Below are positions 1-64,000 of a DNA stretch of 64,000 nucleotides, piece by piece. A program made the position numbers and the translations under genes. Origin of the DNA: Chitinophagales bacterium (GTDB taxonomy: Bacteria; Bacteroidota; Bacteroidia; Chitinophagales; Chitinophagaceae); the NCBI GenBank assembly GCA_026936105.1, contig JAIXKI010000003.1, positions 76,688-140,687 of the forward strand. Reading direction: 5' to 3'. Under the pieces are notes generated by a model. The model did not search any database. It worked only from the letters and a program-made list of their open reading frames with translations, and was not told the origin of the DNA. The number at the start of each line of letters is the position of its first letter. Positions within the stretch are counted from its first letter, which is position 1.

Positions 1-948
1 GTGAATTTTATATTCATCGGGAATAGGAAATGCAGGTAGCAGGATGTCTCTTGTCAGGTTCAGGAGATCAATTTTGGAAACCACTTCATTTGTATTATCA
101 ATGGCTTCCGGCAGATCACTGAAATTAGCTGTCATCTCCCCGGTGGTCTTGAAGTAAAACTGATCATTCGGGAATGCAAATCTTTTATCTTTTACATACA
201 CATCATCATCCGTGAATTCACGAATGGCGGGAGTAGCTAATTTTTCCCCGGTGTTGATACAAAGTAAAATGTCATGTGCGGTGAAATCGCTTTGATCCAC
301 ATAGTGTGAATCATTGCTAGCGATCATCTTCACCCGGTACTTTCTTGCCAGCTTTATTAATACTTCATTTACTTTATTCTGTTCTGCAAGCCCGTGCCGT
401 TGCAGTTCCACATAGTAATCATCCTGGAAAACATTGAGCCACCATTTGAATTCATTTTCTCCTTCCTCTTCACCCTTTTTCAAAATAGCCTGAGGCACAC
501 TGGCGCCGAGGCAGCAGGTCGTTGCGATCAATCCTTCATGATAGCGAAGGATCAGTTCTTTATCAATGCGGGGGTACTTGCTGTACAAGCCTTCTATATA
601 TCCAAGCGATGTCAGCTTCACCAGGTTGCGGTAACCGGTTTCATTTTTTGCCAGTAATATCTGATGATGTCTCGGGTCTTTCTGTTCTTTGGTAAATGAT
701 TTTACATGACGGTTATGTGTGATATAAAACTCGCAGCCTACAACGGGTTTCACTTTCAGGTTACCACTTTCATCTTTATGTCTATAAGCTTCGGCAACAA
801 AGTTGAAAACACCGAACATGTTGCCGTGATCGCTGATGGCAATGGCAGGCATACCATCTTTGATCGCTTTCTGATAGAGGCCTTTGATGGATGCCGCTCC
901 ATCTAAAAGTGAGTACTGTGTGTGAACATGTAAATGGGAAAATTTCAT
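1..948 (-). CDS. dnaE: DNA polymerase III subunit alpha, N-terminal part (runs off left edge)
   Basis: This is the N-terminal 316 codons of the replicative DNA polymerase catalytic subunit, read from an ATG at 948 without a stop to base 1. It is the PHP domain plus the start of the palm-side region. Residues 1-17 contain the PHP metal-binding HLHVHTQYSLLDG motif, followed by SDHGNMFGVFNF (about 39-50) and NDSHYVDQ further on, all typical of DnaE. The start is fixed by the conserved MKFSHLHVHT opening. The rest of the gene (a normal DnaE has about 1100-1200 residues or more) lies outside the window. It is divergent from the NlpC/P60 gene. Family assignment is very secure; the PHP metal ligands appear intact, so residual phosphoesterase activity is possible. 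Confidence 0.97.
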   Translation of the reverse strand, partial: MKFSHLHVHTQYSLLDGAASIKGLYQKAIKDGMPAIAISDHGNMFGVFNFVAEAYRHKDESGNLKVKPVVGCEFYITHNRHVKSFTKEQKDPRHHQILLAKNETGYRNLVKLTSLGYIEGLYSKYPRIDKELILRYHEGLIATTCCLGASVPQAILKKGEEEGENEFKWWLNVFQDDYYVELQRHGLAEQNKVNEVLIKLARKYRVKMIASNDSHYVDQSDFTAHDILLCINTGEKLATPAIREFTDDDVYVKDKRFAFPNDQFYFKTTGEMTANFSDLPEAIDNTNEVVSKIDLLNLTRDILLPAFPIPDEYKIH

Positions 949-1026
949 ACCACTCAGGATCTAATTCATTCGTTTAAAAGACGATAAAAGAATTAACAAA
1001 TTACAACTTCAAATTTCGTTGAAATA

Positions 1027-1060
1027 TTGATAGGATTCCGGAAAAATAAATTTAGTTTTG
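1027..1060 (+). promoter_or_regulatory. Bacteroidota-type promoter for the NlpC/P60 gene
   Basis: A TTG (1027-1029) lies 23 bases upstream of a perfect -7 box TAGTTTTG (1053-1060), matching the Bacteroidota TTG / TAnnTTTG arrangement. It would start transcription near 1066, giving a leader of about 45 bases before the ATG at 1110. Confidence 0.5.
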
Positions 1061-1109
1061 CACGTTCCTTAACGATACTGCTTCGTGATCCACCTAAAAA
1101 AAGACCCTT

Positions 1110-1841
1110 ATGGTAAAGAGAATTCTTCCCGCCATATCGCTTGTCCTGTTTCTAGGTAGCTGCAGCGCCTTAAAGCAAATTGATGTTTCAAGTGATAAAC
1201 CCGTTACGCCGGTTGCGGCTTATGCTTCCGCAAAGGATCGTGCTGTATTGAGCGATGAACATGTGAAATTCCTGAATAATATTTCATCGGAGCCGGCCAG
1301 GCCGGAAATGCCGGTGTCTTCTACAAAGCGTGCTAAAGGGCCGAACAGGGAAGTTCCGGCAAATGAATTCATAAGTTCATCTTCTGAGAAAAATGTTTCT
1401 GCATCATCAGCATTGCAAATAAAATATGCCGGCATGATGAACATAGATCCGGCGAAGATCAAAAACCTGGACCTGTACGGATTTATTGATGACTGGTATG
1501 GCACACCGTATAAATTAGGCGGTTCTACCAAGAAAGGTATTGACTGCTCGGCTTTCGTCCAGTTTCTTTTTGCATCTGTTTACGGAATTACATTGCCCCG
1601 CACTTCAAAGTATCAATATACTTCCACGAAAAGAATTTCAACTACACAATTGAAAGAAGGAGATCTTCTTTTCTTTCACACCCGCCGGAATTTCAAGGGA
1701 GTGACGCATGTGGGAGTATATCTTCAGAATAATAAGTTTGTGCAGGCCTCCAGCTCCGGAGGTGTTACCATCAGTGATATGTACGATCCTTATTATGTAA
1801 AACACCTGGTGGGTGCAGGCCGTGCCGTCGCTGATAACTGA
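1110..1841 (+). CDS. NlpC/P60 (C40) family peptidoglycan hydrolase, lipoprotein
   Basis: This 243-residue lipoprotein is predicted to cleave peptidoglycan stem peptides in the periplasm. Residues 1-18 form a lipoprotein signal ending LFLGSC, with lipidation at Cys18. A low-complexity linker follows (about 25-105). The NlpC/P60 domain occupies about 122-240: catalytic Cys146 in GIDCSAFVQFLF and His200 in THVGVYL. The third polar residue, often His, seems to be Gln212 in FVQASSSGGV, which is tolerated in some members. It converges with the flippase gene with only 9 bases between them. It resembles Spr/MepS-type enzymes; substrate bond not determinable. Confidence 0.92.
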   Translation: MVKRILPAISLVLFLGSCSALKQIDVSSDKPVTPVAAYASAKDRAVLSDEHVKFLNNISSEPARPEMPVSSTKRAKGPNREVPANEFISSSSEKNVSASSALQIKYAGMMNIDPAKIKNLDLYGFIDDWYGTPYKLGGSTKKGIDCSAFVQFLFASVYGITLPRTSKYQYTSTKRISTTQLKEGDLLFFHTRRNFKGVTHVGVYLQNNKFVQASSSGGVTISDMYDPYYVKHLVGAGRAVADN

Positions 1842-1850
1842 CCTTTCAAT

Positions 1851-3347
1851 TTATTTTATTCCCATTCTTTTCCTGACAGTTTCCCATACAGGCTTTATAT
1901 CCGGCGAGAGATTGAAGTAAATCACTCCGCCAGCATAAATGATTATGAAAAGCAAGCTCCGCAGCACCATCGCCATGAACCCATGCATGTTGTGAAATGC
2001 AAAATAACAAACTCCGAAACCTGCGAGTGCCAGCAGGAGTGTGTAGATACTGGGCAAAGTGAATGGGAATAATTTGAATTTTATCCAAAGGAAGGCAATA
2101 CGGATCAGGTTGTAAATGCTTATGGAGATGATATTGGCAAATGCGGGTCCGATAATCCCATATTCTTTTGTCAGGATATAAGTAAGCGGAAGCATCAGAC
2201 TCAGTAAGATCAATCCGCTTACCAGTTCAAACCTCCAGTAAGTGGAAGTGGTAATCAGTTGGGCATTCACTCCGGTGCCCATGTCAATGATCCGTGCAAG
2301 GCCCAGGAGAAACAACACATCAATGGCTTCGAGATATTCAGGTTTCAGATTAAATGTGGTTACACCATCAGCAAAGTTCATCCAGATCAGTACAAAGATG
2401 CCGCAGGAAAAAATTAGCAGATTCAGGGAGGAACGCTGATAGATCCTTTGCAGCAACGGAATGTTTTTATCTTTCCACCCTTTGGATAAATGAGCTATGG
2501 ATGCAGCTATCACTCCTCTTTGTGGTGCCTGTACCACGCTGCTTATCACGGTCGCCAGCGTATAGATGCCGGCTTTGTCCAGCCCTTTTAATGAAGCGAT
2601 TACGAAAGTGTCGAATACCTGTGACAGGGTAAATATGAAAGTGCCCGAATAAACATAAAGACATAAAGCCAGTATCTTTTTAAAAAACCTTCGTGTGACT
2701 TTACTTACGTTGAAACTAAAATGGATTTTTTTGGTGGCAACCAGGTAAATAAAAAGGATGATGGCAATGCCCGGATAAGTGAAGGCGAAAAATTTTATGA
2801 ACAAGGAAAAATCTCCGATAATGCCTGTCACAAACAAAACGATGAAAATGGTTGTGAAAAGCCGCCATTGCACTTCCCTGAGAAAATTGGTGAGTACCGA
2901 TTTATGAAGATTCCATGCATAAGCTTCCAGAACGGTATAGATGGTAAGTCCGAAACCCATGGGGAACAGCCAGTAATAATAGGTCACCAGCATCTGGGAA
3001 TTCCCGCCGAATTTTCTGACCACAAGATGTTTTAAGGCAATTCCCGCTATCAACACCAATATGAATCCGATCACACTGATGAGCAGCGCCCAGGTGATCA
3101 TGTCATTTTTCTTTGGAGGCAGGTTGTCATTGTAGTATGGGTAGAATTTAAAAATAAAAGAAGGCATAGCCATGCCGGCAAGCGCTGACATCATGATGGA
3201 AATGGCGATAAATATACCTGTCAGCCCGTATTGTTCTTCAGTGAAAAGCCCTTGTTTGGTAAACAGATAAGTATTTAAAAGTCCGATGGCAAAACCGAAA
3301 TAGATCACTAATGAGGAAATAATGCTTTGCCTTCGGATGTCGCTCAT
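1851..3347 (-). CDS. Polysaccharide biosynthesis flippase-like membrane protein
   Basis: This 498-residue integral membrane protein has about 12-14 hydrophobic segments spread through its length, with the pattern of the MOP superfamily (Wzx/RfbX-type O-antigen and lipopolysaccharide flippases). The first helix pair (about 10-60) carries the characteristic TEEQYGLTGIF segment, where family members have a short loop before helix 2. Such proteins move lipid-linked sugars across the inner membrane. No glycosyltransferases flank it, so its glycan cannot be inferred. The start is supported by the MSDIRRQSI opening before the first membrane segment. It could also be a less specialised oligosaccharide transporter. 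Confidence 0.85.
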   Translation of the reverse strand: MSDIRRQSIISSLVIYFGFAIGLLNTYLFTKQGLFTEEQYGLTGIFIAISIMMSALAGMAMPSFIFKFYPYYNDNLPPKKNDMITWALLISVIGFILVLIAGIALKHLVVRKFGGNSQMLVTYYYWLFPMGFGLTIYTVLEAYAWNLHKSVLTNFLREVQWRLFTTIFIVLFVTGIIGDFSLFIKFFAFTYPGIAIILFIYLVATKKIHFSFNVSKVTRRFFKKILALCLYVYSGTFIFTLSQVFDTFVIASLKGLDKAGIYTLATVISSVVQAPQRGVIAASIAHLSKGWKDKNIPLLQRIYQRSSLNLLIFSCGIFVLIWMNFADGVTTFNLKPEYLEAIDVLFLLGLARIIDMGTGVNAQLITTSTYWRFELVSGLILLSLMLPLTYILTKEYGIIGPAFANIISISIYNLIRIAFLWIKFKLFPFTLPSIYTLLLALAGFGVCYFAFHNMHGFMAMVLRSLLFIIIYAGGVIYFNLSPDIKPVWETVRKRMGIK

Positions 3348-3401
3348 GAAGTAAAGATAATGAATAGTGAATGGCTAACAGACAAGGTTCAGGAGTGAAG
3401 G

Positions 3402-5087
3402 CTAGTCCACTTTCTTTACGGTGATGTAAAAGTTTTTATCTATCTGCAAGCCGTCTTTAATAGCATCCGATACGTTCATCTCTTTCCATTCCGTTGCCGG
3501 GTACAACCAAACGGACGGATCATTGGCTAAACGCACCGGCATATTGAACCCCTCAACACAGTTTGTCCAGCGATAGGAAAGCTTATTGTCGCTGATCCGG
3601 TACTCCAGCACAGGGATCTTTGTCGTTCTTAAATACTGGTCAAATATTTTAGAAAGATCTTTCCCTGATTCTTTACTGAAATAGTTTTCGATATCTTTTG
3701 AATTGACGGTTTTGTGATAGAAAGTTTTAGTCAAACCTCTCAGTATTTTACGGAATAAATCATCATTGTTGATCACCTGCCTGATCGTATGGATCATGTT
3801 GTTTCCTTTGTTATACATATCACTGCTGCCTTCCTTGTTCACACCATAAGGCCCGATGATCGGACTGTCATTCCGTATCGTTCTGCGCAAGCCCTGTGTA
3901 TATTCATCGGCTGCTTTTTTCCCGTCCTGGCATTCTACAAAAAGTGTTTCGGTGTAGTCGGTAATGCCTTCATGCACCCACATGTCTGCCACATCGTTGG
4001 TAGTGATATTATTCCCGAACCATTCATGGCCGCTTTCATGTATGATGATGTAATCCCATTTCAGCCCCCATCCGGTTCCCGACAGGTCTCTTCCGAGATA
4101 GCCGTTCATATAATGATTACCGTAGGCAACTGCACTCTGATGCTCCATGCCCAGATGAGAAGTCTCCACTAATTTATAACTGTCTTCATAAAAAGGATAG
4201 GGCCCAAGCCAGTATTCAAAACAATGAAGCATGGGTTTTACATTAAGGCCAAATTGTTTTTTTGCTTTTGCCAGATTATAATCCAATACCCAGTAGCTGA
4301 GATCCAATACTCCTTTTTCGCCCATCATGGTATCGGTAAAGTTTACATATTTTCCGATGTAGGGAATGATATCATAATTGTTGATCGGGTTCACTACATT
4401 CCATATCCATGTAGTAGTACCGTTTTTATTATCCGTTTTGTCTTTCAGTCTTCCATTGCCCACTGCCACTAAAGTATCTGGAGCAATGATCCGAAGTGTA
4501 GCGCCATTATCCGGCTCATCACTCTGATGATCTTTGCATGGATACCATACACTGGCGCCGAGCCCCTGGCATGCCACCGTCATCCAGGGCCTGTTTAAGC
4601 TGTCTTTGGTAAAGATCCAACCGCCATCCCATGGAGGATTCCTTGCAATTCTTGGATTACCATGATATACTACGCCGATCGTATGGACTGAGTTCAGTTC
4701 TGTTTTAGGCAAAGGAACATGCCAAACATTTCCTTCATTGTAATATGGCTTTGGCGGATAATTGATATATAGTTTACCATCGTAATACAAAGTATCAATG
4801 GTCAGGGGCTGCTGAAGGTCTATCTGCATATAATCCGAATGATCTTTCTGAACCACTTTATATTCTATGATCACTTTTCCTTTAATGGACTTCTCATTAT
4901 AGTTGGGATCAATCGTAATGTCGTAATGCAAAACGTCCCACCACGATCTTTCGGGGCCTATAGTGCCGCGGAGCGTATCCTGGTGAGTGAACTTAGTTTT
5001 GTTGTTCAGCAACTGTGCACGGGAAAAATTATTGAGGCACAATAAAAAAAATGATCCGCAAATAACGTGGAGGATGTATTTTGCCAT
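3402..5087 (-). CDS. M1 family metallopeptidase, short form
   Basis: A secreted or periplasmic zinc aminopeptidase-like protein of 561 residues. Residues 1-24 are a signal peptide (MAKYILHVICGSFFLLCLNN). The zinc site is complete: HESGH at 350-354 followed after exactly 18 residues by Glu373 in WVHEG. The exopeptidase loop is GMEH (313-316) rather than the classic GxMEN, so exopeptidase specificity is uncertain. Tyr and Arg residues downstream of the zinc site are present. The protein stops soon after the catalytic domain and has no long helical C-terminal domain, as in the shorter Bacteroidota M1 proteins. It is divergent from a peptide-binding lipoprotein at 5130, which suggests, without proving, a shared role in peptide use. 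Confidence 0.92.
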   Translation of the reverse strand: MAKYILHVICGSFFLLCLNNFSRAQLLNNKTKFTHQDTLRGTIGPERSWWDVLHYDITIDPNYNEKSIKGKVIIEYKVVQKDHSDYMQIDLQQPLTIDTLYYDGKLYINYPPKPYYNEGNVWHVPLPKTELNSVHTIGVVYHGNPRIARNPPWDGGWIFTKDSLNRPWMTVACQGLGASVWYPCKDHQSDEPDNGATLRIIAPDTLVAVGNGRLKDKTDNKNGTTTWIWNVVNPINNYDIIPYIGKYVNFTDTMMGEKGVLDLSYWVLDYNLAKAKKQFGLNVKPMLHCFEYWLGPYPFYEDSYKLVETSHLGMEHQSAVAYGNHYMNGYLGRDLSGTGWGLKWDYIIIHESGHEWFGNNITTNDVADMWVHEGITDYTETLFVECQDGKKAADEYTQGLRRTIRNDSPIIGPYGVNKEGSSDMYNKGNNMIHTIRQVINNDDLFRKILRGLTKTFYHKTVNSKDIENYFSKESGKDLSKIFDQYLRTTKIPVLEYRISDNKLSYRWTNCVEGFNMPVRLANDPSVWLYPATEWKEMNVSDAIKDGLQIDKNFYITVKKVD

Positions 5088-5129
5088 AATCTTGTTTGAA
5101 GATGTAAATTTAATCGTTCAATATCAATT

Positions 5130-6758
5130 ATGATCGTTAAAAGGAAATATTGGTTGCTCATCACTGCTTGCATACTGATGATATCCTGTTATAATAAGAA
5201 CAAGGAAGAGCGGAATGTTTTTCATTACAATGAGACCACCGGTATTGCATCTCTGGACCCTGCATTTGCAAAGAATCAATCCATCATGTGGGCAGTACAC
5301 CAATTGTACAACACATTGGTGGAAGTGGATCAGAATTTGAATATCGTTCCTTCCCTGGCCAAAAGCTGGGATGTGTCGGAGGACAGGCTAACCTGGACCT
5401 TTCATTTGCGTGATGATGTTTTTTTTCATGACGACCCGGTTTTCGCCGGAGGCAAAGGCAGAAAGATGACTGCCTCGGATGTGGTGTACAGTCTTTTGCG
5501 GATCATAGATAAGGAAACGGCAAGTCCCGGCGCCTGGATCTTCAATCGGAAAGTGGACAGCCTTCATCCTTTTACTGCCGTTGATGATACCACTTTTCAG
5601 ATAAGACTGATCCAGCCTTTCAAGCCTATGCTGGGAATACTATCCATGCAATACTGTTCTGTGGTTGCAAAAGAAGCGGTGGATCAATATGGGAATAATT
5701 TCCGGAGCCATCCTGTAGGCACCGGCCCTTTTCAGATAGTGGCCTGGGAAGAGGGGCAGGCTCTGGTGTTGAAAAAAAATGATCATTACTTTGAAAAAGA
5801 CAGTACAGGCAAACGGCTTCCTTATCTCGATGGAGTTAAAATCTCATTTTACGACAGCAAAGCCACCGAATTTTTATTGTTCCGTGAAAAACAATTGGAA
5901 TTCATCAATGACATTGAAGCTTCGTTTAAAGATGAAGTGCTGACCAAGATGGGATCATTGAGAAAAGAGTGGGAGGGGAAGATCATATTACAGACACATC
6001 CTTATCTGACCATAGAATATTTCGGCATCCTGGTGGATACGGCCAATGATCTGGTAAAAAATTCCCCGATGCGTTTCAAAGCGGTTCGCCAGGCCATCAA
6101 TTACGGGTTTGACCGGAGAAAAATGATCCTTTACCTGAGAAATTCATTAGGTACTCCTGCTGAATCGGGATTCGTTCCTCTGGGTCTTCCTTCTTTTGAT
6201 TCTACCCTGGTCAAAGGATATACTTACGATCCGTCCATGAGTAAAAAATTGTTGGCAGAAGCTGGCTATCCCGACGGGAAAGGATTACCTGTGGTAAAAC
6301 TATTGACCATACCAATCTATTCCGATATGGCAGATTTTGTTGCCAAACAATTAAGTGAGATCGGAATTCCCATTCAGGTGGAGGTGATACAAAAATCATT
6401 GTTGCTGGACCTGACCGCCACTTCCAGAGCCTTGTTCTTTCGCGGAAGCTGGATAGCAGATTATCCGGATGCTGAAAATTTCCTGTCGGTTTTCTATTCA
6501 AAGAACCCGGCTCCTCCCAATTACACCCGGTATAATAATCCTAAGTTCGATAAGTTGTTTGAAGCAGCGCTGAAAGAAAACAATGATTCCTTGCGGTATG
6601 AATTGTACAGAGAAGCCGATCAGTTGATGATCCGTGATGCGCCGGTGGTTCCCTTGTGGTATGATGAAGTGGTGCATTTCGTGCAACCTTATGTAAAAGG
6701 ATTTGATGCCAATGCTTTGAACCTGCTGGAACTGAGAAGAACAAAACTGGAGAAATAA
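5130..6758 (+). CDS. ABC transporter substrate-binding lipoprotein (SBP_bac_5, peptide/oligopeptide type)
   Basis: This 542-residue protein is a class C solute-binding protein. The N-terminus is a lipoprotein signal with lipobox ILMISC, with Cys near residue 20. Family hallmarks are the SLDPAFAKNQSIMWAVHQLYN start, SLAKSWDVSEDRLTWTFHLR, HPVGTGPFQIVAWEEGQALV and RQAINYGFDRRKM. Such proteins bind di- or oligopeptides, or nickel or sugars in subgroups, for DppBCDF/OppBCDF-type importers. No permease or ATPase genes are next to it, so it is an orphan here. It is divergent from the M1 peptidase, 42 bases apart. Confidence 0.93.
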   Translation: MIVKRKYWLLITACILMISCYNKNKEERNVFHYNETTGIASLDPAFAKNQSIMWAVHQLYNTLVEVDQNLNIVPSLAKSWDVSEDRLTWTFHLRDDVFFHDDPVFAGGKGRKMTASDVVYSLLRIIDKETASPGAWIFNRKVDSLHPFTAVDDTTFQIRLIQPFKPMLGILSMQYCSVVAKEAVDQYGNNFRSHPVGTGPFQIVAWEEGQALVLKKNDHYFEKDSTGKRLPYLDGVKISFYDSKATEFLLFREKQLEFINDIEASFKDEVLTKMGSLRKEWEGKIILQTHPYLTIEYFGILVDTANDLVKNSPMRFKAVRQAINYGFDRRKMILYLRNSLGTPAESGFVPLGLPSFDSTLVKGYTYDPSMSKKLLAEAGYPDGKGLPVVKLLTIPIYSDMADFVAKQLSEIGIPIQVEVIQKSLLLDLTATSRALFFRGSWIADYPDAENFLSVFYSKNPAPPNYTRYNNPKFDKLFEAALKENNDSLRYELYREADQLMIRDAPVVPLWYDEVVHFVQPYVKGFDANALNLLELRRTKLEK

Positions 6759-6783
6759 AACTTGAGATTCTTGCTTATTTCGG

Positions 6784-7788
6784 TCATATCTTTTTACAAA
6801 TGGATCTGATGATCTTTTCTGCATGTTCCCTGGAATTTTCTATGAACAAACGATGGGTGTTTAGCCCCCCGCAAATCACCCCGGCGAGATAAAGGTCAGG
6901 GATATTGGTCTGATAAGTTGTTTCATCCACTTCAGGTTTCATCACCCCGTCAGCGGATAAGTGCACTCCCGTTTTTCTTAAAAAATCAAGATCGGGCTGA
7001 TAGCCCGTCATAGCGATCACCCAATCATTTTCCAGACTTATTATTCCTTCAGGAGTTTTTATCAGCACTTCTTTCTCTCTTATTTCTTCAAGGGCGGAGT
7101 TGAAATAAGCTTTGATGGATCCTTCGCTGATACGGTTCTCAATATCGGGTTTCACCCAGTATTTCACTCTTTCGCCAATAGAATTTCCTCTTACCACCAT
7201 AGTTACTTCAGCGCCTTTTCTCCATGTTTCCAAAGCAGCATCCACTGCGGAGTTGCTGGCGCCCACCACGATCACTTTCTGAAATGCATAGAAGTGCGGG
7301 TCTTTGAAATAGTGAGTCACTTTCGGCAGATCCTCTCCCGGCACATTCAGCAGGTAAGGAATATCATAGAACCCCGTTGCAATGATCAAAGAACTTGCCG
7401 TGTATTGATCTTTATCAGTAGTGACTATAAAATTTGTATCCGGGTGTTTTTCTCCTCCATTTTGTTTTTTGTCTTTTGAAATTTGTCTTTTTATTTCCAT
7501 CACTCTCTCAAACAAATGAAAGTTTAATTTTTCTGCCTGTGCCACTCTCCGGTAGTATTCCAGCGCTTCGGACTTTGAAGGCCTTGCATTTTTGGAAACA
7601 AAAGGGATACCACCTATTTCCAGCCTTTCCGAAGTAGAAAAGAAGGTCATATTCTCCGGATAGTGAAACAATGAATTCACCAGGCATCCCTTTTCAATTA
7701 TAAGATATTCAAAACCTGCTTTTTTTGCTTCTATGCCGCAGGCCATCCCGATAGGCCCTCCGCCGATAATGATAATTGGATAATGCAC
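6784..7788 (-). CDS. YpdA-like NAD(P)/FAD-dependent disulfide reductase
   Basis: This 334-residue flavoprotein resembles YpdA, the putative bacillithiol-disulfide reductase. The N-terminal FAD site is IIIIGGGPIGMACG (5-18), followed by LFHYPENMTFFSTSERLEIG, which is highly characteristic of the YpdA family. The NAD(P)H site is VIVVGASNSAVDAAL in the middle. A C-terminal TNIPDLYLAGVICGG matches the conserved FAD-contacting end. No CxxC redox pair like that of thioredoxin reductase is visible, as expected for YpdA. In Bacteroidota these genes often accompany bacillithiol-type thiol metabolism. It is divergent from a GNAT gene with promoter boxes on both strands in the 74-base gap. Confidence 0.9.
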   Translation of the reverse strand: MHYPIIIIGGGPIGMACGIEAKKAGFEYLIIEKGCLVNSLFHYPENMTFFSTSERLEIGGIPFVSKNARPSKSEALEYYRRVAQAEKLNFHLFERVMEIKRQISKDKKQNGGEKHPDTNFIVTTDKDQYTASSLIIATGFYDIPYLLNVPGEDLPKVTHYFKDPHFYAFQKVIVVGASNSAVDAALETWRKGAEVTMVVRGNSIGERVKYWVKPDIENRISEGSIKAYFNSALEEIREKEVLIKTPEGIISLENDWVIAMTGYQPDLDFLRKTGVHLSADGVMKPEVDETTYQTNIPDLYLAGVICGGLNTHRLFIENSREHAEKIIRSICKKI

Positions 7789-7803
7789 TTTTTGTAATTT
7801 TTA

Positions 7804-7811
7804 CAAATGTA
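7804..7811 (-). promoter_or_regulatory. -7 box of the YpdA-like gene
   Basis: On the minus strand TACATTTG matches TAnnTTTG and lies 15 bases upstream of the ATG at 7788, so the mRNA leader would be about 10 bases. The -33 element is not clear. Confidence 0.4.
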
Positions 7812-7850
7812 AAACCGGATAAGCCTAAAAATGTTTGGATGATTTATTGG

Positions 7851-7858
7851 TAAATTTG
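7851..7858 (+). promoter_or_regulatory. -7 box of the GNAT gene, implying a leaderless mRNA
   Basis: TAAATTTG matches TAnnTTTG and ends only four bases before the ATG at 7863. The expected transcription start coincides with the start codon, so the transcript would be leaderless or nearly so. No convincing TTG is seen at the usual distance. Confidence 0.45.
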
Positions 7859-7862
7859 ATAC

Positions 7863-8384
7863 ATGTCAGTGTTCAGGATCAGGGAAGCCGGTGTGGAGGA
7901 TGCGGAACTCATTGCAGACATGAGCCGCCGGACTTTTTTCGATACTTACTCACCTTATAATGAAGCAGAGGATATGGAGTTGTTCATGAATGAAATGTTC
8001 ACGAAAAAGAATTTGATGGAAGAGGTGGGGGCTAAGAATAATATTTTTTTACTGGCTTATGTGGATGAGCGGCCTGCTGGCTATGTGCGGATGAGGGAGT
8101 TTAACAATCCGCCGGGACTGGAAAAATTTCCTGTGATGGAAATAGCGAGGATCTATGTAGAGAAAGAATTCATCGGCAAAGGTGTAGGACCTGCTTTGAT
8201 GCGCCGTTGTATTGCTATATCCATAGACCTGAAAAAAGAATTGATATGGCTGGGTGTATGGAAAAAGAATTTCCGTGCCTTGTCCTTTTATGAAAAATGG
8301 GGTTTTGAAAAGTTCAGTGAAACAGTTTTCATTCTGGGTAGCAGTGTACAGTCGGACTGGCTTATGAGGAAAAAATTAAAGTAA
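7863..8384 (+). CDS. GNAT family N-acetyltransferase
   Basis: This 173-residue cytosolic enzyme has the GNAT fold that transfers acetyl groups from acetyl-CoA to an amine. The central strand MEIARIYVEKEFIGKGVGPALM (about 99-120) contains the acetyl-CoA pyrophosphate-binding R/QxxGxG/A-type loop as GKGVGP, preceded by the conserved IARIYV strand. WLGVWKKNFRALSFYEKWGFEKF (about 127-149) is the typical C-terminal motif. The acceptor cannot be predicted; it is of the type often annotated as a PaiA- or RimI-like acetyltransferase. Its stop abuts the T9SS protein gene end to end, with no gap. Confidence 0.92.
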   Translation: MSVFRIREAGVEDAELIADMSRRTFFDTYSPYNEAEDMELFMNEMFTKKNLMEEVGAKNNIFLLAYVDERPAGYVRMREFNNPPGLEKFPVMEIARIYVEKEFIGKGVGPALMRRCIAISIDLKKELIWLGVWKKNFRALSFYEKWGFEKFSETVFILGSSVQSDWLMRKKLK

Positions 8385-9491
8385 TCATTGCACGATCAGC
8401 CGGCCTCGGATGACGATCTGCGCATTCCGATCCGTGATCAGATATAACACAATTCCTTTTTGAGCATGCAATGATGAAAGTGTTATATTATCTGAATTGA
8501 AAGTTTGAGAAGAAAGTAATCTTCCGGCTTCATCAAAAAAAAGTATATTCAATACCCTGCCGTTTCTGCCTGAAAGATGTAAAGCCTGATTTGTACTGAC
8601 CGGATTAGGATATAAAGAAATTTTATTTTCACTTCCCGGGTTCACCATAATTACTTTTGAGTATTTGGAATAACCCGAAAGCCCCAGCATTATAAGACGG
8701 TAATACAGAACACCACCCGGAGGATTTACATCCTCGTATGAATAATCAGTAGAGGCAAGGTTATTATTACTGGGAATTGAAGTTATAGTTTTAAAATTGA
8801 TGCCATCTTCGGAACGCTGCACTTCATAAGAGGTCATATTTATTTCATTGGCTGTGGTCCAGTCCAGTGTCACCGACCTGTTATTCTTCGTTGCAGAAAA
8901 GTTGATCAGATTCACCGGTAATGTCACGAAATCATAGTACACAGTTATCTGAACGTAGTCAATCTTTCCGGCAGCAGCTCCGTTTGTCGCATTGATCTTT
9001 CTCGCCGAAATTGCCACTCCGAAATTTGGTGAATTAATATCGTCAACGCTCCAGGCAAGCCCCCAGGTGTCTCCTGCATTTCCATAGGTTTGGGTTCCGT
9101 CTGTGATAGGATAAGTTGCACTGACGGCTTTTTCATCACCTTCAATCACTCCGTTCTTTACCAGTTTGATACTGTTGTCAATGGTCATTGAGTTGGCATC
9201 TGAACGTTCTATCTCAAGCACAATTCCGGAGATAGTTGAACCTGACGGAATATTAAAACCGAAACCGTTAATGACAAGATAATCTGTATAACCGTTCTTT
9301 ACTGTTATGGTGCCAAAGGTTGTGTATGAGTTATCACTTGCTGCCGTATTTCCGGGGTCATTCCATGTCTTGCTGGAGCCAGGTATGGCTACCGTAGTAA
9401 AACTATTTCCGGGAGACGGTCCTGCAATTTGCCCGGATGAATTTATCCGGGTAAAAAAGGCCAACGATAATAATAACAGGTTTTTTTTCAT
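8385..9491 (-). CDS. T9SS type A sorting domain-containing secreted protein
   Basis: A 368-residue secreted protein of unknown function. Residues 1-20 are a signal peptide ending in SGQIAG. The central part (about 40-195) is a beta-rich domain with NGFGFNIPSGSTISGIVLEIER, which I cannot assign. A fibronectin-III-like stretch follows (LPVNLINFSATKNNRSVTLDW, about 191-210, then YEVQRSEDGINFKTI), which is very common before T9SS tails. The last about 80 residues form a type A sorting domain beginning ISLYPNP and ending in IVIRGRLIVQ. It is expected on the cell surface or in the medium after type IX secretion. No catalytic motif was recognised. Confidence 0.9.
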   Translation of the reverse strand: MKKNLLLLSLAFFTRINSSGQIAGPSPGNSFTTVAIPGSSKTWNDPGNTAASDNSYTTFGTITVKNGYTDYLVINGFGFNIPSGSTISGIVLEIERSDANSMTIDNSIKLVKNGVIEGDEKAVSATYPITDGTQTYGNAGDTWGLAWSVDDINSPNFGVAISARKINATNGAAAGKIDYVQITVYYDFVTLPVNLINFSATKNNRSVTLDWTTANEINMTSYEVQRSEDGINFKTITSIPSNNNLASTDYSYEDVNPPGGVLYYRLIMLGLSGYSKYSKVIMVNPGSENKISLYPNPVSTNQALHLSGRNGRVLNILFFDEAGRLLSSQTFNSDNITLSSLHAQKGIVLYLITDRNAQIVIRGRLIVQ

Positions 9492-9809
9492 AAACAGTTT
9501 AAAGGATCACCCGCAAAAAAGCTTAGAAAGTTATTGCAAGTTCTGGTAACTAATAAAAAAGATTATTCGCAAATGTTAATATCGTGTGGAGTAAAATAGT
9601 TTTCAGGGATCCAGGCTGGTGAATGAAAATGTTGAAATGCGATCTCATTTCCCGTTTTTTTTTCGTACTGCTTTCGCCACAGATGAAATTTGAATGTAAA
9701 AAAGTTGGATGTATGATCATTTATTTTTTGAAAAAATTAAGAAAAATATCATGGATAATTTTTTTAATATAAGCGGAATGGGTACATTGCCCTAACTAAA
9801 TATTTTTTT
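9492..9809. other. Divergent intergenic region, no gene seen
   Basis: This 318-base AT-rich spacer separates a minus-strand T9SS gene from a plus-strand lipoprotein gene. It must carry both promoters, but I see no clean TTG/TAnnTTTG pair for either. No ORF, repeat or RNA-like hairpin stood out. Confidence 0.5.
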
Positions 9810-10685
9810 ATGAAACTCCTCTTAACCATTTTATCAGCAACCGTAATTATTTCTTCCTGCACCGGCGGTTGGTCTGATGCACAACGAAAACAATTTGTAA
9901 AAGAATGTGCCGATGCTGCTGCCGCAGGTATGGGGCAGGAACAGGCAAATTCTTATTGCAGTTGCATGGTGCAAAAACTGGAAGCCAAGTATCCTAACTA
10001 CACAGATGCCGCAAAAGTTTTGCAAGCGCCCAATGCACTTCAGACTCCGGAAATGCAAGCGATGGTTCAAGGTTGCCTGAACGGAACAAACGCTGGTAAT
10101 GCGGGAACGAAAAATAATGGATTAGGGGGCATCTTCGGTGATGGAAACAAAGGAGGTAATGAAAATTTGGGAGGTACAGGCAGGTGGAGTAAAAATGATG
10201 AAGACCAGTGGATGAATATATGTGCAACTGATCCTAATAACAAAGCGCTTTGTGCCTGCGTACTGCAAAAACTGGAAGCTCAATTTGCCAGTTACGATGA
10301 AATGAATCAAAAAGGCACTCAGGAACTGGGGCAACAATTAGCTCAACAGTGCCAGCAGGAAATGGGAAATGGCGGCGCTATGAATAATGGTGGCGGAATA
10401 ACAGGAGGTGGGGGAGCATGGTCAAATGCAGACGAGCAAAGTTTTTTGAATACATGTCAGACGAATGCAACGAATGCGGGGGCAGACCGCCAGACTGCAA
10501 ATGCTCATTGCAGTTGTGTATTAAAAAAGATTGAGGCTAAATATCGTACTTTGAATGAAGCAAATCAAAAAATGACTTCACAGGAAGTGAATGCCATAGA
10601 GCAGCAATGTCTCCAGGAGAGAACCGGTGGTAACCAGGGCGGCGGCTTTGACGGTTATGGGAATGATGGCGATGATGGTGATTAA
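9810..10685 (+). CDS. Lipoprotein with three tandem cysteine repeats, unknown function
   Basis: This 291-residue lipoprotein has lipobox VIISSC (Cys17). It consists of three copies of one roughly 60-70 residue module: residues 21-90, 126-184 and 204-270. Each begins with WS, has a C...CxC...C pattern (Cys 33/50/52/89, 138/148/150/181 and 216/234/236/267) and contains a K(L/I)EA(K/Q)(Y/F) helix. Low-complexity Gly/Asn linkers (91-125, 185-203) join them, and the protein ends in an acidic Gly/Asp tail. Four cysteines per unit suggest two disulfides in the periplasm or on the surface. The module looks like a domain normally found singly in small Bacteroidota lipoproteins. I do not recognise a function. 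Confidence 0.85.
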   Translation: MKLLLTILSATVIISSCTGGWSDAQRKQFVKECADAAAAGMGQEQANSYCSCMVQKLEAKYPNYTDAAKVLQAPNALQTPEMQAMVQGCLNGTNAGNAGTKNNGLGGIFGDGNKGGNENLGGTGRWSKNDEDQWMNICATDPNNKALCACVLQKLEAQFASYDEMNQKGTQELGQQLAQQCQQEMGNGGAMNNGGGITGGGGAWSNADEQSFLNTCQTNATNAGADRQTANAHCSCVLKKIEAKYRTLNEANQKMTSQEVNAIEQQCLQERTGGNQGGGFDGYGNDGDDGD

Positions 10686-10725
10686 AAGGGGAACTCTTCC
10701 TGTTTAATAAATAAATTACTTTCTT

Positions 10726-10802
10726 AGGGGTTGTTTCAAATCTTGTCTTTGAGAACCGGCTTAAGCAGTTCTTCCTTTCAAAAGACATTTGAAACAGCCC
10801 CT
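10726..10802. repeat. 77-bp near-palindromic MITE-like element or long terminator hairpin
   Basis: The ends are inverted repeats: AGGGGTTGTTTCAAAT (10726-10741) against AGGGGCTGTTTCAAAT on the other strand (ending at 10802), one mismatch in 16. The similarity continues inward (GTCTTT, GAAC) to a perfect central GCTTAAGC (10759-10766). Such ends resemble insertion-sequence terminal repeats, so it may be a miniature non-autonomous element. No clear target-site duplication is seen. It could also fold in RNA and end transcription of the upstream lipoprotein gene. Confidence 0.6.
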
Positions 10803-10826
10803 TTAGGTTTTATCCTCCTTGTAGCC

Positions 10827-10834
10827 TAATTTTG
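10827..10834 (+). promoter_or_regulatory. -7 box of pdhB
   Basis: TAATTTTG matches TAnnTTTG and lies 26 bases before the ATG at 10861. It sits just outside the palindromic element, so pdhB transcription appears independent of the upstream gene. The -33 element is weak. Confidence 0.4.
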
Positions 10835-10860
10835 CAAATCTTAAAAAATCTACGAACAAA

Positions 10861-11850
10861 ATGGCAAGATCAATTCAGTTCCGTGAAGCATTGAGAGAGG
10901 CAATGTCCGAAGAAATGAGAAGAGATGAACGAGTTTTTTTGATGGGTGAGGAAGTGGCAGAGTATAACGGCGCTTATAAAGTAAGCCAGGGAATGCTGAC
11001 TGAATTTGGTCCCAAGAGAATAATAGACACACCGATCACTGAATTGGGTTTTGCTGCAGTAGGTGTTGGAGCGGCACAGAACGGTCTTCGGCCTATCGTT
11101 GAATTCATGACCTGGAATTTTGCTGCCTTAGCCTTAGATCAAATTCTAAACACTGCTTCTAAGATGCTGGCAATGAGCGGCGGACAAATACACTGCCCGA
11201 TTGTATTTCGTGGACCCAATGGATCCGCAGGCCAGTTGGGGGCACAGCATTCCACTGCATTTGAAAGCTTGTATGCCAATATTCCCGGCATCAAAGTAGT
11301 TTCTCCAAGCAACGGTTATGATGCAAAAGGATTATTGAAACAATCCATACGATACGAAGAAGATCCCGTGGTATTCATGGAAAGCGAAGTGATGTATGGA
11401 GATAAGTCAGAAGTGCCGGAAGAAGAATATTATATTCCACTCGGCAAAGCTGATATAAAAAAACAAGGCAGAGATGTTACTTTGGTTTCATTCAATAAAA
11501 TGATGAAAGTGGCTTTAGGTGCTGCGGATGAGTTGGAAAAAGAAGGAATCAGTGCAGAGGTTATTGACCTCCGTACCATCCGGCCTCTGGATTGGGAAAC
11601 AGTGCTGGAAAGTGTGAAGAAGACCAACCGCCTTGTTATTGTGGAAGAGCAATGGCCTTTTGCATCCGTATCTTCAGAGTTGTCATACAGGATACAGAAA
11701 GAAGGATTTGATTATCTGGATGCACCGGTACGCAGGATCACTTCTGCCGATGCTCCTCTGCATTATGCTCCCAATCTTGTTGCTGCTGCATTACCGGACG
11801 TCCCAAGGACAGTCAGGCTGGTGAAAGAAGTGATGTACCTGAATAAGTAA
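10861..11850 (+). CDS. pdhB: Pyruvate dehydrogenase E1 component subunit beta
   Basis: This 329-residue protein is the beta chain of the alpha2beta2 E1 component, which decarboxylates pyruvate with thiamine diphosphate and reductively acetylates the lipoyl E2. The opening MARSIQFREALREAMSEEM, then VFLMGEEVAEYNGAYKVS, DTPITELGFAAVGVGAA and FRGPNGSAGQLGAQHS are hallmark E1-beta sequences. The C-terminal domain includes SVSSELSYRIQ and the RRITSADAPLHYAPNLV end. Length is normal. The E1-alpha and E2 genes are not adjacent, as is common in Bacteroidota. A branched-chain 2-oxoacid E1-beta is the main alternative, but the match to the pyruvate type is stronger. Confidence 0.93.
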   Translation: MARSIQFREALREAMSEEMRRDERVFLMGEEVAEYNGAYKVSQGMLTEFGPKRIIDTPITELGFAAVGVGAAQNGLRPIVEFMTWNFAALALDQILNTASKMLAMSGGQIHCPIVFRGPNGSAGQLGAQHSTAFESLYANIPGIKVVSPSNGYDAKGLLKQSIRYEEDPVVFMESEVMYGDKSEVPEEEYYIPLGKADIKKQGRDVTLVSFNKMMKVALGAADELEKEGISAEVIDLRTIRPLDWETVLESVKKTNRLVIVEEQWPFASVSSELSYRIQKEGFDYLDAPVRRITSADAPLHYAPNLVAAALPDVPRTVRLVKEVMYLNK

Positions 11851-12055
11851 TAAAGCGGATTTCAGAGGGATCACTGCTGACCATGCGAAAGATACCCATA
11901 GGTTTATATATGTAAGAGACCTATCCCGGAGAATTAATAAATGAGTTGTTTATTTTTCTGCTTTTAAATTCATTTTTACCCAATTTGATTCCGGAATGCA
12001 GAACCGGTATGAACTTCAGAGCTTTGCTATATTTTTATAATGAAAAATTTATGTA

Positions 12056-13216
12056 ATGGCTGATATTTTGATCATTGATGATGAAAGAGCAATCAGAAAG
12101 ACATTATCAGAGATATTGTCTTTTGAAGGCTACAAGATAGAAGAAGCATCCGATGGAGAAGATGGCCTGAGAAAATTTAAAGACAAGACTTATGATGTAG
12201 TATTGTGCGATATCAAAATGCCTAAGCTGGACGGAATCGAATTTTTACAGAAAGCAGGTGAGTTTAACCCGGATGTTCCTATCATTATGATATCTGGCCA
12301 TGGAAATATTGAGACCGCAGTGGAAGCTGTGAAGAAGGGTGCTTATGATTATATTTCCAAACCCCCGGATCTGAACCGTTTGCTGATCACAATCCGCAAT
12401 GCAATGGACCGCAGCACCCTGGTAACCGAAGCGAAAGTATTGAAACGCAAGGTGAGCAAAGTACAGGAGATGATCGGGGAATCGGAACCCATGAAAAAGA
12501 TCAGGGACACTATCGAAAAAGTGGCGCCGACAGATGCAAGGATTTTGATAACCGGAGAGAATGGAGTGGGTAAAGAATTGGTAGCAAGATGGGTGCATGA
12601 AAAAAGCAACAGGGCAGCAGCTCCATTGGTGGAAGTGAACTGTGCTGCCATTCCCTCGGAACTGATCGAAAGTGAATTGTTCGGACATGAAAAAGGATCG
12701 TTCACTTCAGCCATCAAACAGCGGATCGGAAAGTTTGAGCAGGCAAACGGCGGCACTTTATTTTTAGATGAGATCGGTGATATGAGCCCGAATGCGCAGG
12801 CCAAAGTACTGCGTGCATTGCAGGAAGGAAAGATCACCAGAGTGGGCGCCGATAAAGATATCTCCGTTGATGTGCGGGTCATTGCTGCCACTAATAAAGA
12901 CCTGTTGAAAGAAGTGGAGAACAAGACATTTCGCCTGGATCTTTATCATCGTTTAAGCGTCATTCTCATTCATGTGCCTTCACTGAATGAAAGGCGTGAC
13001 GATATTCCCTTGCTCATTGATCAGTTTCTCGAAGATATTTCTTCAGATTATGGATCAGCAAAAAAGAATATTGAACCGGAAGCCATTAAGTTATTGCAAC
13101 AATACAACTGGACAGGAAATATCCGTGAGTTAAGAAATGTGGTGGAAAGATTGGTGATTCTTTCGGGAAAAAGTATCACTGCAGAAGACATAAAAAATTA
13201 TGTATTGCCCAAGTGA
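12056..13216 (+). CDS. Sigma-54-dependent response regulator (NtrC family) lacking an HTH domain
   Basis: This 386-residue regulator has a receiver domain (1-120; phospho-acceptor Asp52 in LCDIKMP, Lys102) and a sigma-54 interaction AAA+ domain (about 138-375). Walker A is GENGVGKE (167-174), Walker B LFLDEIGD (235-242). The sigma-54 contact loop, canonically GAFTGA, reads GSFTSA (214-219). The C-terminus ends at NYVLPK after the AAA+ lid (WTGNIRELRNVVERL), so the Fis-type DNA-binding helix-turn-helix is missing. No histidine kinase is adjacent. It could act on promoters from solution, through a partner, or with a divergent role; a similar architecture occurs in other Bacteroidota. Confidence 0.93.
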   Translation: MADILIIDDERAIRKTLSEILSFEGYKIEEASDGEDGLRKFKDKTYDVVLCDIKMPKLDGIEFLQKAGEFNPDVPIIMISGHGNIETAVEAVKKGAYDYISKPPDLNRLLITIRNAMDRSTLVTEAKVLKRKVSKVQEMIGESEPMKKIRDTIEKVAPTDARILITGENGVGKELVARWVHEKSNRAAAPLVEVNCAAIPSELIESELFGHEKGSFTSAIKQRIGKFEQANGGTLFLDEIGDMSPNAQAKVLRALQEGKITRVGADKDISVDVRVIAATNKDLLKEVENKTFRLDLYHRLSVILIHVPSLNERRDDIPLLIDQFLEDISSDYGSAKKNIEPEAIKLLQQYNWTGNIRELRNVVERLVILSGKSITAEDIKNYVLPK

Positions 13217-13250
13217 TCTGCTCTTTAAGAAAACTTTCGGCAGTAAAATT

Positions 13251-13279
13251 TTGACAGGCAGATTATTATGATAATTTTG
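13251..13279 (+). promoter_or_regulatory. Promoter of lepB
   Basis: TTGACA begins at 13251 and TAATTTTG occupies 13272-13279, with 18 bases between the TTG and the TA. This is one of the best TTG/TAnnTTTG pairs in the window. It lies 19 bases upstream of the lepB ATG at 13299. Confidence 0.6.
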
Positions 13280-13298
13280 CCCGCTAATATATCCTGAT

Positions 13299-14840
13299 AT
13301 GCCTTTATCTCAATTGCTGGTAATTTATCTCATCACCCTACTGTACATGATGCTGCCTTCTTATGGCTTTGCAAAATTATTTGCCAAAGCAGGAGAAGCT
13401 CCGTGGAAAGCATATATCCCTTTTTATAACACATGGGTGATGCAGGACCTTGCTCAGCGTCCTAAACACTGGGTCTTCTGGCAATTGATTCCTGTGGTAG
13501 GATGGTTCATCACTCCGGGTATCTTTATTGAGTTTGCAAAACTTTTCGGGAAATTTTTAATTGGAGAACATACCCTCGCTTCATTAGTCCCTTTCTTTTA
13601 CTTCCCATACATCGCATCAAAAAACGATACAAAATTCATCGGCCCTGAAGGAGTAAAGAGATTCAGGAAAAAGGGATGGCGTGAGTGGGTAGATGCAGCC
13701 ATATTTGCCGTAGTGGCAGCCACCCTGATCCGCACTTTTGTTTTTGAAGCTTATACCATTCCTTCCGGCTCCATGGAAAAAACCTTGCTGATCAATGATT
13801 TTTTATTCGTCAGCAAATTCAGTTATGGCCCACGCATTCCCAACACTCCCTTATCTATTCCTTTTATTCATAATTATATTCCGGGGCTTAACTGGAAATC
13901 ATATTCTACAGCAATTGAATTACCGTATATCAGGTGGTTCTCTTCTCCGGTAAAGAGAGGTGACGTAGTGGTATTCAACTTTCCTAATGGCGATACAGTT
14001 ATCCATAAGGCAGGATTTGAATCCGCCAATCCATATTATGATGTGAAACGCAGAGCTGCTGCGGGCTCTGCAACCGATCAGATGATTCTGAATGACCCGG
14101 TCAATTATCCGATTGTTGTGCATCCGCCTGATAAGACCGACAATTACATCAAGAGATGCATGGGCATTGCAGGTGATACGCTGTCCATCATTCACGGTGA
14201 TGTTTATATTAATGGTAAGAAACAAATCATCCCGCCCTTTTCGGAAAGAAATTATGTGGTGGAATTGAAAGACAACAGATCACTCGACCCTGATTACCTC
14301 AAAGATCTCGGCATTATGATCAATGAGACTGAAAGTACTTCTGATTTGAATATGATGGGAAATTCCATCTATCTGATCAATATGACCGAAAAAGAAAAGA
14401 GCATACTGGAAAAATCTCCGATTATAAAAAGTGTACAACCATATTATATCAACACCCCCGATCCGACCACTTATTTCCCTTATGATACGATCCATAAATG
14501 GTCGGTGGATGAATACGGTCCGATATGGATACCAAAAAAGGGAGCTAAAGTGGAGTTGAACGATTCTACTTTCCCAATCTATCAAAGAGCCATACGGGTA
14601 TATGAAAAGAACAGTTTGGAGAAAAAAGACGGAAAGTATTTCATTAATGGGAAAGAGGCGACAGACTACACTTTTAAAATGAACTATTACTGGATGATGG
14701 GAGATAACCGCCAGGGTTCTCAGGATTCACGTTTCTGGGGATTTGTACCTGAAGACAGGATAGTAGGTGAAGCCTCTATCATTTGGTTTAGTTGGAAAGA
14801 TGGACCGAGATGGAACCGCCTTTTCAGATCAGTGAAGTGA
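13299..14840 (+). CDS. lepB: Signal peptidase I with N-terminal membrane domain and large insertion
   Basis: This 513-residue membrane protease removes signal peptides from exported proteins. The N-terminal about 120 residues carry several hydrophobic segments with the DUF5684-like WKAYIPFYNTWV sequence. The S26 catalytic domain follows a membrane segment at about 131-150: Ser158 in IPSGSMEKTLL and Lys285 in YIKRCMGIAGDTL form the catalytic dyad. The C-terminal box MMGDNRQGSQDSRFWGFVP is intact. Between Lys285 and that box lies a long insertion (about 300-460), typical of large Bacteroidota LepB. It is preceded by a good promoter and followed at 66 bases by cdd. Confidence 0.94.
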   Translation: MPLSQLLVIYLITLLYMMLPSYGFAKLFAKAGEAPWKAYIPFYNTWVMQDLAQRPKHWVFWQLIPVVGWFITPGIFIEFAKLFGKFLIGEHTLASLVPFFYFPYIASKNDTKFIGPEGVKRFRKKGWREWVDAAIFAVVAATLIRTFVFEAYTIPSGSMEKTLLINDFLFVSKFSYGPRIPNTPLSIPFIHNYIPGLNWKSYSTAIELPYIRWFSSPVKRGDVVVFNFPNGDTVIHKAGFESANPYYDVKRRAAAGSATDQMILNDPVNYPIVVHPPDKTDNYIKRCMGIAGDTLSIIHGDVYINGKKQIIPPFSERNYVVELKDNRSLDPDYLKDLGIMINETESTSDLNMMGNSIYLINMTEKEKSILEKSPIIKSVQPYYINTPDPTTYFPYDTIHKWSVDEYGPIWIPKKGAKVELNDSTFPIYQRAIRVYEKNSLEKKDGKYFINGKEATDYTFKMNYYWMMGDNRQGSQDSRFWGFVPEDRIVGEASIIWFSWKDGPRWNRLFRSVK

Positions 14841-14905
14841 TCACAACCTATGCCATAGATTTTTGTTGTATTAGAAGTTCGCCAATTTATCATTAACTTT
14901 TATCT

Positions 14906-15391
14906 ATGAAAGAAGAAAGATCAGAGTTCAGTTACCGGGTTTATGATGATATCAGTGAACTGAATGATCAGGATGCCCGTTTGCTGAAAGAAGCCAGAGA
15001 AGTTACAAAAGAAGCCTATGCTCCTTATTCCAACTTCAGGGTGGGGGCAGTAGCTGTACTCGAAAACGGCGAGAAGGTAACAGGAACTAACCAGGAGAAT
15101 GCTTCATTTCCGGTTGGCATTTGTGCCGAAAGAGTTTTATTGGGAACAGTGGCTACACTGCATCCTCAAGTGCCTATTGATACGATTGCTTTAAGTTATA
15201 AAAGTGACAGGCAGGAAAACGATCATCCGATCTCTCCCTGTGGCATGTGCCGCCAGGCATTGGTGGAATATGAAACCAGAGTAAATAAGCCGATACGGCT
15301 TATACTGAGCGGTCAGAAAGGAAAAGTATTTGTGATCGAAACGGCAAGCATGTTGTTACCTCTGGCGTTTACGAATAAAGAGTTGAAGTGA
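14906..15391 (+). CDS. cdd: Cytidine deaminase
   Basis: This 161-residue zinc enzyme converts cytidine or deoxycytidine to uridine or deoxyuridine in pyrimidine salvage. The substrate region YAPYSNFRVGAVAV (about 38-51) precedes the catalytic CAE motif in VGICAERVLL (zinc Cys and proton-shuttle Glu), and PCGMCRQAL provides the other two zinc cysteines. This is the compact tetrameric type; an about 25-residue N-terminal extension is common in Bacteroidota. All key residues are present. Confidence 0.95.
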   Translation: MKEERSEFSYRVYDDISELNDQDARLLKEAREVTKEAYAPYSNFRVGAVAVLENGEKVTGTNQENASFPVGICAERVLLGTVATLHPQVPIDTIALSYKSDRQENDHPISPCGMCRQALVEYETRVNKPIRLILSGQKGKVFVIETASMLLPLAFTNKELK

Positions 15392-15412
15392 GAAAGTAAA
15401 AGTTAAAAAGGT

Positions 15413-15522
15413 AAAAGTCAAAATTCAAAACCTGTCTGACGGCAGGAAGGATCAAACGTTTAAATATAAAACAGCAAAACACTTTAAAGAGGGGAATCTT
15501 TTAATTTTTAATTTTGACTTTT
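15413..15522. repeat. A-rich inverted repeat between cdd and ogt
   Basis: AAAAGTCAAAATT (15413-15425) recurs as its exact reverse complement at 15510-15522, near the facing ends of convergent genes. The 84-base spacing argues against a normal terminator hairpin. The surrounding AAAGTAAAAGT units resemble sequences at 33649-33676 and 60960-60984. Confidence 0.5.
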
Positions 15523-15526
15523 GAAT

Positions 15527-16024
15527 TTAAAAAAGAGTCTGTATCCCATAGGCCACTTTCGCTTCGTGTTCCAATAACCATTTTTTTCTCCATAGCCCGC
15601 CGCCATAGCCCACCAGGTCCCTGTTCGATCCGATCACACGATGGCAAGGGACAATGATGACAATATTATTTTTCCCGTTAGCATTGGCTACCGCCCTTGT
15701 TGCTTTGGTATCACCCGTCATTCTTGCCAGTTCCAGGTAGCTTATGGTTTTTGCAAAAGGAATGGTGAGCAGTTCACTCCACACTTTTTGTTGAAAAGGA
15801 GTGCCGGGCTGCTCCAGCGGAAGATCGAACTGCCTTCTTTCCCCGTTGAAATACTGTATCAACTGCTCCAGGCATTGGATGAGCAGCGGAGGCAGGTTTC
15901 TTTTTCTTCCGGGCATTTTAGTGGTCTTATCATGAAAGGATACTTCGCTGATGAAGTTTTCAGTTCCTGTTATTTTCAGCAAACCGATAGGTGATTGATA
16001 ATATGTGGTGTAAACAGTACTCAT
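15527..16024 (-). CDS. ogt: Methylated-DNA--protein-cysteine methyltransferase
   Basis: This 165-residue suicide repair protein transfers alkyl groups from O6-alkylguanine (and O4-alkylthymine) in DNA to its own cysteine. The active site is in IVIIVPCHRVIGSNRDLVGYGGG, with the PCHR cysteine. The upstream GTPFQQKVWSELLTIPFAKTISYLELA is the helix-turn-helix region, with the arginine finger in NANGKNN. Length fits the Ogt/MGMT class without an Ada N-terminal domain. Three bases separate it from the tRNA-binding gene upstream, so the two are probably cotranscribed. Confidence 0.94.
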   Translation of the reverse strand: MSTVYTTYYQSPIGLLKITGTENFISEVSFHDKTTKMPGRKRNLPPLLIQCLEQLIQYFNGERRQFDLPLEQPGTPFQQKVWSELLTIPFAKTISYLELARMTGDTKATRAVANANGKNNIVIIVPCHRVIGSNRDLVGYGGGLWRKKWLLEHEAKVAYGIQTLF

Positions 16025-16026
16025 CT

Positions 16027-16359
16027 TTATCCAATCTTCCTCCCATTACTGACAGCATGTTCGGCTTGCAATAAAATTACATTATTGTTTTCATCATAAA
16101 CACCTAGTACCAGGCATTCGCTGAAGAAACCTGCTATTTGTTTGGGCGGGAAATTGACCACTGCGATCACTTGCCTGTTCATCAGGTCTTCTTTTTTGTA
16201 GTGAAAAGTCAGCTGAGCTGAAGATCTTTTTACGCCCAGCTCACCGAAATCTATCATCAATTGATAAGCTGGTTTCCTGGCTTTAGGAAAATCTTTTACG
16301 TCAATGATAGTACCGCTGCGGATATCAATTTTTTCAAAATCTTCCCAGGTTATGCTCAT
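16027..16359 (-). CDS. tRNA-binding domain protein, CsaA-like
   Basis: This 110-residue protein is a stand-alone tRNA-binding (EMAP/TRBD-like OB-fold) protein of the CsaA type, proposed to be a chaperone or tRNA-interacting factor. The ATG at 16359 gives the expected MSITWEDFEKIDIRSGTI opening; an upstream in-frame extension is low in family signal and overlaps the divergent promoter region. Conserved pieces are IRSGTIIDVKDFPKARKPAY, VKRSSAQLTFHY, VVNFPPKQIAGFFSECLVLG and the HAVSNGRKIG end. It is followed after 2 bases by ogt. Confidence 0.92.
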   Translation of the reverse strand: MSITWEDFEKIDIRSGTIIDVKDFPKARKPAYQLMIDFGELGVKRSSAQLTFHYKKEDLMNRQVIAVVNFPPKQIAGFFSECLVLGVYDENNNVILLQAEHAVSNGRKIG

Positions 16360-16464
16360 GATCCTGTATTGTTTTTTATGCCAACTATAAATGTACAAAG
16401 TAGTTTTGTAAACATTCTTTTGACGATTAAATCCGTAACATTTAACTTGAATCAAATTTGAAGT

Positions 16465-17907
16465 ATGAGCCGGAATAAAAAGAACAGCAATATCAGCCGC
16501 CGCAAATTCATCCGCAATGCTGCCATAGTGGGCGGAAGTTATTTTATTGTGCCCAGGCATGTGTTGGGAAGAGGATTCATTGCACCGAGTGATAAACTCA
16601 ATATAGCCGGTATCGGCGCCGGCGGTAAAGGTGAAGATGATCTTGCCCAGTTTTCTAAAAGCCCTAACGTGAACATTGTGGCGCTTTGCGATGTGGATGA
16701 CAGGCAGTCCGTAAAATCAAGACAGCGTTTTCCCAAAGCAAAATATTATAAAGATTTCCGTGAGATGCTGGGAAAAGAGAAGAACAATATTGATGCCTGC
16801 TCCATTTCCACTCCAGACAATACTCATGCTGTGGCTACACTGGCTGCCATGCAATTAGGCAAGCATGTTTATACGCAAAAACCATTGACGCACGATATTT
16901 ACGAATCGAGGATTCTGGCACAGGCTGCAAAAAAATATAAAGTGATCACACAGATGGGCAACCAGGGCGGATCGGGCGATGGCGTGAGAAAGACCAAAGA
17001 GATGATAGATGCGGGAATGATCGGCGATGTGAAGTCTGTTCAGTGCTGGACCAACAGGCCTGTCTGGCCGCAGGGAATACCTACGCCTACAGGGAAATTC
17101 GACATCCCTTCCGAGTTGAACTGGGATCTGTGGATAGGCCCCGCAAAAATGATTGATTACAATCCGGCATATCTACCTTTTAACTGGAGAGGATGGTGGG
17201 CTTTCGGTACCGGTGCATTAGGAGACATGGCTTGCCATATAATGGATCCGGCATTCCGTTGCCTGCCGATAGATTACCCGAATGAAGTGGAATGCAGCAT
17301 TGCCACGATCTGGAGAGCCATGTGGGATGACACCATGAACCCTGACAGTTGTCCCCCTTCCTCTATCATTCATCTGAATTACCCGAGAAAAGACGGGAAA
17401 GGAAATATAAAAGTTTCCTGGTATGATGGAGGTTTGCTTCCAGAGCGGCCCGATGAATTGAAGCCGGGTGAGGCTTTTGGAAATTGGGATGGCGGCTTGT
17501 TGTTCATAGGCGACAAAGGAAAGTTATTGGTTGATTGTTATGGAGCCAACCCAAGGTTGTTACCGACTATACTGATGAAGGAAAAAACCATGCCTCCCGA
17601 AACGATAAAGAGAGTTCCTGAAGGCCATTACCTGCAATGGGTGAATGCATGCATTGCCGGTTACGGAAAAGGAGAAACCAGCTCGCCTTTTGAATATGCA
17701 GGGCCTTTTGCCGAAAGCATATTGATGGGTAATCTTGCCATCCGCAGCTATATGATGAGAAATCCAAAAGGAAAAGGATGGGATGATAAATATCTTGGCC
17801 GCAAAAAATTGTTGTGGGATGCAAAGAACATGAAGATCACCAATTTTGATGAAGCCAATGAGTTTGTCAGAAGGAATTACAGGGAGGGATGGACTTTGAC
17901 TTTATAG
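16465..17907 (+). CDS. Gfo/Idh/MocA family oxidoreductase with Tat signal
   Basis: This 480-residue NAD(P)-dependent dehydrogenase-like protein starts with a twin-arginine signal, NISRRKFIRNAAIVGG (Arg12-Arg13), so it is predicted to be exported folded. The Rossmann domain follows: LNIAGIGAGGKGEDDL (about 44-59) and ACSISTPDNTHAVATLAAMQLGKHVYTQKPL, with the conserved KP dinucleotide-sugar contact. The C-terminal domain contains GTGALGDMACHIMDPAFRCL with the usual substrate-side histidine. Such periplasmic family members act on sugars or inositol derivatives; the substrate is unknown. It is divergent from the CsaA-like gene. Confidence 0.93.
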   Translation: MSRNKKNSNISRRKFIRNAAIVGGSYFIVPRHVLGRGFIAPSDKLNIAGIGAGGKGEDDLAQFSKSPNVNIVALCDVDDRQSVKSRQRFPKAKYYKDFREMLGKEKNNIDACSISTPDNTHAVATLAAMQLGKHVYTQKPLTHDIYESRILAQAAKKYKVITQMGNQGGSGDGVRKTKEMIDAGMIGDVKSVQCWTNRPVWPQGIPTPTGKFDIPSELNWDLWIGPAKMIDYNPAYLPFNWRGWWAFGTGALGDMACHIMDPAFRCLPIDYPNEVECSIATIWRAMWDDTMNPDSCPPSSIIHLNYPRKDGKGNIKVSWYDGGLLPERPDELKPGEAFGNWDGGLLFIGDKGKLLVDCYGANPRLLPTILMKEKTMPPETIKRVPEGHYLQWVNACIAGYGKGETSSPFEYAGPFAESILMGNLAIRSYMMRNPKGKGWDDKYLGRKKLLWDAKNMKITNFDEANEFVRRNYREGWTLTL

Positions 17908-17922
17908 ATCAAATGAAAGTGA

Positions 17923-18789
17923 TCAGTCCAGAAGTTTGCTCAGGTCTTTAAGTTCATTCTTTTTCAATTCATCTTTTTCTTCACTGAAGCATTTGCTGAA
18001 TTCATCCAGCAGTTGCTGAATGATCTTTTTATTTTTCAGAGGCTTGAAATAAGACCCGGTGGGAGGAACCGCTATTCTTTTGAAATAACCTTCCACGTCC
18101 TGATGGGTGAATACCTGCCCGGAAGTGGGATCAACAAAAAATTCGATCTTGTTGATCGGGTTGGGGAGTGATTCATCAGAATATCCCGGTTTGAAATAAG
18201 CCAGAATAAATTGTTTGGGAATATTGACCGCTTTTACAGGAATGTCGAGCAGTTCACATAATACAAGGTACAGGATTCCATTGCTGATCTGGTTACCGCG
18301 TTTTGCTTCCAGCACTTTATGGATCAGAAAATCTCCGGTCTCCTGGTAGTTGGTTTCATTTCCTTTCAATCCGTAATAACTGTATAAAATGCTGGTTACA
18401 ATATTCACCTGTTCCAGCGGAGTGAGGTAGTTATTCAACTCAAGCCAGATGTTTCTCCGCACTTTTTCGATCTCCTGCATGACGGAAGTGGTGGACAAAT
18501 CGGGATAAAGAAATTTACCTACCAGTAATGCACCCAGCATCAGGTCGTGATGGCCCGATACACTCCATTGACGAAATTCCTCGGTAAGATCCCTGTAATG
18601 CAGTTTATGGATGAGCAGTTCGATGCGATGCTGTACTTCCAGATTGGGGGTGGTTTCCCAAAGGTTTTCCAGGTTAGGAATCACAGGCATTCCATAGTCA
18701 ACAATTTTTTGAGTGACGGCGTCAAAGACTTCTTCATCAGGGTCGTCAATCAAATGAAAGAGGGCTGTTAATTCTTTATTTGTTTCCAT
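17923..18789 (-). CDS. Transglutaminase-like (SirB1/Transglut_core2) protein
   Basis: This 288-residue cytosolic protein matches the SirB1-type Transglut_core2 family. The N-terminus (1-70) has a HEAT-like start (LFHLIDDPDEEVFDAVTQKI). The core contains GNQISNGILYLVLCELLDIPVKAVNIPKQFILAYF and FFVDPTSGQVFTHQDV. In place of the canonical Cys-His-Asp triad the region lacks an obvious catalytic Cys in the GxPxxxS position (it reads NQISNG), so it may be non-catalytic. Biochemical function is unknown in most bacteria. Confidence 0.82.
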   Translation of the reverse strand: METNKELTALFHLIDDPDEEVFDAVTQKIVDYGMPVIPNLENLWETTPNLEVQHRIELLIHKLHYRDLTEEFRQWSVSGHHDLMLGALLVGKFLYPDLSTTSVMQEIEKVRRNIWLELNNYLTPLEQVNIVTSILYSYYGLKGNETNYQETGDFLIHKVLEAKRGNQISNGILYLVLCELLDIPVKAVNIPKQFILAYFKPGYSDESLPNPINKIEFFVDPTSGQVFTHQDVEGYFKRIAVPPTGSYFKPLKNKKIIQQLLDEFSKCFSEEKDELKKNELKDLSKLLD

Positions 18790-18897
18790 GGTGGCGGTAA
18801 AGAGTTCGGTAAATTTCAGCCGTTGTGCTCAAAGGGCTTCGTTAAAATTTTCCACAGATGGGGAAAGGTATTCATGTGTGAAATCATATTGATATCA

Positions 18898-19839
18898 TCA
18901 TTGGGAGGATGATGATTTTACTTTTTTTCTTTTGATCCTGATGGTTGCGTTTTTTTGAAGATTGCTTGACAAACGAGATTCATATCTCTTTTTTCCGTCA
19001 TCAATGATCATCAATGCCGTGTTGGGCGGAATGGATCCGAGGTTGTCTGCAAACATGGTCAGTTCATTTACTTCTCTTGTACTGTCCAGTACAAAATCGA
19101 AGTGGACCGCACGGGTACTCAACATCTGATGAAAAGCAATGAGTTTGTTGTTATAAAAAATAGAAATGGAATCTCCATCCACTTCACCATTATCATAAAA
19201 ATCCACTTTCAAAGAATCTGATCCTACTTCAATTTCATTGACGATCTCATTTTCTCGTTCGGTATATTCTTTTTCAATTACATAGTTGATCACTTTTCTC
19301 GGAATAATATTTACGGCCACTGCCGTATCAGTAAAAGAGGGCTTCCAGACCTGGAAAGTTTCTTTGTATTCGCGGATAGATCTCAATACTGAATCTTCCT
19401 TACTGATGTCTGCATTCAATCTTAAATTGAAATTGATATCGGCACAGGTGTACTTGTATTGAGGAAGGCTCACAAAAGCACCTTTAAGATTCGAACCTGC
19501 TTTGGCTACCATCAATGTGGCACGAAGATTCATGATGCAAAAAACTTCCAGATCAGAAGTGGAGGCATGATAGGGGATGGGGATCTCATACAGATTCAGT
19601 TCCCTGGTGGCTGTGTTATAATTCCCTTTCACCTGCAGACTGCGGTAAGTGTTTTTAAAATAGTAATTAAGAACACCTTTTACAAATCCTTTATCCTGGT
19701 TTAAAATAAGCTCTACCAGATAATTGTTTGCGGAGCCGGAGGTTTTCACATTGGCAAAGCCATACCAATATCCGAAAACGCTCTGTGCATTGACACATAG
19801 AGAAATGTGCAGGAAGATAATTATCAGGGTTCTTTTCAT
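18898..19839 (-). CDS. Secreted protein of unknown function, paralog A (DFYDNGxVDGDS domain)
   Basis: This 313-residue protein has a signal peptide (1-18, LHISLCVNAQS). The N-terminal beta-rich part starts GYWYGFANV and ends near residue 150. The C-terminal about 95-residue domain (about 209-303) opens with VDFYDNGEVDGDSISIFYNN, an acidic loop resembling a calcium-binding motif, and contains ADNLGSIPPNTALMII. The protein ends with a Lys/Ser-rich tail. The same layout occurs in the gene at 23963-24754, so the two are paralogs separated by smpB, accD and an S9 peptidase. Not recognised; function unknown. Confidence 0.8.
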   Translation of the reverse strand: MKRTLIIIFLHISLCVNAQSVFGYWYGFANVKTSGSANNYLVELILNQDKGFVKGVLNYYFKNTYRSLQVKGNYNTATRELNLYEIPIPYHASTSDLEVFCIMNLRATLMVAKAGSNLKGAFVSLPQYKYTCADINFNLRLNADISKEDSVLRSIREYKETFQVWKPSFTDTAVAVNIIPRKVINYVIEKEYTERENEIVNEIEVGSDSLKVDFYDNGEVDGDSISIFYNNKLIAFHQMLSTRAVHFDFVLDSTREVNELTMFADNLGSIPPNTALMIIDDGKKRYESRLSSNLQKNATIRIKRKKVKSSSSQ

Positions 19840-19886
19840 TCCGGTTTGGCTTCTGTCTGCAAGATAATAACGATCTTCCGGCCTTC

Positions 19887-20324
19887 TTATTTCAGGTGTC
19901 TTTTCATTTCACGTTCCATTTCCTTTTGCCTGATGCTTTGTCTTTTGTCATGCAGTTTTTTCCCTTTGGCCAGACCGATCTCAATTTTGGCAATATTTTT
20001 TTCATTGAAAAAGATTCGCAGGGGTATCAGCGTATAACCTTTTTCTTTCAGCTTTGACTCGATCTTTCGTATCTCTTTTTTTTGTAAAAGAAGTTTTCTG
20101 TCACGGGTCGGTTCATGATTGTTGGCAGTGCCATGAGCATATTCGGCGATATGCAGTTGTTTGAGCCAGATCTCTCCTTTATGAATGAGGCAATAGCTGT
20201 CTGCAAAACTCGCTTTGCCTTCTCTGAGCGATTTCACTTCTGTTCCAGTCAAAACCATTCCTGCCACATATTTACTGTCTATGAGATATTCAAAAAAGGC
20301 CTGTCTGTTTTTTAGCTCTGCCAT
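19887..20324 (-). CDS. smpB: SsrA-binding protein
   Basis: This 145-residue protein binds tmRNA and helps it enter stalled ribosomes for trans-translation. Conserved sequence: NRQAFFEYLIDSKYVAGMVL, GTEVKSLREGKASFADSY, HIAEYAHGT(A)NNHEPTRDRKLLL and the C-terminal LIPLRIFFNEKNIAKIEIGLAKGKKLHDKR. Length is usual. The tmRNA gene is not in the window. It is on the same strand as accD and the paralog A gene. Confidence 0.97.
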   Translation of the reverse strand: MAELKNRQAFFEYLIDSKYVAGMVLTGTEVKSLREGKASFADSYCLIHKGEIWLKQLHIAEYAHGTANNHEPTRDRKLLLQKKEIRKIESKLKEKGYTLIPLRIFFNEKNIAKIEIGLAKGKKLHDKRQSIRQKEMEREMKRHLK

Positions 20325-20383
20325 TAATGAAGATAATAGGCAAAAATACCTTTAGAAATTCAATTGATGAATGTAATGAGGAA

Positions 20384-21298
20384 TTAATCCCTGAAAAGTG
20401 TAAGTACTATAGCCAGTTTTTCTTTCAGCTCTTTACGGGATACAATGAAGTCCAGGAAACCATGTTCCAGTATGAATTCACTTCTTTGGAAACCTTCGGG
20501 CAGGTCTTTTTTAATGGTTTCTTTGATCACTCTGGGGCCGGCAAATCCGATCAATGCACCGGGTTCTGCAATATTCAGATCGCCCAGCATACCGAAGGAA
20601 GCTGAAATTCCTCCGAAAGTAGGATCGGTAAGAAGAGAGATATAAGGAATTTTTGCATCACTAAGTTGAGAAAGTTTACCACTGGTCTTGGCCAGTTGCA
20701 TCAATGAGAATGCGCTTTCCATCATCCGTGCACCTCCGCTTTTACTGATGACCAGAAAAGGAAATTTGTGCTGGATGCAATAGTCAATTGCTCTTGAAAA
20801 TTTCTCTCCCATCACACTTCCTAAAGAACCGCCGATGAATTCAAAATCCATGCAGGCAATGACAATATTGTTCCCTTTTAATTTTCCTACAGCTACCCGC
20901 ATGGAATCTTTCAGGTCTGTTTTACTCCATATTTCTTCCAGTCTTTTCTGATAGGGTTTCAGGTCGGTGAATCCCAAAAAATCTTTACTCCTGATGTTAT
21001 CGAACAGTTCGATGAACAAATTGTCATCAAAAAGAATCTCGTAATATTCTGCGCTGTTGATCCGGTGATGATAGCCGCATTTTGGACATACGAAAAGGTT
21101 CTCTTTCAGGTCTGCTATCGTGCAAATAAAATTGCATTGAGGACATTTTGCCCACAATCCTTCCGGAGCTTCTTTCTTTTCTGAAGTCTTGGTACTGATC
21201 CCTTTTTTGATCCGTCTGAACCAGCTTGATTTTGATTCTTCGGTCTTTCCTTCTTCACCCGCCAGATTCGCATCAAAATCCTCAAATTGCTTAGCCAT
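20384..21298 (-). CDS. accD: Acetyl-CoA carboxylase carboxyltransferase subunit beta
   Basis: This 304-residue cytosolic subunit transfers CO2 from carboxybiotin to acetyl-CoA, the first committed step of fatty-acid synthesis, as part of an alpha2beta2 complex with AccA. A zinc ribbon is present: [23 protein letters not shown] (two CPxC pairs). The crotonase-like core contains [23 protein letters not shown] and [19 protein letters not shown] chose the ATG at 21298 because the alternative ATG at 21316 lies inside the -7 box TATATTTG. An acidic N-terminal leader (about 30 residues) precedes the ribbon. Confidence 0.96.
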
Positions 21299-21315
21299 AC
21301 TCAGTTGTTGAATCA

Positions 21316-21323
21316 CAAATATA
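21316..21323 (-). promoter_or_regulatory. -7 box of accD
   Basis: On the minus strand TATATTTG matches TAnnTTTG exactly and lies 17 bases upstream of the ATG at 21298. The expected mRNA start is near 21310, which rules out an ATG at 21316. Confidence 0.45.
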
Positions 21324-21405
21324 GGGAAGTTGTGAAAAGCTTATAATCAGCTTCTTTTGCAAGCTAAACTTCCCTATGAAACATTGATCATTAAAGTTAT
21401 AAAAG

Positions 21406-23874
21406 CTATTTCTTCAATTGTGTTTCAAACAATTTGAATATCCTCTTATATTCATCTGTCCAGCTGCTGGGTTCTACAAAGCCATGGTCCTCCATTGGAA
21501 AAACGGCCAGCTCCCAGTTGTCTTTTCCCAATTCAATCAACCGCTGTGATAATTTCACCGCATCCTGAAAATGTACATTCACATCAACCATACCATGGCA
21601 GATCAAAAGATGATTTTTTAAACCTGATGCGAAATAGTAGGGTGAACTACGCCTGTAGGCAAGGCTGTCGTTATAGGGTTCATTTAAAATATTTGCTGTA
21701 TATCCGTGATTATAATTGGCCCAGTCGGTCACGGGCCTGAGTGCTGCGCCTGCCTTGAACACATCAGGTGTTGTAAATAATGCCATCAGGGTGAGGAAGC
21801 CTCCATAAGATCCGCCGTATAATCCAATATGTTTCGGATCTACTCCGAATGTTTTTACCAGATAATTGGCTCCGTCCACATTATCATCAAGATCTTTTCC
21901 ACCCATATGGCGGTAGATAGCAGTTCTCCAGTCCCTGCCATACCCGGCACTGCCGCGATAGTCTATATCCAAAACATAATAACCGTTATCGGCAAGCATA
22001 TTGTTAAACATGAATTCCCTGAAATAATCACTCCACCACTTATGTGCATTCTGCAGATAACCGGCACCATGTACAAAGAGCGCCGCCGGTTTCCCTTTGG
22101 CCGGTTTGGAAGGTTTATAAAGTCTGGCATAAACTTTTGCTCCATCTCTTGCCGTAAAGGTGATCACTTCCGGATCTCTCCACTTATAGGATTTGAATTC
22201 TTCGCTTTGTGCTTTGTCAGTGATCTGAACTGCTTTGCTTCCTGGTTTATTCTCCTGCAGGTAGAGTTCCCATGGTTTATTGGAATAAGAATAAAGTACG
22301 GCAAGCCACTTTTCATCAGGAGATACCGTTACATTGTTGGCACCGGTCATGGTGGTGATACGTTCTGCTTTTCCACCGCTAACCGGCAGCCGATAGAATT
22401 GCTTTTCACCGGGATGAACTTCATTGGTGGTGATGTAGAAATATTTTTTATCTTCTGAAAGCTGTGCCTTCTGTACTTCATATTTGCCTGAGGTCAAAGC
22501 TTTCTTTTCGCCGCTTACAACATTTACCGTGTATAAATGAGAGTACCCAGTCACTTCCGATTGATACCAGAAAGTGGTTTCATTGATCCAGCCTGTACTT
22601 GGGGAACCGAATCCAAACCCGAAGCCGCCGCTGGTTCCGGGGCCGCCTATCCATGCTTCATCTCTCTGGCGATCCAATAATTTTAAACTCTTGCTTGCAG
22701 TATCCCATAGCATCAACCAACGATCTTTATTATCCTGAGCACGGATATCAAGGACAGCGTAAGTCCCTTCGGGTGACCATAAAGGCAATGAAAACGTTAC
22801 AGTACGGTCCACAGGATTTTTGGATCTCTTCTCATACATCGTGGGATAATCTTTTAAATAATCAGGCAGGTCTTTGATCCCCGGGATCTGATCCACATTC
22901 ATTGAGAAAACCGAATCCATTACCCGGTCATAGATAAAAAATTTAGAAGAACTTTGAGGTGATCCCACTTTGGTCCGTCCCGGAATATCAACTGTATAAC
23001 CTGATTCGGTAACATAATTGGGAACTATCGTTGACTTTGCATTGGCAGGCTGATAAAATATCCTGTATCCCACAAATCTACCATCAGGGCTCAGGCTGAT
23101 ACCCTGCAGGTTCCCTTCACCGATATTGATCTTTCTGAGTTCTTCTCTTTTTGGTAAACTTTTATTGTAAGCTACCGAAGCTTCTCTTTTTTCTTTTCTC
23201 TCACGTAACACCTCAAAGTGTTCCATTTGATCTTTTGCCAGCCATCTTTCTTCCTGGTTCTCGCCTCTCTGGTTATTGAATGATTGATTACCGGAAATAC
23301 CGCCACGGGTTCCACCTCCTCTTTGAAAACCTCCTCCCGAAAAAGAGGAGGCTTCGGCTCCACCTTTCTGTAGATTGGTAAGTTGGATAGTTTCGCCGCT
23401 TGATATATCCCAGGCAAAAAGATTTTGATTGTGTGAGTACACGACCTTTTTACCGTTAAAAGAAAATTCCGGATTGGATTCCATGTCCGGTGTTTTGGTG
23501 ATCTGTCTGGTCACTCCGGTTTTCACATTGGTCATAAAGATGTCTCCATCCTTGCTGTACACAAATGCTGAGAGATCATTGTTCCATTTCAGGCTGAAAG
23601 GCATCAATATATTTTCCTTCTGCTCAATGGTGGCCTTTACCGGCGTTTTATTACCCAGCGTAATATAATAAAGCGAATCTGCCGGTGCTTTATCCGGGTT
23701 CCAGTTGAAATAAAGAAAATTTCCGTCTGCACTCCAGAATGGATTGGAAGGAGAGGAGCCGATCCATTTAGGATCACGCATGATCTTTTCAACAGTCAGC
23801 TTTCCCAATTTTTGCTGAGCAAAAGAATTGATGGAAAAAGCGATCAGAACAAGGATGATGATTCTTTTTAACAT
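21406..23874 (-). CDS. S9 family serine peptidase (prolyl oligopeptidase/DPP IV-like)
   Basis: This 822-residue secreted peptidase has a signal peptide (LKRIIILVLIAFSINSFAQQ), which fixes the ATG at 23874. An N-terminal beta-propeller (about 30-560) is followed by the alpha/beta hydrolase domain: nucleophile Ser in LYGGSYGGFLTL, Asp in HGMVDVNVHFQD and His in PMEDHGFVEP. The propeller carries a Gly/Arg/Asn-rich insertion (about residues 175-210, GGGFQRGGGTRGG) that looks disordered. The family cleaves dipeptides or oligopeptides after Pro or Ala and can serve nutrition. It is on the same strand as accD and sits between the two paralogous secreted proteins. Confidence 0.94.
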   Translation of the reverse strand: MLKRIIILVLIAFSINSFAQQKLGKLTVEKIMRDPKWIGSSPSNPFWSADGNFLYFNWNPDKAPADSLYYITLGNKTPVKATIEQKENILMPFSLKWNNDLSAFVYSKDGDIFMTNVKTGVTRQITKTPDMESNPEFSFNGKKVVYSHNQNLFAWDISSGETIQLTNLQKGGAEASSFSGGGFQRGGGTRGGISGNQSFNNQRGENQEERWLAKDQMEHFEVLRERKEKREASVAYNKSLPKREELRKINIGEGNLQGISLSPDGRFVGYRIFYQPANAKSTIVPNYVTESGYTVDIPGRTKVGSPQSSSKFFIYDRVMDSVFSMNVDQIPGIKDLPDYLKDYPTMYEKRSKNPVDRTVTFSLPLWSPEGTYAVLDIRAQDNKDRWLMLWDTASKSLKLLDRQRDEAWIGGPGTSGGFGFGFGSPSTGWINETTFWYQSEVTGYSHLYTVNVVSGEKKALTSGKYEVQKAQLSEDKKYFYITTNEVHPGEKQFYRLPVSGGKAERITTMTGANNVTVSPDEKWLAVLYSYSNKPWELYLQENKPGSKAVQITDKAQSEEFKSYKWRDPEVITFTARDGAKVYARLYKPSKPAKGKPAALFVHGAGYLQNAHKWWSDYFREFMFNNMLADNGYYVLDIDYRGSAGYGRDWRTAIYRHMGGKDLDDNVDGANYLVKTFGVDPKHIGLYGGSYGGFLTLMALFTTPDVFKAGAALRPVTDWANYNHGYTANILNEPYNDSLAYRRSSPYYFASGLKNHLLICHGMVDVNVHFQDAVKLSQRLIELGKDNWELAVFPMEDHGFVEPSSWTDEYKRIFKLFETQLKK

Positions 23875-23962
23875 GACAAAGGATTTAGGCCTTAAAAGTA
23901 TTGAGAAATACTTTTCGGTAATCACTTAATTTACCAGCGGTAATCCCTGATATTCAGAAAGC

Positions 23963-24754
23963 TTATTTATCACCTATTGCATCGGGGTCATAAACAAAGC
24001 GAACCATGGCGCTTTTTGTTTCGGTGGAAGTAAGATAAAGAAGATATCTTTTTTTTCCTGCGGTAATAATTAGTATGGCAGTGTTGGGAGGAATGCTTCC
24101 CAGGTTTTCTGCGATCATTTCCACTTCCTGAAATGTGTTGGCAGGATCTATCTTCAGGTACATGGTAATGGGCTTTGCGCTGAGCATTTGATGGGTCACC
24201 GCCACTTTTTTATTTACCAGTACAGTAACGGAATCACCGTCCACAATTCCGTTATCGTAGAAGTCTAAACGAATGGTTCCTGTATCCACTTTTATCTCAG
24301 GTATTTCCCTGAAGGCAGACTGAACTTCTCTGGAGAGAGAAATCGCACCACCCTGGCAATCTGCCAGGGTATTCTCTACATTGCCCGACCAGTTTCCGCT
24401 AAGCGTTTCTATTTCTCCGGTTTTATTGTAATGCAGTTCAAATTTTTTAATACAGATTACGCAGCGTACAGGGATATGGTAAGTTGTGATTGCCGTTTCC
24501 TGAAGGATGATCTTTTTTGAAGAAGGATCATAGCTCCCCGTAAATTTTTTCTTTACATAATTATTTATATCCTGGTAATGATAGGAGTCACCTGTTGCAT
24601 GAGTTCCTTTGATGTGAATTTGAAGTTCAATATTATTTTCCTGAAAACAACCGTTCAGAGTCAGCGTACCTTTCCAATAACCGTTCAGATTTTGGCTAAA
24701 TGCGTGACCGCACATACTCAGAAACAGAAATATGGCCGCAACTTTTAATTTCAC
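23963..24754 (-). CDS. Secreted protein of unknown function, paralog B (DFYDNGxVDGDS domain)
   Basis: This about 263-residue protein has a signal peptide ending SMCGHAFSQ. No ATG is suitably placed; it starts at a GTG (24754) or a TTG (24760). The N-terminal beta-rich domain begins LNGYWKGTLTLNG. The C-terminal domain carries LDFYDNGIVDGDSVTVLVNK and AENLGSIPPNTAILII, then KKRYLLYLTSTETKSAMVRF, closely matching paralog A at 18898-19839. It also has four or five extra Cys residues in the middle (RCVICIKKFE, DCQGG). Unknown function; probably envelope-associated or secreted. Confidence 0.78.
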   Translation of the reverse strand: MKLKVAAIFLFLSMCGHAFSQNLNGYWKGTLTLNGCFQENNIELQIHIKGTHATGDSYHYQDINNYVKKKFTGSYDPSSKKIILQETAITTYHIPVRCVICIKKFELHYNKTGEIETLSGNWSGNVENTLADCQGGAISLSREVQSAFREIPEIKVDTGTIRLDFYDNGIVDGDSVTVLVNKKVAVTHQMLSAKPITMYLKIDPANTFQEVEMIAENLGSIPPNTAILIITAGKKRYLLYLTSTETKSAMVRFVYDPDAIGDK

Positions 24755-24812
24755 CCTCAAAAGTTAGTGACAATTATAATTGCGAATTGTGAAAATTGAA
24801 TTAAATGGATAT

Positions 24813-25313
24813 TTAAAATGCTTTCTTAGAAAAAGTGTTTTCTTTCAGATAACCGTTAAAAGTGATCATCTGCCGGAAAATACCTGTTGCCCGGAGGGTG
24901 GCAAAGCCATTGGAAGAAACATGAAGTGATAAATGATAGTTCTCAGAAAGGTCTTTTGTATTGATGGTAACATTCCATCCGTTTTTTCCTGCCTTCCTGG
25001 TTTTGTAATCAAATTTTACCGAAGTGAAATTTATCCCTGCATCTTCAGGATCCATGGGTGCCTGATAGGCTCTGCCGAAATAGGGAAGATCAGCGATCAG
25101 TGAATCGGGTGTGACCTTAAGTTCATTATCGGGACTCAGGACAATATTTCTTCCTGACAGAGTGATCACATTCTGAGCAATGAAAATATACTGCCTGTTA
25201 TTTATCATTATTTTGATATCATTCCTTTTCTGTTGGGAAAAAGAAGCTACAGGTATGAAAGTACACAAAAGAAAAACCGGTAAGAACGATTTAAGTTTCA
25301 AAAAGAAATTCAT
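24813..25313 (-). CDS. DUF4251 domain-containing protein
   Basis: This about 166-residue protein has a signal peptide (FLKLKSFLPVFLLCTFIPVASFSQ) and a DUF4251 body: NNRQYIFIAQNVITLSGRNI, then PDSLIADLPYFGRAYQAP and FATLRATGIFRQMITFNG(Y)L. I chose the ATG at 25313 because upstream codons lengthen the protein before the signal peptide. DUF4251 proteins are common secreted or periplasmic proteins in Bacteroidota, of unknown role. It lies next to paralog B on the same strand, with a 58-base gap. Confidence 0.85.
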   Translation of the reverse strand: MNFFLKLKSFLPVFLLCTFIPVASFSQQKRNDIKIMINNRQYIFIAQNVITLSGRNIVLSPDNELKVTPDSLIADLPYFGRAYQAPMDPEDAGINFTSVKFDYKTRKAGKNGWNVTINTKDLSENYHLSLHVSSNGFATLRATGIFRQMITFNGYLKENTFSKKAF

Positions 25314-25607
25314 AATTAAGAATTTTCCAAGCAGATCCTTATGTTCAAACATTTGATAAGTTCAGGGGTTCCCGGATCATACTTTTTTAAGAAGAAATTT
25401 GTAGTACCGCAATTTTAAGGGATCCATGAAAACAAAAACGCCTCCCATATTATTTTTCGTTTGGATATTTACAAAATAGTGTGAATCAGCCAGGTATATT
25501 GATGTTATGGAGACCGGAATCTGTGAATCATGACCGATTACAATTTTATTGTTTTCTTTTCGTTAAAATGTAATCCAATATCTTTTTAAAACCAATAATT
25601 CGACTCT

Positions 25608-25859
25608 ATGAGCAAGCCACTGTACAACGATCAGGCATATATTGCCGAAGAGTTTCAATACATGGATGAACATAATGCGCAGGTTGCCCGGCTGGCATTT
25701 TTCAAGATCAACTCTTACAAATTGTCTCTTATCAAAGCTTCGTTTTGCACTACACGTGAAGAACTGGAAAGCCTTATCAAGAGTACTTTATTGAACTATG
25801 CTGAGCCGTCAGCGATACTCTCCGGTCTTGGCTTTTTTGATAATGAAATAGATAATTGA
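25608..25859 (+). CDS. Small hypothetical protein
   Basis: This 83-residue protein starts at an ATG after an A/T-rich leader. It is polar and probably helical (AEEFQYMDEHNAQVARLAFFKINSYKL), with no signal peptide or membrane segment. I recognise no domain. Its existence rests on length, an ordinary codon pattern and the lack of a competing ORF. It stands alone between the DUF4251 gene and the ROK locus. Confidence 0.5.
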   Translation: MSKPLYNDQAYIAEEFQYMDEHNAQVARLAFFKINSYKLSLIKASFCTTREELESLIKSTLLNYAEPSAILSGLGFFDNEIDN

Positions 25860-26331
25860 TTTTATTGCGTTTTCCTGATTCAGCACTTCCCGCTTTACGG
25901 ACGTATAAAAATTATTTACCGGCCAGTCCATATCTGATGTAAGGTATTACGGTTTGTACATGAATAATTCCTCTCTATTAAAGCAGCATATTCATGAATG
26001 CGATGGTCTAACCTGCAAGTGGGGCAGAGATTATAATATGACAGGTTGGAATTTCATTATTAATTTTTTGAGGGATTATCTAAAATTTTGTGCTGACTTT
26101 TATTCATATCCGGCCCAAAATGTATAAATGTATATTTTCCTAAGTATCCCTGAAGTTTGGTTAAGCCGGTAAAAATGGAGTAAAGTTGGGCTGCTTGTTT
26201 CTGCAAAGCTTTTGTTGATCAGTCTGTTAGTTATTAAACATTTTTTGAAGTTATACCCACTTTGTTAAAAAATAAAAGTTTTTATTAATTAAATAAATCC
26301 TCCTACTTTAGTACTCATTTAGGACTGTATT
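25860..26331. other. Intergenic region upstream of the ROK locus
   Basis: This 472-base stretch has no gene I can support. A 55-codon plus-strand ORF (25960-26127) has no recognisable features. The sequence is AT-rich with T-runs, and presumably holds the promoter and operator of the ROK regulator, but I cannot identify these. No palindrome of operator quality was seen. Confidence 0.4.
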
Positions 26332-27527
26332 TTGGAAAGATCTGCTAAGTATAAGAAAGAAATTATTAAGGAGCTGTTTTTTAAAAGGGTGCTGTCGGCA
26401 GGAGACATTGCTACGGTTATCCAAAAGAGCCAACCAATGATCGGTAAGATACTTAATGACCTTATCAAAGAAGGCTGGATCGTTGAAAGCGGCTATGCTT
26501 CTTCCACCGGGGGAAGAAGACCACAGATGTTTTCCCTCGCTCAAAGCAAGTTTTACGTTGTCGCCGTAGCGGTGGATCAGCATATCCCCAGGCCGCAATA
26601 ATTGATGCCACCCAGAAGATCATTGGTTCTGTAGAAACACTTCCGCTTGATCTGAAGGGCAATGCTGATGCCGCCGATAAAGTAGCTGATTTTATCAATT
26701 CATTTATTAAAAAGTCCGGCGTTCCCAAAAGCAAAATAGCAGGGATTGGAGTCGGAATGCCGGGATTCATCAATACAAACCGGGGTGTCAATCACACTTA
26801 CTTTAAAAATGTTCAGGGCAGCATCGTTGATTTTTTAATTAATAAAATGGGCTTGCCTGTTTTTATAGAAAACGATTCCAGTGTCATGGCTCTTGCAGAA
26901 TTGAGAATGGGCACCGCAAGGAACAGGAAAAATGTAATGGTCATCAATATCGGATGGGGTATCGGGCTTGGAATGATCCTGAATGGGGAGTTATTCAGGG
27001 GAGACAATGGTTTTGCAGGTGAGTTCAGCCATCTTTCCCTTTTTTCAGGCAATAAGATCTGTGATTGCGGAAAAGCAGGATGTCTGGAAACTGAAGCTTC
27101 GCTGTACGTAATAGCCGAAAAAGCCATAGAGGGAATTAAAGAAGGAAAGGTTACTGTATTAAAAGGCTTATCACTGGACAATATACTGCTCACATTAAGT
27201 AAAATATTTTCTGCGGCAATACACGGAGATAAATTTGCCGTTGAGTTATTATCGGATACTGCATTTAAGATCGGCCGCGGTGTTGCCATTTTAATACATA
27301 TTATTAATCCGGGACAGATCATTCTTACCGGGAGAGGTACCGTAGCCGGCAAATTATGGCGGGCTCCTTTGCAGCAGGCTTTGAATATGTATTGCATTCC
27401 GAGGCTGGCTGAAAATACTACAATTGAAATATCGTCGCTGGGAGATAAGGCGGGCCTGATGGGAGCTGCCGCCCTGGTGATTGAAAATAAAAAGAAGATT
27501 TTATTATTGGTAAAACGGGTAAAGTAA
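26332..27527 (+). pseudogene. ROK family transcriptional regulator/sugar kinase-like, frameshifted
   Basis: A winged-helix DNA-binding N-terminus (AGDIATVIQKSQPMIGKILNDL, from a TTG at 26332, with STGGRRPQMFSL) is read to a stop at 26599. The ROK body continues in the -1 frame: IIDATQKIIGSVETLPLDL, GIGVGMPGFINTNRG, ENDSSVMALAELRMG and the zinc site CDCGKAGCLE. The break is near a run of four C at 26586-26589; one more C restores HIPQAAIIDA. A second break near 27490-27500 may cut off a Lys-rich tail ending at 27586. In intact form it would sense a sugar and control a neighbouring SusCD system. It could be a real lesion, a phase-variable tract or a sequencing error. Confidence 0.75.
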
Positions 27528-27680
27528 AGAATGGAGTTAAGCCTAAGACAAAATCGAAGAAGACAAAAGCTGCAGTGACATCATAGGTTCAAATAGCGGA
27601 GCGTGAATGCGGCAAATGCGGCTGATAACATGTGAAACCATAATTCATAAATAAAATTTCATAACCAAAAAACAAACTCG

Positions 27681-30600
27681 ATGAGAAAGTATCCCCCTCC
27701 CCAATTTTTGCTGCTTCTTTTCGTTTTTCTTTTTTCAATTACAGCCCAGGTCTTTGCACAAACAAGGACTATTACGGGTGTAGTTAAAGATTCCGAAAAC
27801 AAGCCGCTGGCTTCTGCTACCGTTACGGTTAGAGGTAAAACTATTTCAACAGTCACCTCCAATGATGGTAGCTTTAGCCTGAGCGTTCCTACAGGCGCCA
27901 TAGAGCTGGAAGTAAGCTTTGTTGGCTATACCACAGCCGTTGTGCCTGTTAGTGCCACTCAAACATCAGTGACGGCAACGCTCACAGTTTCCACAGAATC
28001 ACTTAACGAAGTGGTGGTTACGGCCCTTGGTATTAAAAAACAAAAAAGATCCATTGGTTATTCTACTACCGATGTTGATGGTTCCAAACTTGTCAATTCA
28101 AGAGTTACCAACCTTGGTGACGGACTGACCGGTCTCGTTGCGGGTGTCAACGTCGCCGGTGTAGCAACCGGTCCTTCAGGAAGTAGCCGTGTTACTATCC
28201 GTGGTAATTCCTCTCTGGGAGGAAATAACCAGCCTTTGTATGTTGTTGACGGAATACCTTATGACAACTCTAACCAGGGAAGCGCCGGACAATGGGGTGG
28301 CGCCGACTTTGGTGATGGATTGTCTAATATTAATCCTGATGATATTGAAAATATTCAGGTGTTGAAAGGTGTTGCTGCATCTGCCTTGTATGGTTACAGA
28401 GGTGGTAATGGCGCTATTCTGATCACTACCAAATCAGGGTCAAGATCAAGAGGAGTTGATGTTACGGTGAATAACAATTTTACTACAAACAAAGTGATTG
28501 ACCTCAGGGATAATTATCAGTGGGTATATGGTCAGGGCTTGCAGGGATTGAAACCGGGCAACCAGGCTGCAGCTTTGGATGCGCCGTATGATGGATGGGG
28601 CGCTAAAATGGACGGATCCAGTGCTGTTAACTTTTTAGGAGATACCTATTCTTATCTGCCGGCTAAAGACAATTTTAAAAATTTCTTTGAAACAGGCCTT
28701 TCCAACCAGGCTTCTGTTTCGGTATCCGGCAGCAGTGATAAAGTAAATTACCGCCTGGGCATATCGGATCTGCATATGAAGACGGTAATACCAAATTCAA
28801 ATATGCAACAACAGGGTATCAATCTCAATACCACTTATCATGTGACCAGGAAACTGGATGCTACTGCAACAGTGAATTACATTATTGAGAATGTGAAGAA
28901 CAGGGCATCTTTTTCTGATGCGCCCGGTAATGTGATTGCAGGGCCTTTATATCTTGCTCCATCTTTCGATATCCGCTGGTTAAAACCAAGGGTGAAAGAT
29001 GACGGGTCAGAATTGTTGCCCGGATCTGATATATACTTTAACAACCCGTATTTCGTAGCGTATAATTTCCAGAACAAAACCAACAGAAACCGTCTTACAA
29101 GCGGACTGACATTAAAGTATGATTTCACTGACTGGCTGAGTTTGCAAGGTCAGGTAAGCCGGGATGGATATACGTATGATGTAAGAAATATTACCCCTAC
29201 CGGAACCGGATACAATGCCGGTGGTAATATCACTCAATACACTACGAATTATCATGAGACCAATGCGAACTGGATGCTGAACTTCAATAAAAAATTTGGT
29301 GAGTTCTCCGTTCATGCCAATGCCGGAGGAAACATTCAGGATGATATCTGGTCACAATCCGGAGTTTTTGGTGCTGCCCCTTTTAATGTACCTTACTTCT
29401 ATGATGTATCGAATGTGACCAACCGTCCATTTTCTTACAGCTATTCGCATATGCGTGTGAACTCTGTTTACGGATCTGCTGATGTTGGATACAAAAATTA
29501 CTTATTCCTTACAGCAACAGCACGTAATGACTGGTATTCTACTTTAAATCCGAAGACCAATAGTTACTTATATCCTTCAGTAAGCGCCAGTTTTGTATTT
29601 ACAGATGCATTCAAACTTCCTGATTTTGTTACTTTCGGTAAGTTGAGAGCTTCTTATGCAATTTCTTCAAACGGAACTGATCCTTACAGGAATTTGCTTA
29701 CCTATGGCTTGCAGGGCTTCTCAATAGGAGGCCAGCCTATCGGAGCCATCAATCAATCAGATATTCCCAATGCTTTTCTAAAGCCGGTTAAGATACAGGA
29801 GCAGGAGTTCGGCCTGACCATGGACTTCCTGAGCAGCAGGGTAGGCTTTGACCTGGCAGTTTATAACAAGAGAACATCTGATGATATTTTAGGTGTTACC
29901 ATCAGCCCGACATCAGGCTATAATGGCAACGTTGTGAACATTGGTAAATTGAAGAATGTAGGTGTTGAATTGTTATTGCACGGCACTCCGATAAGCACAG
30001 CTGACTTCTCATGGCAGAGCACATTGAACCTGGCTTGAATAACAATAAAGTAATGCAACTGGCACCGCCTGACAATAACCCGATTGTTATTGCAGGAGCT
30101 TTCCCAAGATGGGGTAATGGCGTGAACCTTCAGAATATTGTCGGTTATCCTTACTCTCAAATTGTTGGATATGCATACAAGAGAGACGCTAATGGCAATA
30201 AGATCTTTGATGCCAATGGTGAGCCGATCCCAACAGATCTTCAACCGCTTGGCTCCGGTGTTTATAAAACAACAGGCGGTTTCAATAATGATCTGCGTTA
30301 TAAAGATTTCACGCTTTCTTTCCTGTTCGACTTTAAATATGGTGCCAAGATATACTCACAGACCAATCTTCTGTTGTATGAGTATGGATTGCACAAGGCA
30401 ACCCTGGAGGGAAGAGAAGGCGGTGTAATCGGGAAAGGTGTCACAGAAGATGGTAAGACAAACACCAAGAGCGTAAACGCACAAATCTATTTACAGATCT
30501 GGCCTCCGGTTCCAACTATATAACTGAGGAGTTCGTATACGATGCAAGCTTCATTAAATTGCGGTCTCTTTCTTTAACATATTCTCTGCCGCAAAAACTT

Positions 30601-30786
30601 CTGGGTAAAACATTCATCAAAGGCGCCTCACTTTCATTGGTAGGCCGCAATCTTGCGATCCTGATGAAACACACACCGAATATTGACCCGGAATCTGAGT
30701 TGAACTCGACCAATGGTCAGGGCCTGGAACTTTCCGGATATCCTCCGGTCAGGAACCTGGGCTTTAACCTTAACCTTAAATTTTAA
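27681..30786 (+). pseudogene. SusC/RagA family TonB-linked outer membrane protein, two frameshifts
   Basis: A glycan-uptake TonB-dependent receptor of about 1030 residues in three reading frames. Signal peptide (LLLLFVFLFSITAQVFAQ), carboxypeptidase-like beta domain (ITGVVKDSENKPLASATVTVRG), plug domain (NEVVVTALGIKKQKRSIGY, then NQPLYVVDGIPYDN) and beta-barrel follow. Frame 1 stops at 30036-30038 (TGA) where SLNLAWNNNKV would be expected; frame 2 (from about 30038) ends near 30490; frame 3 (30493-30786) carries ITEEFVYDASFIKLRSL to the terminal GFNLNLKF. Each change is a single-base loss. SusD follows 21 bases later and is intact. Lesions may be real or assembly errors. Confidence 0.85.
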
Positions 30787-30807
30787 TTCAACTTAAAAAG
30801 AGATAAT

Positions 30808-32364
30808 ATGAAATTTAAAAAACTTGCAGTCTTGACTATAGCGTTGAGTTCTATAATCTCAAGTTGCGATAAGAATTTCGAACAGATCAATATTGACCCG
30901 ACCAAGCTGTCGCCGGCCAATATGAATTATAATTACCTGTTCACAAATGCCCAACTGATTACTTCGGGAAACAGTGATGGCAATGCTTATGAAGACTGGC
31001 GTAATAACCTGATCTACGCCGGATGCATGATACAGCATTTATCGTCACTCACCGGATACTGGGCAGGAGATAAATACACGTATAACTCAGGGTACAATTC
31101 TGCTTATTGGGATGCAAATTTCAATAACAGTATCAAAAGCATTGTGGATGTGATTGAAAATGTGAAAGACAAACCTGAGTTTGCAAATTTTTACAACATT
31201 GCCCGCATCTTTAAAGTGTTCCAGTTTCAGCGCATGACTGACATGTATGGAGATATTCCTTATACCCAGGCAGGATTAGGATATAAGGAAGGAATCACTT
31301 CTCCTGTATATGACAAGCAGGCTGATATTTATGATAATATGTTAAATGAACTGAAGGATGCTGCCACAGCTTTGGATGCAAGCGCTCCTAATACTATAGG
31401 AAGCGGTGACCTGGTTTACGGTGGTGATGTAAGCAAATGGAAGAAGTTCGCTTATTCAGAAATGGTTCGCATAGCCATGCGCCTGACAAAGGTGGATGCT
31501 GCAAAAGCACAGCAATGGGTAGCCACTGCTTATGCCGGTGGTGTTTTTGCATCCAATGACGATAATGCTTTGTTACATCACGAGGATCAACCCTGGAGCC
31601 CTCCTTCCAATGGTAATGGATGGGTTTTAGATGTAGTGGATCCTGCTGCTGCAAAACTCAGCAAGACATTTGTCAATATGCTGAAGAGTACAAATGATCC
31701 CCGGTTAAGATACATTGCAACGGTGGCAACCGATCCGGGTGATGGCAGTGATATGGGAAACAATGATCCTTCTATTCAGATTGGGATGCCTAACGGTTAT
31801 GATGGTGGCGGCTCTAATCCTATTACTTCCGAGCCTGATTACCCGGGAAGTGTTAACAATTATTCCATTGTCAACAGAACCACATTTGCAAGAGTGACGG
31901 CTCCGACTTTTTTCCTTACTTACTCTGAAACCATGTTGCTCCTGGCAGAAGCTGCTAAGAGAGGATGGATATCTGCAACGGCCGGTACGCTGTATAATGC
32001 GGGTGTGACTGCAGCTATACTGCAATTGAATCAAACCGGCGCAGCTTTAACTGCGGGTGATGCATCTGCATATCTTACGGCCAATCCCTACGATGATGCC
32101 AATACGCTTCAGCAGATCAACACTCAGTATTATATCACCACTTTCATGGATGAGTATGAAGCATGGGCCAACTGGCGCAGAAGCGGATTTCCTGTTCTGA
32201 CACCGGTCAATTATTTTGGTAATGTGACCAATGGCACTATACCACGCAGGTTCACTTACCCGACCAATGAGCCCGCCGTAAACGGTGCAAACTATAATGC
32301 TGCTGTTGCCGGTTTAAAGGATGGCGATAAGATGACTTCCAGAGTTTGGTGGGATAAAGAATAA
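30808..32364 (+). CDS. SusD/RagB family nutrient-binding outer membrane lipoprotein
   Basis: This 518-residue lipoprotein partners a SusC barrel by capping it and binding glycans or peptides. Lipobox SIISSC (Cys20) follows a basic start. It belongs to the SusD-like_2 type: the body has NFEQINIDPTKLSPANMNYNYLFT, MTDMYGDIPYTQAGLGYK and TFFLTYSETMLLLAEAAKRG, and a helical C-terminus. It follows the SusC gene after 21 bases in the usual order. No glycoside hydrolase or sulfatase gene flanks the pair, so the ligand is unknown. Confidence 0.94.
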   Translation: MKFKKLAVLTIALSSIISSCDKNFEQINIDPTKLSPANMNYNYLFTNAQLITSGNSDGNAYEDWRNNLIYAGCMIQHLSSLTGYWAGDKYTYNSGYNSAYWDANFNNSIKSIVDVIENVKDKPEFANFYNIARIFKVFQFQRMTDMYGDIPYTQAGLGYKEGITSPVYDKQADIYDNMLNELKDAATALDASAPNTIGSGDLVYGGDVSKWKKFAYSEMVRIAMRLTKVDAAKAQQWVATAYAGGVFASNDDNALLHHEDQPWSPPSNGNGWVLDVVDPAAAKLSKTFVNMLKSTNDPRLRYIATVATDPGDGSDMGNNDPSIQIGMPNGYDGGGSNPITSEPDYPGSVNNYSIVNRTTFARVTAPTFFLTYSETMLLLAEAAKRGWISATAGTLYNAGVTAAILQLNQTGAALTAGDASAYLTANPYDDANTLQQINTQYYITTFMDEYEAWANWRRSGFPVLTPVNYFGNVTNGTIPRRFTYPTNEPAVNGANYNAAVAGLKDGDKMTSRVWWDKE

Positions 32365-32436
32365 ATAAAATTTTCAAAAAGGCATTAATAAGGCCGGCTT
32401 TAGAAAATCTGTATAGTATCTCATAGTAGTTTTTAC

Positions 32437-32463
32437 GGGCTGCTTTTTCAGGCAGCCCTTTTT
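32437..32463 (+). terminator. Rho-independent terminator after SusD
   Basis: GGGCTGC (32437-32443) pairs with GCAGCCC (32452-32458) across a loop of eight bases and is followed by TTTTT. It is the transcription end for the ROK-SusC-SusD direction. Confidence 0.8.
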
Positions 32464-32564
32464 CTTTTCAATTTCTTTAGCTTTTATTTTCATGGCAGAA
32501 TTGATCCGGGCAATTTTCCGGATCAAAACCGGATAGACTTCTAAAATGCCTTCGGCTTAATTCT

Positions 32565-32572
32565 TATCTTTG
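32565..32572 (+). promoter_or_regulatory. -7 box of glnS, implying a very short leader
   Basis: TATCTTTG matches TAnnTTTG. The ATG of glnS is at 32580, so the transcript would begin within two or three bases of it. Leaderless or nearly leaderless translation is expected. The -33 element is weak. Confidence 0.45.
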
Positions 32573-32579
32573 CACACTT

Positions 32580-34259
32580 ATGCCAGCAGAAGATACTTCA
32601 CTGAATTTTTTGGAAGAGATCATCGAGGAAGATCTGAAAAGCGGAAAGTATAAAAGTATTGTGACCCGTTTTCCGCCTGAGCCGAACGGTTATTTGCATA
32701 TCGGCCATGCCAGCAGTATTTGCCTGAATTTCGGACTGACACAGAAATATCCCGGCTATACAAACCTAAGGTTTGATGATACCAACCCGGTGACTGAAGA
32801 AACAGAATATGTAGAAAGCATTAAGGAAGATGTTCGCTGGCTGGGTTTTGAATGGAAGAATGAACGCTATGCTTCCGATTATTTTGATCAGTTGTATGAA
32901 TATGCCGTTGCGCTTATCAAAAAAGGGCTGGCCTATGTGGATGACAGCAGCAGTGAAGATATCGCAAGTATGAAAGGCACACCCACCGAACCGGGAAAGG
33001 AAAGCATTTACAGAAACAGAACCATAGAAGAGAACCTGGACCTTTTTGATAGAATGAAAGCAGGGGAGTTTCCGGATGGCAGCCGTACTTTAAGAGCTAA
33101 GATTGAGATGGCTCATCCCAACATGCTGATGCGTGATCCCGTATTGTACCGAATCAAACATGCCCGTCATCATCGTACCGGCGATAAATGGTGTATTTAT
33201 CCGATGTATGACATGGCGCATGGGCAAAGTGATTCCATTGAAAACGTCACCCATTCTATTTGCACGCTGGAGTTTGTTCCCCATCGTGAGTTATATGACT
33301 GGCTGATCGAAAAACTGGAGATATATCCTTCACATCAATACGAGTTTGCACGCCGTAATATCAATTACACCGTTACCAGCAAAAGAAAATTATTGCAACT
33401 GGTCAATGAAAAATATGTGACAGGCTGGGATGATCCCCGCATGCCAACGATCAGCGGATTGAGGAGAAGAGGATTTACTCCTGAAAGTATCCGTGATTTC
33501 TGCGACAGGATAGGCGTGGCCAAAAGAGAGAACCTGGTGGACGTCGGCCTGCTGGAATTTTGTGCCAGGGAACATTTGAATAAAGTGGCGCTGAGAAGAA
33601 TGGTGGTGTTTGATCCGATCAAAGTTATAATTTCTAATTTTACTGAAAGTCAAAATGAAAAAGTAAAAAGTGAAAATAATCCTGAAAATGAAACAGCGGG
33701 TACCAGAGAAATACCTTTCGGAAAACAGATCTACATTGAACGCGATGATTTCATGGAAAACCCTCCTAAGAAATATTTCAGGCTGGCTCCCGGACAAATG
33801 GTCCGTTTGAAAAGCGCTTACATAATCAGGTGTGATGAAGTGATCAAAGAAGCGGATGGAAGAGTTTCGGAACTGCATTGCACTTACTTACCTGAAAGCC
33901 ACAGTGGCCATGATACTTCAGGAGTAAAAGTGAAAGGCACCCTGCATTGGGTAAATGTAAGAGATGCCGTGGAAGTGGAAGTGAGGGAATATGACCGTTT
34001 ATTCAAAGTGGAAGACCCGGCAAGTGAAGAAGGCGATTTTAAGGATTACATCAATGAAAACTCATTGAAAGTGGTAAAAGGATTCGCAGAACCTTCTTTG
34101 CTGTCTGCTGAACCGGGGGAGCATTTTCAATTTTTGAGAAAGGGTTATTATTGCCTGGATAAAGGTTCAGCAAACGGTAAATACATCTTCAACCGCACTG
34201 TCACTTTAAAAGACGCCTGGGCGAAGGAACAACTGAAAACCTCTGAAAAGAAGTCCTGA
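32580..34259 (+). CDS. glnS: Glutamine--tRNA ligase
   Basis: This 559-residue class I synthetase charges tRNA-Gln. HIGH (40-43 in GYLHIGHAS), VTSKRK as the KMSKS equivalent, and DDTNPVTEETEYVESI are present. The beta-barrel anticodon-binding half follows: EIPFGKQIYIERDDF and KVKGTLHWV. At about residues 350-367 an in-frame segment reads FTESQNEKVKSENNPE; in DNA it matches a short A-rich repeat found elsewhere in the window. Its insertion site is a surface loop of variable length, so function should be unaffected. No neighbour shares its operon. Confidence 0.96.
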   Translation: MPAEDTSLNFLEEIIEEDLKSGKYKSIVTRFPPEPNGYLHIGHASSICLNFGLTQKYPGYTNLRFDDTNPVTEETEYVESIKEDVRWLGFEWKNERYASDYFDQLYEYAVALIKKGLAYVDDSSSEDIASMKGTPTEPGKESIYRNRTIEENLDLFDRMKAGEFPDGSRTLRAKIEMAHPNMLMRDPVLYRIKHARHHRTGDKWCIYPMYDMAHGQSDSIENVTHSICTLEFVPHRELYDWLIEKLEIYPSHQYEFARRNINYTVTSKRKLLQLVNEKYVTGWDDPRMPTISGLRRRGFTPESIRDFCDRIGVAKRENLVDVGLLEFCAREHLNKVALRRMVVFDPIKVIISNFTESQNEKVKSENNPENETAGTREIPFGKQIYIERDDFMENPPKKYFRLAPGQMVRLKSAYIIRCDEVIKEADGRVSELHCTYLPESHSGHDTSGVKVKGTLHWVNVRDAVEVEVREYDRLFKVEDPASEEGDFKDYINENSLKVVKGFAEPSLLSAEPGEHFQFLRKGYYCLDKGSANGKYIFNRTVTLKDAWAKEQLKTSEKKS

Positions 34260-34316
34260 ACTGTAAACGCTCTTAGCTTCCGGCCTTAATCTTTTTTCTT
34301 CAGGTATCACGATCAT

Positions 34317-35858
34317 TTATTGAACCACCAACCCTTGTGGATCTCGTACAAAAAGATAAGAGTCATAATCAACGGCATCATTGCCTTTGATCTCTACTGC
34401 CCATGGTTTACCGGCTTTCATTGTGAACTTAGCCGGATAAATGCCATACCCGATATTTGAATAGGTCATCCTGAATTCATTATTTTTCATGTATTCCATA
34501 TAACCGATAAGGTCGGGATGATGATCAAAATGGCAGATGAGCATATTGCCACTCTTTGCGATCGTGATCTTCCCCATCAAAGTATTGAAATAATCTCCTG
34601 TGTAGTCTTCCAGTTTTGTATCCGGCTGATTATGCTGATCCACTTTCTTTTTCATAAGTGCCAGGTCTGCATCGGTTTGTTTTTTGTTTTGTTCAAAATA
34701 CCCAAACAGGAATTTGCTGCGGTCGGTATAAGGCACACCGAGATAAGCATCGAGTATCTGATAACGCAATGCTTCAAAAAAACTTTGATTATCGTTGTTG
34801 GTCAGTATGCTGATGCCGAGATTCTCTTCTGGCACGAAACATACATTGGTCACCATGCCAAATGCACCGCCGGTATGCCAGTACACCTGTTTGCCTGCAT
34901 AGTCAGTCATAAAAAGCCCAAGTCCGTACAATCTCATGTGGGTCGGATAAAAAGGTGATCTCTGAGATCCGACGATGGTATTCCCGTTCCTTGTCTGCTG
35001 TAATACCTGCCAGGGTAAAATTCGTTTTCCTTCATAACGTCCGCTGTCCAGCTGCATAAGCAACCATTTGCTGAGGTCTTTCACACAGCTTACCATGCTG
35101 GTGGCCGGGCCGAGGTTGTCCACCTGATCAAAAGGCAGAGTAGTGATGCTGCTGAATTGATTGGTGTGCGGTAATGCTACATTGTTCCTTTTGGCTATTC
35201 CATCTGTGCTGGTATAGGTATTGTTCATCCCGAGAGGGTCAAGGATATTTTGTTTTACATAATCATCCCAGCTGTCGCCGGTCACTTTTTCCAGTATCCT
35301 GCCGGCAACCATAAATGCAGAATTGCAGTATCCATAGTCCTGGCGGAAAACTCCCGGTGGTTTCAGGTAGCGCATTTTCCAGATGATGGAATCTTTCGGG
35401 AAATTGGAATCCCAGAATGCAAGATCTCCCTGGAAAGTCTTGGTGCCGAGGCGGTGGCAAAGAAGATCGCGGATGTTCACCATCCGGGTTGCATTGCTGT
35501 CGTATAAGCGGAACCAGGGAATGTATTGGGTCACTTTATCATTCAAAGAAAGTTTTCTTTCAAAATCAAGTTTGGCAAGCGAGGTGCCGGTAAACAGTTT
35601 GGAATTGGAAGCGATGATGAACAAAGTGTTTTCATCCACCTTATATTCTTTTCCCCATTCACGAACTCCAAATCCTTTTATAGCCACAACTTTCCCGTCT
35701 TTCACGATGGTAATAGCAAGCCCGGGAATCTGCCATTGTTTCATTCCTCTTTCAATATAACTGTCCAGGCTGTCTTTGATAAAGGAAGGAGATTGAGACC
35801 TTGCAGATCCGGTAATTAATATCGTCATTATGGCGAAGAGAAATTTCACTTTTGACAT
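34317..35858 (-). CDS. Serine hydrolase, beta-lactamase class C/AmpC-like
   Basis: This 513-residue secreted protein has a signal peptide (FLFAIMTILITGSARS) and a serine beta-lactamase-fold domain: SxxK at 84-87 (ASNSKLFTG), a YxN-like GYCNSAF (Tyr-Cys-Asn) and HTGG in YWHTGGAFG. A C-terminal extension (about 400-513) forms a beta-rich domain often seen in Bacteroidota esterase/beta-lactamase family proteins. It could be a D-Ala-D-Ala peptidase, esterase or amidase; resistance cannot be inferred. It is divergent from the SulP gene. Confidence 0.9.
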   Translation of the reverse strand: MSKVKFLFAIMTILITGSARSQSPSFIKDSLDSYIERGMKQWQIPGLAITIVKDGKVVAIKGFGVREWGKEYKVDENTLFIIASNSKLFTGTSLAKLDFERKLSLNDKVTQYIPWFRLYDSNATRMVNIRDLLCHRLGTKTFQGDLAFWDSNFPKDSIIWKMRYLKPPGVFRQDYGYCNSAFMVAGRILEKVTGDSWDDYVKQNILDPLGMNNTYTSTDGIAKRNNVALPHTNQFSSITTLPFDQVDNLGPATSMVSCVKDLSKWLLMQLDSGRYEGKRILPWQVLQQTRNGNTIVGSQRSPFYPTHMRLYGLGLFMTDYAGKQVYWHTGGAFGMVTNVCFVPEENLGISILTNNDNQSFFEALRYQILDAYLGVPYTDRSKFLFGYFEQNKKQTDADLALMKKKVDQHNQPDTKLEDYTGDYFNTLMGKITIAKSGNMLICHFDHHPDLIGYMEYMKNNEFRMTYSNIGYGIYPAKFTMKAGKPWAVEIKGNDAVDYDSYLFVRDPQGLVVQ

Positions 35859-36029
35859 AACAGGCTTTTTTAAAGAATGAAATTAAGAAGAAATAGAGAA
35901 GTGCATTTGTTATTATAAAGAGTATTAAAATCGTTTTCCATACTCTTTGAATCATGCCCGGAAATTTGATCAAAGATCAACAAAGAAATCACTGGCCTTT
36001 GGCTAATTATAACATGCGGGTTAAACAAT

Positions 36030-36037
36030 TATCTTTG
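36030..36037 (+). promoter_or_regulatory. -7 box of the SulP gene
   Basis: TATCTTTG matches TAnnTTTG, 12 bases upstream of the ATG at 36049; a leader of about 7 bases is implied. No clear -33 TTG is seen. Confidence 0.4.
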
Positions 36038-36048
36038 CGCAATTTTTT

Positions 36049-37599
36049 ATGAGGAGAAAAATAAAATACTACAGACTTATATGGCTGAAACATGATCTTC
36101 CTGCCGGCATTTCAGTCTTTTTAGTCGCACTGCCTCTTTGCCTAGGTATCGCATTGGCATCAGGTGCTCCTTTATATGCCGGGATATTTTCGGGTGTTAT
36201 CGGAGGTATTGTAATTTCTTTGATCAGCGGATCTCCGTTAAGCGTATCCGGACCGGCGGCGGGCCTCACCACCGTAGTCGCTTCATACATTATTTCAATG
36301 GGCGATTACCGGGTCTTTATATTGTCGGTAATGATCGCCGGCCTTTTTCAATTATTATTGGGAATATTCAAATTGGGAACGATCGCCAATTATTTTCCTT
36401 CAGCAGTTATTAAAGGAATGCTGGCAGCTATAGGCATTATGCTGATCTCTAAGCAAATCCCTGTTGCTCTGGGTTATGATCAACCGGACTTTTGGTCCAG
36501 CGGCTTTTTGAATGTCTTTAGAGAAGGGCAAGTGCTATCTTATATTGAATATTTTAATAAGCATACGGTAAGGGGAGCCATTATCATAACCATTTTCTCC
36601 CTGATCGTAATGGCTGCCTGGCAAAAATCGGTTCCCAAAAAATTAAGAATGTTTCCTGCTCCTTTGATGGTGGTGTTGGTCGCCGTGCTGATCAACCTGG
36701 TCTTTCTGAAATTTACGGAAAACAGTTCTTTAAAACATACGCAACTGGTTCAGATACCGGAAAATATTTTCAATGAATTTGCCATCCCTGATTTTTCAAA
36801 ACTTTTCAACAACATGGAAATCTGGAAAGCAGGGATCGTTATCGGAATACTGGCATCCCTTGAAACTTTGCTGTGTACTGAAGCGATAGATAAACTGGAT
36901 AAACATAACCGGATCACTCCGGTAAATCGTGAACTGGTTGCCCAGGGTATCGGCAATATGACCTGCGGGCTGCTGGGGGCAATCCCTGTTACGGCAGTAA
37001 TTGTCCGGGGCTCTGCCAATGTTGATGCAGGAGCCAGAACAAAAATGTCTTCTTTTACCCACGGAGTCTTTTTACTGCTGACTGTTTCTCTCGTTCCTTT
37101 TTTATTAAATAAAATCCCTTACGCAGCTTTAGCAGCCATTCTGATCATTACCGGATATAATCTGACCAAACCTAAATTGTACCGGAATATGTGGAGCCTG
37201 GGCTGGAAACAATTCCTGCCTTTTATTTTTACGATCGTGGTTATCCTGATGACCGACCTGCTTATCGGTGTCAGTATCGGATTGCTGGTTTCCATATATT
37301 TTATAATCAGAAATAACTTTAAAGCGGAGTATAAGATACAAAAGAAAAAACAACACGAAACGGAAGTGTTCCTGATCAAACTGAATTCCAATGTAACTTT
37401 TTTGAATAAAGTGAAATTAAAAGAAGCGTTGGATAATATCCCGGAATATTCTGTGTTGACCATTGACGGGAGCGAATGCAATTTCATAGATTATGATATC
37501 CTTGAGATCATCTCTGAATTTGACCGTAAAGCTCATGACAGGCATATCGAACTTCATCTTAACGGAATTCAGAAAGTGAATGTATCAGCGATTCACTGA
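36049..37599 (+). CDS. SulP family anion transporter with STAS domain
   Basis: This 516-residue inner-membrane transporter has about 10-12 hydrophobic segments (about 14-420) with family motifs DLPAGISVFLVALPLCLGIA and GSPLSVSGPAAGLTT. The C-terminus (about 430-516) is a short STAS domain: VFLIKLNSNVTFLNKVKLKEAL and VLTIDGSECNFIDYDIL. Such proteins import sulfate, bicarbonate or other anions in exchange or Na+/H+ symport. GAIPVTAVIVRGSANVDAG is the typical midpoint sequence. No carbonic anhydrase is adjacent; substrate unknown. Confidence 0.93.
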   Translation: MRRKIKYYRLIWLKHDLPAGISVFLVALPLCLGIALASGAPLYAGIFSGVIGGIVISLISGSPLSVSGPAAGLTTVVASYIISMGDYRVFILSVMIAGLFQLLLGIFKLGTIANYFPSAVIKGMLAAIGIMLISKQIPVALGYDQPDFWSSGFLNVFREGQVLSYIEYFNKHTVRGAIIITIFSLIVMAAWQKSVPKKLRMFPAPLMVVLVAVLINLVFLKFTENSSLKHTQLVQIPENIFNEFAIPDFSKLFNNMEIWKAGIVIGILASLETLLCTEAIDKLDKHNRITPVNRELVAQGIGNMTCGLLGAIPVTAVIVRGSANVDAGARTKMSSFTHGVFLLLTVSLVPFLLNKIPYAALAAILIITGYNLTKPKLYRNMWSLGWKQFLPFIFTIVVILMTDLLIGVSIGLLVSIYFIIRNNFKAEYKIQKKKQHETEVFLIKLNSNVTFLNKVKLKEALDNIPEYSVLTIDGSECNFIDYDILEIISEFDRKAHDRHIELHLNGIQKVNVSAIH

Positions 37600-37664
37600 T
37601 CGAATATCAATCTTCTGCACAATAATTTCAGAGTATTAATAAACGCCTGGTTTGTGAATAATGT

Positions 37665-37694
37665 AAAAAAAAGCCCCGTTGATCAACGAGGCTT
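37665..37694 (-). terminator. Rho-independent terminator of the candidate RNA
   Basis: On the minus strand AAGCC then CGTTGATCAACG then GGCTT folds as a near-perfect hairpin (37694 to 37671) followed by eight T. It is the likely 3' end of the small RNA and possibly of read-through from the metalloprotease gene. Confidence 0.8.
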
Positions 37695-37840
37695 CAATGT
37701 CATTCGTTTTCTGGTTTCACCCGAATCCCGAAGATCATTTCGGGATACCCCCGGCCGGATACTGATCGTTTTTCCCGGAAGGATTAACAGGTACGGTTAG
37801 GATCGTGGATCATCCAGAACATGAAAAGAGCAAATACTTG
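37665..37840 (-). ncRNA. Candidate small structured RNA with own promoter and terminator
   Basis: On the minus strand a promoter (TTGACA at 37877-37872, then 17 bases, then TATCTTAG at 37854-37847) precedes about 175 bases that end in a strong terminator (37694-37665). Within it ATCCCGAA (from 37746) pairs with TTCGGGAT eight for eight around a six-base loop, and GTTCTGG (about 37820) can pair with CCAGAA (about 37710) to close an outer helix. No ORF fits. I see no match to tmRNA, SRP RNA, RNase P RNA or 6S. It lies downstream of a metalloprotease gene on the same strand but has its own promoter. Confidence 0.5.
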
Positions 37841-37846
37841 TGAGCG

Positions 37847-37877
37847 CTAAGATAGATATATGAAACACCTTTGTCAA
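37847..37877 (-). promoter_or_regulatory. Promoter of the candidate small RNA
   Basis: TTGACA (minus strand, 37877-37872), a 17-base spacer and TATCTTAG (37854-37847). The -7 box matches TAnnTTTG at five of six fixed positions. It points away from the metalloprotease stop codon, so it cannot serve that gene. Confidence 0.55.
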
Positions 37878-37945
37878 TTCGTAAAACTTCGATTTTCAGT
37901 AAAAGATCATGTGTTTTTGACAGTTTTCTCCTTTAAAAGGCATTG

Positions 37946-40900
37946 TTAGTGGATCAGCGCTTTTCCGTCAGCCAGTTTCTTTCCTTCCGAATTTCTGACC
38001 ACCACATAATAAATTCCTCTTGCCGGAATTTTCATGTCAATATTTATGAGTTGATAAGGTCCGCTTACATTGAACATTCCATTATAAACCCTGGCTCCAT
38101 GAGAATCATAAATGGTGATACTTCTCTGAATATTGGAACCACCCCGGTTATAATATGATACGATGAACTTGCCAGGGTTAGGGTTGGGGTAAATGAACAA
38201 TTTACTGCTGGCTGAATCAGCAATGGTGATGATCCGGGATTCATTGTTGCAGCCATTGGCATCCCTAATTTGGACCTGATAATTTCCCAGGCCTGTAACA
38301 TCAGTAGTTAAAGTATTGCCGGTTTGACCTAAAATAGTATCTGAATTATGGAGCCACATTAAAGCTATTCCTGTTGCAGGAGTTGGATTTGCAGTCAAAG
38401 TTGTTGTTAAACCAGGGAATAAATTTGTATAAGGCGATGCTGAAAGATCCACGGTGGGCAAACTGTAAACGGTTAAAGTAACCGGATTGGATACTGTAGG
38501 ATCCATACAGGTTGGATTTGACAGAAGGCAACGGTATTGGTTATTATTCATCGTGACATTTGAATTGGTCAATGATAAGGTTGAAGTGTTGGCCCCGCTT
38601 ATATTATTAAAATTGTTTCCTCCATCTGTACTTACCTGCCATTGGTAGCTGATCGGCTGGGAACTGCTTGCTGCTACTGAGAAGCTTATATTACCGTCCG
38701 TACGGGGGCCTGCTGCGCAGACAGCTCCATTTGAGGGTTGCGTTGTAATGGCAACAGGAGAGACCACTCTCAGTAAAACTGAATCTGATGTTGCTTCAGG
38801 GGAAATGCTTCCTGTAATGACACAACGATATAAAGAACTGTCTGATGACAAGTCCACAGAATTTAATGTGTATGAACTGGAATTTGCGGATGGAATATCA
38901 TGAAATGAGCTACTTCCTTTTTCTTTCACCTGCCATTGATAACTGATGTTTATTCCGCCTGCAGATACATTGAAGCTTGCATCACTTGCAAGACATACTG
39001 TCTTGGGCTCCGGTTGCTTGTTGATCAGTGGTGCGCCTGCAACGGAGATGGAAAAATTAGCTGCAGAGATCGCAAAAAATACATTTCCCAATGCTTCAAC
39101 TTTTATTCTTGCATGAGAAGTGACTGAATTAGGAAGGATCACATCTTCCGCCCCGTCATTAGGAGTGGCGGCAGATAATACGGTAGGGAAAGTAAGCCCG
39201 CCATCAGTGGACAAAGATATTTTTACATTGGCAGTATTGATGGGCGCTGTATCAGTACCGGCAATATCCCAGGTGACTGTAATTGTTGAATAACCGGAGA
39301 AATTTTCTCCGCCATTAGGATAGGTCAATACAAATGGCCCGGCATTTCCAACTACTTTTATTGTGAATGGCGAATCAAAACCGGATTGACAGCCTCCGGT
39401 GCCTCCCGATGTGATACCGCCACCCCCTGCACGGTTATCACGTACCGTCAATCTGAAATTCATGGTACGTGTTTTCGTTGGCAACGTCTCACCTTTGTTT
39501 CCGTCCATGATTTGTCCGGCAAGATCAGTTGGAGACAGCGAGTAATTGGAGAGGATCAAACTCATATCCGGGAAAGTTCGTTCACCCGTAGTCTTTGGAA
39601 GTCTTGATCTGAACAAAGGACTGCTTGTGTTCGAATTTCCTCCATTCCATGCTGTGCTGGCTCCAAGATCCCATTCTTCCCATGAATACGATAGTGGATC
39701 TCCGTCGGGGTCCATGGCAGTTGCTGATAGGGTAAAAGGTGTGGAAGCAGGGATAGAGACACCATTATTGTTCATGGCAGTGATCAACGGAATACTGTTT
39801 CCCGTGTTCGTGATCGCAGCGCATGAATTGCCATAAGAAGCAATGTATGCATAAATCTCATCCAGGCTGATCGCATGAAAGTAGGGATCGCTGTGCGGTT
39901 GTATGTTGTCCGACCCGCAAATGCCGGCATAACTCATGATCGTTGATCCGGAACCGGGTTCATAAGCTGTTGAGCTTTCCCTGTTGCCGCCACCACAGCT
40001 GCTGGTTGTACTGTTGAAACTATGATCAGCGCCGAATTGATGTCCCATTTCATGAGCCACATAGTCAATATCAAATTTGTCGCCTACCGGATTGGTCAAC
40101 CCGGTTACTCCCTGTGCCTTGTAACCGCTTTCACAGATAACACCCAGCATGGCTATTCCACCACCACCGGTGCTGAACACATGCCCGAAGTCGTAATTGG
40201 AAGAACCGATGATCGCATCAATAGTTGCCTGGTTTTGTCCCAGCATAGTTGAACCATCATTATTGGTATAGGGATCAGTGGCTCCATCCAGATAGATCAA
40301 CTGATCATTGTTGGAAACCAGAACCATTCTTACGTCAAGCTCTGATTCATAAATACCATCCACTCTGTTGACTGTAGTGGTCATGGCGGCAAGCGTAGCG
40401 GGAACAGTTGGGGCATTAGGCAAACAAACAGCTTTTGCATATTCTCCTGTGCAGGCCAATGCCAGACGATAAGTAAATAATTGTGTGCCTTTGCAAATGG
40501 CTTCTATCTTGTTGGCGATTTTCGGAATGCTTACCGGCCTGGGCAGTGTATTACATAAAAAGGCAGGGCTCCTTTTATTTTCTGAAGAATAATAACTGAT
40601 ATAATTACCGATCTCACCGCGGGCATAAGGATCAATGAATACATCACCGCCGGTAGATAATATTTGAGCGCTGAAACCGAAATAAGGATTGAAGTCAAAA
40701 CGGATCATGGCGAAAGGATCATCAATACCCTGTCCTTCGAAAGTCATGATCTCAGGAAACCTGGCAGCCAAAGAAGGTTCCATAACCGGGCTTTCCCAAA
40801 CATGAAATTTTGCCGTTGAGCCGTCCGGCATGGGTAATTCCATAACGGGCGCTTCCTTTTTATTCCTGATATCTTTTTCATGAGGAAGTGATCTCAGAAA

Positions 40901-41089
40901 ATTGCTGATTGCATTTACATCAAGGACAGAGCCTCTGAATTTTTCGGGAGAAATGTTTCTTAATCCTGCCGTTTTGAAAGCAACGTTGGAGCCGAGGTCG
41001 GAAAAAAAATTATTTTGAGAAAATGAAGAAGTGGTAAATGAAATGAGTGCAAGGACCAGGAATATTGGTTCTTTGATCAGTTTATTCAT
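37946..41089 (-). CDS. Reprolysin-like M12 metalloprotease with T9SS sorting domain
   Basis: This 1047-residue secreted protein has a signal peptide (1-25). After a propeptide-like region it contains the zinc motif in YVAHEMGHQFGADHSFNS, i.e. HExxHxxGxxH, with a Met-turn region TIMSYAGICGS, so it is a reprolysin/M12B-like or metzincin peptidase. Further on are Ig-like and PKD-like modules, among them VTWDIAGTDTAPINTANVKI and YQWQVSTDGGNNF. The last about 80 residues form a type A sorting tail starting FIYPNPNPGKFIVSYY. It should be surface-anchored or released by the type IX system and degrade external protein. Length and domain order are typical; substrate unknown. Confidence 0.93.
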   Translation of the reverse strand: MNKLIKEPIFLVLALISFTTSSFSQNNFFSDLGSNVAFKTAGLRNISPEKFRGSVLDVNAISNFLRSLPHEKDIRNKKEAPVMELPMPDGSTAKFHVWESPVMEPSLAARFPEIMTFEGQGIDDPFAMIRFDFNPYFGFSAQILSTGGDVFIDPYARGEIGNYISYYSSENKRSPAFLCNTLPRPVSIPKIANKIEAICKGTQLFTYRLALACTGEYAKAVCLPNAPTVPATLAAMTTTVNRVDGIYESELDVRMVLVSNNDQLIYLDGATDPYTNNDGSTMLGQNQATIDAIIGSSNYDFGHVFSTGGGGIAMLGVICESGYKAQGVTGLTNPVGDKFDIDYVAHEMGHQFGADHSFNSTTSSCGGGNRESSTAYEPGSGSTIMSYAGICGSDNIQPHSDPYFHAISLDEIYAYIASYGNSCAAITNTGNSIPLITAMNNNGVSIPASTPFTLSATAMDPDGDPLSYSWEEWDLGASTAWNGGNSNTSSPLFRSRLPKTTGERTFPDMSLILSNYSLSPTDLAGQIMDGNKGETLPTKTRTMNFRLTVRDNRAGGGGITSGGTGGCQSGFDSPFTIKVVGNAGPFVLTYPNGGENFSGYSTITVTWDIAGTDTAPINTANVKISLSTDGGLTFPTVLSAATPNDGAEDVILPNSVTSHARIKVEALGNVFFAISAANFSISVAGAPLINKQPEPKTVCLASDASFNVSAGGINISYQWQVKEKGSSSFHDIPSANSSSYTLNSVDLSSDSSLYRCVITGSISPEATSDSVLLRVVSPVAITTQPSNGAVCAAGPRTDGNISFSVAASSSQPISYQWQVSTDGGNNFNNISGANTSTLSLTNSNVTMNNNQYRCLLSNPTCMDPTVSNPVTLTVYSLPTVDLSASPYTNLFPGLTTTLTANPTPATGIALMWLHNSDTILGQTGNTLTTDVTGLGNYQVQIRDANGCNNESRIITIADSASSKLFIYPNPNPGKFIVSYYNRGGSNIQRSITIYDSHGARVYNGMFNVSGPYQLINIDMKIPARGIYYVVVRNSEGKKLADGKALIH

Positions 41090-41197
41090 TAGAGCATGGT
41101 TTTCTGAGATAAAAGAAAGTCAAGATAATAAATTTTCTTTTATGGATCCGAATCAATTTTAATCCGGCCAGTATCAGCCATTATTTTTTTAAACAAT

Positions 41198-41232
41198 AAA
41201 AAAACCTGCCCTGGTTGAGCCAGAGCAGGTTT
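41198..41232 (-). terminator. Terminator downstream of groEL
   Basis: On the minus strand AACCTGCTCTGG pairs with CCAGGGCAGGTT across a short CTCAA loop and is followed by seven T. Confidence 0.85.
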
Positions 41233-41256
41233 GAATTTATTTTGAACTTGTTCAGA

Positions 41257-42894
41257 TTAATAATCCATTCCGCCCATTCCGGGAGCGCCACCCGGGTGAA
41301 CATGAGCTTCTTCTTTTTTAGGCTTGTCGGCGATCACGCATTCGGTGGTCAGCAACATTCCTGCAATAGAAGCTGCATTTTCCAATGCAATGCGGGTTAC
41401 TTTCGTCGGATCAATAACACCGGCCTTTAAAAGGTTTTCGTATTCGTCAGTCCTTGCATTAAATCCGAAGTCTGCTTTTCCTTCTTTTACTTTCTGCACT
41501 ACGATGGAGCCTTCTATTCCGGCATTTTCAACGATCTGGCGAAGAGGCTCTTCCAAAGCTCTCTTTACAATGGCAATACCTGTTGTTTCATCTTCATTGG
41601 TGCCTTTCAGTTTTTCCAGCGATTCAACTGAACGGATATATGCCACGCCACCACCGGGAACAATACCTTCTTCAACTGCAGCACGGGTAGCATGCAAGGC
41701 ATCATCTACACGATCTTTCTTTTCTTTCATTTCTACTTCAGTGGCAGCGCCCACCTGCAATACAGCTACGCCACCGCTGAGTTTTGCCAGGCGCTCCTGT
41801 AATTTTTCTTTATCGTAATCAGAAGTGGTTGTTTCGATCTGTGCTTTGATCTGGTTGATGCGGGCATTGATATCATCTTTTTTACCTTTTCCGCCTACGA
41901 TGGTTGTATTGTCTTTATCAATAACGACCCTTTCTGCACGGCCGAGATAAGACAGGTCTGCATTTTCAAGTTTGTACCCTTGTTCTTCGCTGATGACAAT
42001 ACCTTTTGTCAAAGTAGCAATATCGGTAAGCATTTCTTTACGGCGGTCGCCAAAGCCGGGAGCTTTTACGGCAGCAACTTTCAGTGTACCACGAAGTTTA
42101 TTTACCACTAAAGTAGCCAGGGCTTCACCTTCCAGGTCTTCCGAAATGATAAGTAATTCTGCTCCTTGCTGAGCTACTTTTTCCAGTATCTGAAGGATGT
42201 CTTTCATGCTGCTGATCTTTTTGTCATAGATCAGGATGTATGGTTTATCCATTTCAGCTTCCATCTTTTCACTGTTGGTTACAAAGTAAGGGGAGATATA
42301 ACCGCGGTCGAACTGCATACCTTCCACTACTTCCACAGTAGTTTCAGTACCTCTGGCTTCTTCCACAGTGATCACACCGTCTTTTCCGACTTTGCCGAAA
42401 GCTTCAGAGATCAGTTTACCGATGTTTTCATCGTTATTGGCTGATATGGCAGCAACCTGCTGAATCTTTTTGCTGTCGGTTCCCACAGTCTGGGTTTGCG
42501 ATTTAAGGTGATCCACCACTTTGGCAACTGCTTTTTCAATACCTCTTTTCAGGTCCATCGGGTTAGCGCCTGCAGCTACGTTTCTCAAGCCTTCGCTTAT
42601 GATAGACTGTGCCAATACAGTAGCTGTGGTAGTTCCGTCACCTGCAATGTCAGCAGTTTTAGAAGCTACTTCTTTTACCATTTGGGCGCCCATGTTTTCA
42701 ATAGCATCTTCCAGCTCAATTTCTTTAGCTACGGTCACGCCATCTTTGGTAACTGACGGAGCGCCGAACTTTTTCTCCAGAACCACATTACGTCCTTTAG
42801 GTCCAAGGGTTACCTTGACCGCATTAGCGAGAGTATCCACCCCTTTTTTCATTTTATTGCGGGCTTCGATCTCGAAGAATAATTGTTTTGCCAT
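41257..42894 (-). CDS. groEL: Chaperonin GroEL (60 kDa)
   Basis: This 545-residue group I chaperonin forms the double ring that folds proteins with GroES and ATP. The N-terminus [20 protein letters not shown], the ATP loop [16 protein letters not shown] (here [14 protein letters not shown]), the apical domain [14 protein letters not shown] and the C-terminal GGM repeat ([10 protein letters not shown]) are all present. It is second in the groES-groEL operon, 84 bases after groES. Confidence 0.98.
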
Positions 42895-42978
42895 AAATTT
42901 TGATTTGATATTTAATTAATGAGTTGATTTGATAATGATTTGTTTTAATTGGCTCATTATCTCAGCCAAATCATCCAA

Positions 42979-43260
42979 TTAAACGATAGCCAGAATATCG
43001 CTTTCCCTCATGATCAGGTAATCTTCACCGTCAATAGTGATCTCTGTACCGGCATATTTACCGTATAGTACAGTGTTACCTTCTTTCACCGTAACCGGCT
43101 CGTCCTTTTTACCGGGGCCGGCAGCGATAACGGTTCCACGCTGAGGTTTTTCCTTTGCCGTATCAGGAATGATGATTCCGCCGGCGGTCTTTTCTTCTGC
43201 GGGTGCCGGCTTCACAATTACCCTGTCGTGCAGTGGGGTAACATTTAATTTTTTAGCCAT
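42979..43260 (-). CDS. groES: Co-chaperonin GroES (10 kDa)
   Basis: This 93-residue co-chaperonin caps the GroEL ring. [20 protein letters not shown] and the mobile-loop region [19 protein letters not shown] are family hallmarks; it ends [13 protein letters not shown]. It is followed by groEL. I see no CIRCE element (HrcA operator) upstream, so regulation would rest on another mechanism. Confidence 0.98.
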
Positions 43261-43713
43261 AGTCGTATTGATTTTTGTTTTTAAAATGAAATATTTTGGT
43301 TTTTAATATCTACCGCCATGGTCTTCAATGGCAGGCGGCAAAACTATACTAATTATGTACCAGTCAGTTAAAAGAAGTCAATTTTTCAGTCAGAGCCTGT
43401 TTTGCCTGTGTAAAATTTTCATTTCAGGATAACTATGGGACAAAATTTCACGATTCTTTAGAAATCATCTCTCTTATATACAATTATGTCAGATGAAAGT
43501 TGCAGGGAGCCGGCCTTGAGGGTTAAGCTGACGGAAATAATGATTTATAAAACTGTCCCTTCTCAACCATTGCTATATAAATATTCCGGAAAAGAAAAAA
43601 ATAATTGTCAGACCGGTATCCACAATCTGTATAAAAATTTGGGAAGAATACCGGACAGCGTTTTTTGTAACCGGTCAATGTCTTAATTTCGATCCTTCAA
43701 ACAGCTCTTGATA
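43261..43713. other. Divergent intergenic region between groES and nusB
   Basis: This 453-base region carries the groES promoter and the nusB upstream sequence. No CIRCE repeat is found. A plus-strand 66-codon ORF (43486-43686) is probably chance: its residues are of low quality with no family signal. A weak nusB -7 box (TAATTTCG, near 43684) is possible. Confidence 0.45.
43339..43346 (-). promoter_or_regulatory. -7 box of the groES-groEL operon
   Basis: On the minus strand TAGTTTTG matches TAnnTTTG exactly, 78 bases upstream of the groES ATG. The -33 side (ACTGACTGG region) has only a partial TTG, so strength is unclear; a leader of roughly 70 bases is implied. Confidence 0.4.
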
Positions 43714-44637
43714 ATGATCAGCAGAAGAAATATCCGGGTGAAAGTGATGCAAACCCTGTACACGGTGATGCTGGAAGGCCTGAATAAACCCGGCGACCCT
43801 CAGAAGATTTTACAACAACATTTCGATCACACCCGTTCTTTATTGGTTTACTTTATTTATTTCCTGACTGAAGTGGCCGGATACGCAAATACGGATGCAC
43901 AATACCGGGCTTCCAAGCATCTCCCCACATTTGAAGACCTGCATGTAAATACAAAGCTCCCCGGTAATGAACTGATCCAAAAATTATTACTGGATAAGAA
44001 CCTGAAAGAACAATTTGATAAAGAGAAGCCTGAGTTGATCTATGATAAAGAGTTGGTTCGAAAAATTTATCATGAACTGGCTGAAACTCCTGAATATAAA
44101 CAATACATCTCGGCACAAGAAAGAGACAAAAACGGTGAAAGAAAAATACTTGAGTTTATTATCAACGACAGGTTACTGACGAATGAACAATTTCTCACTC
44201 ACATGGAAGATAATTTTTCCAACTGGGAAGATGACGGGGAATTGGTGTCTCATCTCATAGGCGCTTATTTGCAAAAGCCGGCCCCTTTGAATTTTAAACA
44301 AATGGTCACGCCGGATAAAGAGGTATTTGCCCAAAATCTTTTAAAAACAGTGTTAGAAAAAAATGATTTCTTACAGGAATTGATCATACCTAAATTGAAA
44401 AACTGGGACCCTGACCGCATTGCCCTCCTGGATATGATCCTGATGAAAATGGGGGTGGCTGAATTTTTATATTTTGAAACCATTCCTCCCAAAGTCACCA
44501 TCAATGAATATATTGATCTTGCCAAAGAATACAGCACCGGCCAAAGCGGTCAGTTTGTCAATGGCATACTGGACAATATTCATAAAGAAATGGTACTGCA
44601 GGGAAAAATGCACAAAGTGGCTTATAAGAAAGTCTGA
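43714..44637 (+). CDS. nusB: Transcription antitermination factor NusB
   Basis: This 307-residue protein is the long Bacteroidota form of NusB, which with NusE (S10) helps antitermination in rRNA operons. The N-terminal ISRRNIRVKVMQTLYT and the C-terminal NusB domain (EKNDFLQELIIPKLKNWDPDRIALLDMILMKMGVAEF in part, then PPKVTINEYIDLAKEYSTG and FVNGILDNI) are conserved. I chose the ATG at 43714 over a TTG six bases upstream. It begins a co-directional run with a DUF1573 lipoprotein, yajC and coaE. Confidence 0.95.
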   Translation: MISRRNIRVKVMQTLYTVMLEGLNKPGDPQKILQQHFDHTRSLLVYFIYFLTEVAGYANTDAQYRASKHLPTFEDLHVNTKLPGNELIQKLLLDKNLKEQFDKEKPELIYDKELVRKIYHELAETPEYKQYISAQERDKNGERKILEFIINDRLLTNEQFLTHMEDNFSNWEDDGELVSHLIGAYLQKPAPLNFKQMVTPDKEVFAQNLLKTVLEKNDFLQELIIPKLKNWDPDRIALLDMILMKMGVAEFLYFETIPPKVTINEYIDLAKEYSTGQSGQFVNGILDNIHKEMVLQGKMHKVAYKKV

Positions 44638-44704
44638 GCAGGCAGCTGAATGCTCAATGCTTTTCTCTACCTTTGCCTCCCTGAAATTTCAACCCGATAA
44701 TAAT

Positions 44705-45145
44705 ATGAAAAGGACATTTTTTCTTATTGCAGTTATCATGACGGTGGTTGCCTGCAACAATGCTGACCAGAATGCGGGATCCGGAACAACCGGGGCTGGG
44801 ATAAACAAAGCTTTGCAGGATTCCGGCAACTACACTACAATACAATGGATGGATTCCACCTATACAAACCTGGGCGTGATAAAAGAGGGCCAGGTTGTAG
44901 AAGTGGCTTTTCGTTTTAAGAATACAGGGAGCAAAAACCTTATAATTACAGATGTGATGGCAGGCTGCGGATGCACTATTCCCGAAAAGCCTGCTCAACC
45001 TTATGCTCCGGGCCAGGAAGGTGTGATCAAAGCGAAATTCAATACGGAAAACAGGGTAGGGCTGAACCGAAAAGAGATCTATGTGACCGCCAATACCAAC
45101 CCGAATGTTCAGACCCTGTCGTTCAGGGCAGAAGTCGAAGAATAA
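44705..45145 (+). CDS. DUF1573 domain-containing lipoprotein
   Basis: This 146-residue lipoprotein starts at an ATG at 44705; the lipobox is TVVAC. The DUF1573 body (about 50-146) has TYTNLGVIKEGQVVEVAFRF, KNTGSKNLIITDVMAGCGCT and an EVEE end. This Ig-like domain is widespread in Bacteroidota. The gene sits between nusB and yajC, a recurrent order in the phylum, but the function is unknown. Confidence 0.9.
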   Translation: MKRTFFLIAVIMTVVACNNADQNAGSGTTGAGINKALQDSGNYTTIQWMDSTYTNLGVIKEGQVVEVAFRFKNTGSKNLIITDVMAGCGCTIPEKPAQPYAPGQEGVIKAKFNTENRVGLNRKEIYVTANTNPNVQTLSFRAEVEE

Positions 45146-45180
45146 AATTTTTTAAACAAGGCTCAAATAAACTTAAACAC

Positions 45181-45600
45181 ATGAAATCAATCTATTCTTA
45201 TCTCGTTTCTTTCGTAGTGGCAATATCTTTTACGGCTTGTATCCCTCCCGGAGGGGCGCCGGGCGGTAGTAATGGTGCAGGACAAAACGGAGCTTCCGGA
45301 GGCTTTGGCGGTTTTCAATTCATCTTTTTAGGATTGATGATAGTGGTGTTCTGGTTGTTTTTCATCCGCCCTCAGGCTAAAAAAGCAAAGAATCAAAAGA
45401 ATTTTATCTCGAACCTTCAGAAAGGAGATAAGATCGTTACTATAGCCGGTATTCATGGCACCATTAATAAAATCAATGAAGATAGTACGCTGAACCTGGA
45501 AGTCAGCCCCGGCAGTTATCTCAAAATTGAAAAGAGCGCTATCAGCATGGATTGGACTGCCGCATTGAATAAAGCTGCTGCCGGTACTGATAAAAAATAA
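45181..45600 (+). CDS. yajC: Sec translocon accessory protein YajC, with lipoprotein-like N-terminus
   Basis: This 139-residue protein has the YajC core: a single membrane segment (FLGLMIVVFWLFFIRPQAKK, about 51-70) followed by NFISNLQKGDKIVTIAGIHG and LEVSPGSYLKIEKSAI. It associates with SecDF. Unusually, the N-terminus (1-22) ends FTAC, a lipobox-like sequence, followed by a Gly-rich linker before the YajC helix; normal YajC has no such leader. The ATG at 45181 is chosen because it gives this complete signal. It is downstream of the DUF1573 gene and ends with a strong terminator. Confidence 0.9.
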   Translation: MKSIYSYLVSFVVAISFTACIPPGGAPGGSNGAGQNGASGGFGGFQFIFLGLMIVVFWLFFIRPQAKKAKNQKNFISNLQKGDKIVTIAGIHGTINKINEDSTLNLEVSPGSYLKIEKSAISMDWTAALNKAAAGTDKK

Positions 45601-45627
45601 TTTTAAATTCGGCGAATCAAAAATTGC

Positions 45628-45662
45628 AGAGGAAACTTCTACCGGTTTCCTCTTTTTCTTTT
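45628..45662 (+). terminator. Rho-independent terminator after yajC
   Basis: AGAGGAAAC (45628-45636) pairs with GTTTCCTCT (45645-45653) and is followed by a T-rich tail. coaE begins 75 bases later and so may have its own promoter. Confidence 0.8.
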
Positions 45663-45727
45663 CTTTCACTTTACCGGATAATAGTTCTTTACTAACTTTC
45701 CTGATTATCTTAGTAAATCGTTCAATA

Positions 45728-46330
45728 ATGGCTTTGCGGATAGGATTAACAGGCGGAATAGGCAGCGGGAAAAGCATGGTATCCCGGATTTTCGAATTGA
45801 TGGGAGTACCTGTTTATGATGCCGATGATGCTGCCAAAAGACTGATGAACCGGGATGAAGAATTGAAAAAGGCGATCAAAGAAAATTTTGGGGAAGAGAT
45901 TTATAAAGAAGGCAGGCTCGACAGGAAATTACTGGCTTCTATTGTTTTTAATGATCCCCGAAAACTGGAATTACTGAATTCATTAGTTCATCCTGCTACT
46001 ATCAGAGATGCAGAAAGCTGGGTTGAGAAACAATCAGCCCCTTATATCATCAAAGAGGCCGCCATAATGTTTGAGAGCGGAGTGAATAAAATGATGGACT
46101 ATGTAGTCGGCGTTTCCGCACCGGAAGAATTACGCATTGAAAGGGTGATGAAAAGAGATGGAGTTAGCAGGAAAGAAGTATTGAGGCGCATGCAAAGGCA
46201 GATGGATGAAGATAAAAAAATGAATCTTTGCGATTTTTTTTTAGTGAATGATGAAAAGCAATTACTCATTCCGCAGGTATTGGAACTACATCAAAAATTA
46301 TTAAAGCTTTCAGCTTTTTCGGAAACGTAA
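45728..46330 (+). CDS. coaE: Dephospho-CoA kinase
   Basis: This 200-residue enzyme adds the 3' phosphate to dephospho-CoA, the final step of CoA synthesis. P-loop GLTGGIGSGKSMV (about 6-18), then VPVYDADDAAKRL and the later LVHPATIRDAE and RVMKRDGVSRKEVLRRMQRQM (kinase core and CoA contacts). All motifs are intact. It follows the yajC terminator and converges with the aminotransferase gene. Confidence 0.95.
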   Translation: MALRIGLTGGIGSGKSMVSRIFELMGVPVYDADDAAKRLMNRDEELKKAIKENFGEEIYKEGRLDRKLLASIVFNDPRKLELLNSLVHPATIRDAESWVEKQSAPYIIKEAAIMFESGVNKMMDYVVGVSAPEELRIERVMKRDGVSRKEVLRRMQRQMDEDKKMNLCDFFLVNDEKQLLIPQVLELHQKLLKLSAFSET

Positions 46331-46350
46331 TGTCTTTTTATTCATGAATC

Positions 46351-47544
46351 CTATTTCAATTTTGTAAAAGCCTCTTTAAGCCTTTTGAATCCGGCTTCTA
46401 TCTTTTCCATACTGTTGGCAAAGGAAATGCGGATGCAGTCAGGCTCGCCAAAAGCAGAACCCGATACCGTGGAAACATGTGCCGAATGAAGAAGATACAT
46501 GCACAAGTCATCGGCATTTTTTATAGTTTCACTGCCGTCTGATGTTCCAAAATAATCTTTTACGACGGGGAAAACATAAAAGGCGCCTTCGGGTTCTACA
46601 CAATTCAATCCCGGGATTTCAGAAAGCAATTGCATTACCCTGTTTTTTCTGCGTTCAAATTCTTTTACCATTTCATGCGTGGCATTCAGTTCACTCTTTA
46701 ATGCAGTGATGGCGGCACGCTGAGTAACCGAATTGGTTCCGCTGGTAAATTGCCCCTGTAATTTTTCACAGGCTTTGGCTATCTCGGCATGAGCGGCAAT
46801 GTATCCGAGGCGGTAACCTGTCATGGCATACCCTTTACTCATTCCGTTGATGATGATCACCCTGTCCCTGATCTCTTCAAACTGTGCCAACGATTCGTGC
46901 TTGCTTACGTAGTTGATATATTCATAGATCTCATCAGCTATGATGTATATCTGCGGATGCTTTGCAAACACACCGGCAAGCGCTTTTAATTCCTGCTTGC
47001 TGTAAACGGATCCTGTCGGGTTACAAGGAGAAGAGAAGATAAAGAGCCTCGTTTTATCAGTGATATTCGCTTCAAGTTCCCGAGTCGTCAGCTTGTATTT
47101 ATTCTCCATTCTGGTACGGATCAATACGGGTTCTGCTTCTCCCAGCTTTACAATCTCTGAATAGGAAACCCAGTAAGGTGTCGGTATGATCACCTCATCT
47201 CCTTTTCCAACAAGTGCCAGCACTGTATTGGCAATACTTTGTTTGGCGCCGGTGGATACCACAATATTTTCGGGTTTGTAATCAAGCCCGCTGTCTCTTT
47301 TCAATTTAAAACAAACCGCTTCACGCAGTTCGGGATAACCTGCAACGGGTGGGTAGTGGCTCCAGTTTTCCTGAACAGCTTTAATGACCGACTGTTTGAT
47401 ATGTTCCGGTGTATTGAAATCAGGTTCACCAAGACTCAGGTCTATTACATCAAAACCTTGGGCTCTCAGTTCACGGCCCAGCTTAGCCATTTTCAGAGTT
47501 TCGGGCTCATTGAAAAGCGTCATTCGGGAAGATAGGTGTATCAT
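46351..47544 (-). CDS. Class I pyridoxal-phosphate aminotransferase (aspartate-type)
   Basis: This 397-residue PLP enzyme moves an amino group between an amino acid and a 2-oxo acid. The PLP lysine lies in INGMSKGYAMTGYRLGYIA; DLSLGEPDFNTPEHIK and SSPCNPTGSVYSKQELK are subgroup I hallmarks. The Arg in RISFAN binds the substrate carboxylate. The sequence type is aspartate/tyrosine-like (subgroup I gamma), and the amino donor is not determinable. It converges with coaE and lies beside a beta-lactamase-like gene on the same strand. Confidence 0.93.
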   Translation of the reverse strand: MIHLSSRMTLFNEPETLKMAKLGRELRAQGFDVIDLSLGEPDFNTPEHIKQSVIKAVQENWSHYPPVAGYPELREAVCFKLKRDSGLDYKPENIVVSTGAKQSIANTVLALVGKGDEVIIPTPYWVSYSEIVKLGEAEPVLIRTRMENKYKLTTRELEANITDKTRLFIFSSPCNPTGSVYSKQELKALAGVFAKHPQIYIIADEIYEYINYVSKHESLAQFEEIRDRVIIINGMSKGYAMTGYRLGYIAAHAEIAKACEKLQGQFTSGTNSVTQRAAITALKSELNATHEMVKEFERRKNRVMQLLSEIPGLNCVEPEGAFYVFPVVKDYFGTSDGSETIKNADDLCMYLLHSAHVSTVSGSAFGEPDCIRISFANSMEKIEAGFKRLKEAFTKLK

Positions 47545-47584
47545 ATTTTAAATTGAAGTGAGCAAATGTAGTGATTCATTACGA

Positions 47585-48898
47585 TCAGGGCTTCTTTTCT
47601 TCATAATTGATCCGCAGGGAAGATAGATCGGGAATATATTTTCTTTTCCTTTTAAGTTCGTAATTATAGATCACTTCCCCGAGATGCCTGAAGAACGGAT
47701 AGCCTATGGCGTTGTAATCATACTTGTCGTCATTCAGAATACCATCACTGTTGCAATAAATAACCGCTGTGACCATGAACTCTATATTATTTTTAAGATC
47801 TGCCACGTAATCCGCATCTATCATAAATCCGTAAGCATCTCCCGGTTTGTTGAAGATCCTGATATTGGGGTCCGGCCATTTGTCCTCTCCGCCCACTAAT
47901 AAAAATTTTACATAATTGTCCGGATAGTCCATACTGCCATAGGGCGGGTACTTTGATTCACGCGGAAACATGGACATATATTTTCTTACAAAAGCATAAT
48001 CATCATCGGAAATGTTGAACCGTTGTTTTGCCGGCGTCTGACCGGGAAACATGATACTTCTTAAGATCCTATGGAGGTCATACAATGACAACCTGTTCTT
48101 CTTTGAAAAATCGAAAGGCTCATGGATGATCTGATCGCCTTTTTTATAACCTTTACCGATCCGTGTGTTCCGGACGGCGTAAACCATTTCACTGAACTCG
48201 GCCGGCTTCTCGTAGATCAATTTTCCGTTCCGGTCAAAAAAACGGACAGGATTGGTATGCCGGTTTTCATCTTCACTCATGCTGATCTCAAGCCGGTGTA
48301 AGATCTGCGCATCTTCATAACCCATTTTATGAAGGCTGTTGTTGATGTATTCCTGCCCCAGGAATTCATAAAGCCGGTTGAAAGCATCATTGTCACTTGC
48401 CAGGAATATTTTTTTGATATAGTTGGAAACGGTTGGCCTTCCGTCTGAAGTGGTCGGATCGTTATAGACAGATGTCTGGCCTGAATACGCAGTTTCGGTG
48501 ATCATGGTTGTATTCCGGTCAAGACCCGGTATATTGAGTTCATGAAGCCTTTGCAATGCCAGTAAGGCAATGGGAAGTTTTACTGTGGATGCAGGATAAA
48601 AATAGTTTTCTGGATCCACGTTGAAAAAGTGATCGGTAAACTGTGGATGGCCATTCTTCTTCCGGTCAATACTTGTATAGATTATTTGTAATCTTAATGA
48701 ATCCTTGTTCTTTAAGATCGTATTTGACAAGAATTGGTCAGCGTTCATTAAATTGCTAAGTAACAGCTCTGTTGAGCTATTCATTTCCGATTTTACAGGA
48801 GTTTTTCCGGCCTGCTTCCGGGCGGGATTGCAAGATGAGAAAAGACTCATAAGAATGATCAGGCCAAAGAAGGTTATTACCTGCATCTTCATAGCCAT
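47585..48898 (-). CDS. Serine hydrolase, class A beta-lactamase-like lipoprotein
   Basis: This 437-residue lipoprotein has a signal ending SLFSSC (Cys23). The serine hydrolase domain carries the SxxK motif STVK at 103-106 (YPASTVKLPIAL) and SDN at 167-169 (LASDNDAFNRLYEF), as in class A beta-lactamases. A KTG-type triad end is not obvious to me; GTFN- or KxG-like positions may differ. It could be a penicillin-binding or amidase-type enzyme rather than a resistance beta-lactamase. It is divergent from secDF. Confidence 0.85.
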   Translation of the reverse strand: MAMKMQVITFFGLIILMSLFSSCNPARKQAGKTPVKSEMNSSTELLLSNLMNADQFLSNTILKNKDSLRLQIIYTSIDRKKNGHPQFTDHFFNVDPENYFYPASTVKLPIALLALQRLHELNIPGLDRNTTMITETAYSGQTSVYNDPTTSDGRPTVSNYIKKIFLASDNDAFNRLYEFLGQEYINNSLHKMGYEDAQILHRLEISMSEDENRHTNPVRFFDRNGKLIYEKPAEFSEMVYAVRNTRIGKGYKKGDQIIHEPFDFSKKNRLSLYDLHRILRSIMFPGQTPAKQRFNISDDDYAFVRKYMSMFPRESKYPPYGSMDYPDNYVKFLLVGGEDKWPDPNIRIFNKPGDAYGFMIDADYVADLKNNIEFMVTAVIYCNSDGILNDDKYDYNAIGYPFFRHLGEVIYNYELKRKRKYIPDLSSLRINYEEKKP

Positions 48899-48960
48899 CC
48901 AAAGATAAGGCAGACCGTTGTTAAGTTTTTAGAAACCAGTGAAAAACCTGCTTTTTTTAA

Positions 48961-48992
48961 TTGGGAAAAGTTGAACTGAAAGTCTATCTTTG
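48961..48992 (+). promoter_or_regulatory. Promoter of secDF
   Basis: TTG at 48961-48963 and a perfect TATCTTTG at 48985-48992 are separated by 21 bases. The start codon at 49066 gives an mRNA leader of about 70 bases. Confidence 0.55.
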
Positions 48993-49065
48993 CACACTCT
49001 AAAAAATCACCACTGAACCCGGACAAATTTTATATCCGGGAAATGAAACATAAACCAAAAATTGT

Positions 49066-52000
49066 ATGCAACTGAAAGGTTTGATCCGGTTCTTTACCAT
49101 TGTGCTGATCGTGGTTTCGGTTTATCAGCTTTCTTTTACCTGGCTTATTAAAAGGCATGAGAATAAAATGCAGGCCAGTGCAATGAGCTACATGAGAACT
49201 GTATATCCGGAAGCAGCAAAGTTCACTTCTCCGTCACAGTTTCCAGATTCACTTCTCCACATTTACGAAGAAAGGTATAAGCGTTTGCTGGACAGCACCA
49301 AGGATGTGACGCTCACGTATGGCCCTACCGGAAAGATCAGCTATGAAAAAGCTAAAGAAAATGAATTGAATCTCGGTCTTGACCTGCAGGGAGGAATGAA
49401 CATTACTCTGGAAGTGGAAATGTCGGGATTGTTACGTGCCTTGTCCAATAATTCCCACGACCCTGTCTTTTTGAAAGCATTGGATAATGCAGAGAGAAGG
49501 AAAGCAAACAGCAATGCGGACTTTATTTCGCTATTCGTTGATGAGTTTAAAAAATTAAATCCCAATGGTCGCCTGGCATCCATTTTTGCTTCGGGAAATA
49601 AAGGCATCATTAATGTCAATGACAATGACAGCAAAGTGGAAAGCGCTTTACGAAGTGAAGCGAATGCTGCTTTTGACCGTACCTACAAAGTACTCACCAC
49701 CCGTATAGACCAGTTTGGTGTGGCGCAACCGGGTATCAACCCTGACCGTCAGCGTGGCATCATCACAGTGGAATTGCCGGGCATTCAGGATAAGGAAAGG
49801 GTAAGAAAATATTTGCAATCTTCCGCTAATCTTCAATTCTGGGAACTTTATGGAATTGATGAATTGATAAAGAATAACAGCCTGCAAAGAGCCGATGACG
49901 CATTTTTCGTGATGATGGGCGGAAAATCAAAAACTACTCCTGCTGACACAACTGCGAAAGCTGCCAATAATGCTGAAGAAAATAAAACAGCTGCTAATCA
50001 GAACCAAAGTGATACAGTGCATGATCTCTCTGCTCAACTGGGTAAGGACACCGGAACTACCACCGGTGAGCAGCAGGGGGCAGGCGCCACTCCGGATGAT
50101 TCGAAAAAGCATCTCGCTTATTACATTCAGTTCAGTGTTGATCAGACAGGGAGGCCGATAGACAATGGCGTGATCGGTCTCGTGAAAGAAACGGATAGCT
50201 CACTGGTAAGAGGATTCCTGGAATCTCCTGCAGTAAAAAATCAATTTCCTTCGGACATAATCTGGATGTATGGCATTCCTGAAAATGATCAGGAGAAAAA
50301 GGCGGGGCTTCTTCCTTTGTATGCCATTAAGACTTTTGGCCGTGATAAAGCAAAACTGGAAGGAGATGCGATCACTACGGCAGGACAGGATTATGATCAA
50401 TTGAGTGGCCGGGTGGAGGTGACCATGTCTATGAATCCGACAGGCGCCCGTATCTGGGCCGATATGACCGGACAAAACAAAGGGAAATTCATTGCCATTG
50501 CATTGGATAACCTGATCTACTCTGCCCCGAGAGTGAATGATAAAATCGAAGGAGGCCGTTCCAGCATCTCAGGAAATTTTACAGAACAGGAAGCACAGGA
50601 TCTCGCAAATATTCTTAAGAGCGGTAAACTGCCGGCGCCTGCCAAAATAGTTGCAGAGCAGCAAGTGGGACCTACATTGGGTAAAGAAGCGATCAATGGA
50701 GGTATGAAAGCATTTGCCATTTCATTTATTGTGATCTTCCTGTTGATGCTTGTGTATTACAACACCAGCGGCTGGATCGCAAATATTGCACTTATATTAA
50801 ACTTACTTTTTACTGTCGGAGTTCTTTCTGCTTTGCACGCCACATTAACAGCACCCGGTATAGCAGGCCTGGTTCTGACTATTGGTATGGCTGTGGATAC
50901 GAATGTGATCATTTATGAGCGTATCAAAGAAGAACTGGACAGAGGTAAAGGTTATATCCCGGCGATCAATGAAGGTTATAAGAGATCACTACCGCCGGTA
51001 CTCGATGCGCACATGACCGTGCTGATGACCGCGATCATTTTGTTCTACTTCGGACTGGGACCTGTAAGAGGTTTTGCCACAACACAAATACTGGGTATCC
51101 TTCTTTCATTGTTCTGTGGAATCCTGGTAAGCCGCTGGGTCACCGACTGGTTTACCAACAAGAATCATCACCTGAAATATTTTACAAGCCTTTCGCGGCG
51201 AATTTTCAAACACCCGCAATACAAATTTATTGAGTACAGAAAGGTTGCCTACATAATATCTGTAGTAGTGATCATATTAGGCATTGCTGCTCTTTTCAAC
51301 GGGTTTGACGAAGGTGTGGAATTCAAAGGAGGCCGCAGTTATACCGTTGCCTTTAACGAGCCGGCAAAAGTGGAAGCGATCAGGGATGATCTTAAGAAGG
51401 CTTTTGAAAATGAAAGCCCGATCATAAAAACAGTGGGAGACAACAGGACACTGGATATCACTACCGCCTACATGATTGATTCGACAGGCCAGCAAGTGGA
51501 CTCACTTATCGAACGGAAATTAATGGGTGAATTAAAGAATTATAATGCCAGGGAAATACTTGGTTCCAAGAAAATTTTGCCAACCATTTCAGATGATTTG
51601 AAAAAAGGAGCGGTTAAAGCAACTGTGTTTGCTATATTGATAATCTTCCTTTACATATTTATCCGATTCAGGGACTGGAGGTATTCCCTGGGAACCATTT
51701 TCTCATTGATTCACGACGTGATGCTGACTTTGGCAGTATTCTCATTTTTGAAGAATATAGTTCCATTCCCATTAGAAATAGACCAGCACTTCATTGCGGC
51801 GGTGTTGACGGTAATAGGCTTCTCGATGAACGATACGGTGATCGTGTTCGACCGTATCCGGGAGTATGCACGGGAATTGCGTGGAGTGGACAAGACGACG
51901 ATCATCAATACGGCGATCAACCATACATTGAGCCGAACGATCATGACCTCTTTGACTGTATTCCTGACCATCCTCATCCTGTTCCTGGTGGGCGGCGAAG

Positions 52001-52185
52001 TGACAAGAGGCTTTGCATTCGCAATGCTGGTGGGTGTAGTTACCGGAACTTACTCATCTATTTTTGTTGCTTCCACTGTGTTGGTTGACCTTTCCAGGAA
52101 CCGGCCTTTGGGTGTAGCAGATGCACATTTGGTGGAAGTGAAGAAAGCAAAAACACCATCTCCCAAACCTGCCATTGCGAAATAG
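49066..52185 (+). CDS. secDF: Fused protein-export membrane protein SecDF
   Basis: This 1039-residue protein fuses SecD and SecF, which use proton motive force to pull preproteins through SecYEG. The SecD half has LNLGLDLQGGMNITLEV (about 102-118), the P1 domain with TLTTRIDQFGVAQPGI, and helices with GMAVDTNVIIYERIKEEL. The SecF half begins near residue 720 (FIEYRKVAYIISVV), with GVEFKGGRSY and GFSMNDTVIVFDRIRE. A Gln/Ala/Asp-rich linker sits in the P1 domain (about 290-345). It pairs with YajC, encoded 3.5 kb upstream. Confidence 0.97.
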   Translation: MQLKGLIRFFTIVLIVVSVYQLSFTWLIKRHENKMQASAMSYMRTVYPEAAKFTSPSQFPDSLLHIYEERYKRLLDSTKDVTLTYGPTGKISYEKAKENELNLGLDLQGGMNITLEVEMSGLLRALSNNSHDPVFLKALDNAERRKANSNADFISLFVDEFKKLNPNGRLASIFASGNKGIINVNDNDSKVESALRSEANAAFDRTYKVLTTRIDQFGVAQPGINPDRQRGIITVELPGIQDKERVRKYLQSSANLQFWELYGIDELIKNNSLQRADDAFFVMMGGKSKTTPADTTAKAANNAEENKTAANQNQSDTVHDLSAQLGKDTGTTTGEQQGAGATPDDSKKHLAYYIQFSVDQTGRPIDNGVIGLVKETDSSLVRGFLESPAVKNQFPSDIIWMYGIPENDQEKKAGLLPLYAIKTFGRDKAKLEGDAITTAGQDYDQLSGRVEVTMSMNPTGARIWADMTGQNKGKFIAIALDNLIYSAPRVNDKIEGGRSSISGNFTEQEAQDLANILKSGKLPAPAKIVAEQQVGPTLGKEAINGGMKAFAISFIVIFLLMLVYYNTSGWIANIALILNLLFTVGVLSALHATLTAPGIAGLVLTIGMAVDTNVIIYERIKEELDRGKGYIPAINEGYKRSLPPVLDAHMTVLMTAIILFYFGLGPVRGFATTQILGILLSLFCGILVSRWVTDWFTNKNHHLKYFTSLSRRIFKHPQYKFIEYRKVAYIISVVVIILGIAALFNGFDEGVEFKGGRSYTVAFNEPAKVEAIRDDLKKAFENESPIIKTVGDNRTLDITTAYMIDSTGQQVDSLIERKLMGELKNYNAREILGSKKILPTISDDLKKGAVKATVFAILIIFLYIFIRFRDWRYSLGTIFSLIHDVMLTLAVFSFLKNIVPFPLEIDQHFIAAVLTVIGFSMNDTVIVFDRIREYARELRGVDKTTIINTAINHTLSRTIMTSLTVFLTILILFLVGGEVTRGFAFAMLVGVVTGTYSSIFVASTVLVDLSRNRPLGVADAHLVEVKKAKTPSPKPAIAK

Positions 52186-52209
52186 AACAGACGGTTAACT
52201 TTATTTCAG

Positions 52210-52247
52210 GATCCACATGAATATTATTTAATTCTTGTGGATCTTTT
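52210..52247 (+). terminator. Rho-independent terminator after secDF
   Basis: GATCCACA (52210-52217) pairs with TGTGGATC (52236-52243) across an AT-rich loop, followed by TTTT and further Ts. Confidence 0.75.
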
Positions 52248-52425
52248 GCTTTTTGCAGGGATTATTTATTCATGAAACGATAACTGCTGTACGTTGAAAA
52301 GGAAAACGATTTTACACAGATTAATTCAAAGGCGGAAGATGACTTGATGAAAGAACCGGTTGAAGATTGTTTTTCATTCGCTGCAAGCAACTTCTTATTA
52401 CTTTTGCCAATAACAATATAGTAAA

Positions 52426-52932
52426 ATGGATCAAAGTACATTGGCTTTTATTATTTCAATTATCGCCATATTAATTTCTCTGATCACCATTCTTTTAGTA
52501 AATCAGCAACAAAAGAAAACCGGCAAAGGCACATCTGCATTTGATACACGGCCTTTGCAACTGCAGGCGTATGAAAGACTGGTGATGCTCACCGAACGCA
52601 TTTCACTACCCAACCTGGTAAGCAGGGCCAATAAACCGGGTATGGATGCAAGGGAAATGCAGTTGCTGTTGCTCGAATCCATTAAACAGGAATATGAATA
52701 TAATACCACCCAGCAGATTTATGTGAGTCCTTTAGCCTGGGAGGCTGTTGAAAACCTGAAGGAACAAAATATGCTGATCATAAATCAGATTGCTTCTACA
52801 TTACCCGGAGGCGCCAGTGGGCTGGAATTGAATAAAAGGCTAATGGATTTTGTGTTGAATCATAAAAAAGGGACTCTTCATGCCATTGTGCTGGAAGCAT
52901 TGAACTATGAGGCGAAGAAATTGATGAAATAA
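52426..52932 (+). CDS. Small membrane-anchored hypothetical protein
   Basis: This 168-residue protein has one N-terminal membrane helix (about 7-25, LAFIISIIAILISLITILLV), then a cytoplasmic, mostly helical body with Gln-rich regions (RPLQLQAYERLVMLTERISL, SIKQEYEYNTTQQIYVSPLAW). It resembles conserved Chitinophagaceae proteins annotated only as hypothetical. The gene precedes the mutase by 38 bases on the same strand, so cotranscription is likely, but I cannot link them functionally. Confidence 0.8.
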   Translation: MDQSTLAFIISIIAILISLITILLVNQQQKKTGKGTSAFDTRPLQLQAYERLVMLTERISLPNLVSRANKPGMDAREMQLLLLESIKQEYEYNTTQQIYVSPLAWEAVENLKEQNMLIINQIASTLPGGASGLELNKRLMDFVLNHKKGTLHAIVLEALNYEAKKLMK

Positions 52933-52970
52933 GAAAGTGTAAGATGATAGTTAAGTATTAAAGATTGATC

Positions 52971-54533
52971 ATGCCTGAGAATAAAAAATATACAGATAGC
53001 GGGATCGAAATAAAGGAAGTTTATAATGCTGAAGATACCATGAATGATCCGCCATTGGAGGGGCCGGGAGAAGTTCCTTTTACCCGTGGCATAAAGCAGG
53101 ACATGTATCGGGGAAAGTTGTGGACGATGAGGCAGTATTCCGGATTTTCAACGGCAGAAGAAAGCAACAAAAGATATCACTATTTATTGTTGCAAGGTGT
53201 AATGGGGCTGAGTGTGGCTTTTGATCTGCCCACGCAAATCGGATATGACAGTGATCATGCATTAGCTGAAGGCGAGGTTGGTAAAGTGGGCGTGGCCATC
53301 AGTTCCATTCAGGATATGGAAGCCTTATTCAAAGGCATCAGGCTGCAAGATGTTTCCACTTCTATGACGATCAACGCAACTGCTTTTATTCTTCTTTCCC
53401 TGTATGTAGCTATTGCAAAGAAACAGGGCGCTGCCCTGAAGAAGATATCAGGTACGATACAGAATGATATCCTTAAAGAATATGCTGCAAGAGGGACTTA
53501 CATTTACCCGCCCAAGCCTTCCATGCGTATCATCACCGATATTTTTGAATGGTGCAGCAATGAATTGCCCAAATGGAACACTATTTCTATTTCGGGTTAT
53601 CATATCCGTGAAGCGGGAAGCACTGCAGTACAGGAAGTGGCTTTTACCTTAAGCAACGGCAAGGCTTATGTAAAAGCGGCATTGGAAAAAGGACTGGATA
53701 TTGACGTATTCGGAAAACGCCTTTCCTTCTTCTTCAATGCACACAATAATTTATTTGAAGAGATCGCCAAGTTCCGTGCAGCAAGAAGGATGTGGGCTAA
53801 GATCATGAAAGAATTTGGTGCAAAAGATAAGAAGGCAATGATGCTTCGCTTTCATACTCAGACAGGAGGCAGCACATTACTTGCACAACAGCCGTTGAAC
53901 AATATTTCAAGAGTGACGTTACAGACAGTGGCCGCTGTACTGGGAGGCACTCAATCCCTTCATACAAACGGATATGATGAAGCATTAAGCCTGCCTTCGG
54001 AAGAAGCAGTGCGTATTGCATTGCGTACACAGCAGATTGCTGCTTATGAGAGCGGCATCACTGACACCGTGGACCCTTTGGGTGGCTCTTACTTTGTGGA
54101 AGCATTGACCAATGAAGTGGAAGAAAAAGCGTGGGAACTTATCAGTAAAATTGATGCGATGGGCGGGAGTGTTCCTGCCATTGAATCTAATTTTATCCAG
54201 AATGAGATAGCACGCAGCGCTTATGAATACCAGCGGAAGATAGAAACGGGGGAGAAGATCATTGTAGGCCTGAATAAATTTCAAACAGAAGAACATAAGA
54301 ACATACCTCTCCTGAAAGTGGATGATAAGATCAGGCAGATGCAGTCGGAAAAACTGAAAGCATTGCGCAACAACAGAGACCATGCAAAATGCGACAACCT
54401 GTTGCAGCAACTGAATGACAAAGCAGTGAGTGGCGAGAACATGATCCCTACGGTGATTGAAGCTGTGGAGAATTATTGCACGTTGGGAGAAATAGCAGAT
54501 GAGCTGAGAAGTATATTCGGAGAATACAAATAA
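52971..54533 (+). CDS. Methylmalonyl-CoA mutase family protein, large-subunit N-terminal domain only
   Basis: This 520-residue protein is the TIM-barrel CoA-binding part of a B12-dependent acyl-CoA mutase: [77 protein letters not shown] and [13 protein letters not shown]. The C-terminal B12-binding domain (DxHxxG) is absent, as in mutases whose cobalamin domain is a separate small subunit. That partner is not adjacent. Reaction: methylmalonyl-CoA to succinyl-CoA or a related isomerisation. I chose the ATG at 52971 over a TTG six bases earlier. Confidence 0.93.
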
Positions 54534-54546
54534 AAACAAATCAAAG

Positions 54547-55236
54547 ATGAAAACGATCATAGTAACCGGCGCATCGGGAAACCTGGGCCGGGCAGTTTTG
54601 AAAAAATTTTTATCCGAAGGTTATCATGTTGTCGGCACAGTGGTTCATGATGACCCCGCTGCCATGGATGTAAGCCATCCTGAGTTCGAAAAATATGTCG
54701 TTGACCTGATGAGTGAAGAAGACAGTCAGAAGTTTGTTGACTCGGTGGTTTCCAGGAATGGAAGCATTGATGCAGCCGTATTGACGGTCGGAGGATTTGC
54801 CATGGGGAAAGTGACGGATACCAAGACATCGGATATCCTGAAACAGTATAAGCTGAATTTTGAAACGGTTTATAATACGGCACGGCCAATCTTTAACCAA
54901 ATGATGAAGCAGAATGCGGGACGGATATTCATGATCGGCTCAAGGCCCGGATCGGATATGCGGCACAGTAAAGGGATGGTGGCTTACGGGCTTACCAAGT
55001 CTCTGATTTTTCGCCTGGCAGAATTAATGAATGATGAAGCAAAGGATCATAATATCGTCACCAGCATAGTGGTGCCTTCAACGATTGACACTCCGCAAAA
55101 CCGCAAGTCAATGCCTGATGCTGATTTCAGCAAGTGGGTGAAGCCGGAAGCCATCGCTGATGTGATCTCGTTTTATTGCAGCGATGAAGCAAGGATACTC
55201 AGGGAGCCGGTCATTAAAGTTTACGGGGCGTCATAA
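54547..55236 (+). CDS. SDR family NAD(P)-dependent oxidoreductase
   Basis: This 229-residue Rossmann-fold enzyme has the nucleotide motif VTGASGNLGRAVL (TGxxxxxG) at the N-terminus, a Ser in IGSRPGSDM and the active-site YxxxK in YGLTKS. It is short but complete. The specific substrate is not predictable. It follows the mutase after 13 bases and is probably in the same operon. Confidence 0.9.
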   Translation: MKTIIVTGASGNLGRAVLKKFLSEGYHVVGTVVHDDPAAMDVSHPEFEKYVVDLMSEEDSQKFVDSVVSRNGSIDAAVLTVGGFAMGKVTDTKTSDILKQYKLNFETVYNTARPIFNQMMKQNAGRIFMIGSRPGSDMRHSKGMVAYGLTKSLIFRLAELMNDEAKDHNIVTSIVVPSTIDTPQNRKSMPDADFSKWVKPEAIADVISFYCSDEARILREPVIKVYGAS

Positions 55237-55263
55237 TATTTTTTCACTTTTTAAAATTTTACA

Positions 55264-55665
55264 ATGCGGATCATGAAATGGGTGGGGCTTGCAGCAGCTT
55301 TAACTTTGGCTGTGGCTTGCTTTCTCCCCTGGGTTTTTATCGAATCCAGAAATATTACGGTTAGCGGTATTGAATCCTCAGGCACCACGTTCGGGAAGCC
55401 GGGGTACTTTCATTTTTTTTCGATTCTCTTCTTTTTGATTTTTAATTTCACGCCGAGAATATGGGCGAAAAGAGCCAACTTATTCATTGTGGCTTTGAAT
55501 CTTGCCTGGGCTATCCGCAATTATTTCCTGATCTCCATTTGCCAGATGGGAGAGTGTCCCGTTAAGCAGGCAGCAATCTATTTACTGATCCCTGCTTCTG
55601 TGTTGATGCTCGCAGCTGCTTTATTTCCGGATATGAAAGGGCAAACGAAAAATAAAACGAATTAA
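55264..55665 (+). CDS. Small integral membrane protein of unknown function
   Basis: This 133-residue protein has four hydrophobic segments (about 5-24, 43-61, 71-87 and 99-120: FFSILFFLIFNFTPRIW, for example), so it is a polytopic inner-membrane protein. It follows the SDR after 27 bases. No domain was recognised. Confidence 0.75.
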   Translation: MRIMKWVGLAAALTLAVACFLPWVFIESRNITVSGIESSGTTFGKPGYFHFFSILFFLIFNFTPRIWAKRANLFIVALNLAWAIRNYFLISICQMGECPVKQAAIYLLIPASVLMLAAALFPDMKGQTKNKTN

Positions 55666-55702
55666 AAAAGCCGGCAGAAGATTATTCTTGCCGGCCGTTT
55701 TT
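55664..55702. terminator. Bidirectional rho-independent terminator
   Basis: GCCGGCA (55670-55676) pairs with TGCCGGC (55689-55695); the plus side has a T-run after it and the minus side an A-run before it. It can end the plus-strand mutase operon and the minus-strand T9SS gene. Confidence 0.85.
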
Positions 55703-55734
55703 AGGTCCGTCCTCAAACTAATATTAATGATCTT

Positions 55735-56682
55735 TTAGTTGTTGCCTGCGACAAGTATTTTTTCAACGCTGGATTCGTTGTTCGTTCCGATAGTGCGAAG
55801 GCTGTACATACCCGGGGTCAGGTTGTCAATTTGCAGTGAGCTGTTTGAATAGCTTCTCCACTGTCTTACCATTCTGCCAGACATATCCACCAGCATGATG
55901 TTTCTGAGTGAAGCATCAGGATAAGAAACGGTCACTCTGCCATTGCTGCTCGGGTTGGGGAATACTACCGTTTTTGCCATTTGATTTTGTCCCTGCACAG
56001 CGCAAACTTTAGAGTAAGAGAATTTACCGTCGAAGTCAGTTTGCTTGATGCGGTATTGAGAGATAGCATTTGAATTATTCTGATCAGTGAATTGATAGGT
56101 CAGTTTGCCGTTGCTGTTGCCGTTGCTTGCCTGGGAAGGAATGAAGGCAACAGATTCCCATGTGGCAGATGTATTATTGTAGCGTTCAACATTAAAGCCG
56201 GTATTATTCGATTCAGTGAACGTTTCCCATTTCAATGAAACGGATGAACTATGGCGCACGGCAGTGAAGTCACCGAAAGTTACAGGAAGCGGGCTTTCGT
56301 TGAAGGGATGATAGGTTGTGGTGCATGTTTTCCCGTTCTTATACCAGAAGAACCAAAACCAGGACCAGGACTCTGAGTTAATAACGATATCGATCTTGGT
56401 AACGTCATTAGCAGTGAATGTTCCTGACGTAAAAGACCGGGTGCCGCTATTATTACTTGTGTGGTAATCAAACGCACTGGATGTAACTGTAACGCCATTA
56501 ACCTGGATCTCAATTGTTCCTGATTTGTGTTGTGCATTACTGTAATTAAAAGTGACCGTCTTGGGGTTACCTGAGATAGGGTTTACTTTTACTGAAGGTT
56601 CGTCAATCTTGATACAATCGCCCTGTGCTTTTACGAGGAGTGTTCCCAGGGCCAGAACAACAGAGAGTACAATTCTTTTCAT
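55735..56682 (-). CDS. Secreted protein with T9SS type A sorting domain
   Basis: This 315-residue secreted protein has a signal peptide (1-20, VLALGTLLVKAQG), an unassigned N-terminal Ig-like domain (about 20-125), a fibronectin-III-like segment (LPVTFGDFTAVRHSSSVSLKWE, split across its strands) and a type A sorting tail (from VVFPNPSSNGRVTVSYPD). It is expected on the surface through type IX secretion. No catalytic motif seen. Confidence 0.9.
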   Translation of the reverse strand: MKRIVLSVVLALGTLLVKAQGDCIKIDEPSVKVNPISGNPKTVTFNYSNAQHKSGTIEIQVNGVTVTSSAFDYHTSNNSGTRSFTSGTFTANDVTKIDIVINSESWSWFWFFWYKNGKTCTTTYHPFNESPLPVTFGDFTAVRHSSSVSLKWETFTESNNTGFNVERYNNTSATWESVAFIPSQASNGNSNGKLTYQFTDQNNSNAISQYRIKQTDFDGKFSYSKVCAVQGQNQMAKTVVFPNPSSNGRVTVSYPDASLRNIMLVDMSGRMVRQWRSYSNSSLQIDNLTPGMYSLRTIGTNNESSVEKILVAGNN

Positions 56683-57059
56683 AAGGTAATTTTTTTTGAG
56701 TTTACGGATCCGGATTTTACGGTTTCACTTGTGTGTTTTTCCCGCAATCCGAGCGTAAAAGTAGCAGCCGGTTTTCGTATTTGCAAGCTTTTTAAAATGA
56801 AATTTCCCGATATGATCCGGGAAATTAACTAAGTAAAAAAACGAAGCTTCTGTTTAGAAAGTTGATTTTCAGAATGGTTATCCAATGAGATTTTAAATGT
56901 TTTGAAAAGAATTTTTTTTAAAATTTTTTTTCAGAAAAGAGATCAGCAGAGGAGGGATCATACTTACAAAAAAGAAACTCCGGTTTTTCGATGTCATTTC
57001 TACGAAGAAGAAGATGACGGAATTTACCGGGAAAATTCAGAAGATTATTAGTTAAAACA
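56683..57059. other. Intergenic region with a hairpin, no gene
   Basis: In this 377-base AT-rich gap between two minus-strand genes, AATTTCCCG (56801-56809) and its reverse complement CGGGAAATT (56818-56826) form a nine-base-pair stem. No T-run follows it, so a terminator is not obvious. Nothing else supports a gene. Confidence 0.5.
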
Positions 57060-57764
57060 TCAGGAAAAAAGCTTTGCCACTCCAAAGGCAGCAGCGGCAG
57101 CCACAGCGCCGATCAGCATCACTCTTATGGCTCCCCACCATGCATTCACACCTGTGATCCTGCTCTTAAAATAACCGAAAATAAAAAGGCAAAGAAGGGT
57201 GACTACCACTGACCATTTTAATCCATCTATGGGTGCGCTAACAAAGAAATAAGGGCTTAGAGGAACGAGCCCGCCAACTATATAGGATATGCCGATATTA
57301 AGGGCAGATTTCCTGGCTCTTGCCGGGTCAGGTTTATCGAGACCCAGTTCGTATTTCATCATAAAATCCACCCATTGCTTTTCATCTTTTGCGATCTCTT
57401 CCGTTGCTTTATTCTGAAGTTCTTCGCTCAATCCAATGCTGGCAAAGAATTCTTTTGTTTCTGCCACCTCTCTGTCGCGAAGATGTTCCACTTCATACAT
57501 CTCCCTTTTTACTTCACTGTTGTAATGATCCAGTTCGGTCTTTCCGGCAAGATAGCCACCAAGCCCCATGGCTATGGAGCCGGCGCATATTTCAGCTATT
57601 CCTGCAATGAGAATGATATTTGTTGACGATACAGCGCTGCTAAGCCCTGCTGCCAATGCAAACGGAACGGTAAGCCCGTCGCTCATGCCGATAACCACAT
57701 CGGTCAGCAAAGCGCTGCTTTTTAAATGCTGCTCTATATGCGGAGACTGATTATCCTCGCTCAT
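57060..57764 (-). CDS. VIT1/CCC1 family transporter (probable iron/manganese)
   Basis: This 234-residue inner-membrane protein has the VIT family layout: TDVVIGMSDGLTVPFALAAGLS (first helix with the Asp-Gly metal region), EICAGSIAMGLGGYLAGKTE and a cytoplasmic Glu-rich helical insert (VEHLRDREVAETKEFFASIGL, about 92-112, with further Glu) that binds metal, then GGLVPLSPYFF. VIT proteins move Fe2+ or Mn2+ with protons. It is usually a detoxification or storage protein. Metal identity is not decidable here. Confidence 0.9.
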   Translation of the reverse strand: MSEDNQSPHIEQHLKSSALLTDVVIGMSDGLTVPFALAAGLSSAVSSTNIILIAGIAEICAGSIAMGLGGYLAGKTELDHYNSEVKREMYEVEHLRDREVAETKEFFASIGLSEELQNKATEEIAKDEKQWVDFMMKYELGLDKPDPARARKSALNIGISYIVGGLVPLSPYFFVSAPIDGLKWSVVVTLLCLFIFGYFKSRITGVNAWWGAIRVMLIGAVAAAAAFGVAKLFS

Positions 57765-57800
57765 AAACCTGAAATGAGATCTTTATTTTCCCGGCTTCGT

Positions 57801-59036
57801 TTAATCGAGGCAAGATAAAGATTTCCTGATGATCTCCACACTTTCCAGTATCTGCTCTTTATTGATGATCAATGGCGGTGCCAGGCGTATGCGATCGTTA
57901 TGGGTAGGCTTTGCCAGCAAGCCTTCTTCTTTCATACGAAGGCAAAGTTCCCATGCCGCATCTTCTTTGGCATGAGCAATGACTATTGCATTTAATAATC
58001 CTTTTCCTCTCACCACACTGATATGTTCCGAATGGAGCGCTTTTATTTTTTCCCGGAAAAGTTCGCCCATTGCCAAAGCATTCTCAGCCATCTTTTCATC
58101 TTTCAATACCTGCAAAGCCACAATGGATGTCTTGCATGCCAGTGGATTCCCCCCATAGGTGGATCCATGCTCACCGGGTTTCAATGTCATCATGATCTCA
58201 TCATCAGCAAGCACAGCGCTTACAGGCATCATTCCGCCACTCAAAGCTTTGCCCAGGATCAGCATATCAGGCCGTACATTTTCATAATCGCATGCCAGCA
58301 TTTTTCCGGTCCTGGCCAGCCCGGTTTGTATTTCATCGGCGATGAATAAAACATTGTGCTGCTCACAAAGTTTTTTTGCAGCAGAGAGATAACCCTGGTC
58401 GGGCACGATCACTCCTGCTTCGCCTTGTATGGGTTCCACCAGGAATCCGGCAACATTTTTATCGGCCAGCGCTTTCTCCAATGCATGGATATCGTTGTAT
58501 GGAATTATTTCAAAACCGGGAGTGTAAGGCCCAAAATCGTCTCTTGCTTCAGGATTGGTGCTTAAAGAAATAATAGCGATGGTCCTTCCGTGAAAGTTAT
58601 CTTCACAAACAATGATTTTAGCTTTATCATGAGGGATGCCTTTTACTTTATAAGCCCATTTACGGCAGAGCTTGAGCGCTGTTTCCACGGCTTCCGCACC
58701 GGTGTTCATGGGCAACACTTTGTCATACCCGAAATAACCGGTTATGTATTTATCAAATTCACCCAGGCAGTCATTGTAATAAGCACGGCTGGTAAGAGTG
58801 AGTTTTTGTGCCTGCTCAATAAATGTCTTTACTATTTTGGGATGACAGTGCCCCTGGTTCAAAGCAGAATAGCTGCTGAGAAAATCATAATATCTTTTTC
58901 CATCCACATCCCATGCATAAACTCCCTCGCCGCGGCTCAACACCACGGGCAGCGGATGATAATTATGTGCGCCGTATTTGTCTTCCAGTTCTATATAATG
59001 ATTGGCTTTTTCTGATATGGTAATTACATTTTCCAT
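57801..59036 (-). CDS. rocD: Ornithine--oxo-acid aminotransferase
   Basis: This 411-residue PLP enzyme converts ornithine and 2-oxoglutarate to glutamate semialdehyde and glutamate. Class III features: [18 protein letters not shown] near the start, [28 protein letters not shown], and the PLP lysine in [21 protein letters not shown]. FNARTGxxxx-type acetylornithine variants look less likely given the close match to ornithine aminotransferase. An inverted repeat (GCCGGAATGCTTCCGGC, 59074-59090) lies in its leader. The metal transporter is on the same strand. Confidence 0.93.
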
Positions 59037-59204
59037 AAAAAGATCTTTTAAAAGTGATAGAATAGAAAATCAGGCCGGAATGCTTCCGGCAAAAAAGGAG
59101 GCTTATCCTCGGTGGTTGAGGAAATCAAGGTTGGAAGAAAGAAACCCTTTTATTGCAAACTCATTTCGTGTCATTGCATCGCAAGTTACGAAATATTATC
59201 CAGA

Positions 59205-59561
59205 TCACTCCCCGTTGTAGATCACACCGGTGGTTGCGGTTTCTTTCAGCTCTATCCTGTTTAGGGAGGGCATGGTGAATTTAATCCGTTTCCAGAGCCA
59301 GATGGAAATATTTTCTGCAGTGGGATTTTCAAGCCCTTCGATATCATTCAGCAGTTTATGGTCCAACTGGTCAATAATGGGAGCGATCACGTTTTTAATT
59401 TCCTTAAAATCCATGATCCATCCCACTTCATGATCAGGTTCTCCTTTTATGTACACACGCAATGTGTAAGTATGTCCGTGCATCTGCCTGCATTTATGTT
59501 CTTTGGGAACATTGGGTAGAAAATGTGCCGAATCGAAACTGAAATCTTTATAGATCTCCAT
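59205..59561 (-). CDS. queD: 6-carboxy-5,6,7,8-tetrahydropterin synthase family protein
   Basis: This 118-residue protein has the PTPS-like T-fold. The N-terminus MEIYKDFSFDSAHFLPNV contains the first zinc His, then CRQMHGHTYTLRVYIKGE holds the two other zinc His and the catalytic Cys, and PTAENISIWLW with its Glu is the pterin-binding region. QueD makes 6-carboxytetrahydropterin in the queuosine/preQ0 pathway. I chose the ATG at 59561 because the upstream region is not conserved. The queC/queE genes are not adjacent. A pyruvoyltetrahydropterin synthase is the alternative. Confidence 0.92.
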   Translation of the reverse strand: MEIYKDFSFDSAHFLPNVPKEHKCRQMHGHTYTLRVYIKGEPDHEVGWIMDFKEIKNVIAPIIDQLDHKLLNDIEGLENPTAENISIWLWKRIKFTMPSLNRIELKETATTGVIYNGE

Positions 59562-59633
59562 AGTGTAAATTTGTGCGCAAAGATATGTACAACTCAACCC
59601 TGTAGAATATAATGTTCATTAAAATCACAGCTC

Positions 59634-60119
59634 ATGGAATACAAAATGCCTGAGGGTACGAGGATCGGACATGTTCATCTGAAAGTTTCTGATCTGGATC
59701 GCTCGATGAAATTTTATCATGATATTTTGGGATTTGAGATACAGCAGCGTTATGGCGGCAGTGCCGTATTCCTTTCTGCCGGAGGTTATCATCATCATAT
59801 CGGATTGAACACCTGGCATAGCAAAGGTGCAGAGCCTGCGCCTGCTTTTTCTGCAGGATTATATCATTTTGCCATATTATATCCGCAGCGCAGAGACCTT
59901 GCCGTAATTTTAAAGAGATTGATCAACGCTGATTATCCTTTGGCCGGAGCTGCCGATCATGGCGTGTCGGAAGCAATATACCTGGATGATCCTGATGGTA
60001 ATGGTGTAGAGTTGTATTGGGATAAGCCAAAAGAACGATGGCCGAAAGATGAACAGGGAAATCTGCAAATGGTGACAGATCCTCTGGATATTGAAGAATT
60101 ACTTCAGCTAACCGGATAA
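59634..60119 (+). CDS. VOC/glyoxalase-type ring-cleavage-like protein
   Basis: This 161-residue protein is a vicinal-oxygen-chelate fold, closest to the N-terminal half of catechol-2,3-dioxygenase-like proteins: TRIGHVHLKVSDLDRSMKFYHDILGF (first metal His), GGYHHHIGLNTW (second His) and DPDGNGVELYWDKP (metal Glu). Whether it is a dioxygenase, glyoxalase or other metal enzyme is not known. Its 3' end overlaps that of ispE by 12 bases on opposite strands. Confidence 0.9.
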   Translation: MEYKMPEGTRIGHVHLKVSDLDRSMKFYHDILGFEIQQRYGGSAVFLSAGGYHHHIGLNTWHSKGAEPAPAFSAGLYHFAILYPQRRDLAVILKRLINADYPLAGAADHGVSEAIYLDDPDGNGVELYWDKPKERWPKDEQGNLQMVTDPLDIEELLQLTG

Positions 60120-60938
60120 TTCTTTTACATAATAATGTGAAGGGAAAGAAACTGAGATAGTTGCTTCATGTTTAAAAATTCCAAATACTGAACTGCCACT
60201 CCCCGATAAAGCCGCATATAAAGCGCCCGACTCATATAATTTTTCTTTTACTTTCCCGGTTTCAGGATGGTTTTTGAAAATGCTCTTCTCAAAATCATTG
60301 AACAGATTTTCTTTCCATGATTCAATAGGCTGAGAGATAATATTTTTTAAAGAATCTCCTTTTCCCGAAGGAATAGTTTGAGAATAAGCCATTGCTGTAT
60401 TGATATGAATTCCCGGATACACCAATAGTATTTTATAACTGCCCAGGTTCAATTCCACAGGTTCAAGAATCTCGCCTCTGCCGGTTGCCATGCAAGGTTT
60501 ATTCAAAATAAAAAAAGAACAATCGCTGCCTAATTGTGATGCATAGAAAATGAGTTGTTCTTTGCTTAGTCCCAGATAGAATTTTTCACTCAACATTTTT
60601 AAGGTGAATGCTCCGTCGGAACTGCCGCCACCCAAGCCGGCGCCGGAAGGTATGAGTTTATGCAAATGCATTTTGATGGATGGTAATTGAGGAAAATCTT
60701 TTTTTAGGAGGCTGTATGCTTTTACACAAATATTTTCATGAGGTTGCACTTCAACAGGAATTCCGCTTGATGAAAGCTGTACCGGATGACCGCCGGTATC
60801 GTTTGTGTCAACTATTATTTCCAAAGCATCTTTCAAAGGAACCGGATAGAATACCGTTTCAATTTCATGATATCCATCCGTTCTTTTTCCAATGACGCGG
60901 AGGCCGAGATTGATCTTACAGTTTGGGAAAACGATCAT
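60108..60938 (-). CDS. ispE: 4-diphosphocytidyl-2-C-methyl-D-erythritol kinase
   Basis: This 276-residue GHMP kinase phosphorylates CDP-methylerythritol in the non-mevalonate isoprenoid pathway. CKINLGLRVIGKRTDGYHEIETVF opens it, with the ATP loop KLIPSGAGLGGGSSDGA and a late GALYAALSGSGSSVFGIF. Length is typical. It ends in a 12-base tail-to-tail overlap with the VOC gene. Confidence 0.96.
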   Translation of the reverse strand: MIVFPNCKINLGLRVIGKRTDGYHEIETVFYPVPLKDALEIIVDTNDTGGHPVQLSSSGIPVEVQPHENICVKAYSLLKKDFPQLPSIKMHLHKLIPSGAGLGGGSSDGAFTLKMLSEKFYLGLSKEQLIFYASQLGSDCSFFILNKPCMATGRGEILEPVELNLGSYKILLVYPGIHINTAMAYSQTIPSGKGDSLKNIISQPIESWKENLFNDFEKSIFKNHPETGKVKEKLYESGALYAALSGSGSSVFGIFKHEATISVSFPSHYYVKELSG

Positions 60939-61008
60939 GTATCTGGAATAAAAAAATAACAGTCAAAAGTAAAAAGTGAAATGAAAGGAGTATGTTTTAA
61001 TAAACGAT

Positions 61009-61605
61009 TTATTTCTTTTTCCGGTTGTTGATCTCATCACGGATAGCAATAGCCCGGATATAATCTTCTTTTTCCAGCACTTCGTTCAAAAGGCTATTCA
61101 ACTCTTCAATGGTCATGGATCTCAGATCGGATTTTTCAGCGGTTTCTTTTTCGACAGGTTCTTCTTTTGATTTTTTCTTTTTCCCGGTTGGATTATCTTC
61201 CATCAGAATGCCGGCGCTTCCCAGGATGTTTTCGTACGTATAAATGGGGCAGCCAAAGCGTACTGCCAGAGCCAGGGCGTCAGAAGTCCTTGAATCAATT
61301 TCCACCGTGTCATTTTCTGAAGAGCATACCAGTTTGGAATAGAAAATGCCTTCCTGAAGATCGCAGATGATAATCTCATGAAGTTCTATCCCGAATGCGT
61401 TCATGAAATTTTTCATCAGGTCGTGTGTGAGGGGACGGCTGGGATTCATTTTTTCCAATGCCACTGCAATAGCCTGCGCTTCGAATCCACCGATCACAAT
61501 CGGCAAGCGGCGAAGGCCATTGATCTCACCCAACACTACAGCATAAGAATGAGTTTGGGTAATACTATGTGATAAAGCAACGATTTCCAGTTCTATCTTC
61601 TTCAT
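61009..61605 (-). CDS. Bifunctional nuclease (DUF151) family protein with C-terminal UvrB/UvrC-like motif
   Basis: This 198-residue protein has a bifunctional nuclease domain (about 1-135: MKKIELEIVALSHSITQTHS, then LPIVIGGFEAQAIAVALE and CLLQEG-like IIICDLQEGIFYSKL) followed by a Lys/Glu linker and a short UvrB/UvrC-type helical hairpin (LNSLLNEVLEKEDYIRAIAIRDEI). The domain is tied to nuclease activity in plants; its bacterial role is unclear. The ATG at 61605 is chosen over one upstream because of the conserved MKKIELEI start. It is downstream of etfA across a terminator. Confidence 0.92.
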   Translation of the reverse strand: MKKIELEIVALSHSITQTHSYAVVLGEINGLRRLPIVIGGFEAQAIAVALEKMNPSRPLTHDLMKNFMNAFGIELHEIIICDLQEGIFYSKLVCSSENDTVEIDSRTSDALALAVRFGCPIYTYENILGSAGILMEDNPTGKKKKSKEEPVEKETAEKSDLRSMTIEELNSLLNEVLEKEDYIRAIAIRDEINNRKKK

Positions 61606-61644
61606 TATACCGTCTTTAATAAGGGCTGGCCCTGCTTTGACGTA

Positions 61645-61652
61645 CAAATATA
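61645..61652 (-). promoter_or_regulatory. -7 box of the bifunctional nuclease gene
   Basis: On the minus strand TATATTTG matches TAnnTTTG exactly, about 40 bases upstream of the ATG at 61605. Confidence 0.4.
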
Positions 61653-61684
61653 AAAATTAAAGCCTTCAATTCTGAAGGCTTTTC
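61652..61684 (-). terminator. Rho-independent terminator after etfA
   Basis: On the minus strand AAAGCCTTC pairs with GAAGGCTTT across a six-base loop, followed by AATTTTT. It separates etfBA transcription from the bifunctional nuclease gene. Confidence 0.75.
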
Positions 61685-61715
61685 AAATCATTTACAATCT
61701 TATTTTGCACAATTT

Positions 61716-62687
61716 TTATGATGCCACTTCTTTTAGTTTTTTAATAGCATCAGTCAGTTTAGGAACGACCTCGAAAGCGTCTCCGACTATACCGTAATCT
61801 GCCGCTTTAAAGAATGGCGCTTCAGGATCTTTGTTGATGACCACAATGATCTTACTATGGTTCACACCGGCAAGATGTTGTATGGCGCCGGAAATGCCAA
61901 CGGCAATATAAAGATTGGGTGCAATGGCTACACCGGTTTGCCCAACGTGTTCGCTATGCGGCCGCCAGTGAGAATCTGCCACAGGACGGCTGCAGGCCAG
62001 GGCTGCATGTAAAACTTTTGCAAGATCTTCAAGGATTCCCCAATTCTCAGGACCTTTCATGCCTCTACCTCCGCTGACCACTATATCGGCTTCTGTCAAT
62101 GGGATCTCTCCGCTTGCTTTTGTAGTTTGAATCACTTTAATCTTACCGGCAGTTATGTCTGCATTGAATGGGACGACTTCTGCAGTGCCTTCCCCTGATT
62201 CGATCTTATAAGCATTGGGGTTAAGAGCAATGATCTTAGTCTCTGTTTTTACCGAAACATTTGCTGATGCTTTGCCGGAAAAAACAGTTTTCTTTACGAT
62301 GAAATCCGGACCGGAGATCTCCGGTAACGAAATAGCGCCGCTAACCAGCCCTGCTTTTAGCCGGGCAGAAACTCTTGGTGCAATGGATTTCCCGTTTACA
62401 TTATTGGAGAATATGATTGTTTTAGCGCCTGTTGCCTGCGCCACCTGTGCTATGACTTTTGCATAAAGCTGTGAATCGGTGTGATTCAGTAAGGCGTTCG
62501 AAATGTGATGGATCTTTTTCACTCCATATTTCCCTAATGCAGCAAGGTCATCTTTTACTTCACCCAATACCACTCCTTCAGCTGTAGTCCCTGACATTTC
62601 AGCCACTTTTGCGCCATAACAGATCGCTTCCAAAGATGATTTTTTTATCTGGCCATCAGCTGTATCAATAAATACCAAAACAGACAT
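61716..62687 (-). CDS. etfA: Electron transfer flavoprotein subunit alpha
   Basis: This 323-residue FAD-binding subunit carries electrons from acyl-CoA dehydrogenases to the quinone pool. The C-terminal FAD domain has [31 protein letters not shown] and [16 protein letters not shown]. It follows etfB after 25 bases on the same strand. Length and motifs are normal. Confidence 0.96.
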
Positions 62688-62712
62688 ATAGTAATTTTAT
62701 TTTTTTAATGAA

Positions 62713-63456
62713 TTAAAATGCTTTTGCTTCTTCGTGTAATAATCTTACCAGTTCTTCCGGCTGATCCGCAGGCACCAGTTTCACTCCGGCCTTTGCAGGA
62801 GGTAATTCAAAACTGACATATCCGGTCAATGCTTCGGTCGCAACGGGATCTACAACTTTCAAAGGCTTTGTGCGTGCCGCCATGATACCACGCATATTGG
62901 GAATACGCGGCTCTGCCACACCGGCCTGGCAACTCACTACCAGGGGAAGATCCACTTCACATGCCTCTTCTCCGCCTTCAATCTCACGGGTGATTGTAGC
63001 TTTAGATCCGGACAGTTCAAACTTTGTTGCCAGGGATACAAAAGGCAGGTCCAGCAATTCTGCGACCATCCCGCCAACGGATGAACCGTTGTAATCAATG
63101 GTCTCTTTTCCGGTAAAGATCAGATCATAATTTCCCTGTTTTGCCCATTCTGCTATTTGCGAAGCGATGTAATACCCGTCATTGCTTCCCGTATTGATCC
63201 TGATGGCTTCATCACCGCCAAGCGCCAGGGCTTTGCGGATGATGGGATCAGCATCTGCTTCGGCTACGGTCACCAGGTGAATGACGGTGGAAGCATCTTT
63301 TTCTTTTAGCTCAATGGCACGGACCAGGCAATACCATTCATCATAGGGGTTAATGATCCATTGTACGCCGTTTGTATCGAATTTCGTGTTGTTATCAGTG
63401 AAAGCTATTTTTGCCGTGGTATCCGGCGTTTTACTGATGCAGACAAGTATCTTCAT
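62713..63456 (-). CDS. etfB: Electron transfer flavoprotein subunit beta
   Basis: This 247-residue subunit pairs with EtfA and binds AMP. KILVCISKTPDTTAKIAF opens it; INPYDEWYCLVRAIELKE and LIFTGKETIDYNGSSVGGM are hallmarks. The operon order is etfB then etfA. A short stem-loop followed by T6 lies between its -7 box and the start codon. Confidence 0.96.
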   Translation of the reverse strand: MKILVCISKTPDTTAKIAFTDNNTKFDTNGVQWIINPYDEWYCLVRAIELKEKDASTVIHLVTVAEADADPIIRKALALGGDEAIRINTGSNDGYYIASQIAEWAKQGNYDLIFTGKETIDYNGSSVGGMVAELLDLPFVSLATKFELSGSKATITREIEGGEEACEVDLPLVVSCQAGVAEPRIPNMRGIMAARTKPLKVVDPVATEALTGYVSFELPPAKAGVKLVPADQPEELVRLLHEEAKAF

Positions 63457-63477
63457 GAATGACTATTTGGTATGAAT

Positions 63478-63511
63478 AAAAAAGGTTGTTTATGCAACCA
63501 ACGCAAAGATA
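63478..63511 (-). promoter_or_regulatory. etfB promoter region with a leader stem-loop
   Basis: On the minus strand TATCTTTG (63511-63504) matches TAnnTTTG. GGTTG (63499-63495) can pair with CAACC (63488-63484) and is followed by six T (63483-63478) before the ATG at 63456. The stem is short (five pairs), so it may be an mRNA 5' end structure or a weak attenuator. Confidence 0.4.
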
Positions 63512-63627
63512 AGGGAAACACCTTTTAAAAATGAAAAATTGAATTCAAAACTATACACTGCCGGAAATTACGGACTTTTCCTTTCCCATAGCCTCGTTGC
63601 CGGTTATTTGTAAACAAAAATTTTATC

Positions 63628-64000
63628 ATGGACCTGCTTCAGCGATATAAAGAGTTTATCAAAAATAACAGTTTGTTCCAACCGGGCGATAAACTTTTGC
63701 TTGCTGTGAGCGGCGGGGTGGATTCCATGGCGCTTTGTGAACTTACCAGGCTTGCCGGATTTGAGTTTGTGATTGCACATTGTAATTTCAAACTAAGAGG
63801 CGAAGAGAGTGAGAGAGACATGCGTTTTGTAAAAGAACAGGCTCAAAGGCTCGGAGCGGAATGTTTTATCAAAGAATTTAATACGAAAGAATATGCTTCC
63901 GGACATAAGATATCTATCCAGGAAGCTGCACGGACGCTGCGCTATGATTGGTTCGACCAACTTCTTGTTGAGAATAGTTCATTAAGTTGTATAGTGACTG
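63628..64000 (+). CDS. tilS: tRNA(Ile)-lysidine synthase, N-terminal part (runs off right edge)
   Basis: This is the first 124 codons of an N-type ATP pyrophosphatase that adds lysine to C34 of the tRNA-Ile anticodon. The PP-loop is LLAVSGGVDSMAL, followed by FVIAHCNFKLRGEESERDM and SIQEAARTLRYDWF, all typical of TilS. The ATG at 63628 is chosen for the MDLLQRYKEFI opening. The C-terminal part is outside the window. Confidence 0.95.
   Translation, partial: MDLLQRYKEFIKNNSLFQPGDKLLLAVSGGVDSMALCELTRLAGFEFVIAHCNFKLRGEESERDMRFVKEQAQRLGAECFIKEFNTKEYASGHKISIQEAARTLRYDWFDQLLVENSSLSCIVT

Follow-up and report, generated by a model that had tools for sequence, protein, structure and literature searches.

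Small RNAs that act in trans from intergenic genes are represented in Bacteroides, a genus of another order, by GibS, RteR and FopS. Promoters in Bacteroidetes are of the type TAnnTTTG/TTTG. 6S RNA adopts a rod-like fold with a central bubble, and in E. coli the gene order is zapA-ssrS. Comparative genomics has provided 104 structured RNA motifs restricted to particular lineages, several of which were judged to be free-standing and whose functions are mostly unknown, according to that report (PMC2864571). Here, we describe a locus on the minus strand, reaching from ~37843 to 37665 of the window (that is, the whole 64-kb stretch of DNA analysed), which is a well-supported noncoding RNA gene; we put the probability of this reading at roughly 95%. 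As judged from sequence comparison, the gene is best read as an autonomous member of a small RNA family that is confined to Chitinophagaceae and absent from Rfam 15.

Expression signals and distribution of the RNA gene

The locus is flanked by a gene of the sulfate permease family (36049–37599, plus strand) and a gene for a reprolysin-like secreted protein (37946–41089, minus strand). An earlier note on this DNA had proposed a free-standing sRNA gene at this site, comprising about 175 bases without an ORF between a promoter and a minus-strand terminator. Indeed, no ORF of at least 50 amino acids overlaps the RNA stretch. The longest ORFs of at least 20 amino acids encode 48 residues on the opposite strand and 26 residues on the minus strand, the latter starting upstream of the transcript. 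The predicted transcript (37665–37843, minus strand) would comprise ~175–180 nt, with its start placed according to the promoter and its end according to the U-run of the terminator.

The proposed promoter is present and consists of TTGACA (37872–37877), of which TTG (37875–37877) represents the −33 element, and of the −7 element TATCTTAG (37847–37854), which conforms to TAnnTTNG. Read in the E. coli manner with a 17-base spacer, this match alone is not beyond chance, as nine such sites occur in 2.3 kb versus 5.9 expected (standard deviation 2.2). Read as a Bacteroidetes-type promoter, the arrangement is TTG-N20-TAnnTTNG, and this pair recurs among the homologs described below: 29 of 35 homologs have a perfect TTG/TAnnTTNG as their top-scoring upstream pair, with a per-sequence frequency in shuffles of 0–0.05, and the spacing is exactly 20 in 26 of these 29. 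The remaining six homologs carry weaker pairs that stay within the range of shuffles (0.09–0.36). On the same strand, an intrinsic terminator (37665–37695) is formed by an 11-pair stem (37695–37670) and a subsequent U-run. It also recurs, with a hairpin preceding TTTT in 34/35 homologs (a count made without a shuffled control) and L051 being the sole homolog devoid of the TTTT run. The gene thus appears to possess a promoter and a terminator of its own, as would be expected for a free-standing sRNA gene.

From the single sequence, the case would be suggestive only, since the promoter scan is near chance and the folding energy of the window RNA is unremarkable as compared to shuffles (z = −0.61). 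As folding energy alone does not set the RNA apart, the case for a noncoding RNA gene rests on conservation. Of 99 genomes searched by DNA, 12 (counting that of the window) gave a match, 11 of these being genuine; the match in G042 (row L011, dropped) was spurious and by eye represents a terminator beside 5S rRNA. The 11 homologs share a core composed of ACCUGUUAAUC, a variable stem, GAAARAC...GUAUCC, a further variable stem, a variable hairpin and AUUCRGGUUGAARCC; in most cases the core is preceded by a promoter and followed by a terminator. A covariance model (R1) built from seven sequences, all from outside the window's genus, recovered the window at an E-value of 5e-15. Across the family, R1 matched 35 of 294 genomes once each, distributed over 16 of 101 genera (E 5e-25 to 2e-8); 28 of these matches lie outside the model and seven are the sequences from which it was built. 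L050 and L051 are the lowest-scoring homologs. Most of the sampled Chitinophagaceae genera lack the RNA, and it looks like a gene kept by some soil and freshwater bacteria. The homologs are related to one another, and counts over them are therefore not independent.

In a collection of named genomes, an exact sequence pattern for the RNA occurred in 33 records, all from Chitinophagaceae genera or from Bacteroidota assemblies with broader labels. They include Terrimonas, Flavisolibacter, Paraflavisolibacter, Segetibacter, Cnuella and Paracnuella, the other records being labelled Chitinophagaceae, Chitinophagales, Sphingobacteriales, Bacteroidetes or Bacteroidota. Flavisolibacter ginsengisoli DSM 18119, Terrimonas ferruginea DSM 30193 and Cnuella takakiae are cultured members of this set. 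A refined covariance model (R2) scored all 33 records at no less than 73.8 bits, several of them being genomes already among the 35 found by R1 and hence not independent. Applied to 248 genomes of the order, R2 returned eight matches, seven of which were already known; G011 (23.8 bits) was judged spurious, as the core is missing from its sequence. Among 345 genomes of the class, R2 found G000 and G007 as well as G645, G658 and G545 at 22–28 bits, the latter three being judged spurious (for G645 upon reading of the sequence). A laxer search of 40 genomes lacking the RNA gave six matches at E-values up to 1, with scores not exceeding 24 bits. These searches may have overlooked very diverged members, because only some first-look candidates were scored per genome, namely 12 for R1 in the family, 14 in the order, 10 in the class and up to 91 in the laxer search.

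Two observations concern individual assemblies. In JAKQEA01, two contigs (L061 and L062) each carry a copy of the RNA near the contig end, with differing model scores, reflecting either a second copy or a mixture of strains. In the window's genus, L004 (from the same genome as L036) contains a stretch with partial terminator sequence, present twice just downstream of the RNA.

As the earlier note had expected, the 64-kb window contains no match to an Rfam family at its gathering score. When the RNA stretch was scanned permissively, eight weak matches appeared, which were not credited, as all of them scored far below thresholds and mostly covered the terminator; the best was isrJ (E 0.06, 22 bits versus a threshold of 37). 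Seven homolog loci searched at E-values up to 0.2 gave no Rfam match either. The locus looks like an uncatalogued small RNA gene representing a new family in Chitinophagaceae.

The conserved fold and its surroundings

The conserved fold is a three-way junction of the helices P2, P3 and P4 (all on the minus strand), which is supported by covariation. P2 pairs ACCUG (37788–37792) with CGGGU (37719–37723), the family consensus being ACCUG/CRGGU. It is followed by the junction segment J2/3 (UUAAU, 37783–37787), which is almost invariant in the alignment. P3 comprises ~8 bp and has the 5' strand CCUUCCGG (37775–37782) and the 3' strand CCGGGGG (37748–37754), the window pairing CUUCCGG with CCGGGGG; its sequence differs by genus, with pairing mostly kept (83.9% of cells). 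The large terminal loop of P3 (37755–37774) carries the conserved GAAARAC...GUAUCC according to the alignment. P4 consists of AUCCCGAA (37739–37746) and UUCGGGAU (37725–37732) and corresponds to the eight-base-pair stem ATCCCGAA/TTCGGGAT (37746–37739/37732–37725) of the earlier note. Its sequence is variable among homologs and accompanied by compensatory changes. Between P2 and the terminator, alignment and base composition delineate a purine-rich linker (GAAACCAGAAAAC..., 37696–37718). Conservation is strongest in the junction and the P3 loop, with the top unpaired nucleotides located in J2/3 and in this loop.

In an alignment of 35 sequences fitted to the model, 91.0% of the cells at paired positions can pair versus 78.6% upon shuffling, and both sides have changed in 11 of 18 pairs; sliding the partner strand by any offset reduces pairing to at most 55%. 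Since such an alignment leans towards the model, a plain MAFFT alignment (A7) was folded de novo. It contained 32 of the 35 homologs, with L020, L029 and L035 left out as close duplicates. From this structure-free alignment, RNAalifold recovered the same three helices, with double changes in 8 of 13 pairs; the consensus energy is weak (−3.0 kcal/mol) and several rows are off by one base. Covarying base pairs among relatives, a check proposed by the earlier note, were thus found in the three-way junction, pointing to a conserved RNA structure as would befit an sRNA gene. Taken together, the analysis yields a conserved gene with promoter, terminator and fold, and the proposal of a free-standing sRNA gene is borne out by homologs in which promoter, terminator and covarying stems recur.

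Among relatives, the inner stem proved conserved, in contrast to an outer helix (GTTCTGG with CCAGAA) that had been suggested to enclose it. The window sequence permits this outer helix, and TTCTGG/CCAGAA is common to several genera. However, it is not supported family-wide: over 35 homologs, duplexes between leader and linker have a mean energy of −6.6 kcal/mol versus −6.4 kcal/mol when partners are exchanged among unlike leaders (Wilcoxon p = 0.62; start sites estimated from promoters). Moreover, CTTG replaces CTGG in L041, a relative of the same genus, with CCAGAA unchanged. As pairing gains nothing over swapped partners and the 5' strand has changed alone in L041, the outer helix was rejected as a conserved element.

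The 5' leader (37793–37843) is pyrimidine-rich, and no conserved pairing was found for it. In the window, it contains GCUCUU (37826–37831) and AUCC/CCUAACC tracts. Over 35 homologs, its pyrimidine share averages 65% versus 32% in the linker. GYTCTT is present in 21 of 35 leaders, representing 10 of 16 genera, as compared to 1.2 leaders on average and at most 6 upon shuffling. C-rich CCT-CC tracts occur in 28 of 35 leaders, versus an average of 4.3 and at most 9 upon shuffling. Both motifs were chosen post hoc from the viewed alignment. Leader length varies from 19 to 52 nt and its conservation is below that of the body. The leader is only moderately open, with a mean unpaired probability of 0.59 in the window RNA and 0.55 over the 35 homologs, as compared to 0.42 for the body.

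Possible modes of action

How might such an RNA act? A Bacteroidetes-type promoter would drive synthesis of a ~175 nt transcript ended by the intrinsic terminator and laid out as pyrimidine-rich leader, three-way junction, purine-rich linker and terminator. The leader (GYUCUU, UUCCUACC), the P3 loop or both may form the surface through which mRNAs are recognised by pairing, possibly assisted by a protein, and the junction body would hold and stabilise this surface. We infer regulation in trans by base-pairing with mRNAs as the most likely mechanism, for which the odds appear somewhat better than even. The RNA would act without Hfq, as no Hfq above the Pfam cut-off was detected in any of 22 genomes (5 of 14 control genomes exceeded the cut-off). 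Two sub-threshold matches (22 bits versus 27) lie inside frames of 229 and 242 amino acids. The hosts thus do not appear to encode the Hfq that an Hfq-dependent sRNA would use.

The context of the gene is in keeping with action in trans. Downstream genes are of many kinds across the homolog loci, and the next downstream gene (in the orientation of the RNA) lies on the same strand in 22 of the 35 loci, on the opposite strand in 10, among them the window, L050 and L051, and is absent from the locus sequence in three. Frequent neighbours, assigned by eye with examples checked against Pfam, are groEL, an ABC ATPase and an amino-acid-permease-like gene; in the window, groEL (41257–42894) is one gene away. 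The varied neighbours, together with the 10 loci in which the downstream gene is oppositely oriented, indicate that the RNA does not belong to any single downstream gene.

A tentative alternative, which we rate at clearly less than even odds, is that the RNA serves as a protein-binding scaffold or sponge, with the junction and the P3 loop binding a protein and no pairing with mRNAs taking place. The conservation of the junction and the P3 loop would fit protein binding as well as antisense pairing, and the most conserved unpaired nucleotides reside in J2/3 and the P3 loop rather than in the leader. A search for antisense targets of the core also speaks for this reading. Complements of the core (11 letters) occurred 45 times in 20 genomes versus 22 times for the reversed control, eight of the 45 being the gene of the RNA itself, and a similar excess was seen in genomes lacking the RNA (10 versus 3 in six genomes). 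Among the 30 of 45 sites examined (6 self, 24 other), no target recurred and no two sites were at similar genes. An antisense target of the core was therefore rejected, as the excess exists also without the RNA and the examined sites lie in or before dissimilar genes. However, no partner protein is known, and the leader motif, present in 21 of 35 homologs, is far beyond shuffles.

It is improbable that the RNA is a cis-acting leader, that is, a riboswitch or attenuator whose expression platform is the terminator, acting for example on an amino-acid permease gene. The compact junction with its conserved loops is reminiscent of an aptamer, a same-strand gene follows in the 22 loci mentioned above, and by eye the permease-like gene is downstream in 14 of 35 loci (the proteins of L017 and L049 were checked against Pfam). 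However, by eye the same gene is upstream in four of the 35 loci, and the mix of strands and the varied neighbours argue against a cis-regulatory leader; the RNA is not consistently located upstream of a same-strand gene.

Similarly poor are the prospects that the RNA represents 6S RNA in highly diverged form or a functional equivalent of it, binding RNA polymerase and having replaced the ancestral 6S in this clade. It is free-standing, yields one match per genome and has a 6S-like length. However, neither RF01685 nor RF00013 gave a credible match in G000 and five relatives. When 198 genomes of the class were searched with RF01685, 14 gave a match, 13 of these matches being below the gathering cut-off and one above it; 13 of 14 start with ACTCAAC or ATTCAAC. 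Of 11 loci of 6S-like RNAs examined in Bacteroidia, nine (L093–L095, L098, L100 and L103–L106) have zapA-like genes, rny (encoding RNase Y) or both as neighbours, reminiscent of the E. coli order zapA-ssrS. The pattern ACTCAAC...GGRGTTT occurred 0 times in G000 and 18 times in nine other genomes, with 5 and 30 occurrences of the reversed control, respectively.

An alignment of 6S sequences (A6) omitted L102, which shows no 6S features, and kept L097 and L106 aside as positives for testing. It had no consensus pairs, and the model derived from it (R3) is therefore sequence-only. R3 recovered L097 and L106, a weak control given that both are close relatives of A6 sequences. It found no match at the zapA loci of 18 Chitinophagaceae (L125–L142), which is a weak test for a sequence-only model; rny-like genes follow zapA in seven of these 18 loci by eye, and L133 ends 85 nt past zapA. 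With 9 of 11 Bacteroidia 6S-like loci at zapA/rny, the apparent 6S vacancy at these 18 loci would fit a replacement of the ancestral 6S in this clade. However, the vacancy itself is weakly shown, and a 6S gene elsewhere may well have been missed, because RF01685 was found in just 14 of 198 genomes of the class, one of them over cut-off; the 6S RNA of Chitinophagaceae may be lost, moved or unrecognised. Further, R3 did not match 14 homolog loci of the RNA, nor did R2 match six 6S loci, and the RNA itself matches neither RF00013 nor RF01685. By eye, neither zapA nor rny adjoins the RNA in the loci listed, and in G000 zapA is on another contig. The three-way junction is unlike the 6S rod, and a closing stem joining the 5' and 3' ends is not found family-wide, although some genera can form TTCTGG/CCAGAA. 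6S identity was judged unlikely on account of the lack of model matches, the lack of a family-wide closing stem and the absence of the RNA from most sampled Chitinophagaceae. Still less probable, and indeed a long shot, is that this unrelated RNA with its three-way junction has assumed a global function, such as control of RNA polymerase, in a clade that may be without the ancestral zapA-linked 6S.

Relation to described small RNAs

Regulation in trans by a free-standing sRNA remains our preferred reading. No literature description of a Chitinophagaceae small RNA was present among the matches listed, and a search of PMC11109978 for four terms found none of them. The family combines a covarying fold with a recurring promoter, and its covariance model can be used to annotate genomes, those of cultured strains included, which makes the function directly testable.

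Like the motifs of PMC2864571, the RNA was recognised by comparative sequence analysis; compared with these motifs through the Rfam alignments, it has no Rfam 15 match at threshold. 6S-Flavo RNA (RF01685) and Bacteroidales-1 (RF01693) are likewise free-standing structured RNAs of Bacteroidota, yet of another sequence and fold. RF01685 matches differ from the Chitinophagaceae RNA also by their ACTCAAC/ATTCAAC start (13/14) and their zapA/rny neighbours (9/11). A further likeness in kind is to GibS, RteR and FopS, which are intergenic small RNAs of Bacteroidota like the candidate described here.
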